A stretch of DNA of 36,826 nucleotides from a bacterium HR35. GTDB taxonomy: Bacteria > Patescibacteriota > Minisyncoccia > UBA6257 > HR35. The stretch spans positions 115,264-152,089 of the forward strand of contig BEIL01000002.1 of assembly GCA_002898235.1 (NCBI GenBank), written 5' to 3'. The notes beneath the pieces are model-generated. The model saw only the letters and a list, made by a program, of their open reading frames with translations. It was not told the DNA's origin and did no database searches. Below, one piece after another: positions 1-36,826 of the stretch (positions are counted from its first letter, which is position 1; each line of letters opens with the position of its first letter). The position numbers were made by a program, and so were the translations under genes.

Positions 1-2
1 GT

Positions 3-902
3 TCCTTAGCTCATCCCTTAGAAGAAATAAGATGGGCAGGTAAAAGAGCTTATGAAGAACTTCTTAAGATTATTCCTGCTTTTTTAAGAAGAATTGAGAA
101 GCCAGAAACTCAAGATTATCAAAAATATTTAGGCGAAAGGAGTGAAAGAATTTTAAAGTTAATTGAAGAAATAAAGTGGCAAAAAGAAGAAATAAAAGTG
201 AATCCTGAAGTTAAACTTTTAGCCTATGATCCAGAAGGAGAGGATAAAATAATTGCCGGTTTACTTTATCCGCTTTTGAATGAATCTTTTGAATTAGTTT
301 TAGCTAAAGTAAAAAAATTAACTTTAGCTCAAAAAGAGAAAATACTTCAAGAAATCTTAAAAGATAGAAAATATCGCTGGCAAAAAATGCCTCGAGCTTT
401 AGAACTGGTTTATTTAAAATTTGAGATTTTAACTAATATTGGAGCTTGGCGAGACCTTCAGCGACATCGAATGCAAACTTTAATTAATCAATTTTTTACT
501 GTTGAAGAGGGATTTGATTTACCACTTGTTTTTGAAGAGTTAGGAATAAAAGAAGAGATTTTAAATTTGATTTCTCAAATCGAAAAATTTTATCAAAAAA
601 TAAAAAAAATCAATCTTTGGGTAGCCCAATATTCAGTTCTTTTTCTTCACAAAATAAGATTTTTACAGTTTCAAAATTTAAGAGAATTTTTTTGGGAAAC
701 AGAATTAAGAACAACTAGCCAAGGGCATCCTGATTATCGAAAAATCGAACATCAAAAAGTTAGATTAATTGAAAAAATTTATCCACTAATTTCTAAATAT
801 CTAATTATTGATTGGCGAGACTATGAATTTGCTCGTCGAGGCGAAGATGAAAAAATTAAGAAAAGGGAAGAAGAGCTTAAAAAATTTTTAGAAAAGGTTT
901 AA
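3..902 (+). CDS. FAD-dependent thymidylate synthase (ThyX)-like protein, 3' part
   Basis: The reading frame is open from the left window edge (first full codon at base 3) to the TAA at 900-902, so the 5' end lies outside the window; 299 residues are visible. A GTG at 198 is an internal codon, not a convincing start, because the upstream sequence reads through as ordinary protein. The stretch W-R-D-L-Q-R-H-R (near 450-475) is the ThyX signature RHR, and E-L-R-T-T-S-Q-G-H-P further on resembles the ThyX C-terminal 'LR...Q' region. In ThyX the RHR is followed by seven residues and a serine; here that position is Phe, so this domain may be degenerate. ThyX makes dTMP from dUMP using FAD and methylenetetrahydrofolate. 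A tandem ThyX protein with this as the second, possibly inactive, repeat is an inference. Family assignment is fairly firm, activity uncertain. Confidence 0.72.
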   Translation, partial: SLAHPLEEIRWAGKRAYEELLKIIPAFLRRIEKPETQDYQKYLGERSERILKLIEEIKWQKEEIKVNPEVKLLAYDPEGEDKIIAGLLYPLLNESFELVLAKVKKLTLAQKEKILQEILKDRKYRWQKMPRALELVYLKFEILTNIGAWRDLQRHRMQTLINQFFTVEEGFDLPLVFEELGIKEEILNLISQIEKFYQKIKKINLWVAQYSVLFLHKIRFLQFQNLREFFWETELRTTSQGHPDYRKIEHQKVRLIEKIYPLISKYLIIDWRDYEFARRGEDEKIKKREEELKKFLEKV

Positions 903-938
903 AATATTAATTAGGTCGAATTAATTAAAATTTTTCTA

Positions 939-1130
939 ATGGATAATCATCTTTATAATCTTTTTAGCCAAATAGTTCAAAATAGACGAAGCATTTATCG
1001 AATTAGAAAATTTTATTTAAAAGATGCTACCCGCTGTCAGCGTTGTAAGGATTTATGGCAAAAAATTTTAAAAAATAAAGAAGAGGAAACTAAATTACTA
1101 ATTGAGGTTTTAAAAGCTCATAAATTTTAA
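939..1130 (+). CDS. Small conserved-looking protein with a CxxC motif
   Basis: A 63-residue ORF with predicted helical, charged composition and a C-Q-R-C pair in its middle, followed by a K/E-rich helix. It sits 36 bases after the ThyX-like gene on the same strand, before tRNA-Thr. The pattern (aromatic and basic N-terminal half, two cysteines, an 'LWQKILKNKEEE'-type acidic/basic helix) resembles small uncharacterised proteins I associate with Patescibacteria, but I cannot name a family. No signal peptide or membrane segment is seen. The two cysteines alone are not enough for a zinc site unless the protein dimerises. Function unknown. Confidence 0.6.
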   Translation: MDNHLYNLFSQIVQNRRSIYRIRKFYLKDATRCQRCKDLWQKILKNKEEETKLLIEVLKAHKF

Positions 1131-1140
1131 TTTTTTAGTT

Positions 1141-1146
1141 TATAAT
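1141..1146 (+). promoter_or_regulatory. -10 box of tRNA-Thr(GGU)
   Basis: A perfect TATAAT lies 17 bases upstream of the tRNA 5' end, predicting a short leader of about 11 bases. No clear -35 hexamer is visible. The same transcript probably continues into the KH-domain gene downstream. Confidence 0.5.
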
Positions 1147-1163
1147 AATAAAAGAAAGAAACT

Positions 1164-1235
1164 GCCGGCGTAGCTCAGAGGTAGAGCACCGCTCTGGTAA
1201 TGCGGGGGTCGCGGGTTCGAATCCCGCCGTCGGCT
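1164..1235 (+). tRNA. tRNA-Thr (anticodon GGU)
   Basis: Full cloverleaf of 72 bases. The 7-bp acceptor stem pairs GCCGGCG with CGTCGGC (one G-U). The D arm is GCTC/GAGC, the anticodon loop CTGGTAA gives GGU, and the T arm is GCGGG/CCCGC around TTCGAAT. The last anticodon-stem pair is a U-U mismatch. The discriminator is U and CCA is not encoded, so it must be added after processing. A second threonine tRNA (UGU) lies at 30177-30248. Confidence 0.95.
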
Positions 1236-1260
1236 ATGAAGGTCATTAATTAATTCCAGT

Positions 1261-1279
1261 CCTGCTGAATTAAAGCAGG
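1261..1279 (+). promoter_or_regulatory. Hairpin in the khpA leader
   Basis: CCTGCT and AGCAGG form a 6-bp stem around a 7-base loop, ending 8 bases before the ATG of the KH-domain gene. The right arm contains the AGG that is the only Shine-Dalgarno-like sequence for that gene, so the hairpin could hide it. It is too weak and lacks the U-tract needed for a classical terminator. Function is inferred only. Confidence 0.35.
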
Positions 1280-1287
1280 TAGAGAAA

Positions 1288-1554
1288 ATGGCTGATAAAA
1301 TAAAAGCTATCGAAGAAAAACTCCGCACCCTCTTTTCTCTTTGGGTCGATTCTTCAAAAGTTAATCAATTGATGTTCAATAGTCGGGTTGATGAAAGAGG
1401 TGTTTTAGTTGAAATTACAGGTCCTCGAGAAGTTTTAGCTATGATTATTGGTAGAAAAGGATCAACGATTAATGCTGTTAGAAAAATAGGAAGAGTTATT
1501 GGCGCTTCAGTAGGAGCAGCTGTTTCAATCAAGGTTAACACTCCTCGATCCTAA
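1288..1554 (+). CDS. khpA: KH-domain RNA-binding protein (KhpA-like)
   Basis: An 88-residue protein of the size expected for bacterial KhpA. A single KH fold is visible, with the GxxG loop as G-R-K-G in I-I-G-R-K-G-S-T-I-N-A (residues about 53-63), preceded by a beta-strand 'VLVEITGPREVLAMI' and followed by the helix 'AVRKIGRVIGAS'. KhpA binds RNA, often as a partner of KhpB/Jag, and affects cell division and sRNA or mRNA handling in Gram-positive bacteria; its partner is not in this window. In many bacteria khpA lies beside rpsP, which is not the case here: it follows tRNA-Thr(GGU) by 52 bases, which include a small hairpin. Confidence 0.85.
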   Translation: MADKIKAIEEKLRTLFSLWVDSSKVNQLMFNSRVDERGVLVEITGPREVLAMIIGRKGSTINAVRKIGRVIGASVGAAVSIKVNTPRS

Positions 1555-1593
1555 GGAATTAAAAGTTAATTAAAATCTTTTTTAAGAAAGGCT

Positions 1594-2466
1594 ATGACCT
1601 CATTTTTCTTTTTGTTTCTCTTTAATGATTTATGGCAGAATTTTTTTTGTAATAAAACTCCTTCTGCTTCCTTAAATCAACCCTTAGCTATTTTCAGGTT
1701 GGAAAATTTTAAAAGAGAAGAAAAACCAAATTTTCTTCAATTAAATGAAAACAAACTAACAGCTGAAGGGATAATAGTTAAAGAATTTGAAGGAAAAATA
1801 TTATATGAAAAAAATTCTCAAAAAACCTTTTCTTTAGCTTCCTTAACTAAACTTTTGTCAGCTTATTTAGCTTTAGAAAAATTTTCTCCTCAAACTACTT
1901 TTAGTTTTGACGAATTTACCTTTAGAAATCAATTAACTTCGGCTAGATTTTCTGTTGGTGAAAAAGCAAATTTATTAGAGCTTTTAAGTGCTGGCTTAAT
2001 TGCTTCTAATAACGAAGCTATTTATTTAATAGCTAAAACCTACGGGCTGGAAAAATTTACTTCCGAACTTAATCAACTTTTAAGTCTTTGGGGATTTAGA
2101 GAAACTAAAATTTTTGAACCAACAGGAATAGACGAAAAAAATATTTCTACCCCCGAAGAATTTGCTGATATTATGTTTAAGATTTATTCAAGACATCCGG
2201 AAGTTTTTTCTTTAACTCAAAAGGAATACCTTGATCTTAATGGCAAAAGATTTTGGACAACCAATCTTATTTTTAGAAAATATAATCGTCTTATTGTTGG
2301 GGCAAAAACAGGTTATCTACCTCAAATTGGAGAAAACTTCGCTTTACTTTTAAAATTTCCTAACTCTCCATTTATTTCAGTTGTTATTTTAAAATCTAGT
2401 GATAGATTTCAAGATGCCGAAATTATCATTAAAGCTTTAGCCCAATATTACAATTATGACTTATGA
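1594..2466 (+). CDS. D-alanyl-D-alanine carboxypeptidase-like serine hydrolase (peptidase S11)
   Basis: 290 residues with all three penicillin-binding active-site motifs: SxxK as S83-L-T-K86, SxN as S138-N-N140, and K238-T-G240. These define the S11 (DacA/PBP5-like) family, which trims the terminal D-Ala of peptidoglycan stem peptides outside the cell. The N-terminus (residues 4-19) is hydrophobic and rich in Phe, acting as a short signal or membrane anchor; there is no clear cleavage site. The C-terminal beta-rich PBP5 domain is lacking. An 11-base overlap with mraY and the following murA mark a cell-wall operon. Start at ATG 1594, preceded by AGAAAGG, one of the few plausible ribosome-binding sites here. 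Confidence 0.88.
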   Translation: MTSFFFLFLFNDLWQNFFCNKTPSASLNQPLAIFRLENFKREEKPNFLQLNENKLTAEGIIVKEFEGKILYEKNSQKTFSLASLTKLLSAYLALEKFSPQTTFSFDEFTFRNQLTSARFSVGEKANLLELLSAGLIASNNEAIYLIAKTYGLEKFTSELNQLLSLWGFRETKIFEPTGIDEKNISTPEEFADIMFKIYSRHPEVFSLTQKEYLDLNGKRFWTTNLIFRKYNRLIVGAKTGYLPQIGENFALLLKFPNSPFISVVILKSSDRFQDAEIIIKALAQYYNYDL

Positions 2467-3505
2467 GACTTCTTTTCAATTGATTAAAGTAATTCTAAAT
2501 GCTCTTTTTAGTGCTCTTTTAGCTTTTCTTTTAGTTCCTCCTTATTTAAAATTAGCAGCTAAATTTAGATTGGGCGATCGTTATGCTGATCCCGAAAGAG
2601 TTCAAAGAGCTCCAATAGCTTCCCAAACATTAAAAGAAAAAGAAAATGTTCCAACTATGGGCGGAATAATTATCTGGTTACCACCAATTATTTTAGCTTT
2701 TCTTTTTTACTTTTTAGGTTTAGTTTTCGGAAGTTTTTTTTCTTACCTAAATTATTTAGAAAGAAGAGAAACCTATTTACCTCTTTTTGCTCTTTTTCTT
2801 GGTGGTTTTTTAGGCTTGATTGATGACATTTTAGGTAGATTAAATCGAGAATTAAAATTTGGAATTAAGGAAAAAATAATTGTTTATTTAGCCGTGGGAA
2901 TTTTTTTTGCTTGGTGGTTTATTGCCAAACTTAATTATCGTTTTCTAGAAATAGTCGATTTAAAAATCTATCTTGGAACCTTACCGCTTTTTTTCCTTTT
3001 ACTTTTTATTTATTTAGCAACTACTTTTTCTTTCAATGAAGTTGATGGTCTTGATGGGTTGTTTGCTGGAATTGCTATTTTAATGATAATTTTCTTTCTC
3101 TTTGTTTCTTTAAAGGAGGAAAAATACAATTTAGCTTCTTTTTTAGGAACACTCCTTGGCTCTCTTTTAGTTTATCTTTGGTTTAATTTCTATCCAGCTC
3201 TTTTTTTTGATGGCAATAACGGTTCTTTTTCTGTAGGCAGCTCTTTAGCCGTAATTTCTTTTTTAACTGGAACTTATCTTCTTTTACCATTTATTGGTTT
3301 AATTTTAGTAATTGATTCTGGTTCAGTCATCCTTCAATTAATTTCTAAAAAACTTTTTAAAAGAAAAATTTTTCTCTCAACTCCTATTCATCATCATTTT
3401 AAAGCTTTAGGCTTAAAGGAACCCCAAATAGTTGTTCGTTTTTGGATTGTCAATTTTTTGGGAATTTTAATAGCTTTTATTTTATATTTATTTTTGAAAA
3501 TTTAA
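2456..3505 (+). CDS. mraY: Phospho-N-acetylmuramoyl-pentapeptide transferase (MraY)
   Basis: A 349-residue multi-spanning membrane protein. MraY transfers phospho-MurNAc-pentapeptide from UDP to undecaprenyl phosphate, giving lipid I. Visible family motifs are PTMGG (66-70), the catalytic Asp pair D123-D124, N-E-V-D-G-L-D-G-L (194-202) and the P-I-H-H-H-F motif (310-315) unique to MraY against other polyprenyl-phosphate transferases. The usual F-M-G-D-x-G-S motif, which carries the third essential Asp, reads F-D-G-N-N-G-S (251-257), so Asn254 replaces Asp while an extra Asp sits two residues earlier. The gene overlaps the carboxypeptidase and is followed 11 bases later by murA. Confidence 0.93.
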   Translation: MTYETSFQLIKVILNALFSALLAFLLVPPYLKLAAKFRLGDRYADPERVQRAPIASQTLKEKENVPTMGGIIIWLPPIILAFLFYFLGLVFGSFFSYLNYLERRETYLPLFALFLGGFLGLIDDILGRLNRELKFGIKEKIIVYLAVGIFFAWWFIAKLNYRFLEIVDLKIYLGTLPLFFLLLFIYLATTFSFNEVDGLDGLFAGIAILMIIFFLFVSLKEEKYNLASFLGTLLGSLLVYLWFNFYPALFFDGNNGSFSVGSSLAVISFLTGTYLLLPFIGLILVIDSGSVILQLISKKLFKRKIFLSTPIHHHFKALGLKEPQIVVRFWIVNFLGILIAFILYLFLKI

Positions 3506-3516
3506 AATAAACCAAA

Positions 3517-4776
3517 ATGACTAAGTTAATCATCAAAGGAGGAAAAAGGTTAGAAGGAAAAATAAGGGTGGCTGGTTCAAAAAACGCTGTTCTTCCACTT
3601 ATTTGTGCTTCTCTTTTAATTTCCGGTAGAACAATTTTAAAAAATGTACCTCAAATTAGTGATGTTGAAGTAATGCTGGAAATTTTAAAATTAATGGGAG
3701 CTGAAATCGAAAGAGACGATTCAATGGTAATTATTGATACCAAAAATGTTAATTATGTTGATTTAGTTAATCCTTTAATTTCTAAACTTCGAGCTTCAAT
3801 TTTGTTTTTAGGTCCTATTCTTTTTAAATTTAAAAAAATTAAGATGTCGCTTCCTGGAGGAGATATAATTGGAGCCCGACCAATAACAACTCATCTTGAA
3901 GCTTTAAAAACTTTAGGAGCTGAAATTGAAATTAAAAACGGAATAATTGAAGGCGAATTTAAAAAATTAAAATCAACCGAAGTTATTTTAAAAGAAGTAA
4001 GTGTGACTGCTAGCGAAGTTGCTTTAATGGCTTCAGCTTTAGTAGCAGACAAACCAATTCAGCTCAAGCTTTTAGCTTTGGAGCCTCATGTTCAAAGCTT
4101 AGAAAAATTTATTCAAAAATTAGGTTATAGAGTTAAAGGCATCGGAACTCATTTTGTTAAAATAGAAAAATCAAAAAATTTAAAAAAAGAAATTGTTTTC
4201 GAAGTTCCCAATGATTATATTGAGGCAGCCACCTTTTTAGCCTTAGGAGCAGCAACTAAGAGTAAAATTATCATTGAAAATGTGCCTTTAACTGATTTAG
4301 ATTCTGTTTTTTTAACTGCTAAAGAAATGAATGTTAATTTTGTCATTAAAGGAAATTCTCTTATTATTAAACCAGCAAAACTCCGAGGTACAAAAATCCA
4401 GATAGGTTATTTTCCTAAATTTCCAACTGATGCCCAACCACCATTTGGAGTTTTAGCAACTCAAGCTGAAGGAGTGACCTTAATTCACGATTGGATGTAT
4501 GAAAACCGTTTTTCTTATTTAAACGAACTTAACTTAATGGGAGCTAGCACTGAACTTCTTGATCCTCACCGAGCTATTATTATTGGCCCAACACCCCTTC
4601 AAGGAAAAGAAGTTAAGTCTTTAGATATTAGGGCTGGTATTAGTTTAGTAATCGCTGGTTTAGTTGCTCAAGGAGAGACAATTATTCATGAAGCAGAAAA
4701 AATTGATCGAGGTTATGAAAAAATAGAAGAAAGATTAAAAAATTTAGGAGCTGACATAACTCGAATTTTAGATTAA
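3517..4776 (+). CDS. murA: UDP-N-acetylglucosamine 1-carboxyvinyltransferase (MurA)
   Basis: 419 residues, normal full length for MurA, which adds enolpyruvate from PEP to UDP-GlcNAc, the first committed step of peptidoglycan synthesis in the cytoplasm. The N-terminal G-S-K-N-A (20-24), the R-A-S (92-94) region and the C-terminal D-I-R-A-G (near 370) are conserved. The fosfomycin-target loop usually reads P-G-G-C-x-I-G-x-R-P; here it is P-G-G-D-I-I-G-A-R-P with Asp116 (codon GAT at 3862-3864) replacing Cys. Natural Cys-to-Asp MurAs (Mycobacterium, Chlamydia, Borrelia) are active and fosfomycin-insensitive. It lies between mraY and metG on the same strand. No Shine-Dalgarno is seen before ATG 3517. 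Confidence 0.96.
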   Translation: MTKLIIKGGKRLEGKIRVAGSKNAVLPLICASLLISGRTILKNVPQISDVEVMLEILKLMGAEIERDDSMVIIDTKNVNYVDLVNPLISKLRASILFLGPILFKFKKIKMSLPGGDIIGARPITTHLEALKTLGAEIEIKNGIIEGEFKKLKSTEVILKEVSVTASEVALMASALVADKPIQLKLLALEPHVQSLEKFIQKLGYRVKGIGTHFVKIEKSKNLKKEIVFEVPNDYIEAATFLALGAATKSKIIIENVPLTDLDSVFLTAKEMNVNFVIKGNSLIIKPAKLRGTKIQIGYFPKFPTDAQPPFGVLATQAEGVTLIHDWMYENRFSYLNELNLMGASTELLDPHRAIIIGPTPLQGKEVKSLDIRAGISLVIAGLVAQGETIIHEAEKIDRGYEKIEERLKNLGADITRILD

Positions 4777-4786
4777 AATAATTGTT

Positions 4787-6430
4787 ATGAAAAAAATTTT
4801 TATCGGGGCTGCCTGGCCTTATGTTAATGGAGATTTACACATCGGCCATTTAGCTGGTTATCTTTTCCCAGCGGATATTTTTTCTCGTTTTTGTCGACTT
4901 AATGGTTATGAAACTTTAATGGTTTCTGGAACTGATTGTCATGGCACGCCAATTACAGTTGAAGCTGATAAAAAAGGGGTTAAACCAGAAGACATAGTGA
5001 AAGAATACACTCCTAAAATCCATCAGCTTATTAAATTTTATGATTTAACTTTTGATCTTTTTACTTCAACTACTACTTCTAATCATAAAAAAATAACCCA
5101 AGAATTTTTTTTAAGGCTTCTAAACAATGGTTATATTTTTAAACAAAAAACCTTACAATATTTTTCTCCGGAAGAAAATCGCTTTTTACCTGATAGATAT
5201 GTTGAAGGTATTTGTTCTTTTTGTGGAGCCGAGGGGCAAAGGGGTGATCAATGTGAAAATTGCGGTCGAGTTTTAGAGCCAGGAGAACTAAAAAATCCTT
5301 TAAGCAAGCTTTCTAAGAAACCAGTTATTTTAAAAGAAACAGAACACTACTTTTTAGATTACGCTAAACTTCAGCCACTAATTGAATCTTATGTTAAAGA
5401 ACATCAAAATAATTGGCGAAGTTGGGTTTATGAAGAAACTCTTTCTTGGTTAAAAGAGGGTTTAAAACCTCGTCCTATAACTCGAGATTTAGATTGGGGT
5501 GTTGAAATTCCTGAAAAAGAAATTCCTGAAAATCTAAAATTAGATAGCTTCGAACATAAAAGATTTTATGTTTGGTTTGAAGCTGTTATTGGTTATTTTT
5601 CAGCTACAATTGAATGGGCTGAAAAAAATAATCGTTATTGGCAGGAATTTTGGCAAGATGAAAATTGTCTTCATTATTATTTTATGGGTAAAGATAACCT
5701 AACTTTTCACACTATTTTTTGGCCTGGACAACTTCTAGGCCAAAAATTAAATCTTAATTTGCCATTTTTCCCTTGGGTAAATAATTTTCTCTTCTTAGAA
5801 GGAAAAAAATTTTCTAAAAGCCGAGGAGTTATTATTGATTCACTAGAAATTGGTAAAAATTATGGTGCTGATTATGTTAGATTTTACTTAAATTCAATTT
5901 TGCCCGAAAATAAAGATGCTGATTTTAAATGGAAGGAATTTGAAGAAAAAATTAATGGTGAGCTTAACGATAATTTGGGTAATTTTATTCAAAGGACTTT
6001 AGTTTTTTTTAAAGATAAACTTCAAGAAAAAATAGAGAATAAAAATTTTGATAATGAAATTATCCAAAAAATTGAAGCTACCTATGAGGAAATTAAAAGA
6101 ATTATGTTTAAGGGCGAAGAAGTAAAATCTTTTAACTTAATTTTAGAGCTTATTAGAGAAGGGAATAGATATTTAGAAAAAAATGAACCTTGGAAAAAAG
6201 AAAAAAGCGAAGCTGAAAGAACAATCTTTAATTCTCTTCTTTTAATAATTAACTTAACCTATCTTTTAAATCCCTTTTTGCCCAATTTTACCAAACTTCT
6301 TCGAGAAAAACTAAGTTTGCCTGAAATAACTTATGAAGTTGGTAAAGATAAATATGTTTTTAATTCCGAAGAGATTAATTGGTTGAAAATAAAAGATTTA
6401 TTCCCATTATTTAAAAAAATTAAAGTTTAG
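4787..6430 (+). CDS. metG: Methionyl-tRNA synthetase
   Basis: 547 residues of class I aminoacyl-tRNA synthetase. The HIGH motif is H18-I-G-H21 and the KMSKS loop is K341-F-S-K-S345 (Phe for Met, a common variant). A zinc knuckle of the four-cysteine type is seen at C143, C146, C156 and C159. The anticodon-binding helical domain follows from about residue 390. The C-terminal tRNA-binding EMAP domain of longer MetGs is absent. It charges initiator and elongator tRNA-Met; def and fmt, which handle the formyl group, lie 4 kb downstream. It starts 10 bases after murA and overlaps convergent prfA by 4 bases. Confidence 0.96.
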
Positions 6431-7167
6431 CTATTTTGTTTTTGAAAAGCTTCAATAATTTTATCTAATTTACCCTCCATAATTTCTTCTAAATCATACC
6501 AACTTTTGTTTAATCGATGATCGGTAACTCTATTTTGAGGAAAATTGTAGGTTCTAATTTTTTCTGATCTTTCTTGACTGCCAATTTGTTTTTTTCTAGC
6601 TTCAGTTAAAGAACCATAAATTTTTTCTTGCTCCATTTGCCAAATTTTATTTTTTAAAATTTCTAAAGCTAATTCTCGATTTCTTTGCTGACTTCTTTCG
6701 CTTTGACAAGCAACCACAATCCCTGTTGGTTTATGTCTAATTCTAACAGCTGTTTCTACTTTATTAACATTTTGACCACCAGGGCCACTTGCTCGATAAA
6801 ACTCTATTTCTAAATCGCTTTCTTTTATTTGAATTTGAGGTAAAGACAATTTAGGCAAAATAGCAACCGAAGCTGTTGAAGTATGAATTCTGCCGCTTTT
6901 TTCAGTAACAGGTATTCGCTGAACTCGATGGACTCCAGCTTCTTGTTTTAAAAGCTCATAAACTTGAGGTCCAGAAACCTCAGCTATTAAAGTTTTAATT
7001 CCTCCCAAATCACTTTCACTTATATCTAAAATTCGATAATTCCAGCCCCTTTTTTCAAAAAATTTAGAATACATCCTCCATAAATCGCGAGCAAACAAAG
7101 CAGCTTCTTCTCCGCCAACCCCAGCTCTGATTTCAAAATAAATAGATTGAAAATTATTTTCAGACAT
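6427..7167 (-). CDS. prfA: Peptide chain release factor 1, short form lacking domain 1
   Basis: 246 residues against about 360 for ordinary RF1. The protein begins directly in domain 2 ([12 protein letters not shown] at 11-22); the roughly 100-residue N-terminal helical domain is missing, and only 33 bases separate the start from the rpmE stop, leaving no room for it. The stop-codon reading motif is P86-V-T88 (RF1-type PxT, not RF2 SPF), inside [10 protein letters not shown]. The peptidyl-hydrolysing G-G-Q is at 130-132 in G-P-G-G-Q-N-V-N-K. So it should read UAA and UAG. It is transcribed after rpmE. The alternative of a PrfH-like rescue factor is less likely, because the PVT motif is intact. 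Confidence 0.9.
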
Positions 7168-7200
7168 TTTAAAATTGATAAACTTTAGTTTATAATTAAT

Positions 7201-7413
7201 TTACTCCTCTTTTTTATTTTTTGAGTAGCGTTTTCTAAATCTTTCCACTCTACCAATAACTACTTTAGCTTCTTCGGTGCCAGTAAAAAGAGGAGAACAA
7301 TTGCGACAAACTTCAACAAAAATTTCCTTTTTAGTTCCGTAAACTTCATATTCAGCTCCGCAAGCACATTTAACTTTTGTCAAAAAATATGTTGGGTGAA
7401 TATTCTTTTTCAT
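7201..7413 (-). CDS. rpmE: Ribosomal protein bL31, zinc-binding type
   Basis: 70 residues, typical bL31 length. Four cysteines in the zinc-binding arrangement are C16, C18, C36 and C39 (K-C-A-C-G and V-C-R-N-C-S), with the conserved N-terminal I-H-P and the P-L-F-T-G motif. A basic lysine/arginine tail contacts rRNA. The rpmE-prfA order is widespread in bacteria. An extended -10 (TGCTATAAT) ends 8 bases before the ATG, so the mRNA is predicted to have a leader of only about two bases. Confidence 0.96.
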   Translation of the reverse strand: MKKNIHPTYFLTKVKCACGAEYEVYGTKKEIFVEVCRNCSPLFTGTEEAKVVIGRVERFRKRYSKNKKEE

Positions 7414-7421
7414 TATTTTTA

Positions 7422-7446
7422 ATTATAGCAAAAATTAAGTTAAAAT
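7422..7446. promoter_or_regulatory. Divergent -10 boxes for rpmE (minus) and rpsB (plus)
   Basis: The 39-base gap between the rpmE and rpsB starts contains TATAAT on the minus strand (7427 to 7422, with the TG of an extended -10 just upstream) and TAAAAT on the plus strand (7441-7446). Counting the last base of each -10 as -7 puts +1 two bases before the rpmE ATG and exactly on the A of the rpsB ATG. No Shine-Dalgarno can fit. Both genes therefore look leaderless. Confidence 0.6.
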
Positions 7447-7452
7447 AAAAAT

Positions 7453-8175
7453 ATGGTTCAAACACCAATTAAATCAAAAATTGAAAACGAGATGGTTTTT
7501 GAAGAAATGCAAAAAGCTGGAGTTCATTATGGAAGAGCTAAAAGATATACTCATCCATCGATGAAACCCTTTTTGATTAAAAGTTTACATAATATTGAAA
7601 TTTTTAATCTTAATTTGACTTGGCAAAAAATGAATGAAGTAGCTTATGCCTTAGCTGATTTTTTAAAAGCAGATAAAAAAATTCTTTTTGTTGGAGTTAC
7701 ACCAGCAGCCTCATCTTCTTTAACTCAATTTGCTTTAACCTTTAATCAACCTTATATGACTTATAAATGGGTAGGAGGTTTTTTGACTAATTTTTCAACT
7801 TCTCTTTCAAGATTAGCCTATTTTCGAGACCTTGCCAAAAAGGAAGAAACCAAAGAATTAGAAGAATATCCACCTAAAGAAAGAGCAAAATTAGAGAGAG
7901 AATTAAATAAACTTAAAAATATTTATTCCGGAGTGATTAATTTAGAAAAACTTCCAGATGCTCTTTTTATTGTTAATTTAGCTTATCCTTCCCATCAAAC
8001 AGCTAAAAGAGAAGCTTTAAAACTTAAAATTCCTATTTTTGCTTTAGCTGGTTCTGATAATGATATTTCTGGAGTAGATTATGTTATTCCTGGAAATGAT
8101 AAGGCTCCTAAAAGTATAGCTTTTATTATTAATTATTTAGAAGAAAAAATTAGGTCGCTTCTCCAAGTTTCCTAA
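7453..8175 (+). CDS. rpsB: Ribosomal protein uS2
   Basis: 240 residues, normal for uS2. Conserved features are the N-terminal A-G-V-H-Y-G-R (cf. AGVHFGH), N-L-N-L-T-W for the helix preceding the first core strand, W-V-G-G-F-L-T-N, and the L-P-D-A-L-F-I-V region followed by E-A-L-K-L-K-I-P. uS2 is the last protein to join the small subunit near the mRNA exit site and is needed with bS1 for leadered mRNA binding; leaderless mRNAs depend on it less. It is followed after 3 bases by tsf, the universal rpsB-tsf pair. Confidence 0.97.
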   Translation: MVQTPIKSKIENEMVFEEMQKAGVHYGRAKRYTHPSMKPFLIKSLHNIEIFNLNLTWQKMNEVAYALADFLKADKKILFVGVTPAASSSLTQFALTFNQPYMTYKWVGGFLTNFSTSLSRLAYFRDLAKKEETKELEEYPPKERAKLERELNKLKNIYSGVINLEKLPDALFIVNLAYPSHQTAKREALKLKIPIFALAGSDNDISGVDYVIPGNDKAPKSIAFIINYLEEKIRSLLQVS

Positions 8176-8178
8176 AAA

Positions 8179-8769
8179 ATGGATCCAGTTATTTTAGAAA
8201 AAATAAAAATTTTGAAGGAAAAAACCGGAGCTCCCATAGGAAAATGTCTCGAAGCTTTACAAAATTCTGATTTTGATCTAACCAAAGCCGAAGAATATTT
8301 AAGAAAAAAAGGAGAAACTTTACTTGAAAAAAAGAAAGAAGTAAAAACTAGTCAAGGGGTAATTGCTGCCTATGTTCATTTTAATGGGAAAATAGGTTCG
8401 CTGATTGAATTAAAATGTGAAACAGATTTTGTTGCTCAAAATCAAGATTTTAAAAATTTAGCTTATGAATTAGCTATTCAAGTAGCCGCCCTTAAACCTC
8501 TTTATGCTTCTCTAGAAAAAATTCCTCAAGAAATTCTTGAAGAAAAAAGAAAAGAATTTTTAGTTGGTCTAGAGAATAAACCTCAAGAAGTTCAGGAAGA
8601 GGTATTTAAAGGAAAATTAGAGAAATGGTTAAATGAAGTTTGTCTTTTAGAGCAACCCTATTTTCGGAATGAAAATTTAAAAGTAAAAGATTTAATTAAT
8701 GAGTATGTTAATCGTTTTGGAGAAAAAATAGAAGTAGGTAGATTTATTCGCTTTGCTCTCGATGAGTAA
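8179..8769 (+). CDS. tsf: Elongation factor Ts
   Basis: 196 residues, a short EF-Ts comparable to the Thermus type rather than the roughly 280-residue E. coli form. The N-terminal UBA-like module contains T-G-A-P-I-G-K-C-L-E-A-L (cf. TGAGMMDCKKAL), and the EF-Tu-contacting core carries the hallmark C-E-T-D-F-V-A-Q-N. EF-Ts exchanges GDP on EF-Tu. A single core domain is present with no second coiled-coil subdomain. It ends overlapping the start of the next small gene by 8 bases. Confidence 0.96.
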   Translation: MDPVILEKIKILKEKTGAPIGKCLEALQNSDFDLTKAEEYLRKKGETLLEKKKEVKTSQGVIAAYVHFNGKIGSLIELKCETDFVAQNQDFKNLAYELAIQVAALKPLYASLEKIPQEILEEKRKEFLVGLENKPQEVQEEVFKGKLEKWLNEVCLLEQPYFRNENLKVKDLINEYVNRFGEKIEVGRFIRFALDE

Positions 8770-9094
8770 TTTATTTTTTATTTTTTTAAGCTTTTTCTTC
8801 CTTTTCGTAACAATTGTTTATTTGGCTTGGCAGACAAAAAAAGTAAAACTAGAAAGAAGTGATTATGCTCACTGGCTTAAAATTCAAAATAAATTTAGAT
8901 TTTTTAAATTAAATTTTGCAAAAAATATTTTTACACCGGCTAAAAATTTTTCCCAATTGATTGTTTTTAATTTTTTAGAAAAAATTTTGAGGAGAATAAA
9001 AATTGAAGCTTTAAAATTAGAGTCTTGGGCATCTAAAAAAATTGAAAAAATAAAAGAAAAAAGAAATCTTCCCTCAAATGAAAATCAATCTTAA
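8762..9094 (+). CDS. Small single-pass membrane protein, unknown function
   Basis: 110 residues from ATG 8762, which lies inside the last codons of tsf (ATGAGTAA overlap); an upstream TTG at 8753 is a poorer start. Residues 3-23 form one hydrophobic membrane helix (N-L-F-F-I-F-L-S-F-F-F-L), followed by a basic, lysine-rich cytoplasmic tail that is probably helical. It is co-transcribed with rpsB-tsf. No family recognised. tRNA-Cys starts 22 bases later, with its own promoter. Confidence 0.65.
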   Translation: MSNLFFIFLSFFFLFVTIVYLAWQTKKVKLERSDYAHWLKIQNKFRFFKLNFAKNIFTPAKNFSQLIVFNFLEKILRRIKIEALKLESWASKKIEKIKEKRNLPSNENQS

Positions 9095-9101
9095 TTTTTG
9101 C

Positions 9102-9107
9102 TATAAT
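9102..9107 (+). promoter_or_regulatory. Extended -10 promoter of tRNA-Cys
   Basis: TGCTATAAT (9099-9107) places +1 about 3 bases before the tRNA 5' end. The sequence around it is almost identical to the minus-strand rpmE promoter (TTTTTGCTATAATTAA), suggesting a favoured promoter form in this genome. No -35 box is evident. Confidence 0.55.
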
Positions 9108-9116
9108 TAATTTAGC

Positions 9117-9188
9117 GGCACGGTGGCGGAGTGGTTACGCAGCGGTCTGCAAAACCGCTTGACGCCGGTTCGAATCCGGCCCGTGCCT
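9117..9188 (+). tRNA. tRNA-Cys (anticodon GCA)
   Basis: 72 bases. Acceptor GGCACGG/CCGTGCC is perfect. Anticodon stem GCGGT/ACCGC holds the loop CTGCAAA (GCA), and T arm GCCGG/CCGGC surrounds TTCGAAT. Discriminator U is the known identity base for tRNA-Cys. CCA is not encoded. Confidence 0.96.
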
Positions 9189-9195
9189 CTAAATT

Positions 9196-9981
9196 TTAGA
9201 GATAACCAATTTCTTTAAGATAATCTCGATATTCCCATTCCCATAAAGTTTTACAACCTAAAAAAGCTTTAAAATCCTCCTCTGGATTATTAAATTCTTT
9301 TAATTCCCATTCTCCTAAAAGCTCTCCAAATTTATGGTCACAAAAAGCGTCTCCACCTTCAATTTTTGTTCCCATTTTTCTAATTTTCATAACCGCCCCA
9401 CATTTTTCGCAAATTCTTTTCTGATTTATTCTCAGGATATATCTTTTTTCAATTGGTTTCAAAAGAGGAATCTTTCTTCCTTTCTCATCTCTAAAGAAAC
9501 CCTCTTCATTTAAAGCCATTAAATAAGCTGAAGTTTGAAGTCGATAATCTTCATAAATAGCTTGAGAAGTTTTGATATCAATTAAAGCAAAATTATTATC
9601 TAACTCACCAAGAACATCAAAAGTTCCAGCATAGCGATGAAGGGGATGGATAATTTTTTTCTCTAACCATTCTTGTCTAGAAAAAAAAGAATGATTTTTT
9701 AAAAAATCTTCAAAAGCTTGTTTTATACCAAGATATTCTGGAGGAACAACTATTTGTCTTCGTTGAATAAAACTTTCGATAATTTCATGAACAATTTTTC
9801 CTTCATCAGCTGCTTTTTGTTTTCTATTAGTAGCTTCTTTAAAATTAGGTGCTTCAGCATAAAAATAGTAAAGAGCTGGTTTGCTTTTAATTTCACAAAT
9901 TTTAGTTACCCGAGGATACCAGACATTGTCAATAATATAACCATGTTCTTTTTTAAATTTTTCCAAATCATTAATTGTCAT
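9196..9981 (-). CDS. PD-(D/E)XK nuclease family protein (RecB/Cas4-like core) with cysteine cluster
   Basis: 261 residues. The nuclease core shows the RecB-type motifs in order: G61-K-I-V-H65-E (His motif), G119-T-F-D122 (motif II Asp), D135-I-K137 (motif III DxK) and Q149-T-S-A-Y (the QxxxY motif typical of RecB, AddB and Cas4). These should bind metal and cut DNA. After the core there is C-E-K-C (191-194) and C214-D-H, which could be a small zinc or Fe-S site; three cysteines plus a histidine are visible. No cas gene is nearby, so a Cas4 role in CRISPR adaptation is not supported. It lies 2 bases behind the DEDDy exonuclease gene on the same strand and is probably translationally coupled, suggesting a repair pair (inference). 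Confidence 0.8.
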   Translation of the reverse strand: MTINDLEKFKKEHGYIIDNVWYPRVTKICEIKSKPALYYFYAEAPNFKEATNRKQKAADEGKIVHEIIESFIQRRQIVVPPEYLGIKQAFEDFLKNHSFFSRQEWLEKKIIHPLHRYAGTFDVLGELDNNFALIDIKTSQAIYEDYRLQTSAYLMALNEEGFFRDEKGRKIPLLKPIEKRYILRINQKRICEKCGAVMKIRKMGTKIEGGDAFCDHKFGELLGEWELKEFNNPEEDFKAFLGCKTLWEWEYRDYLKEIGYL

Positions 9982-9983
9982 TT

Positions 9984-10661
9984 TTAAAGATAACGTAAAT
10001 AATTAGACCATAATTCATAAATTTGAGCTGTTACTAAAACATCTTTTAAAGCATAACTAGTTAAAGCTCGATAATCTTTTGTTTTAACTAATTCTTTAAC
10101 ATTTCGACCATCATAGATTTCTTTCGGATCTTCAAAGCCTAAGGAAAGAGCAGTTAATTTTAAACTTAAATGTTTAATTCGTTGATTAAAACTTAGTTTT
10201 TCAAAAAGATCAATATGATAATCACGGTCCAAGAGAGCATAAGTTGGTCTAATTTTATATTTTAATGAACGATAAAGTAAAAAAGGAATATCAAAGCGAT
10301 TGCCGTTAAAAGTAATAATTTCTTGATAATTAGGAACAATTTCCCAAAATTTTTTTAAGAGTTCTTCTTCTGTTGGAAATCTTTTAAAATCTATCAAATT
10401 TTCCGTCCAATCTTCAATTTCTTCCTCCCATTTAAAATAAACTGCTCCTCTTTTAGTTTCTGGGTTATAAAAACTAATAGCAATTATCTCGCCAAATTGA
10501 GGATAAAGGGATAGCTTTTCATCAATCAATTTAATTAATTCTTCCCTTGATTTTCTTTCAAATTCCTGAGAAAATTTCTCTAGAAGATGATCCTGAAGAT
10601 TGGGCGGTAAGTCTTTAAAATCAGGAGCTAAGGTTTCAATGTCGAAAACTAATTTTTGCAT
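9984..10661 (-). CDS. Predicted 3'-5' exonuclease, DEDDy (RNase H fold) family
   Basis: 225 residues. Exonuclease motifs are visible: ExoI F-D7-I-E9-T, ExoII F-N-G-N-R-F-D124-I-P-F, and ExoIII Y203-A-L-K-D207, the Tyr-x3-Asp of the DEDDy branch seen in DnaQ-like and PolB-associated exonucleases. There is no polymerase domain, so it is a stand-alone exonuclease of the PolB-exonuclease-like group. Its start codon is only 6 bases from the divergent def start. It forms a two-gene unit with the PD-(D/E)XK nuclease, and the two activities could jointly process DNA ends (inference). Confidence 0.82.
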   Translation of the reverse strand: MQKLVFDIETLAPDFKDLPPNLQDHLLEKFSQEFERKSREELIKLIDEKLSLYPQFGEIIAISFYNPETKRGAVYFKWEEEIEDWTENLIDFKRFPTEEELLKKFWEIVPNYQEIITFNGNRFDIPFLLYRSLKYKIRPTYALLDRDYHIDLFEKLSFNQRIKHLSLKLTALSLGFEDPKEIYDGRNVKELVKTKDYRALTSYALKDVLVTAQIYELWSNYLRYL

Positions 10662-10667
10662 TTTTAG

Positions 10668-11150
10668 ATGTTTGATTTAATTACTTATCCCAATGATATT
10701 TTAAAACAAAAAACAAAGGATGTAAAGAAAGTTGATAAAGACATTAGAAAAATTGTTAATGAAATGAAGAAAATAATGAAAAGAAATAATGGAGTTGGCC
10801 TAGCAGCTAATCAAATAGGTCTTGATATTTCAATTTTTATTGCTGAAAGTGGAAACAAAATCTTAACTTTTATTAATCCCAAAATTTTAAAATTTGAAGG
10901 AGAAAAGGTTTTATTAGAAGAAGGCTGCCTTTCTTTGCCTAATATCTGGGGGAAAATAAAAAGATACCCTAAGGTTGAAGTTGAATATTTAGATCTTTTT
11001 GGCAAAAAGAAAAAAATTAAAGCTCAAGGATTTTTAGCTCAAATTATTCAACATGAAATTGATCATCTTAATGGTATTTTATTTGCTGAAAAAGCAGAAA
11101 AATTATATAAAATTGAAGAAATTGATAAACAAGAAGCTTTAAATAAATGA
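10668..11150 (+). CDS. def: Peptide deformylase
   Basis: 160 residues. All three active-site motifs are present: G-V-G-L-A-A-N-Q-I-G (42-51), E-G-C87-L-S-L-P, and Q-H129-E130-I-D-H133. C87, H129 and H133 bind the metal and E130 is the catalytic base. It removes the formyl group from nascent N-termini. The stop codon TGA overlaps the fmt ATG (ATGA), the classic def-fmt pair. Use of TGA as stop here argues against UGA recoding in this lineage. Divergent from the exonuclease gene with a 6-base gap, so no Shine-Dalgarno fits upstream. Confidence 0.96.
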   Translation: MFDLITYPNDILKQKTKDVKKVDKDIRKIVNEMKKIMKRNNGVGLAANQIGLDISIFIAESGNKILTFINPKILKFEGEKVLLEEGCLSLPNIWGKIKRYPKVEVEYLDLFGKKKKIKAQGFLAQIIQHEIDHLNGILFAEKAEKLYKIEEIDKQEALNK

Positions 11151-12106
11151 AAAAATTCTTACCTTTAGTTTTTTTTAGTTCTTCAGAATTTGGGATTTAT
11201 GTTTTAAAAGAATTTTTGAAGACATATAAAATTTCTCTTATTTTAACTTTACCAGCTAAGAAAAAGGGTAGGGGGCTGAAACTTCAACCTAATGAAGTTT
11301 ATTTATTTGCTTTAAAGGAAAAAATTCCTGTTTTAGAAGTTAAAAATTGGCGGGAAATCGAAAAAGAATTGAATTTAATTAAACCCTTAGTAGGTGTAAT
11401 CGCTGGCTTCGGAAAAATAATTCCTCAATCTATTATTAATATTTTTCCTAAGGGTATTTTAAATATCCATCCATCTCTTTTGCCTAAATATCGAGGTCCT
11501 AATCCGATAAGAGAAACAATTTTAAACGGAGATAAAGAAACTGGAATAACTATTTTTATTATTGATGAATTAATTGATCATGGTCCAATTGTTGCCGTTG
11601 AATCTATTTTTCTTAAGGGAAACGAAGCTTATTTAGAACTTCAACAAACTTTGGGAAAATTAGGCGGTTTTAAATTAAGAGAAGTTATTGATGATTATTT
11701 AGAAGGAAAAATAGTTCCTTTGCCTCAAGATGAAACTCAGGCTACTTATACTCGAAAAATAAGCTTTGAAGATGGAAGGCTTAAAATAGAAGAAGACTAT
11801 GAAACCTGGCAAAGAAAAATTAGAGCCTTAAATCCAGAACCAGGGACTTATATTTATATTAACCATAAAGGCAATAAGAAACTCTTAAAAATTTTTTCAA
11901 TTTCTAAAATTAATGAAAATGAACTAGACGAAAAAACAAAGAAATTAAAAATCGGTGAGTTTTTTAGATATAAAAATGAATTAGGTTTAAGAATAAAAGA
12001 TTGTTTTATAGTTATTCATGAACTTCAGCTTCAAGACAGAAAAAAAATGACTTCAAAAGAATTTCTAAATGGTTATCCGCTCGAATCTTTTAAACTTGAA
12101 AATTAG
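11147..12106 (+). CDS. fmt: Methionyl-tRNA formyltransferase
   Basis: 319 residues, standard length. The catalytic triad is N106 and H108 in I-L-N-I-H-P-S-L-L-P and D144 in L-I-D-H-G-P-I-V, numbered the same as in E. coli Fmt. The usual H-A-S-L-L-P-R-W-R-G-A-A-P loop reads H-P-S-L-L-P-K-Y-R-G-P-N-P. The C-terminal OB-like tRNA-binding domain spans roughly 205-319. It formylates initiator Met-tRNA, starting from the product of metG (4787-6430). Overlaps def by 4 bases and the convergent pseudopilin by 4 bases. Confidence 0.95.
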   Translation: MKKFLPLVFFSSSEFGIYVLKEFLKTYKISLILTLPAKKKGRGLKLQPNEVYLFALKEKIPVLEVKNWREIEKELNLIKPLVGVIAGFGKIIPQSIINIFPKGILNIHPSLLPKYRGPNPIRETILNGDKETGITIFIIDELIDHGPIVAVESIFLKGNEAYLELQQTLGKLGGFKLREVIDDYLEGKIVPLPQDETQATYTRKISFEDGRLKIEEDYETWQRKIRALNPEPGTYIYINHKGNKKLLKIFSISKINENELDEKTKKLKIGEFFRYKNELGLRIKDCFIVIHELQLQDRKKMTSKEFLNGYPLESFKLEN

Positions 12107-12678
12107 TATAAATTAAGATTTGACCCAACTTCATAAAGAAGAGTAGGACCAGTATTTTGGTTTCCACCATCATTTTGCATTGAAGCTGTATCTTTTTCCA
12201 ATTTAGCATTAAGTTCATATTCACCAATATTAGAAGTACAGACAAAAGCATAAAAATAACCTACTCCTCCAACCGTTTGATTTAGAGGGTCTAAAGGAAG
12301 AGTAGAAAGATTAACTAAACTTGATGAGGCAAAAGTTATATATCTTACCCAACCAGTTCCATTGACAGCTGTTGAATTAGTTCCAGTAGCTGTATAACCA
12401 GCAGGAACACCTGGCCAACTAGCTGGTGGATATGTTCCTGTATATGACCAAGAAATTGTATTTCCTGGACACCAATTTATTGCTGATCCAGATTGGGATA
12501 AATCAGCAACATAAGTATCGATTGCTCGAGCAACACTTGCTAAATTACCTTTTCTTTGAGAGTCTCTTGCTCTAACAAAAATTTCTTGAGGTTTAATAAC
12601 GACAATTAGAATTCCTGCTAAAATGGAAATTAAAGCTAAAACAATTAAAAGCTCAATTAAAGTAAAGCCTTTCTTCAT
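12103..12678 (-). CDS. Type IV pilin-like / pseudopilin protein (paralog 1)
   Basis: 191 residues with a class III signal: M-K-K-G | F-T-L-I-E-L-L-I-V, cleavage after Gly4 leaving Phe+1 and Glu+5, then a 20-residue hydrophobic helix. The body has S-x-L-P-L-D-P-L-N (as in GspG-like pseudopilins) and ends in a G-G-N...Y-E-V-G-S-N-L-N-L motif. Two paralogs at 29532-30170 and 34281-34886 share both features. It would be processed by a PilD-type peptidase, which is not in the window. It is monocistronic and convergent with fmt. Confidence 0.88.
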   Translation of the reverse strand: MKKGFTLIELLIVLALISILAGILIVVIKPQEIFVRARDSQRKGNLASVARAIDTYVADLSQSGSAINWCPGNTISWSYTGTYPPASWPGVPAGYTATGTNSTAVNGTGWVRYITFASSSLVNLSTLPLDPLNQTVGGVGYFYAFVCTSNIGEYELNAKLEKDTASMQNDGGNQNTGPTLLYEVGSNLNLY

Positions 12679-12755
12679 AAATTAATTTTTTTTAAATTCG
12701 ACCTCTTCCAATTAATCCTAAATTTTAAAACAAAAAAATTAAAAAACAAAATTGT

Positions 12756-12761
12756 TATAAT
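12756..12761 (+). promoter_or_regulatory. Extended -10 promoter of ykuK, leaderless
   Basis: TGTTATAAT (12753-12761) lies 7 bases before the ATG at 12769, giving a predicted +1 at 12768. No Shine-Dalgarno is possible. Confidence 0.5.
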
Positions 12762-12768
12762 AATATTA

Positions 12769-13242
12769 ATGCTTGAGGGTTTTAGACTAGCTAATGGACT
12801 TTATCTTCATAAAGAAGAACTTTTGAAAGAAATAGAAAGCTTTATTTTAGCAGATGATGATTTTTATTATAAAGTAATGGTTGGAACAGATTCTGAAAAC
12901 TATGAAAAAAAAGTTGAATTTATTTCAGTAATTGCTCTTCATCGAATTGGTAGAGGCGGTAGATTTTTCTGGAAAAAAAATATTATTAATAAACCTTTAG
13001 CTCTTTATGATAGACTTTGGCAGGAAGCTATTCTTTCTTTAAATATTAGTAAAGAACTTTTGTATGAATTAAATAAAAAAAATCTTCTTTTTGAATTTGA
13101 ACTTCATTTAGATTTAGGGACTAATGGTAAAAGCAATTCAACCGTTAGAGAAATTATTAATTTAATTAAAAGTTACGGTTTTGAGGTTAAGACTAAACCA
13201 TTTTCTTATGCTGCTTCAAAAGTAGCTGATAAACTTTTTTAG
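12769..13242 (+). CDS. ykuK: YkuK-family RNase H-like protein (DUF458)
   Basis: 157 residues matching the YkuK family pattern along its length: V-G-T-D-S-E (near 37-42) as the first acidic motif, H-R-I-G-R-G-G-R-F-F, R-L-W-Q-E-A, H-L-D-L-G-T-N-G-K-S-N (second acidic motif) and K-P-F-S-Y-A-A-S-K-V-A-D-K at the C-terminus. The family is predicted to have an RNase H fold and nuclease activity; no substrate is established to my knowledge. Many members come from spore formers but the family is broad. The gene stands alone between the pseudopilin and the tRNA-Lys leader. Confidence 0.8.
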   Translation: MLEGFRLANGLYLHKEELLKEIESFILADDDFYYKVMVGTDSENYEKKVEFISVIALHRIGRGGRFFWKKNIINKPLALYDRLWQEAILSLNISKELLYELNKKNLLFEFELHLDLGTNGKSNSTVREIINLIKSYGFEVKTKPFSYAASKVADKLF

Positions 13243-13266
13243 CTTGAAATAGTCTTCTAAAAGTTT

Positions 13267-13340
13267 TATAATTAACTTACTGGGGCTCGTTGAAGTTAAT
13301 TTTGACGGCTCCACTCCGCCCTGCCGAAAGGCAGGGTTTA
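13267..13340 (+). other. Promoter and GC-rich structured leader of tRNA-Lys/bL25
   Basis: TATAAT at 13267-13272 predicts transcription from about 13279. The following 60 bases are unusually GC-rich for this genome. They can fold into two hairpins: a longer one pairing TGGGGCT..GT (from 13281) with ACGGCTCCA (ending 13313) with a bulge, and a perfect 7-bp stem CCCTGCC-GAAA-GGCAGGG (13319-13336) capped by a GNRA tetraloop, 4 bases before the tRNA. It could guide RNase P processing or be a small structured RNA. It lacks a U-tract, so it is not a good terminator. Confidence 0.4.
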
Positions 13341-13413
13341 GCCCCCGTAGCTCAATTGGTAGAGCAACGGCCTTTTAAGCCGGTGGTTGCAGGTTCGAAT
13401 CCTGCCGGGGGCA
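13341..13413 (+). tRNA. tRNA-Lys (anticodon UUU)
   Basis: 73 bases. Acceptor GCCCCCG/CGGGGGC is perfect, the anticodon loop CTTTTAA gives UUU, and T arm TGCAG/CTGC around GTTCGAAT is conserved. Discriminator A; CCA not encoded. The next gene (bL25) starts one base after the discriminator, so cleavage of the tRNA 3' end would define the mRNA 5' end. Confidence 0.96.
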
Positions 13414-13414
13414 A

Positions 13415-14005
13415 ATGTTAAATTTAAATTTAAATTTAAAAAATAGAGATTTAAATAAAAAGGCTGATAGTTATCGAAAAGAAGGTTTTGTGCCAGGAAT
13501 TGTTTATGGACCAGAAATTGGTTCACTTCCAGTTTTAATTGAAAAAAAAGCTTTTGAAGATTTTTATAAAAGATATGAATCTGGTTTATTTGAGTTTTCC
13601 TTAGAAAATAAAAAATACTTAGGTATTTTACAAGAAGTTCAATTCCATCCTCTTAATGATGAAATTATTCATTTTGATATTTTCGTTCCTTCTTTAGAAG
13701 AAAAAATTACTACTCGAGTTCCTTTAGAATTTGTTGGCGAAGCACCAGGAATTAAAGCTGGTGGTGTTTTAAGTATTAATCTTGAGGAATTAGAGATAGA
13801 ATGTTTGCCAACAAAAATACCCGAAGCTATTTATGTTGATTTGACTAAGCTTGAAAAAATCGGTGATTCTATTTATGTTAAAGATTTAAATATTCCTCCT
13901 GATGTTAAGGTTTTAATTAGTCCAGAAAATCCGGTAGTTACTTTAATTGCCGAAGCTCAAGTTGAAGAAGAAAGCCAAGAAACAACATCAACTCCTCAAG
14001 CTTAA
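13415..14005 (+). CDS. rplY: Ribosomal protein bL25, CTC/TL5 form
   Basis: 196 residues, the long CTC type. The N-terminal 5S rRNA-binding L25 domain (about 1-90) contains R-K-E-G-F-V-P-G-I-V-Y-G and F-H-P-L-N-D-E-I-I-H-F-D; the TL5 beta domain follows (about 95-180) with P-L-E-F-V-G-E-A-P-G-I-K-A-G-G. The ATG at 13415 is correct because the family homology begins within a few residues of it (L-N-L-K-N-R-D), yet it lies only one base after tRNA-Lys. There is thus no ribosome-binding site. An acidic, Thr-rich tail ends the protein. Start-codon choice is firm; the leaderless consequence is inference. Confidence 0.94.
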   Translation: MLNLNLNLKNRDLNKKADSYRKEGFVPGIVYGPEIGSLPVLIEKKAFEDFYKRYESGLFEFSLENKKYLGILQEVQFHPLNDEIIHFDIFVPSLEEKITTRVPLEFVGEAPGIKAGGVLSINLEELEIECLPTKIPEAIYVDLTKLEKIGDSIYVKDLNIPPDVKVLISPENPVVTLIAEAQVEEESQETTSTPQA

Positions 14006-14018
14006 TTTTTAACTTTCA

Positions 14019-15419
14019 ATGAAAAAAATCGAAGATATTAAACCTAAAAGTATCGATTTTTTTCCAATTAAAAAGAAAAATTTCTTAAAAGTTTCCTTTT
14101 CCAATTTTTGGAGATACTTTCTAGTTTTAATTTTTCTTTTAGCTCTTAATTTTGCTTCGGCTCCTAACTCCTTTACCCAAGTGACTAATACTAAAAAATT
14201 ACCACCAGAGCTTGAGGCTAAAAAACAATCACTTGAGGCTCAACTTCAAGAAGTTTTGAAAGAAATTGAAAAATATAAGGCTGAGATTAATAAAATTAGA
14301 AGCCAAAAAAGAAGTATTCAGCAAGAAATAAATTTAGTTAATTCTCAAATTAAAAAAACTGAATTAGAAATTAAAGCTATTAATATTCAAATTGAAAATT
14401 TAAATAGAAAAATAGCTCAAACTAAAAAATCAATCACCTTAACTGAAGAAAAAATTCAAAAATCAAAAGAATATTTAGTAGTCTTAATTAGGTTTTATTA
14501 TCAACTTAGACAAAGAAATGTAATTGAAGTTTTTTTAGCTGAAGCTAAACTTTCTGATTATTTCAGTCGTTTTTATTATTTAGCTAAAGTTCAAGAAAAT
14601 ATAAGTAACGAGATTGATAACTTAAAAGAACTTAATGAAACCCTAAATAAACAAAAATCTAAACTGGAAGAAGAATTGAAGGTTCAAAACAATCTTTTAA
14701 CTTTAGCTAAAATTAAATATCAAGAACTTCAAGAATTAAAAGCAGAAAAAAATCAACTTTTAGCTCAGGCACAAAAACTTGAAAGAGAGTATAATAAAAA
14801 ACTCCAAGAATCAGAAAGAACTGCTGCTCAAATTAGACAAGAAATTTATAAATTAGCTGGTGGAGCTGGTCCAATTACTTTTGGAGAAGCTTATGAATAT
14901 GCTAAATTAGTTGAAAAATATACTGGAGTTAGACCAGCTTTTCTTTTAGCTATCCTTCATTATGAAACCAAAATAGGGCAAAATGTAGGTACCTGTCATT
15001 ATAAAGATGCTATGAAACCTTCAGAAAGGCCAATTTTTGAACAATTAGTAAGTGAATTAGGTTTAGATCCTAATAAAATGCCAGTTTCTTGTAAGCCATG
15101 GTATGGTTGGGGTGGAGCAATGGGACCAGCTCAATTTATGCCCTCTACTTGGCTTAAATACAAAGAAAGAATAGCTAAAATAACAGGTAACAATCCGCCT
15201 TCACCTTGGAATATTCTTGATTCTTTTATAGCTGCCGGTCTTTATTTAAAAGATTTAGGAGCTGATATTGGAACTTATCAAGCTGAATGGAAAGCAGCAA
15301 TGATGTATTTTGCTGGTTCTAACTGGGATAATCCTTCTTTAAGATTTTATGGAGATGATGTTATGTCAATCGCTCAAAGATTTGAAGAAGATATCAGGAT
15401 TTTGGAAAGAGGAAAGTAA
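14019..15419 (+). CDS. Secreted coiled-coil protein with MltB-like lytic transglycosylase domain
   Basis: 466 residues. A cytoplasmic N-terminal stretch (1-30) leads to one hydrophobic helix (31-48, possibly a cleaved signal), a long charged coiled coil (about 62-275, EnvC/CwlO-like), then an SLT-type domain (about 285-460). The catalytic Glu is likely E316 in I-L-H-Y-E-T-K-I-G, and G-A-M-G-P-A-Q-F-M-P-S-T-W (366-378) is the MltB substrate-cleft motif. It should cut glycan strands of peptidoglycan outside the membrane, with the coiled coil perhaps controlling activity as in divisome hydrolase regulators. The same SLT arrangement recurs in the 1210-residue protein at 23273-26905. It follows bL25 by 13 bases and overlaps the convergent debranching gene by 54 bases. 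Confidence 0.87.
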   Translation: MKKIEDIKPKSIDFFPIKKKNFLKVSFSNFWRYFLVLIFLLALNFASAPNSFTQVTNTKKLPPELEAKKQSLEAQLQEVLKEIEKYKAEINKIRSQKRSIQQEINLVNSQIKKTELEIKAINIQIENLNRKIAQTKKSITLTEEKIQKSKEYLVVLIRFYYQLRQRNVIEVFLAEAKLSDYFSRFYYLAKVQENISNEIDNLKELNETLNKQKSKLEEELKVQNNLLTLAKIKYQELQELKAEKNQLLAQAQKLEREYNKKLQESERTAAQIRQEIYKLAGGAGPITFGEAYEYAKLVEKYTGVRPAFLLAILHYETKIGQNVGTCHYKDAMKPSERPIFEQLVSELGLDPNKMPVSCKPWYGWGGAMGPAQFMPSTWLKYKERIAKITGNNPPSPWNILDSFIAAGLYLKDLGADIGTYQAEWKAAMMYFAGSNWDNPSLRFYGDDVMSIAQRFEEDIRILERGK

Positions 15420-16961
15420 AAGTAAAAGAGAAGACATTGACCAAGTTTGAATTAAAGAACCTTCGCTTTTTCTTTCTTTAGCTGAACTCAATTCACTTGA
15501 AAAACCCAAAACTCCATCTTTCAAAAGGTCAGTTAAAGAAGCTTCAATTATTTTTTGAATAGTAAATTTGTATTTTTTTTCATTTAAATCTTTTAAAATT
15601 AAAGCTAAGAGATTATTTAAATAATACCAAGAATCGCCAGAATGGTAACTTAAAGGATTTTCGCCAGTGTGTTGGCTTATAAATTTATCAGAATTAATTT
15701 TTTGGGTAGCAACTCCTCCCCAAGGCAAATAATAATCAACTAAAAATCTATCAAATATCTTTAACCATTCTTTTTTAGAGAAAACTTCTGGAAGGAGAAA
15801 ATAAACTAAAATTAAATTTACATCATACTCTTCTTTAATTTTTTGTTTAAGAAGCTTTAAATAAAAATCTGCTTTTTCTTTATAAATTTTTTCGAATTTG
15901 GCCAATTTTCTTAAGGCTTTTAAATAAAGAGTATAAATTTCTAAAGATTCATTTTTTTCTAAAGTATCCATCCAAGTTGCCTTTGCTGGTAATTTAAGTA
16001 AACCGTTTTTATCTAAAAAGTTTTCTTCCCAAAAACGAAGATATTTTTTAAAAACAACTGAATAATAAGCTAAATCTTCTTCATCGATATTTAAAATTAT
16101 TAATGGCAAAGTATCAGCCGCTAAAATTCCATTTTCTTTATTAAATTGCCATTTGTTTTCTAAATTAAAAAGATAATTAGAAAAAATGCTTTTTTTGTCC
16201 TTGAGATAATCTTTTAAAAGATAAAGAGATAAAAGTTCATCTCGAAACCAATTTTCAAAAAACCAAGGAAAGCCAGCGGGAAGATAATTTTTTAAAATTA
16301 ACGAATTAAGACGAGTTAAAATAAAATCAAAGATTTTATTATTAGTTAGATTAAAGATTTCTCCAGAAAAGCAAGCTGTTTCTAAGATTTTTATTTTTAG
16401 ACAATTAGTTTTTGAAGTTAACTTACCATAACTCCACCATTCTTTTAAAGAAGAATTTCTTTTAGAATCAAAATCTAAAAAATTTCTAAACCAACCAGTC
16501 TGAAAATTTAAAGGAGCAAAAGATTCAACAAGAATTTCCATTATAAGTTGGTTATCAAAATAGAAAAAAAAATGATAGGTTGAGGAATTTAATTTTTCTT
16601 CTTTAATAAATCTTAAAAAAGGATTATCATTAAAAATAAAATTAGCATCAAAAGAAAGACTAATTTCTTCAAGGTTAGCAGCTTTTATTTCTAAACAATT
16701 TTCTTCTTTGAGCGAAAGATAAATTTGATTTCTATCTGTTTCCCAAAAGATTTCAGTTGGAGAGAAAATGGTTATTTCTTTTGGCAAAGAAGAAATTTCT
16801 AAAGAATCTAAAAAGCGAAAAGGCTGATTTTTAAAATAAAAACCTCCAAAAAATCTGCTTTTTTCTTTACTTAAAATTAACCATAAATTTTTGTTTTTCA
16901 AAAATAACTTATCACTTAAAGATTCTCCTGAAAAATTAAGTTCTAAGTAATTTAGCTTCAT
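15366..16961 (-). CDS. Glycogen debranching enzyme-like glycoside hydrolase (GH133/amylo-1,6-glucosidase C-terminal type)
   Basis: 531 residues. The N-terminal half (1-200) is beta-rich and divergent; the C-terminal half is an (alpha/alpha)6 barrel with debranching-enzyme motifs: F-P-W-F...W-F-R-D-E (231-242), A-T-W-M-D-T (328-333; Asp332 a candidate catalytic acid), S-Y-H-S-G-D-S-W (438-445) and G-F-S-S-E-L-S (486-492; Glu490 candidate), then Q-T-W-S-M-S. It would hydrolyse alpha-1,6 branch points of an alpha-glucan. It overlaps the GT3 synthase upstream by 4 bases, supporting the role. Family assignment rests on these motifs; substrate not proven. The overlap of 54 bases with the convergent transglycosylase is one of the largest in the window. 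Confidence 0.78.
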   Translation of the reverse strand: MKLNYLELNFSGESLSDKLFLKNKNLWLILSKEKSRFFGGFYFKNQPFRFLDSLEISSLPKEITIFSPTEIFWETDRNQIYLSLKEENCLEIKAANLEEISLSFDANFIFNDNPFLRFIKEEKLNSSTYHFFFYFDNQLIMEILVESFAPLNFQTGWFRNFLDFDSKRNSSLKEWWSYGKLTSKTNCLKIKILETACFSGEIFNLTNNKIFDFILTRLNSLILKNYLPAGFPWFFENWFRDELLSLYLLKDYLKDKKSIFSNYLFNLENKWQFNKENGILAADTLPLIILNIDEEDLAYYSVVFKKYLRFWEENFLDKNGLLKLPAKATWMDTLEKNESLEIYTLYLKALRKLAKFEKIYKEKADFYLKLLKQKIKEEYDVNLILVYFLLPEVFSKKEWLKIFDRFLVDYYLPWGGVATQKINSDKFISQHTGENPLSYHSGDSWYYLNNLLALILKDLNEKKYKFTIQKIIEASLTDLLKDGVLGFSSELSSAKERKSEGSLIQTWSMSSLLLLLSSFQNPDIFFKSLSD

Positions 16962-18733
16962 TTATTTTTTTTAAAAATAGTATTATAAAGTTCTAAATAA
17001 TTTTTAATCATTTCCTCCCAATTAAAATGAGAAGCTAAAACTCTGGCTTCGTATTTATTTTGAATTCTTTCAATCCTTTCCATTTTAATAATCCGAAGCA
17101 TTAAGTCGGCTAAGTCTTGAATAACTTCTTCGTCTCGTCTATTCTTTCTTTTTAAAATCCATAAACCAGGATAATCTCTTTTAAGCAATCTTTTTTCCTC
17201 AAGATAATTAGCAAAACCAGTTAAATCAGAAGTAATTGCCATCACTCCAGCTGCCAATGTTTCTAAGGGAGTGTAACCCCAAGGTTCATAATAAGAAGGA
17301 AAAACACCCAAATGGCAACCATTAATAGCATCATAATAATTTAAATTTAAAAAGCCATCAGCTGAATGAAGATAAACTGGATAGAGAATTACTTTAACCT
17401 TATCCTCTTCTCGATTAAGCAATCCTTCATTAGTTAAAATTCTAACAAAATCATTATTTTCTGGTAAAAGATGAGTAGATAAAGGAGCCCTATCTGACTT
17501 TTTTATCTGATTCAAAATTCTTTGAATTTCTAATATTTCTTCTTTAGAAAAGAGGTCATCAGTTTCAACTTGAAATTTTTGATGAATAACAGCATGGAGA
17601 AGTCGCGCATCAATCTCATTTTTTAAATTATTTAAATACTCTTCTAAACCTCGATAAACCATTAAATTATTTAAAACTTCATGATTAACGTCTTTAATTT
17701 CATCAGGAACAAAAATAAAGAAAAAAATGTTTTTTTCAGAATTTTCGCTTTTGAGTTTTTTATTAAGTAAACCTAAAGCTTTCAATAAAACATCAAAGCC
17801 TTTATTTCTAATTTCTTTTCTTCCGCTCGTAAAAAAAATAAAGCTATTTTTTACTGGACAACTATATTTGTAATAAGGAGAAAAAAAGTAGAGAAGAAAC
17901 TCTAAAATGGCTTGTTTATTTTTTCGATGTTGACTGGAGATTTCTTCAAAAGTAGGAAAACGAGAAAGATCAAATCCGTTAGGAAGAAGAAAATCAACCT
18001 TTCTTTTAAGAAAAGCTTCCGCCTCATCTTTAACTACTGAGCTGACAGTAACAAAATAATCAGCTTTTTCAGCTGAATTTTTTTCAACTAAATGTTTTGC
18101 TTCAATTTGATATTGATAAGCTAAATTTAGAGGGTCGAGAGTTGTTAGTTTTTCCCAAAAGTTAATATTGCTTTCAGCTAAACTTCTTCCTAAAACAGTT
18201 GCATGAGTCATAAAAATTTTAATTAAAGGAAAATTTAAAGAAAAAAGCAAAGCAAAACCTGAAAGCCATTCATGAAAATGAACTAAAGAATTTTTAAATT
18301 CCTCTCTTTTAGTTAATTCTTCAAAAAAATCACTAACTGCTCTTGACCAAGCTAAAGGATAATTATAGTCATCACCCGTACGAAGGCTATCGATTCCGAA
18401 TTTAACCCAAAGTTCGTATTTTAAGTAATTGACTTCAGAAAGATATTTTTGAAAATCAATCAAAAATACTTGTGGCCTACCTTCAATTAACCATTCTCCA
18501 TAATAAACCATTACTCCTTTACTTTGAAGAGAACTAATTATTTCTCCAAATAAAGAAGGTGGTTGGAGAAAATGAAATTCATTTTCTGTTTTCGCTCCCA
18601 AATAAGGTCCAATTAAAAAATAATCATTACCATATTTTTCTTTAATGTACTTAGCTTTACTCGATAAAACTGTATATATCCCACCAACCTTATTAGCTAC
18701 TTCCCAGCTAACTTCGAATAGATATTTTGACAT
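16958..18733 (-). CDS. Glycogen synthase, GT3 (eukaryotic/GYS) type
   Basis: 591 residues. The N-terminus S-W-E-V-A-N-K-V-G-G-I-Y-T-V-L (9-23) is the GT3 signature seen in yeast and animal glycogen synthases. Further GT3 landmarks are V-H-F-H-E-W (near 150), T-H-A-T-V-L-G-R, S-G-R-K-E-I-R-N-K-G-F-D-V (binding the nucleotide sugar) and P-S-Y-Y-E-P-W-G-Y-T-P-L-E (acceptor/donor Glu motif). GT3 enzymes elongate glycogen, normally from UDP-glucose, unlike the ADP-glucose GT5 GlgA of most bacteria. The regulatory C-terminal phosphorylation tail of animal enzymes is absent. Overlaps GH57 by 26 bases and the debranching enzyme by 4. Confidence 0.92.
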   Translation of the reverse strand: MSKYLFEVSWEVANKVGGIYTVLSSKAKYIKEKYGNDYFLIGPYLGAKTENEFHFLQPPSLFGEIISSLQSKGVMVYYGEWLIEGRPQVFLIDFQKYLSEVNYLKYELWVKFGIDSLRTGDDYNYPLAWSRAVSDFFEELTKREEFKNSLVHFHEWLSGFALLFSLNFPLIKIFMTHATVLGRSLAESNINFWEKLTTLDPLNLAYQYQIEAKHLVEKNSAEKADYFVTVSSVVKDEAEAFLKRKVDFLLPNGFDLSRFPTFEEISSQHRKNKQAILEFLLYFFSPYYKYSCPVKNSFIFFTSGRKEIRNKGFDVLLKALGLLNKKLKSENSEKNIFFFIFVPDEIKDVNHEVLNNLMVYRGLEEYLNNLKNEIDARLLHAVIHQKFQVETDDLFSKEEILEIQRILNQIKKSDRAPLSTHLLPENNDFVRILTNEGLLNREEDKVKVILYPVYLHSADGFLNLNYYDAINGCHLGVFPSYYEPWGYTPLETLAAGVMAITSDLTGFANYLEEKRLLKRDYPGLWILKRKNRRDEEVIQDLADLMLRIIKMERIERIQNKYEARVLASHFNWEEMIKNYLELYNTIFKKNK

Positions 18734-19901
18734 TTGATTGTTTGATTCTTAATTTAAAATCTTCTAAAACATTTCTAAAATTCAAATAAGCATCAAAAGG
18801 AGTTTCATAAGGACTAAAATATTTATGAACATCTCCGTCAGCAAACCATTTAGTGCACATATAATAAAAATGATCAGCAGTTTGAAGTTTTCGCCAAATT
18901 TCTTTTAAACTAAAAGGAACTTCTTTCTCCAAAGAAAAAAGCATTTCTAAACATTCTTTTTGCATTTCATTTCCTAACCAAGCAGTTAAATCTCTTTCCG
19001 TATCTGCCCAGGTAATTGGTTTTGGGGAAGAATAGATACCTCTAATTGGATATTTTTCAATTGCTTCACTAGGCAAAGAAAATTCTAAATCTTTTCTTTT
19101 AAGAACTTCAAAGGGCAATGCTTTTAAAAATTCAAAAATCCCAGTTTCTGACCATTGATGCTCACCAAAAGTTTCAAAATCCATAAATAAATTAATTACT
19201 TCTCCATTACCGTTATAAGCCTCTAACCAACTAGCAAATTTATCAGCTGTTAATGGCCATTCTTCCCACCAGCGAGCAGAAAAACGAAAACTAATATCAT
19301 CAGAAAGTTTGAAATGCCTCAAAAGCAAAATTATATTTTTTCCAGGATCTTCATAAAGAAAAGTAGGCGAGCGCCATCCTAAAATCCAAGGTACTCCTTC
19401 AGCTAACATACCTTTAAATCCTAATTCTTTGACTATTTCAGCTAAACCATCAAAATAAATTAATTCTGTATTAGCAAAGATCTGCGGTTCAAAATCAAAT
19501 AAATTTTTTACTAATTTTTTATGCTTAATAACTTGATTTTTGAATTCATTTAAGGAATAAAGGCAAGAAAGAGAATGATAATAATTTTCTCCGATAAATT
19601 CAACCGAGCCAGTTTTAGCTAAAACTTGAAGAAGTTTAATAATTTCTGGATGGTATTTAGTTAAACTTTCAATTAAAATTCCAGTAATTCCTAAAGAAAA
19701 TTTAAACTTTCCATTTGTTTTTTTGATTAGCTCTAAGAGAATTTCTAAAGTTGGCAGATAACATTTATTAACAACTCTTTCTAAATAATATTTATTTCTT
19801 TCTTCATCGAAATAATTATCATCCTCACCGATATCAAAAACGGTATAATGTTTCAATCTTTGTGGCTGATGAACTTTAAAATAAAAAATTATTGAAGGCA
19901 T
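18708..19901 (-). CDS. Glycoside hydrolase family 57 protein (alpha-amylase/glucanotransferase type)
   Basis: 397 residues. GH57 conserved regions are visible: F-K-V-H-Q-P-Q (8-14), F-I-G-E-N-Y-Y-H-S (102-110), F-A-N-T-E146-L-I-Y (nucleophile Glu) and F-M-D241-F-E-T-F-G-E-H-Q (acid/base Asp). The length fits compact GH57 amylases rather than the longer (over 500-residue) branching enzymes. It would hydrolyse or rearrange alpha-1,4-glucan in the cytoplasm, as no signal peptide is present. Sandwiched between GT3 and GT4 genes with overlaps on both sides (26 and 13 bases). Confidence 0.9.
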   Translation of the reverse strand: MPSIIFYFKVHQPQRLKHYTVFDIGEDDNYFDEERNKYYLERVVNKCYLPTLEILLELIKKTNGKFKFSLGITGILIESLTKYHPEIIKLLQVLAKTGSVEFIGENYYHSLSCLYSLNEFKNQVIKHKKLVKNLFDFEPQIFANTELIYFDGLAEIVKELGFKGMLAEGVPWILGWRSPTFLYEDPGKNIILLLRHFKLSDDISFRFSARWWEEWPLTADKFASWLEAYNGNGEVINLFMDFETFGEHQWSETGIFEFLKALPFEVLKRKDLEFSLPSEAIEKYPIRGIYSSPKPITWADTERDLTAWLGNEMQKECLEMLFSLEKEVPFSLKEIWRKLQTADHFYYMCTKWFADGDVHKYFSPYETPFDAYLNFRNVLEDFKLRIKQSNVKISIRS

Positions 19902-21049
19902 TTACTTTTAATTACTGATTGATAAAAATTAAGAAGTTGGTTGGCTGTTTTTTGCCAATCAAATTTGTTTTTAGCTTCTAAATGGATAGCTTTTCGATAC
20001 TCTTCCTTCATTTTATTATATCTTAAAATGCCTACGATTTTATTAGCCATTTCTTTAACATCCCAAAAATTAAATTTCATCATTAAACTTAAATAATTGC
20101 CTACTCCTGTTTGATAAGAAGTGATTACTGGTAAATAAAAATTTATTCCTTCTAAAGGAACTAAGCCAAAAGGATCAGCTACTGAAGGAACAACTAAAAT
20201 GTCAGCTAAAGAATAAACGCCCCAAAGCTCTTTTTCTCTTAAAAAATTAGTGAACAAAACATTTTCCCAAGAATTAAGCTCATAAGTTAATTTAACTAAC
20301 TCGGAAAACATATCGCCTGAACCAACAAAGACATACTTTATCCTCGGAAAAAATTTTTTGACATAAGGTAGTGTTCTTAAAAGATAATCTGGTCCCTTTT
20401 GAAGAACTAATCGACCTACAAAAAGAACAATTTTGTAATCATTAGCTTTTAAATAATTTAAGTAATTAGGAACTAAACACTCTTTTTGACTCCAATCAAA
20501 ACCATTCGGCAAAACAAATAATTTTTCTTTAGGTATTTTATAAACATTAATTAAGACTTCTTTAGTTAAATCACTAACTGGCAAAAGAAAATCAGCTTGA
20601 GAAAAATATTCTTTTTCTATTTGATAAATAATCGGATTAGGATTATTACCTGTTCTTTCAATTTCCGTTGAGTGAACATGAATTAAAGAGGGCACTTTAA
20701 AATAATTGCTTAAAAAAATAACAGCTGGTCCAGAAAACCAATCATGACCATGAACAATATCCGGTTTTTCTTTATAAACCTCTAAAATTCTTTGACCATA
20801 ACTAAGAATTAATTCTAAAATTTCTCGATTAACACTTAAATGAAAACGAGAATAATATCCAGTTATTTTTGAAATTTTATTGGAAGCGAAAATAACTTTA
20901 AAAGGAAGATTGTTTAGAGGCAAATCATAAGGAAGAACAAAAGTTAAATTAATTTTTTTAGATAGTTCTTTAGCCAAAAAGAAACTAGCAACGCCTAACC
21001 CACCACTATTGAAAGGTGGCAACTCCCACCCTATCATTAAAACTTTCAT
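19889..21049 (-). CDS. GT4 family glycosyltransferase
   Basis: 386 residues from ATG 21049, where M-K-V-L-M-I-G-W-E-L-P-P-F-N-S-G-G-L-G begins the GT-B Rossmann fold exactly as in glycogen synthase/GT4 proteins. A TTG at 21085 would add 12 basic residues and is less likely. The C-terminal domain has V-G-R-L-V-L-Q-K-G-P-D-Y-L-L and P-S-V-A-D-P-F-G-L-V-P-L-E, the GT4 E-x7-E motif with the first Glu changed to Asp. In the alpha-glucan cluster it could prime or elongate glucan, or make another glycan; the sugar donor cannot be read from sequence. Confidence 0.87.
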   Translation of the reverse strand: MKVLMIGWELPPFNSGGLGVASFFLAKELSKKINLTFVLPYDLPLNNLPFKVIFASNKISKITGYYSRFHLSVNREILELILSYGQRILEVYKEKPDIVHGHDWFSGPAVIFLSNYFKVPSLIHVHSTEIERTGNNPNPIIYQIEKEYFSQADFLLPVSDLTKEVLINVYKIPKEKLFVLPNGFDWSQKECLVPNYLNYLKANDYKIVLFVGRLVLQKGPDYLLRTLPYVKKFFPRIKYVFVGSGDMFSELVKLTYELNSWENVLFTNFLREKELWGVYSLADILVVPSVADPFGLVPLEGINFYLPVITSYQTGVGNYLSLMMKFNFWDVKEMANKIVGILRYNKMKEEYRKAIHLEAKNKFDWQKTANQLLNFYQSVIKSKCLQ

Positions 21050-21091
21050 TATTTTAAATTTTAATTTTTTCCTTTTTAAAAACAACTAAAT

Positions 21092-21970
21092 TTATGTGGA
21101 TAACCAATTGCTTACTAACACTATTGCCTCCTCCTTGCTTCTAACCCAATTAACTTCTTTAATTTTTAGAAGCTCTCTTATTTGTTTTTTAGCAAATCTT
21201 AAAGTTTCCTGATAGCACCTTTGAATAGCCTCCTCTAAACCTATTTCTTCAGCAACATATCTTCCAAACCATTCATATTCCAAGCCAAAAGAGATAATTC
21301 TTTTTAAAGACAAACCAATTTTCCTTAATTTTTTAATTTCTTTTATTATTTTGGGAACTCTTTTTATTAATCTTTCTTTTATTTTTAAAAAAAGAGTCTC
21401 TTTTGGTAATAAAGGAGCTAAGATTAAAAGGTCAAATTCAGGATTTTTTTTAAGAGGCTCTATTTTCTTTTGGGCTAAAAGAATCTCAAGCCTTCTAATT
21501 AATCTTCTTTTATTTTTAAAATCAAGGTTAATTAGGCCATTTTTATTTATTTTTTTAATCATCTCGATAAGCTCTTCATTCGATAATTTTTCTAGCTCCC
21601 TTCTTAATTTATAATTAGGTTTAACCTGGGGCAACTGCCAACCTTCTTTTAAAGCTTTGAGATATAAAATTGTTCCTCCACAAAATATAGGTAATTTCTT
21701 TTTTTTAATTAATTTAAAAGCTATTCTCTTTGCTTCTTTTAGCCATCTGCCTAAAGAAAAATTTTTCTTTGGAGAAGCGATTGAAAGAAGATGATGTTTA
21801 ACATTTCCTATTTCTTTTTTAGTTATTTTTCCGCTACCCCAATCTAAAAATTTATAAACCTGTCTTGAATCAGCATTAATTACCTCACCATTAAATTTTT
21901 TAGCTAAATAAACAGCTAACTCAGATTTTCCAGAAGAAGTGGGTCCGGTGATAAACACTGCTTTTTTCAT
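21092..21970 (-). CDS. miaA: tRNA dimethylallyltransferase
   Basis: 292 residues. P-loop G-P-T-S-S-G-K-S (9-16), the D-S-R-Q-V-Y motif (about 37-42) and F-G-L-E-Y (near 230) identify MiaA, which adds dimethylallyl to A37 of tRNAs reading UNN codons. In this window tRNA-Cys(GCA) has AAA after its anticodon and tRNA-Ser(GGA) has G-A, so tRNA-Cys is a plausible substrate. Length is slightly below the usual 300-320. Overlaps the RodA/FtsW gene by 4 bases (ATGA). Confidence 0.95.
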   Translation of the reverse strand: MKKAVFITGPTSSGKSELAVYLAKKFNGEVINADSRQVYKFLDWGSGKITKKEIGNVKHHLLSIASPKKNFSLGRWLKEAKRIAFKLIKKKKLPIFCGGTILYLKALKEGWQLPQVKPNYKLRRELEKLSNEELIEMIKKINKNGLINLDFKNKRRLIRRLEILLAQKKIEPLKKNPEFDLLILAPLLPKETLFLKIKERLIKRVPKIIKEIKKLRKIGLSLKRIISFGLEYEWFGRYVAEEIGLEEAIQRCYQETLRFAKKQIRELLKIKEVNWVRSKEEAIVLVSNWLST

Positions 21971-23016
21971 TTTTCTCCAAATGAACTAACAATTCCTAAA
22001 AGCCAAAGATCAAAAATTAAATGAGAGCCACCATAAGAAATAAAAGCCGGAGGTAAGCCAATAATAGGAAAAGCTCCAAAGTTAATAAAAGAGGTTAAGC
22101 AATATTTTACTAAAAAATAAATAATAACTAGATAAGTAAAATTTTTAACTAAATATTCCTTAGAAAAAAAATAAAGATGATAAAGTTCGTTAATTAGAAG
22201 GAAAATAAGTAAACTATAAATAAGAAAGCCAAAATAACCACGTTCTTCAATGATAAAAGTTAAAATAAAATCAGTTGAAGCTGAAGGCAAAAGTCCAAAT
22301 TTTCCTAAATCAGAATAACCAACTCCTTTGCCAAAAAAATTAGTACTAGCTAGGGCGATTCTTATTTGCCGAAGATTATAATCAGTTTTTAAAGGATCGC
22401 CAGAAGAAAATAGAAAAGAAGTAATTCTCTTTTTTTGATAATCTTTTAAAACAAAAACCCAAAGGACTAAACCAAAAATTAAAAAAACAATCAGAAGAAA
22501 GAAGAGTAATTTTCGAGGTAAAAAGAAAATTATAGCGAAAAACCAAATAAGAAAATAAAGAAAAGCCATCCCCATATCTGGTTGAAGATAGATTAAAAAA
22601 AGATAAGGTAAAACTAAAAAGAAGGAAAGAGCTAAATAAAAGATTTTTTTAAGGTGTTTCGCATAATAGGATAAGAAGCTAGTTAAGATTAAAAAAAGAG
22701 AAATTTTAGCAAATTCAGTTGGTTGAAAGCTTATCGGTCCCAAATGAAACCAACTTTTTATTTTTCCTGGCGTAAATAAAACCAAAATTAAAAGAAAAAA
22801 ACTTAAAATAATTAAAAGATAAAAATAAAACTTGTTGAAAATAAGTCGATAGTCGATTATTTTGAAGGAAAAAAATAATAAAAAGCCAATTAACCAAAAA
22901 ATAAGTTGTTTTAAAAATAAATCAAATTTTCCCAAAGAAAAAAGAGCAGTTAAGGAAATTAAAGCTAAATTGAGTAAAATTAAAAAAAGAGTAAAAGTTC
23001 TATTTTCATAAACCAT
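21967..23016 (-). CDS. SEDS family peptidoglycan polymerase (RodA/FtsW-like)
   Basis: 349 residues, about ten hydrophobic spans. SEDS hallmarks: G-P-I-S-F-Q-P-T-E-F-A-K (near 93-104), Q-P-D-M-G-M (145-150), the extracellular-loop stretch with S-T-D-F-I-L-T-F-I-I-E-E-R-G, and G-L-P-P-A-F-I-S-Y-G-G-S (near 325-336). SEDS proteins polymerise lipid II with a partner class B PBP, which is absent here. RodA and FtsW cannot be told apart safely from this sequence. Its start codon overlaps, on the opposite strand, the start codon of a small membrane ORF (both in CCATGG). Confidence 0.92.
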   Translation of the reverse strand: MVYENRTFTLFLILLNLALISLTALFSLGKFDLFLKQLIFWLIGFLLFFSFKIIDYRLIFNKFYFYLLIILSFFLLILVLFTPGKIKSWFHLGPISFQPTEFAKISLFLILTSFLSYYAKHLKKIFYLALSFFLVLPYLFLIYLQPDMGMAFLYFLIWFFAIIFFLPRKLLFFLLIVFLIFGLVLWVFVLKDYQKKRITSFLFSSGDPLKTDYNLRQIRIALASTNFFGKGVGYSDLGKFGLLPSASTDFILTFIIEERGYFGFLIYSLLIFLLINELYHLYFFSKEYLVKNFTYLVIIYFLVKYCLTSFINFGAFPIIGLPPAFISYGGSHLIFDLWLLGIVSSFGEK

Positions 23017-23164
23017 GGAACTTTTTAAAAATTTAAAAGCTAATAAAAAAATTCAACTTTTTGTCTTCTTGGTTTTAATAACATTTTTAGCTTTTGGTTT
23101 AGGATTTATTTTAGGAAGTCGCTTTTATGAACCTAATCCAATTATAATCCAAAAATATGAATAA
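23015..23164 (+). CDS. Small single-pass membrane protein
   Basis: 49 residues: a short basic amphipathic head (M-E-L-F-K-N-L-K-A-N-K-K), one hydrophobic helix (about 14-35) rich in glycine near its end (F-G-L-G-F-I-L-G), and an outside tail ending P-I-I-I-Q-K-Y-E. This layout resembles tiny membrane proteins I associate with Parcubacteria. Its ATG overlaps the start codon of the divergent RodA/FtsW gene, so leader and promoter would lie within that gene. Unknown function. Confidence 0.55.
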   Translation: MELFKNLKANKKIQLFVFLVLITFLAFGLGFILGSRFYEPNPIIIQKYE

Positions 23165-23276
23165 TCTTCATGAAATTTTAAATTCAATTGGTAAAATTTT
23201 TTTTGGCGTTTTTGTTTTTATTTTTTCTTTATATTCTATTATTAAAAATTTTATTATTAAATTTTTAAAGCTCTAA
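23157..23276 (+). CDS. Possible 39-residue membrane peptide
   Basis: Begins in ATGAATAA, overlapping the stop of the preceding small ORF by 8 bases, and ends 4 bases inside the convergent large gene. One membrane helix (about 13-30, G-K-I-F-F-G-V-F-V-F-I-F-S-L) followed by a basic end. The coupling and the absence of other content in the 250-base gap support it, but short AT-rich frames easily look hydrophobic, so confidence is low. Confidence 0.35.
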   Translation: MNNLHEILNSIGKIFFGVFVFIFSLYSIIKNFIIKFLKL

Positions 23277-26200
23277 GAAGGACGAATAGCATCACCTCCA
23301 TAAATTTCAAAAAGATAATCTTTTTCTGGACAAATCTCAAAGAAACTCAAATCATTATTTTCAAGCAAAAAGTAATAATTTTTATTTGCTTCAAATTGAG
23401 GAAGATTATCCCAACCAGGTAAATAATAATAAACTAGATATTTATTATTACAAATAGTTTTTACTCCCAGACTATTTGCTTTTTTTAGTTTCAATTCTTG
23501 AAATTCAGTTTCATTTTCTTTTTTGTATTTTAAAGTTACTTCTTCTAAATTTTCATTTGAGGAAATAAATCTAAATATAAGCGGAAGATAATCCCTCTCA
23601 AAATTTTTAAAACTTAAAGTCTGTCCCGCTTGATTTTTATTAATAACAATTTCTCTTAAAGGTATTTTAGTAGTAGATAATAATCGACCACCTTCATCTG
23701 CTTTAACATTTTTTATTTCCATCTCGGGATCTATCTTTTCCCAAGAGAGAGGCGTTGAGGAAACCAAAGTAATTGTTTCTCCTTCTATTTCTTTAGTTAA
23801 TTCTAATGAAAAAAGTAAACCTTCTAAATTTTGAAGAAAAATATCAAAATCAACCTGGTATGATTTAAGAGGATAAAAAGCAAACTTTTCTAATGGTCCT
23901 AAGGATTCGTAATCAGAAGAAAGTTGGTTTAAGCTAATAGTAGTTGAAGAAAAATATAAAGCCGGAGAGATAAAATTAAAACGAAGATTAAAATTATGAT
24001 AATTTATTTTTCCGCTTTTAATTAAATTATTATTTTCATCAAAAATTTTATAATCAGTTTCTTCCTTCACAATAAAGCCTCTAAAATTTAAAAAATTTTT
24101 AGGTAAAGGTTTAAAAATTAAAGAATTTTCCGGTTGAGGATCTCTATATTCAAAACTTTCTTTAATAAGATAATTGCCGTTTTCATCAAAAGCTAAATAA
24201 CCATTACCCCAAGAGTTTAAATCAATATCTAAATTATTGGCTTGCCGATCCAATTTTTTTCTTTCTATGCTTTTTCCTTCTGGTGGATTATTCAAACAGT
24301 TTTGATAATTATCGACTTCTCCCCAACAAAGATAATCAACAATTTCGTTTTTTTCATTTAAAAGGGCTAAACCATTATTAAAAGTTAAACCATAAAGAGT
24401 TGACGACGGATAAAGATAATCAAAACTAAAATTGCTATTTAAATTGCAAGTTTCTTTATTGCCTATTAGAAAGTATGAAAATGGAGGAATAACCGCTTTA
24501 ATTTTAGTAGGAGCCAAAAGTTTATTTTCCGAAAAATTGCCGTTTTTATTTATTTTAACCAATGACCAACCGCTAATATTAACAGGATAATCATTAGGAT
24601 TGTAAAGCTCGATAAATTCTCCCTGATTATTATTAATCCCTTCAATCACCATTACTTCTGAAATAAATACTTTTCCTGAAGTAGCGTTTTCAAGATTATC
24701 TAGGGAATGATCTATTAAATTGCAAGAAACAAGAATGTTTTGAGAGCAGCCTAAATCTTGTAAATTAATTTCTGAAGTAGTAGCTAAATAATTTTCTTCA
24801 TCAACCCTGTCTTTTAAATAAAAATTTATTCTTAATAGAAAATTACAATTTTCAATGGGGAAATTAAGTTTTCTTTCTTCACTGTTGAAATTAGCTTGAA
24901 GTGTTGAAGTTGAAAAACTAGATGATGAAGATTCTAATTTAATTTCATAAAAATAATTAGTAGAAGAAACATTTAAATTTGGTTCTTTGAAAGAAATCAC
25001 TAAATTATTTATCTCTGTTGATGTTTCAATAGAAATTCTAAAATTTTCTATTTTTACTTGTGAAAGATCAATAAAGTCCTCTCTTGGTATTCTTGATGGT
25101 GAATTAGAATTTTCAGGATTAGCTTTTCTTAGCCAAAAATCTTGTGAGTTATTATTAGTATCTTGTAAATTTTTTCTTTGAATTGTCCTATTATTGTCTG
25201 CGTTAGTCTGCGTTATAATAAATGGTTCTGCTTCATATTGATAAATTTTTTCTTTATCATCTCCATAGCCAACTAAATCTGATATTTCTCCATTTGGTTT
25301 TCTTAGAACAATAGTATTATTTTTAGAGATTGAATAGCTTTTAGCATAAGTTAAGTCTGCTTGGTATTTATCTTTATATTCTTCAGCTGAGATTAAAAAG
25401 AAGGAATTAGGTTTAATTTTACCTTGAAATTTTGATTGAGGAATTAAAGTATAAAGATTAGGAGTTGAAGTTGAATTATTGTCTTTTGAAGAATATTTTT
25501 CTAATTTCCAGCAAGTTAAGTCAATTTCTTCATTTGTTGGATTGTAAAGTTCAATATATTCATCTTGAGTGCTTGAAGGTGTTTCATATTGAATTTCTGA
25601 AATTAAAATATTTGGATATTGTTTGTTTTTATAATTTTCACAAGGATCTTTTGGTTGTTGAGGTTGATTATTAGCTGTTCTTATATCAGAGCCTGAAGTT
25701 TTAATCGGAGTAGTTGGCCGTTGATTAATTTTTAATTCAGATAATAAAGATTCAAGGTTTAAATTGGATTCTTTTTTATTTTCTTCTGTGGATGTTGATT
25801 TTGAAAATTGATTTGTTATAGTTGGTGTTGATTTTAAGTTTAAATTTTTATTTAAGGATTTAGTAACTTCTGGTTTTTTCCTTTCTTCTTGATAGCTAAA
25901 AGATAAGATTTCTTCTTTGGAAGTTTGAGAAGAATTGTTTTGGAAATCTTTAGCGTTATTATTTTGATTATTTGATTTTAAAACAACTTTTAGTTTATAG
26001 TTAGAAGGTGGCAAATAATTTTGTCCTAAGTAAAGAGGTGTAGATTCAACATAACCTAAGCTTACTAGATTTAATTCAATAAATTGTTTCTGTTTTTCAA
26101 GATTGGCTAATTTTATTTCTTTTTGTTTAGCAACTTCTGTTTTAAGACATTCTTTCTTTTTCCTAATTGACCAATTATTTTCTGTACATTGAAGGAATCT

Positions 26201-26905
26201 ATCTTTAATTACCGAAAGAGCACAAGAATAATCATTATTTGAACAATCATAAACAAAAATAGTATCTTGAAGTATTTGCTCCCAGTCTTGCTTAGCATCT
26301 TTATATTTTTCAAGTTCATCTTTGTTGCAATTATAACTACAAACTGCTTGTTCTTCGTTTTTATTGACTCCATCTTTAACTAACTTTAAAGCAGCAGCAT
26401 AAAGTGAATCTTCTAAATTCCATGGATTTTTGTTTTTAAGCTCAGGGTATAATATCCAAGTTGTTGGTTGAAATTGAGTATATCCAATTCCGAAATCAGG
26501 AGCAATAGGGACTTTATTAATATCTAAACCTAAATTTTTAGTTATTTTTTCTAACGTTTTGTATTGTTCATTACACCAATCTCGTCTTTCGTCAATTGTA
26601 TATTCTTGTTTCTTTCTATTATAACAAGCCACTAAAAATCTACCATCGATATTATGAGTTTCTTTCCTCCAAAAACACATATTAACACATCTGTTTATAT
26701 TCTTTTCTTTAGATCCTAAATTTACTCCCAAATTTTCTCCAAAACTGCTTTCTCTTTCAATTATTGATAGAATAACAGTTGGCGTATTTAGCCCTGATAA
26801 CTTATAAGCTTTATCTATAGCATTAATTAAAGTTTTCCATTCTAAAGCTAAAACTAAACTAAATAAGAAAAATAAAAGCAATATTGTTGCTCTTATTTTA
26901 CTCAT
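23273..26905 (-). CDS. Large surface protein: SLT-like domain plus two lamin-tail domains
   Basis: 1210 residues. Signal peptide 1-20 (hydrophobic, ending A-L-E). Residues about 25-220 form a lytic-transglycosylase-like domain: E50/E52 in S-I-I-E-R-E-S-S-F-G and G-I-G-Y-T-Q-F-Q-P-T-T-W (139-150), with many cysteines (C73, C77, C94, C111, C189, C193) suggesting disulfides outside the cell. A Ser/Thr/Asn-rich linker (310-425) follows. Lamin-tail domain 1 is about 431-605 (I-L-I-S-E-I-Q-Y, E-Y-I-E-L-Y-N-P-T) and domain 2 about 744-890 (V-F-I-S-E-V-M, E-F-I-E-L-Y-N-P-N). The remainder is beta-rich. LTDs are common in secreted bacterial nucleases and surface proteins and may bind DNA or glycans. 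It is translationally coupled (ATGA) to the membrane gene upstream. Confidence 0.85.
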   Translation of the reverse strand: MSKIRATILLLFFLFSLVLALEWKTLINAIDKAYKLSGLNTPTVILSIIERESSFGENLGVNLGSKEKNINRCVNMCFWRKETHNIDGRFLVACYNRKKQEYTIDERRDWCNEQYKTLEKITKNLGLDINKVPIAPDFGIGYTQFQPTTWILYPELKNKNPWNLEDSLYAAALKLVKDGVNKNEEQAVCSYNCNKDELEKYKDAKQDWEQILQDTIFVYDCSNNDYSCALSVIKDRFLQCTENNWSIRKKKECLKTEVAKQKEIKLANLEKQKQFIELNLVSLGYVESTPLYLGQNYLPPSNYKLKVVLKSNNQNNNAKDFQNNSSQTSKEEILSFSYQEERKKPEVTKSLNKNLNLKSTPTITNQFSKSTSTEENKKESNLNLESLLSELKINQRPTTPIKTSGSDIRTANNQPQQPKDPCENYKNKQYPNILISEIQYETPSSTQDEYIELYNPTNEEIDLTCWKLEKYSSKDNNSTSTPNLYTLIPQSKFQGKIKPNSFFLISAEEYKDKYQADLTYAKSYSISKNNTIVLRKPNGEISDLVGYGDDKEKIYQYEAEPFIITQTNADNNRTIQRKNLQDTNNNSQDFWLRKANPENSNSPSRIPREDFIDLSQVKIENFRISIETSTEINNLVISFKEPNLNVSSTNYFYEIKLESSSSSFSTSTLQANFNSEERKLNFPIENCNFLLRINFYLKDRVDEENYLATTSEINLQDLGCSQNILVSCNLIDHSLDNLENATSGKVFISEVMVIEGINNNQGEFIELYNPNDYPVNISGWSLVKINKNGNFSENKLLAPTKIKAVIPPFSYFLIGNKETCNLNSNFSFDYLYPSSTLYGLTFNNGLALLNEKNEIVDYLCWGEVDNYQNCLNNPPEGKSIERKKLDRQANNLDIDLNSWGNGYLAFDENGNYLIKESFEYRDPQPENSLIFKPLPKNFLNFRGFIVKEETDYKIFDENNNLIKSGKINYHNFNLRFNFISPALYFSSTTISLNQLSSDYESLGPLEKFAFYPLKSYQVDFDIFLQNLEGLLFSLELTKEIEGETITLVSSTPLSWEKIDPEMEIKNVKADEGGRLLSTTKIPLREIVINKNQAGQTLSFKNFERDYLPLIFRFISSNENLEEVTLKYKKENETEFQELKLKKANSLGVKTICNNKYLVYYYLPGWDNLPQFEANKNYYFLLENNDLSFFEICPEKDYLFEIYGGDAIRPS

Positions 26906-27603
26906 TTGTTTATAAATTTAAAGGTTTTTACATAATCTTCATAAAGTTTTGCTGAAACAATATAGATCATATATAACTTGTTATTAATTATAGTTTTATA
27001 AAAATAGGATGCGTCTGGATCTTCTGGATCTTCTTCAGGAAGTAATACTTTAATAAATTCGACCCCGTTGATTACTATTTTTTGGGTTGTTGATTTAGTT
27101 AGATCTTGATAATATTCTTCTATTTCGTCTTTCCAATATTCATCAGTAGGATAGTAAATATAAATAAAAATTGCCGTCCAATATCTAGTAGGAGCATATA
27201 CACTTATTGCTTTTAAGGAATCAAAATTTAAAGAACTCGCGTCTCTACTCCTATTCAATATCAACTCTTTAGGTATTTCTATTTGATAACCTTCAGTATG
27301 ATTGATGACTAATTTTCTGTCTCTTTTGTTTATTATTTCTACTCCTTCAAGTTGGATGTCGGTTGAGGTTGAAAAGTATGATTCAAAATCTAAGGCTCTT
27401 GATAATTTTTCGGCATATTCTTCTTCATTGAATTTCTTTGTTTTTTCTATTTCCTGTTCTATTTGTTGAAGCTCTTGTTTAGTTTGCTCAATTTTTTTAT
27501 TAATTGTTACCTTTTGATAGAGAAAATAACCTCCAGCTGATAAAGTGATAAGTAAAACTATGGAAAAAAATAATAAAATTTTTTTAATTACTGCCCAACT
27601 CAT
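26902..27603 (-). CDS. Membrane-anchored protein with coiled coil, unknown function
   Basis: 233 residues. One N-terminal membrane helix (about 7-30), a charged coiled coil (35-68), then a mixed alpha/beta domain ending with a Y-K-T-I-I-N-N-K-L-Y-M-I-Y-I-V strand pattern typical of small extracytoplasmic alpha/beta domains. It precedes and overlaps the giant SLT/LTD protein by 4 bases, so the two are likely made together and may act in the same envelope structure. A purine-rich GGAAAGGA sits immediately before the ATG, too close for an ideal Shine-Dalgarno. No family recognised. Confidence 0.7.
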   Translation of the reverse strand: MSWAVIKKILLFFSIVLLITLSAGGYFLYQKVTINKKIEQTKQELQQIEQEIEKTKKFNEEEYAEKLSRALDFESYFSTSTDIQLEGVEIINKRDRKLVINHTEGYQIEIPKELILNRSRDASSLNFDSLKAISVYAPTRYWTAIFIYIYYPTDEYWKDEIEEYYQDLTKSTTQKIVINGVEFIKVLLPEEDPEDPDASYFYKTIINNKLYMIYIVSAKLYEDYVKTFKFINK

Positions 27604-27776
27604 TCCTTTCCGATTCTTATTTTTTAAAAATTTTAATAAAAGTAAAGTTTAAAAACAAATTTATTGTTTGTTAAATTTAGGAGGAGAGAACATAAGTTTA
27701 TAAAATCCATAAAGAGGTGGGATTAAAAAGAAGTTTGTAATTTTTAAAAACCAGCTTTGATAAATTAAATAATTAA
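27604..27776. other. Gap between two minus-strand genes; possible displaced C-terminus
   Basis: No gene starts here. On the minus strand an open frame continues past the stop of the upstream membrane gene in another phase, reading a membrane-like segment then S-W-F-L-K-I-T-N-F-F-L-I-P-P-L-Y-G-F-Y-K and stopping at 27661. It has no start codon of its own. It may be the true C-terminus of the membrane gene if a homopolymer indel (for example the A6 run near 27835) has shifted the frame, or simply AT-rich chance. Confidence 0.3.
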
Positions 27777-28463
27777 TTAATTTGTTAGCTGAATAAATGA
27801 TAAATAAAAGAAAAATAAAAAAGAAGAAATAGTTAAAAAAGAGAAAAATAACTTCTTGTTTTTATTTTGAATTTTTGATAATTTCTCTAACAAAATTTTT
27901 AAAGTAAGATATAATTCCAAAAGCAAAATAAAACTAACAGTTATCAACAAGAGAATATTGAGAAAAAGCAATGGATAAATATCTGTGATAAATTTATTTG
28001 ACCAACCAAGAAAAAAAGAATTGTTAAAAATATTTTGCAAAGAAGGTTCTAGATTTCCAAAATTTTTAAAAAAGAAGATTAAAAAGGAAAAAAAGAACCC
28101 TAGTGGAAGGCCCAAAAAATAAAGTTCGCGAAAGAAAATATCTTTTTTATTCATTTCTTCTTTTGAAAATAAATACTGTCTATTTTTAAAGAAAATTAAA
28201 TTAATAAAATAAAAAACAAAAGTTAAAAAAATTAAAGATATATCTAAAAAATTGAAATTTAAAGTAGAAGATTTTAGAAAAACATTCGAAATAATCAAAG
28301 CAATCGTAGTTATCAGGTTAACAATACCAAAAAATATAGCAATAAATGTTAAAGCTCCATAAGAACAATATTTAATAAAAACACGGAAGAAGTTAATAAA
28401 TTCATGTAAGGATAGAAAAATTTTTGAATAATCTTTATCACGCCAAAATTCATTTTTCAACAT
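27777..28463 (-). CDS. Multi-pass membrane protein, unknown function
   Basis: 228 residues from ATG 28463 (M-L-K-N-E-F-W-R-D). A TTG at 28490 would add 9 residues, but a TATAAT ending 8 bases before this ATG makes 28463 the likely start. Five hydrophobic spans are apparent, separated by short loops, with acidic/basic patches but no recognisable catalytic motif. The C-terminal end may be frameshifted (see the gap below it). No homology recognised. It is the first gene after the vapBC/repeat region. Confidence 0.6.
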   Translation of the reverse strand: MLKNEFWRDKDYSKIFLSLHEFINFFRVFIKYCSYGALTFIAIFFGIVNLITTIALIISNVFLKSSTLNFNFLDISLIFLTFVFYFINLIFFKNRQYLFSKEEMNKKDIFFRELYFLGLPLGFFFSFLIFFFKNFGNLEPSLQNIFNNSFFLGWSNKFITDIYPLLFLNILLLITVSFILLLELYLTLKILLEKLSKIQNKNKKLFFSFLTISSFLFFFYLSFIQLTN

Positions 28464-28470
28464 TGATTTA

Positions 28471-28476
28471 ATTATA
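28471..28476 (-). promoter_or_regulatory. -10 box of the membrane gene, leaderless
   Basis: TATAAT on the minus strand (28476 to 28471) predicts +1 at 28464, one base before the ATG at 28463. No -35 or Shine-Dalgarno seen. Confidence 0.45.
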
Positions 28477-28531
28477 GAAATAAATAACAAATTTTTTAAA
28501 AAATTTATTGAAAATTTATTATAAAACCCTA

Positions 28532-28634
28532 TTCTTAATTTCTTAAAAAATTCAGAAATTATAATTATAATGATTGATTTTTTATTTAACCGTTTAAGGT
28601 GCTATAGCGTGTTAAACGGTTGAATATGGAAATT
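28532..28634 (+). repeat. 103-bp direct repeat, left copy
   Basis: Identical to 29264-29366 at 102 of 103 positions (A at 28547 against G at 29279), same orientation, offset 732 bp. Contains the 34-bp palindrome at 28588-28621. Together with the right copy it bounds the vapBC pair. No ORF runs through it. Confidence 0.95.
28588..28621. repeat. 34-bp imperfect palindrome inside the left repeat
   Basis: Arms AACCGTTTAA and TTAAACGGTT pair perfectly; inside them GCTATAGC has the same centre, and between arm and core there is one mismatch and two G-T wobbles on each side. The right copy is at 29320-29353. As RNA it would form a near-continuous 15-bp hairpin with a UAUA loop; as DNA it resembles a recombinase or regulator site. 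No following T-run, so it is not an ordinary terminator. Confidence 0.8.
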
Positions 28635-28654
28635 AGCAAAAAATCAAGGTATAT

Positions 28655-28672
28655 TTTAAGATACTATAGCGT
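28655..28672 (+). repeat. Degenerate copy of the 18-bp motif (TTTAAGATACTATAGCGT)
   Basis: Matches the palindrome's left part TTTAAGGTGCTATAGCGT with two changes. Further copies are at 28593-28610, 29325-29342 and 29398-29415, all on the plus strand. This one is 25 bases beyond the vapC stop. Confidence 0.7.
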
Positions 28673-28696
28673 TGTAGATGTATCCTTCTGTAAATT

Positions 28697-29074
28697 TTAA
28701 AATTTATATAATCTCAGTTCTTTTATCTTCTTAAAATCTCTTAAATTAAAAGTAAAAAGTTCAGCATCTAAATAAATTGAAGTAGCAGAAATAAGAGCAT
28801 CTGGTAGTTTAATTTTATATTTAGATCTTAAAAAACCTCCCAATTCAGCAATAGAGAAATCAATTGGAATAAAATAAAAATTATTAACAAAAGATTTAAT
28901 AGTCATTCTTTCGCTTTCAGTAAGTTTTGGATAACTCATCATTTCAGCAAAAACAATTGCTGGCACATATATTGAGAAATTTTTATTAATCAAATTCTCT
29001 AAATGATAAGTGACTGTTTCATCTTTTAGAAGATATCTTATTAGAACATTTGAGTCAACAACTATTTTGTCCAT
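28697..29074 (-). CDS. vapC: VapC-type PIN-domain toxin
   Basis: 125 residues. PIN-domain acidic residues are all visible: D7 in V-V-D-S-N-V-L, E44 in V-F-A-E-M, D92 in L-P-D-A-L-I-S-A-T-S and D113 in T-F-N-L-R-D-F. These coordinate Mg or Mn for RNA cleavage. VapC toxins typically cut tRNA or rRNA to stop growth; a target is not deducible. The start ATG overlaps the end of the upstream antitoxin gene by 13 bases, the usual TA arrangement. The pair lies between two 103-bp direct repeats, next to tRNA-Ser. Confidence 0.92.
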   Translation of the reverse strand: MDKIVVDSNVLIRYLLKDETVTYHLENLINKNFSIYVPAIVFAEMMSYPKLTESERMTIKSFVNNFYFIPIDFSIAELGGFLRSKYKIKLPDALISATSIYLDAELFTFNLRDFKKIKELRLYKF

Positions 29075-29211
29075 TCTTTCTTAGTTTTTTTAATGTGTTC
29101 TAAAAGAAGCCGCAGTTTTTTGCTATCTATCAATCCTTGGTATTTTCTTAAAATCTCTATTTTATTTTCTTTTGGTTTTTTTAATAAAATCTGTTTCATT
29201 TTAGCACTCAT
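29062..29211 (-). CDS. Small VapB-like antitoxin
   Basis: 49 residues directly before and overlapping vapC. It is strongly basic (K-M-K-Q-I-L-L-K-K-P-K at the start) with two predicted helices ending K-K-T-K-K-E-W-T-K. No ribbon-helix-helix or AbrB motif can be named, so the antitoxin role comes from position, size and the overlap. Its own promoter is an extended -10 whose predicted +1 is the A of the ATG. It contains no acidic toxin-binding tail, which is unusual. Confidence 0.75.
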   Translation of the reverse strand: MSAKMKQILLKKPKENKIEILRKYQGLIDSKKLRLLLEHIKKTKKEWTK

Positions 29212-29217
29212 AATTCA

Positions 29218-29226
29218 ATTATAACA
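29218..29226 (-). promoter_or_regulatory. Extended -10 promoter of the vapBC pair, leaderless
   Basis: TGTTATAAT on the minus strand; the last base counted as -7 puts +1 on the A of the antitoxin ATG at 29211. Antitoxin-toxin complexes often repress at such sites, but no clear operator palindrome is seen overlapping it. Confidence 0.5.
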
Positions 29227-29263
29227 TACCTTTCAAAATTATTAATTTTTAAATAAATTTAAT

Positions 29264-29366
29264 TTCTTAATTTCTTAAGAAATTCAGAAATTATAATTAT
29301 AATGATTGATTTTTTATTTAACCGTTTAAGGTGCTATAGCGTGTTAAACGGTTGAATATGGAAATT
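29264..29366 (+). repeat. 103-bp direct repeat, right copy
   Basis: Second copy of the repeat at 28532-28634, one mismatch. Includes the palindrome at 29320-29353. It lies upstream of the antitoxin promoter and 54 bases before tRNA-Ser's 3' end. The sequences diverge sharply on both sides of each copy. Confidence 0.95.
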
Positions 29367-29397
29367 TGAAAAAATATTAAGAAATGTAAGGGAATGT

Positions 29398-29415
29398 TTT
29401 AAGGTGCTATAGCGT
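29398..29415 (+). repeat. Fourth copy of TTTAAGGTGCTATAGCGT beside tRNA-Ser
   Basis: Exact match to the motif within the two long repeats, but without the right arm of the palindrome; it is followed by TTAAGCGG, then the tRNA-Ser 3' end (29421). Thus both long repeats are followed by an extra half-copy (62 and 73 bases further on). Confidence 0.8.
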
Positions 29416-29420
29416 TTAAG

Positions 29421-29508
29421 CGGAGGGGGTGGGATTCGAACCCACGAGACCCCGGAAAGGGGCCACGGCTCTCCAGGCCGTCCCGTTAGTCCACTCCGGC
29501 ACCCCTCC
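29421..29508 (-). tRNA. tRNA-Ser (anticodon GGA)
   Basis: 88 bases with a long variable arm, as in class II tRNAs. Acceptor GGAGGGG/CCCCTCC, anticodon loop CTGGAGA (GGA), variable arm CCCC..GGGG with a TTTCC-containing loop, T arm GTGGG/CCCAC around TTCGAAT. Discriminator G, the serine identity base. CCA not encoded. Confidence 0.95.
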
Positions 29509-29517
29509 AATATTTCT

Positions 29518-29523
29518 ATTATA
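29518..29523 (-). promoter_or_regulatory. -10 box of tRNA-Ser
   Basis: TATAAT on the minus strand predicts +1 about 3 bases before the tRNA 5' end, like the tRNA-Cys promoter. Confidence 0.5.
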
Positions 29524-29531
29524 AATCAAAA

Positions 29532-30170
29532 TTAAGGATTTGGTGGAGGAAAAGGAGGAATTAGATCTAAATTTGTTCCAATCTCAAAACGATTAGGATC
29601 ATTGCCATTATCGGTTGAAGTTTTATCCTCTCTTCCTCCTTGTTTAAAATCTTTTGATTCTAATGCAGCTGAAAGTTCAAATTGAAGCGGTTTTCTTCTA
29701 AAAGCGTAGAGATAATAGTAGCCCCTTGAGTAATTATTTAAAGGATCAACTGGCAAAGAAGAGAAGGGAAGTGAGGTTAAGTTAGTAAAATCAACCGGAA
29801 GCCAACCATGTCCATCTATCCTTAAATAATTATTCTTATCTGTTTGAAAAACAGCAAAAATTTTATTTCCATAAACACAGCTTGAAGAAGGAAATGATTG
29901 AAATTCTAAAGGAACAGAAATAAAAACAGTTGGCCAAACCTCATCTATTCCTCGATAATCCAAATAAGGTCCATCTAAATCAGGAGTTGAAGTGCTTTGA
30001 CTATAAATTCTTAAAACATTAGTCAAGCTTTCTAAATCACTTATTCTTTTCAAATCTCTTGAGCGAGCAAAATAACTTTGAACTCGAATTACTGATAAAA
30101 TTATTCCTCCAATTACTATTAACAAAAATAAAACAATCACAATCTCAGTATAAGTAAATCCTTTTTTCAT
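29532..30170 (-). CDS. Type IV pilin-like / pseudopilin protein (paralog 2)
   Basis: 212 residues. Class III signal M-K-K-G | F-T-Y-T-E-I-V-I-V (Glu+5 kept, Leu/Ile replaced by Tyr/Thr at +3/+4), hydrophobic helix to about residue 28, L-P-V-D-P-L-N motif near 140 and C-terminal G-G-R-E-D-K-T-S-T-D-N-G-N-D-P-N. A proline-rich tail (P-P-F-P-P-P-N-P) ends it. The ATG is only 6 bases after the 3' end of tRNA-Thr(UGU), so both are probably on one transcript and tRNA maturation would leave a leader of about 6 bases. Confidence 0.86.
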   Translation of the reverse strand: MKKGFTYTEIVIVLFLLIVIGGIILSVIRVQSYFARSRDLKRISDLESLTNVLRIYSQSTSTPDLDGPYLDYRGIDEVWPTVFISVPLEFQSFPSSSCVYGNKIFAVFQTDKNNYLRIDGHGWLPVDFTNLTSLPFSSLPVDPLNNYSRGYYYLYAFRRKPLQFELSAALESKDFKQGGREDKTSTDNGNDPNRFEIGTNLDLIPPFPPPNP

Positions 30171-30176
30171 CGAAAG

Positions 30177-30248
30177 AGCCGGCGGTGGGATTCGAACCCA
30201 CGACCTACCGCTTACAAGGCGGTCGCTCTACCACTGAGCTACGCCGGC
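30177..30248 (-). tRNA. tRNA-Thr (anticodon UGU)
   Basis: 72 bases. Acceptor GCCGGCG/CGCCGGC is perfect; anticodon loop CTTGTAA gives UGU; D arm GCTC/GAGC; T arm GTGGG/CCCAC around TTCGAAT. Discriminator U, CCA not encoded. Same acceptor 5' strand and D arm as tRNA-Thr(GGU) at 1164-1235, consistent with shared recognition by threonyl-tRNA synthetase. Confidence 0.96.
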
Positions 30249-30255
30249 TTTATGG

Positions 30256-30306
30256 TATAATTATAATATATAATTTCGAATTATCACCTAAAATTAAAAA
30301 GTGATA
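30256..30306 (+). promoter_or_regulatory. groESL promoter region with inverted repeat
   Basis: Three overlapping TATAAT boxes (30256-30261, 30262-30267, 30269-30274) lie between divergent tRNA-Thr(UGU) and groES. Downstream TATCAC (30282-30287) and GTGATA (30301-30306) form an inverted repeat with a 13-base spacer within the leader. No CIRCE element (TTAGCACTC-N9-GAGTGCTAA) is present, so HrcA control of the usual kind is not supported; the repeat may be another repressor's operator (inference). Confidence 0.4.
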
Positions 30307-30334
30307 GGTCGCAATTAAAAGTTTAATTCTAAGA

Positions 30335-30625
30335 ATGAAGATTACCCCTCTTCATGACTTTATTTTAATTGAGCCAATAAAAGAAGAGGAACTTACCAAA
30401 GGCGGTATAGTCATTCCTCCTTCAGCTCGGGAAGAAAGGTCAATGAAAGGAAAAGTAATTGCTGTTGGGCCAGGAAAATTAAATGACAAAGGAGAAAGGC
30501 TTCCTCTTTCTGTTAAACCAGGACAAATAGTAATTTTTAAAAAATACGCTCCAGATGAAATTAAAATTGATGACAAAGAATATTATTTCGTCAGGGATGA
30601 TGACATTATGGCTATTATTGAGTAA
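30335..30625 (+). CDS. groES: Co-chaperonin GroES
   Basis: 96 residues, standard. P-L-H-D-F-I-L-I-E-P start (cf. PLHDRVLV), mobile loop G-G-I-V-I-P-P-S-A (23-31) that contacts GroEL, and V-I-A-V-G-P-G-K. It caps the GroEL ring. It is followed by groEL after 34 bases and preceded by a promoter region with an inverted repeat. Confidence 0.97.
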   Translation: MKITPLHDFILIEPIKEEELTKGGIVIPPSAREERSMKGKVIAVGPGKLNDKGERLPLSVKPGQIVIFKKYAPDEIKIDDKEYYFVRDDDIMAIIE

Positions 30626-30656
30626 TTTTTAAAAGGTCGTCTTAAATCTTTTTTAA

Positions 30657-33427
<2,771 letters not shown>

Positions 33428-33465
33428 TTTTTATAATTTTATTGTATAATTTAGAAATTAATTAA

Positions 33466-33813
33466 ATGGCAAGGGTTAAAAGAGGAGTAATAAAAAATAA
33501 AAAAAGAAAGAAAATCTTGAAGTTAGCTGAAGGCTTTCGAGCTCCTTATTCGACTAAAAAGAAATTTGCTAAAGAAGCTTTACTTCATGCTTTTAAATAT
33601 GCTTATCTTGGTAGAAAACAGAAAAAGAGAAATTTTCGCAAGTTATGGCAAGTGAGAATCAATGCTGGAGTCAGACCTTATGGCTTAAATTATTCAAAAT
33701 TTATTCATCTCTTAAAAGAAAAAAACATCAATTTAAATAGAAAAGTTTTAAGTGAAATAGCTCAAAACTATCCTCAAGTTTGGGAAAAGCTAGTAGAATA
33801 TGTAAAGAGCTAA
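33466..33813 (+). CDS. rplT: Ribosomal protein bL20
   Basis: 115 residues, normal bL20. M-A-R-V-K-R-G-V start, long basic N-terminal extension, G-F-R-A-P-Y-S-T-K-K and Y-L-G-R-K-Q-K-K-R-N-F-R-K-L-W-Q-V-R-I-N-A with conserved W and R-I-N-A. It binds 23S rRNA early in 50S assembly. Usual partners infC and rpmI are not upstream. TATAAT at 33445-33450 predicts a 9-base leader, so the classic L20 autoregulatory pseudoknot leader is absent here. Confidence 0.97.
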   Translation: MARVKRGVIKNKKRKKILKLAEGFRAPYSTKKKFAKEALLHAFKYAYLGRKQKKRNFRKLWQVRINAGVRPYGLNYSKFIHLLKEKNINLNRKVLSEIAQNYPQVWEKLVEYVKS

Positions 33814-34301
33814 TGTTAGCTGGAATTCATTTTTTTAGTGCTTCAATTATAGCTTTTAAATTTTTAGACTCACCTCTTTTAGCATTAATTTTCGGCTTTT
33901 TTCTTCATCATTTAGAAGACCTTTTACCTCATCTTGATTTAAATATCTTTAATAAACCCGAATATGAATCAATTAAAAATTGGGATTTCAAAGCCTTTAT
34001 TCTTTTTATTTTAGAATTTTCTTTTTTCTTTCTTTTAACTTTTTATTTTTTAGGTAGATATCCTTTAAACAAACAATTAATTGCTTTTTGGGCAGGAGTT
34101 GGAGCTTTACTTCCGGATATTATTTCTTTTTCTCTTAAATCTTTTTTTCCGAAATTAAAAATCTTCAATTTTTATTTAAATTTTCATAAAAAATATCACT
34201 TTCAATTAAAAGCAAAAAAATTTGTTGATTATTTTCAGCCAATACTAATCGAAGGTTTAATTATCGCCCTTTGTCTTTATTTAGTAAACACTATTCATTA
34301 A
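33813..34301 (+). CDS. Membrane protein with His/Asp motifs, possibly metal-dependent hydrolase-like
   Basis: 162 residues from ATG 33813, overlapping the rplT stop (TAATG). An upstream codon at 33780 lies inside rplT and is rejected. About four hydrophobic spans. The second loop has F-L-H-H-L-E-D-L-L-P-H-L-D, and a later L-L-P-D-I-I-S pattern; together these resemble YdjM-like membrane-bound hydrolases, which carry His and Asp in similar sites. Also noted: F-H-K-K-Y-H-F near the end. Similarity is only motif-level. Convergent overlap of 21 bases with pseudopilin 3. Confidence 0.6.
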   Translation: MLAGIHFFSASIIAFKFLDSPLLALIFGFFLHHLEDLLPHLDLNIFNKPEYESIKNWDFKAFILFILEFSFFFLLTFYFLGRYPLNKQLIAFWAGVGALLPDIISFSLKSFFPKLKIFNFYLNFHKKYHFQLKAKKFVDYFQPILIEGLIIALCLYLVNTIH

Positions 34302-34886
34302 ATTTTTATCATTACCTACTTCAAAAATATTCGGATTGTTGCCACCATCAGTGCTTGTTTTATCATTGCTCCCTCCATTTTTAAAAATAGCTGATTCTAA
34401 ATTAGCATTAATTTCATATGTTGAGCTTGCTCTATTAAAAACATAGGAATAAAAATATTTTTTCGAGTAATAATTAATCGGATCAATCGGTAAGGAATTT
34501 AGTGGGGGATAAATTAAAACTGAAAAATTAATTGGCAGCCAACCAGTGCCGTCGATTTTATTAAGATTAATAGAACTTACCTGATAAATATAAAAACCGC
34601 CAGCTAAACTATTTCTTACATCTTCCTTATCATAAGGAACTGAAATAAAAACCGAAGAAGAAGCTTCACCAACGCCTCTTGAATTTGGCCCTAAAACCGG
34701 AGTTGAAGTTACATTCAGATAGGTATTAATAGCTATTTCTAAAGCTTTTAAATCACTCATTCTTTTTAAATCCCTGCTTCTTTGAAAATAGCTAAACGGT
34801 TTAATTACAATCAGAGTTAAACTTAAAATTGTCATCAATAAAAAAATAACTATTAACATTTCAATTAGAGTAAATCCCTTTTTCAT
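34281..34886 (-). CDS. Type IV pilin-like / pseudopilin protein (paralog 3)
   Basis: 201 residues. M-K-K-G | F-T-L-I-E-M-L-I-V class III signal, hydrophobic helix to about 28, R-S-R-D-L-K-R-M-S-D-L-K (shared with paralog 2), S-L-P-I-D-P-I-N and C-terminal G-G-S-N-D-K-T-S-T-D-G-G-N-N-P-N. Closest to the paralog at 29532-30170. Follows the Nudix gene with an ATGA overlap, so it shares that operon. Confidence 0.88.
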   Translation of the reverse strand: MKKGFTLIEMLIVIFLLMTILSLTLIVIKPFSYFQRSRDLKRMSDLKALEIAINTYLNVTSTPVLGPNSRGVGEASSSVFISVPYDKEDVRNSLAGGFYIYQVSSINLNKIDGTGWLPINFSVLIYPPLNSLPIDPINYYSKKYFYSYVFNRASSTYEINANLESAIFKNGGSNDKTSTDGGNNPNIFEVGNDKNLMNSVY

Positions 34887-35308
34887 TTTTTAAAATTTCT
34901 TAAAAATCTTTCAGCTTTTTTTAATATCTTCTTTGGTTCTTCAAAGGTTATCAAATTTAAAGCTAATTTAAATGGAAGCCAAACATAACCATTATGTTCT
35001 GGCGAAAGAATTACTCTCTTATTTTCTGCTTGGGCTAAAAAATAAACAACCTCCTTAATAACAATCTCTCCCTTATCTTTAAAATGAAAAAAGAAATTTT
35101 CTTGAAACCCTTTAATTATTTTTACTTTTAAACCAGTTTCTTCTCTAATTTCTCTTAAAGCTGCTTGAATTGGATTTTCACCAATTTCAATATGTCCTCG
35201 CGGAAAATCCCAATGTCTTGTATTGGAACGATAATTTAAAAGCAAATATTCTCTTTCTCTTTTTTCTTTATAAAAAACAATTGCTCCAGCTGAAATTTCT
35301 TTTCTCAT
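34883..35308 (-). CDS. Nudix hydrolase
   Basis: 141 residues. A complete Nudix box: G38-x5-E44-x7-R52-E53-I-x-E56-E57-x-G59-L60, which binds Mg and the diphosphate. Length and the R-H-W-D-F-P-R-G-H start of the box resemble Ap4A/diadenosine polyphosphate hydrolases, but nucleotide clean-up or RNA 5' pyrophosphohydrolysis (RppH-like) are also possible. Operonic with pseudopilin 3; the coupling has no obvious functional logic. Confidence 0.88.
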   Translation of the reverse strand: MRKEISAGAIVFYKEKREREYLLLNYRSNTRHWDFPRGHIEIGENPIQAALREIREETGLKVKIIKGFQENFFFHFKDKGEIVIKEVVYFLAQAENKRVILSPEHNGYVWLPFKLALNLITFEEPKKILKKAERFLRNFKK

Positions 35309-35405
35309 TTTAAAATTACTAATTTGCGTATATATTTTATAGATATTTTAAAACGATAATATATAATAAATAATAACACCAATCAAATTAAGAATAAAAA
35401 TCAAA
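35309..35405. promoter_or_regulatory. Intergenic region with AT-rich promoters for Nudix (minus) and beta-CASP (plus) genes
   Basis: Very AT-rich. TATAAT-like boxes occur around 35355-35375 on the plus strand and a TATATA cluster on the minus strand near 35325-35335. No ORF. The plus-strand leader to the ribonuclease would be about 100 bases and carries the ATCCG repeats. Confidence 0.35.
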
Positions 35406-35470
35406 ATTAATCCGTAGCCAAAGAAACATCCGTTTTAATCCGTTATTAAATCCGCATTAATCCGTAGCCA
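35406..35470 (+). repeat. Five phased ATCCGT/C repeats upstream of the ribonuclease start
   Basis: ATCCGT/ATCCGC occur at 35410, 35428, 35438, 35450 and 35460 (spacings 18, 10, 12, 10). The 15-bp ATTAATCCGTAGCCA occurs twice exactly (35406-35420 and 35456-35470), the second ending on the A of the ATG. The 10-12-base phasing suggests protein binding on one face of DNA, or a repeated RNA-binding site in the leader. Could also be a decaying minisatellite. Confidence 0.6.
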
Positions 35471-36822
35471 TGAAGATTTATTTTTATGGAGGAGTAGAAA
35501 CAGTTACTGGTTCAAATTTTATTTTAGAAGGAAATGAAGAGCAAATTATGATTGATTGTGGTTTAATTCAAAAAGAAAGAACCTGCGATTTAGCCAATTT
35601 TCAACCTTTTCCCTATGAGGCTTCAAAGATAAATTTTGTTTTTATTACTCACGCTCACCTTGACCATATTGGCAGATTACCCAAGCTTTTAAAAGAAGGA
35701 TTTTCAGGCAAAATTTTTAGTACTCCGCCAACTAAAGATTTAGCTTATGAAATTTTAAAAGATTCTTTAAAGGTGATTGAAGAAAATTGCAATTTTTATA
35801 ATAAAGAAGTTTTTTATGAAGAAAAGGATATCGATAAAGTTTTATCAATTTGGGAAACAATTGATTATCATCAAAAAATAAGAACCAAGGAATTTGAAGT
35901 TGAATTTTTTAATGCTGGCCATATTTTAGGTTCTGCTTTTATTAAAATAACACAGACTAACGCAAATAATATTTCAATTGTTTTTTCTGGTGATTTAGGA
36001 AATAAATTTAAATCTTTAGATAAAGAACTAGAACCACTTCCAGCTGCTGATTATTTAGTTTTAGAATCAACTTACGGCGATAGAAACCATGAAAATTTAA
36101 AAGAAAGAAGAGAAATCTTAGAAAAAATTATTGAAAGAGTTATAAAAGAAAAAAGAACCTTAATTATCCCCACTTTTGCTTTAGAAAGAGCTCAAGAAAT
36201 AATTTACGATATTCAAGAATTAATTGAAAACAAAGAAATTCCAGAAATAAAAATTTTTCTTGACAGTCCATTAGCCTTTAGAATTTCCAAAATTTACGAA
36301 AAATATCCTCAATATCTTGATGAAGAAGCAGGAAAACAAATTTTAATAAAAGGTCTTTTTGATAAAAGTTATGTCAAAATAATTTATGAAAAAGAAGAAG
36401 AAAAAGAAATTTATCTTACTCCATCTCCTAAAATCATTTTAGCCGGTTCAGGAATGGTAACCGGTGGAAGAATTTTAGATATTTTAAAAAATTATATTGA
36501 AGATGAAAAAACAACTCTTCTTTTTGTTGGTTTTCAAGCAGAGAATTCTTTAGGAAGAAAAATTTTAGAAGGAGCTAAAGAAATAGAATTAGATGGTAAA
36601 AATTATAAAGTAATGGCTGAGATTTTAACTTTATTTTCTTATTCAGCTCATCGAGACCAGCAAGGAATTTTAGAATGGCTATATCCCCAAAGATTTAATT
36701 TAAAAACAATTTTCTTAACTCATGGTGACCCTCCTGCTAAACAAGCCCTAAAAACAAAAATAATGGATGAACTAACAATTAAAACAATTATCCCAGGATT
36801 AAACAACAGTTTTGAGCTTTAA
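35470..36822 (+). CDS. Beta-CASP metallo-beta-lactamase ribonuclease (CPSF73/KH-CPSF-like)
   Basis: 450 residues. MBL motifs: H61-A-H63-L-D65-H66 (zinc), G-H-I-L-G-S-A (motif 3 His), S-G-D-L-G-N (motif 4 Asp). The beta-CASP part follows with E-S-T-Y-G-D-R-N-H (motif A), P-T-F-A-L-E-R-A-Q (motif with Glu), A-G-S-G-M-V-T-G-G-R-I (motif B region) and F-S-Y-S-A-H-R-D-Q-Q and T-H-G (motif C His). This branch includes CPSF73-type endo/exoribonucleases and bacterial YSH1-like enzymes, distinct from RNase J by size and motif spacing. It probably processes or degrades RNA. Start ATG 35470 follows the phased repeats. The stop is 4 bases before the window end. Confidence 0.9.
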   Translation: MKIYFYGGVETVTGSNFILEGNEEQIMIDCGLIQKERTCDLANFQPFPYEASKINFVFITHAHLDHIGRLPKLLKEGFSGKIFSTPPTKDLAYEILKDSLKVIEENCNFYNKEVFYEEKDIDKVLSIWETIDYHQKIRTKEFEVEFFNAGHILGSAFIKITQTNANNISIVFSGDLGNKFKSLDKELEPLPAADYLVLESTYGDRNHENLKERREILEKIIERVIKEKRTLIIPTFALERAQEIIYDIQELIENKEIPEIKIFLDSPLAFRISKIYEKYPQYLDEEAGKQILIKGLFDKSYVKIIYEKEEEKEIYLTPSPKIILAGSGMVTGGRILDILKNYIEDEKTTLLFVGFQAENSLGRKILEGAKEIELDGKNYKVMAEILTLFSYSAHRDQQGILEWLYPQRFNLKTIFLTHGDPPAKQALKTKIMDELTIKTIIPGLNNSFEL

Positions 36823-36826
36823 AATA

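What the first reader, a model, noticed from the sequence alone, without database searches (positions are those of the whole stretch)
23273..27603. 1210-residue SLT/lamin-tail surface protein coupled to a membrane-anchored partner
One polypeptide unites a transglycosylase-like domain with cysteine-rich inserts, a Ser/Thr/Asn linker and two lamin-tail domains, after a small membrane protein with an ATGA overlap. Lytic activity plus possible DNA or glycan binding at the surface would suit an episymbiont that attaches to, or opens, a host wall or takes up DNA. This function is inference.
Basis: partly seen in the sequence, partly recalled or inferred. Interest (0 to 1): 0.6.

Follow-up and report, generated by a model that had tools for sequence, protein, structure and literature searches.

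The report
Swappable wall-cutting surface enzyme with partner
A tiny, probably host-attached bacterium carries a secreted protein whose front end looks like a cell-wall-cutting enzyme and which always comes with a matching membrane protein; in its relatives the same protein body carries membrane-lipid-cutting or lipase-like front ends instead, each with its own matching partner, which points to an interchangeable kit for attacking other cells.

Summary
The pair is real. P0001 (1210 aa) has a signal-peptide-like N-terminus, a divergent MltB-type transglycosylase (SLT_2) head with its catalytic Glu (E52), two lamin-tail domains (LTD) and an orphan tail. P0002 (233 aa) is a signal-anchored protein with a likely PsbP/DcrB-like domain. 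The genes overlap by ATGA.

Relatives show the wider picture. The LTD chassis is common in the order (133 of 244 genomes). Its N-terminal head is interchangeable: zinc-phospholipase-C-like (commonest), alpha/beta-hydrolase-like, Vps62-like (my label), none, or SLT here. Each of the three enzymatic head classes has its own upstream membrane-anchored partner: 43 phospholipase, 8 hydrolase and 2 SLT pairs, with no cross-pairing. Head and partner co-diverge (r = 0.81); neither tracks the LTD chassis (r about 0.1). Three syntenic comparisons show head plus partner replaced while chassis and flanks stay. In another family, a P0002 homologue precedes an SLT head on a chassis without LTDs.

Best reading: a modular secreted lytic effector with a head-specific membrane partner that most likely restrains the enzyme at home. 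Activity, target (a host wall?) and immunity are inferred. The wall-opening idea is partly supported; DNA uptake is not.

The parts
26902..27603 (-). P0002, partner gene (233 aa): N-terminal signal anchor (about aa 3-30), coiled coil (about 31-71), C-terminal PsbP/DcrB-like domain (about 82-231)
   Evidence: hydropathy; low-confidence model; best Foldseek hits DcrB, PsbP, Tsi3; a profile relative passes PF18933 PsbP_2. GGAAAGGA Shine-Dalgarno just upstream.
23273..26905 (-). P0001, SLT-headed lamin-tail protein (1210 aa)
26902..26905 (-). ATGA stop/start overlap; no Shine-Dalgarno seen before the second ORF, so translational coupling is likely
26843..26905 (-). Putative Sec signal peptide, aa 1-21 (MSKIRATILLLFFLFSLVLAL)
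   Evidence: Hydropathy; no dedicated predictor was available
26126..26842 (-). SLT_2/MltB-like head, aa 22-260, with 10 Cys
26750..26752 (-). Predicted catalytic Glu52 (ERESSFG motif)
   Evidence: Aligned with MltB 'gvETgyG', G231 QETGFG, P0003 YETKIG
26456..26485 (-). GYTQFQPTTW motif, aa 141-150 (MltB G-x-QFMPS block)
25646..26125 (-). Linker, aa 261-420, Ser/Thr/Asn-rich in its second half
   Evidence: Sequence
25262..25624 (-). Lamin-tail domain 1, aa 428-548
24236..24694 (-). Lamin-tail domain 2, about aa 738-890
23276..24079 (-). Orphan C-terminal tail, aa 943-1210; a beta-rich domain is guessed from sequence only
   Evidence: No relative at E<=1 among all ORFs of the fetched chassis loci; the G001 match ends at aa 942

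Best explanation
P0001 is a Sec-exported modular lytic effector: an MltB-type transglycosylase head that cleaves peptidoglycan glycan strands, a two-lamin-tail stalk, and an exchangeable C-terminal tip that may choose the target. P0002 is the head's cognate partner. It is made first by translational coupling and held in the producer's membrane facing outward. Most likely it binds and restrains the head, protecting the producer's own wall (immunity or inhibitor type), so that the enzyme acts on the attached host or neighbour. Shown computationally: domain order, kept catalytic Glu, strict head-partner pairing, head-partner co-divergence, replacement of head plus partner on a kept chassis at kept loci, the same pairing on an unrelated chassis, and tail switching. 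Inferred: enzyme activity, host target, surface location and the inhibitory role of the partner.
For: Head identity. Partner follows head: 43/43 testable phospholipase heads, 8/8 hydrolase heads and 2/2 SLT heads carry the matching partner, with no cross-pairs, and headless chassis have none (two further class-level loci agree). Co-divergence over 38 loci: head-partner r=0.81 (Mantel p=0.0005), head-LTD2 0.11, partner-LTD2 0.12 (43 loci). Syntenic swaps: L078/L081, L089/L102, and L112/L114 within one genus. Independent SLT pair in family f24: P0002 homologue (E 6.9e-12) directly upstream of an SLT-headed 1087-aa protein with delta-60-type repeats and Ig domains, no LTD. The partner fold search lists DcrB, PsbP and Tsi3. 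Tsi3 is the immunity protein of Tse3, a muramidase with an SLT-like catalytic domain, and its own published neighbours are Mog1p and PsbP (PMC3792639). Disulfide machinery is present.
Against: No biochemistry. The partner model is poor (pLDDT 53) and no Foldseek hit passes 0.001; the PsbP/DcrB fold has many functions, including chaperones (EagT6 is also listed), so immunity is not separated from foldase or anchor roles. The SLT-headed form is known from three genomes only (G000, G001, G231), and both G001 copies are frameshifted. No delivery route beyond Sec export was found. Self-wall remodelling is not excluded.
Confidence: 0.55

Rival explanations
1. The partner is a membrane-anchored steric chaperone or folding factor for the head (as lipase-specific foldases are for some secreted lipases), not an inhibitor.
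For: A strict one-partner-per-head rule, N-terminal anchor, translation before the head, and three enzyme classes each with their own partner. EagT6, an effector chaperone, has a related fold and is listed.
Against: The lysozyme/SLT fold and alpha/beta-hydrolases usually fold unaided (general knowledge); the coiled-coil SLT paralogue P0003 is not accompanied by a P0002-type gene (the own genome has only one P0002). The fold search also lists Tsi3, an inhibitor.
Confidence: 0.22
2. The head remodels the producer's own peptidoglycan (insertion of the giant protein, division or pilus assembly) and the partner anchors or regulates it there.
For: Lytic transglycosylases usually act on the own wall; an FtsW/RodA-type gene lies 256 bp downstream on the same strand.
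Against: The FtsW/RodA-MiaA block is kept in same-genus G007 without the pair, and the G231 pair has other neighbours. In relatives the same chassis carries phospholipase-C-like and hydrolase heads, which do not fit wall remodelling. A separate conserved SLT protein (P0003) exists.
Confidence: 0.2
3. DNA capture or uptake through the lamin-tail domains, with the SLT opening a path.
For: LTDs also occur in extracellular nucleases (weak NCBIfam ExeM hit to the LTD part).
Against: No nuclease or competence gene is linked to the pair; chassis heads are mostly lipid-directed.
Confidence: 0.03

Closest known systems
Type VI effector-immunity pair Tse3-Tsi3
   Same: Secreted wall-cutting enzyme with an SLT/lysozyme-like catalytic domain, encoded with an envelope partner; the partner model's Foldseek list includes Tsi3, whose published fold neighbours are Mog1p and PsbP (PMC3792639)
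   Different: Sec-type N-termini; giant LTD chassis; no sequence match to Tse3 or Tsi3 in the PDB searches; the partner gene comes first; inhibition untested; a type VI apparatus was not searched for
Polymorphic toxin systems (CDI, Rhs, MafB)
   Same: Constant body with exchangeable toxic module and matching partner; recombination at sharp breakpoints
   Different: The enzymatic module is N-terminal here, the variable part without known activity is C-terminal, and the partner lies upstream
Lytic murein transglycosylase B (MltB/Slt35, PF13406, GH103)
   Same: Head motif with catalytic Glu and QFxPxxW block; top PDB matches
   Different: Divergent, Cys-rich inserts; below family cut-offs for P0001 itself; fused to LTD
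Zinc-dependent phospholipase C (PF00882) fused to lamin-tail domains in Paceibacteria/Minisyncoccia
   Same: Same LTD chassis, export-type N-terminus and upstream membrane-anchored partner
   Different: Head attacks phospholipid rather than glycan; the partner shows no detectable sequence similarity to P0002

Membership tests
MltB/SLT_2 lytic transglycosylase | Score above family cut-off | tested here: inconclusive
   P0001 18.4 bits against 24.3; its homologue in G231 32.7
MltB/SLT_2 lytic transglycosylase | Catalytic Glu in the ETxxG context | tested here: met
   E52, aligned to MltB and conserved in G231 and P0003
MltB/SLT_2 lytic transglycosylase | MltB-like fold | tested here: inconclusive
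   Five best PDB hits are MltB/Slt35/SltB1, probability 1.00, but E 0.02-0.05 and model pLDDT 63
MltB/SLT_2 lytic transglycosylase | 1,6-anhydro-muropeptide forming activity | not testable with these tools
   Needs enzyme assay
Lamin tail domain (PF00932) | Score above Pfam cut-off | tested here: met
   105 bits, two stretches
PsbP/DcrB-like fold (partner) | Profile or fold match | tested here: inconclusive
   Distant profile hit (E 2.4e-7) to a PsbP_2 protein; Foldseek E 0.01-0.3 on a pLDDT 53 model
Effector-immunity pair | Partner specific to the toxic domain and moving with it | tested here: met
   G231 pair on another chassis
Effector-immunity pair | Partner neutralises the enzyme | not testable with these tools
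   Needs binding and protection assay
Classical polymorphic toxin | C-terminal toxin with downstream immunity gene | tested here: not met
   Enzyme is N-terminal and partner upstream in every testable locus
Type VI effector | Type VI apparatus in the genome | not tested
   Not searched; Sec-type N-terminus instead

The most novel reading that the evidence does not exclude
A previously undescribed, class-wide combinatorial attack system of Paceibacteria/Minisyncoccia: an LTD chassis on which whole enzyme-plus-immunity modules (phospholipase C, alpha/beta-hydrolase, transglycosylase) are swapped at conserved loci, with independently exchanged C-terminal tips that set host range, so that the head type reports the chemistry of the host envelope being attacked.
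Probability: 0.3. Interest if true: 0.88.

Novelty: new variant of a known kind. Interest (0 to 1): 0.68.

Why it matters
How ultrasmall epibionts open or feed on their hosts is an open question; reviews only say that transglycosylases and phospholipases 'have been proposed' to do it (PMC11665869). Here the two enzyme types turn out to be alternative heads of one giant exported protein family, each locked to its own membrane partner. This gives named genes, predicted catalytic residues and a simple co-expression test, and a possible genomic marker of host envelope type. I found no description of this arrangement in the searchable open-access papers; papers outside that library were not checked.

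Tried and rejected
Sequence search of P0001 in the PDB: nothing. Viral contigs: no relatives. PADLOC: none. Operon with the FtsW/RodA-type gene: not conserved. DNA uptake role: no support. Toxin in our C-terminal tail: no family hit and no relative. P0002 as a chassis anchor: rejected, because headless chassis lack a partner while a chassis without LTDs has one. More SLT heads in the class: none in 384 genomes, only coiled-coil SLT proteins like P0003. A structural proof of the partner fold was not reached: too few sequences could be handed to the predictor.

Full report
What is in the window. ORFs 26902-27603 (-, 233 aa, P0002) and 23273-26905 (-, 1210 aa, P0001) overlap by ATGA. P0002 has a good Shine-Dalgarno sequence and P0001 has none, which suggests coupled translation. 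P0001 begins with a hydrophobic signal-peptide-like stretch and has no other membrane segment; P0002 has one N-terminal membrane segment. The genome is about 596 kb in 5 contigs. Its nearest named relative is Candidatus Parcubacteria bacterium KatS3mg096 (G001).

Head identity. Pfam sees SLT_2 only weakly in P0001 (E 0.0013, below cut-off). Three further lines agree. A homologous head in G231, a different family, passes the cut-off and also matches MltB models in NCBIfam below their cut-offs. A two-sequence profile finds MltB and Slt35 in the PDB, with both the catalytic-Glu block and the QFxP block (E 0.02-0.09). The predicted structure, though of low confidence (pLDDT 63), has MltB/Slt35/SltB1 as its five best matches with probability 1.00. 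Glu52 aligns with the catalytic Glu and is kept in G231 and G001. Ten cysteines lie in the head, and two VKOR genes indicate that disulfides can be made.

The chassis is shared, the head is not. A profile of the LTD1-LTD2 core (A1) finds the chassis in 133 of 244 genomes of the order and 12 of 17 of the family. I fetched 73 loci and sorted heads and upstream genes. Most heads look like zinc-dependent phospholipase C: one passes PF00882, and the H, D and H ligand-type positions are 98-100% conserved. Others look like alpha/beta-hydrolases, with HSQG in all eight. Two carry a HYGDWE domain that I call Vps62-like from memory; some are headless. Phospholipase-C-like heads occur in 62 of 208 genomes drawn from the class, but not in G000.

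The partner belongs to the head. Every phospholipase head whose upstream region is present has one partner type (TM plus the motif TYGGKTPQETL, 43 loci), all eight hydrolase heads have another, and the SLT heads have P0002. There is no cross-pairing; the six phospholipase heads without a partner lie at contig ends, five of them cut at the 5' side. The partner models were built from part of these loci (8 of 43 for phospholipase, 6 of 8 for hydrolase), so much of the phospholipase pairing is independent of training, and two of two testable class-level loci agree. Across 38 phospholipase loci, head and partner distances correlate at r=0.81 (Mantel p=0.0005), whereas head-LTD2 and partner-LTD2 are 0.11 and 0.12. 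At three syntenic loci the flanking genes and the LTD chassis are kept while head plus partner differ in type: L078/L081, L089/L102, and L112/L114 within one genus.

Independent SLT pair. A search with P0002 alone found a full-length homologue in G231 (27% identity, E 6.9e-12). The gene directly downstream encodes an SLT head joined to delta-60-type repeats and Ig domains with no lamin tail. P0002 therefore goes with the SLT head, not with the LTD body.

Tails and mobility. KatS3mg096 holds two copies of the pair 393 kb apart, 98% identical over 3.87 kb, starting at the partner's start codon and ending at a sharp point inside the C-terminal region, after which the tails differ. Our tail matches neither, nor any other ORF in the fetched loci. 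The pair's blocks are 81-88% identical in DNA between G000 and G001, while core genes are 68-72%. Same-genus G007 lacks the pair and the chassis. This suggests horizontal exchange. Both G001 copies are frameshifted in the partner/SLT part; decay and assembly error cannot be told apart.

Mechanism. I propose an exported lytic effector with a head-specific membrane partner that restrains it at home. The fold search for P0002 lists DcrB, PsbP, Tsi3 and EagT6, on a poor model (pLDDT 53). Tsi3 is the immunity protein of the muramidase Tse3, whose catalytic domain is SLT-like, and its published structural neighbours are Mog1p and PsbP (PMC3792639). This is an analogy of fold and arrangement, not evidence of homology; a chaperone role remains possible.

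Literature. Patescibacterial transglycosylases and phospholipases have been proposed to damage host envelopes (PMC11665869; PMC8080830), and methanogen-parasitic Paceibacteria strongly express extracellular proteins (PMC10936435). I found no paper in the searchable library describing LTD-chassis enzymes with head-specific partners.

Noticed in passing
L031:6755-10593 and L032:6831-10702 (KatS3mg096): Two copies of the pair 393 kb apart; differences are packed into about 600 bp (partner 3' half to SLT 5' half: 45 mismatches, 32 gap columns) while the rest is almost identical, and tails switch at a sharp breakpoint.
   Followed up: partly
window 14019-15419 (+): Separate coiled-coil plus SLT_2 protein (466 aa), with relatives in the family and class; its neighbour in some class genomes also looks SLT-like.
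   Followed up: partly
L109, L124: LTD chassis with a HYGDWERVDVY (Vps62-like, from memory) head; in L124 the upstream gene is a multi-membrane-spanning protein instead of a single-anchor partner.
   Followed up: no
L037:4900-6204 (-): A second lamin-tail-like protein (434 aa) with a C-terminal membrane segment downstream of the phospholipase-headed one.
   Followed up: no
window 15366-21085: Glycogen block: amylo-glucosidase (GDE_C), glycogen synthase of the PF05693 type, GH57 and a GT4 gene.
   Followed up: no
G002, G010, G016 (L038, L033, L036), G011, G012: Headless membrane-anchored LTD chassis without a partner gene in the same family.
   Followed up: partly
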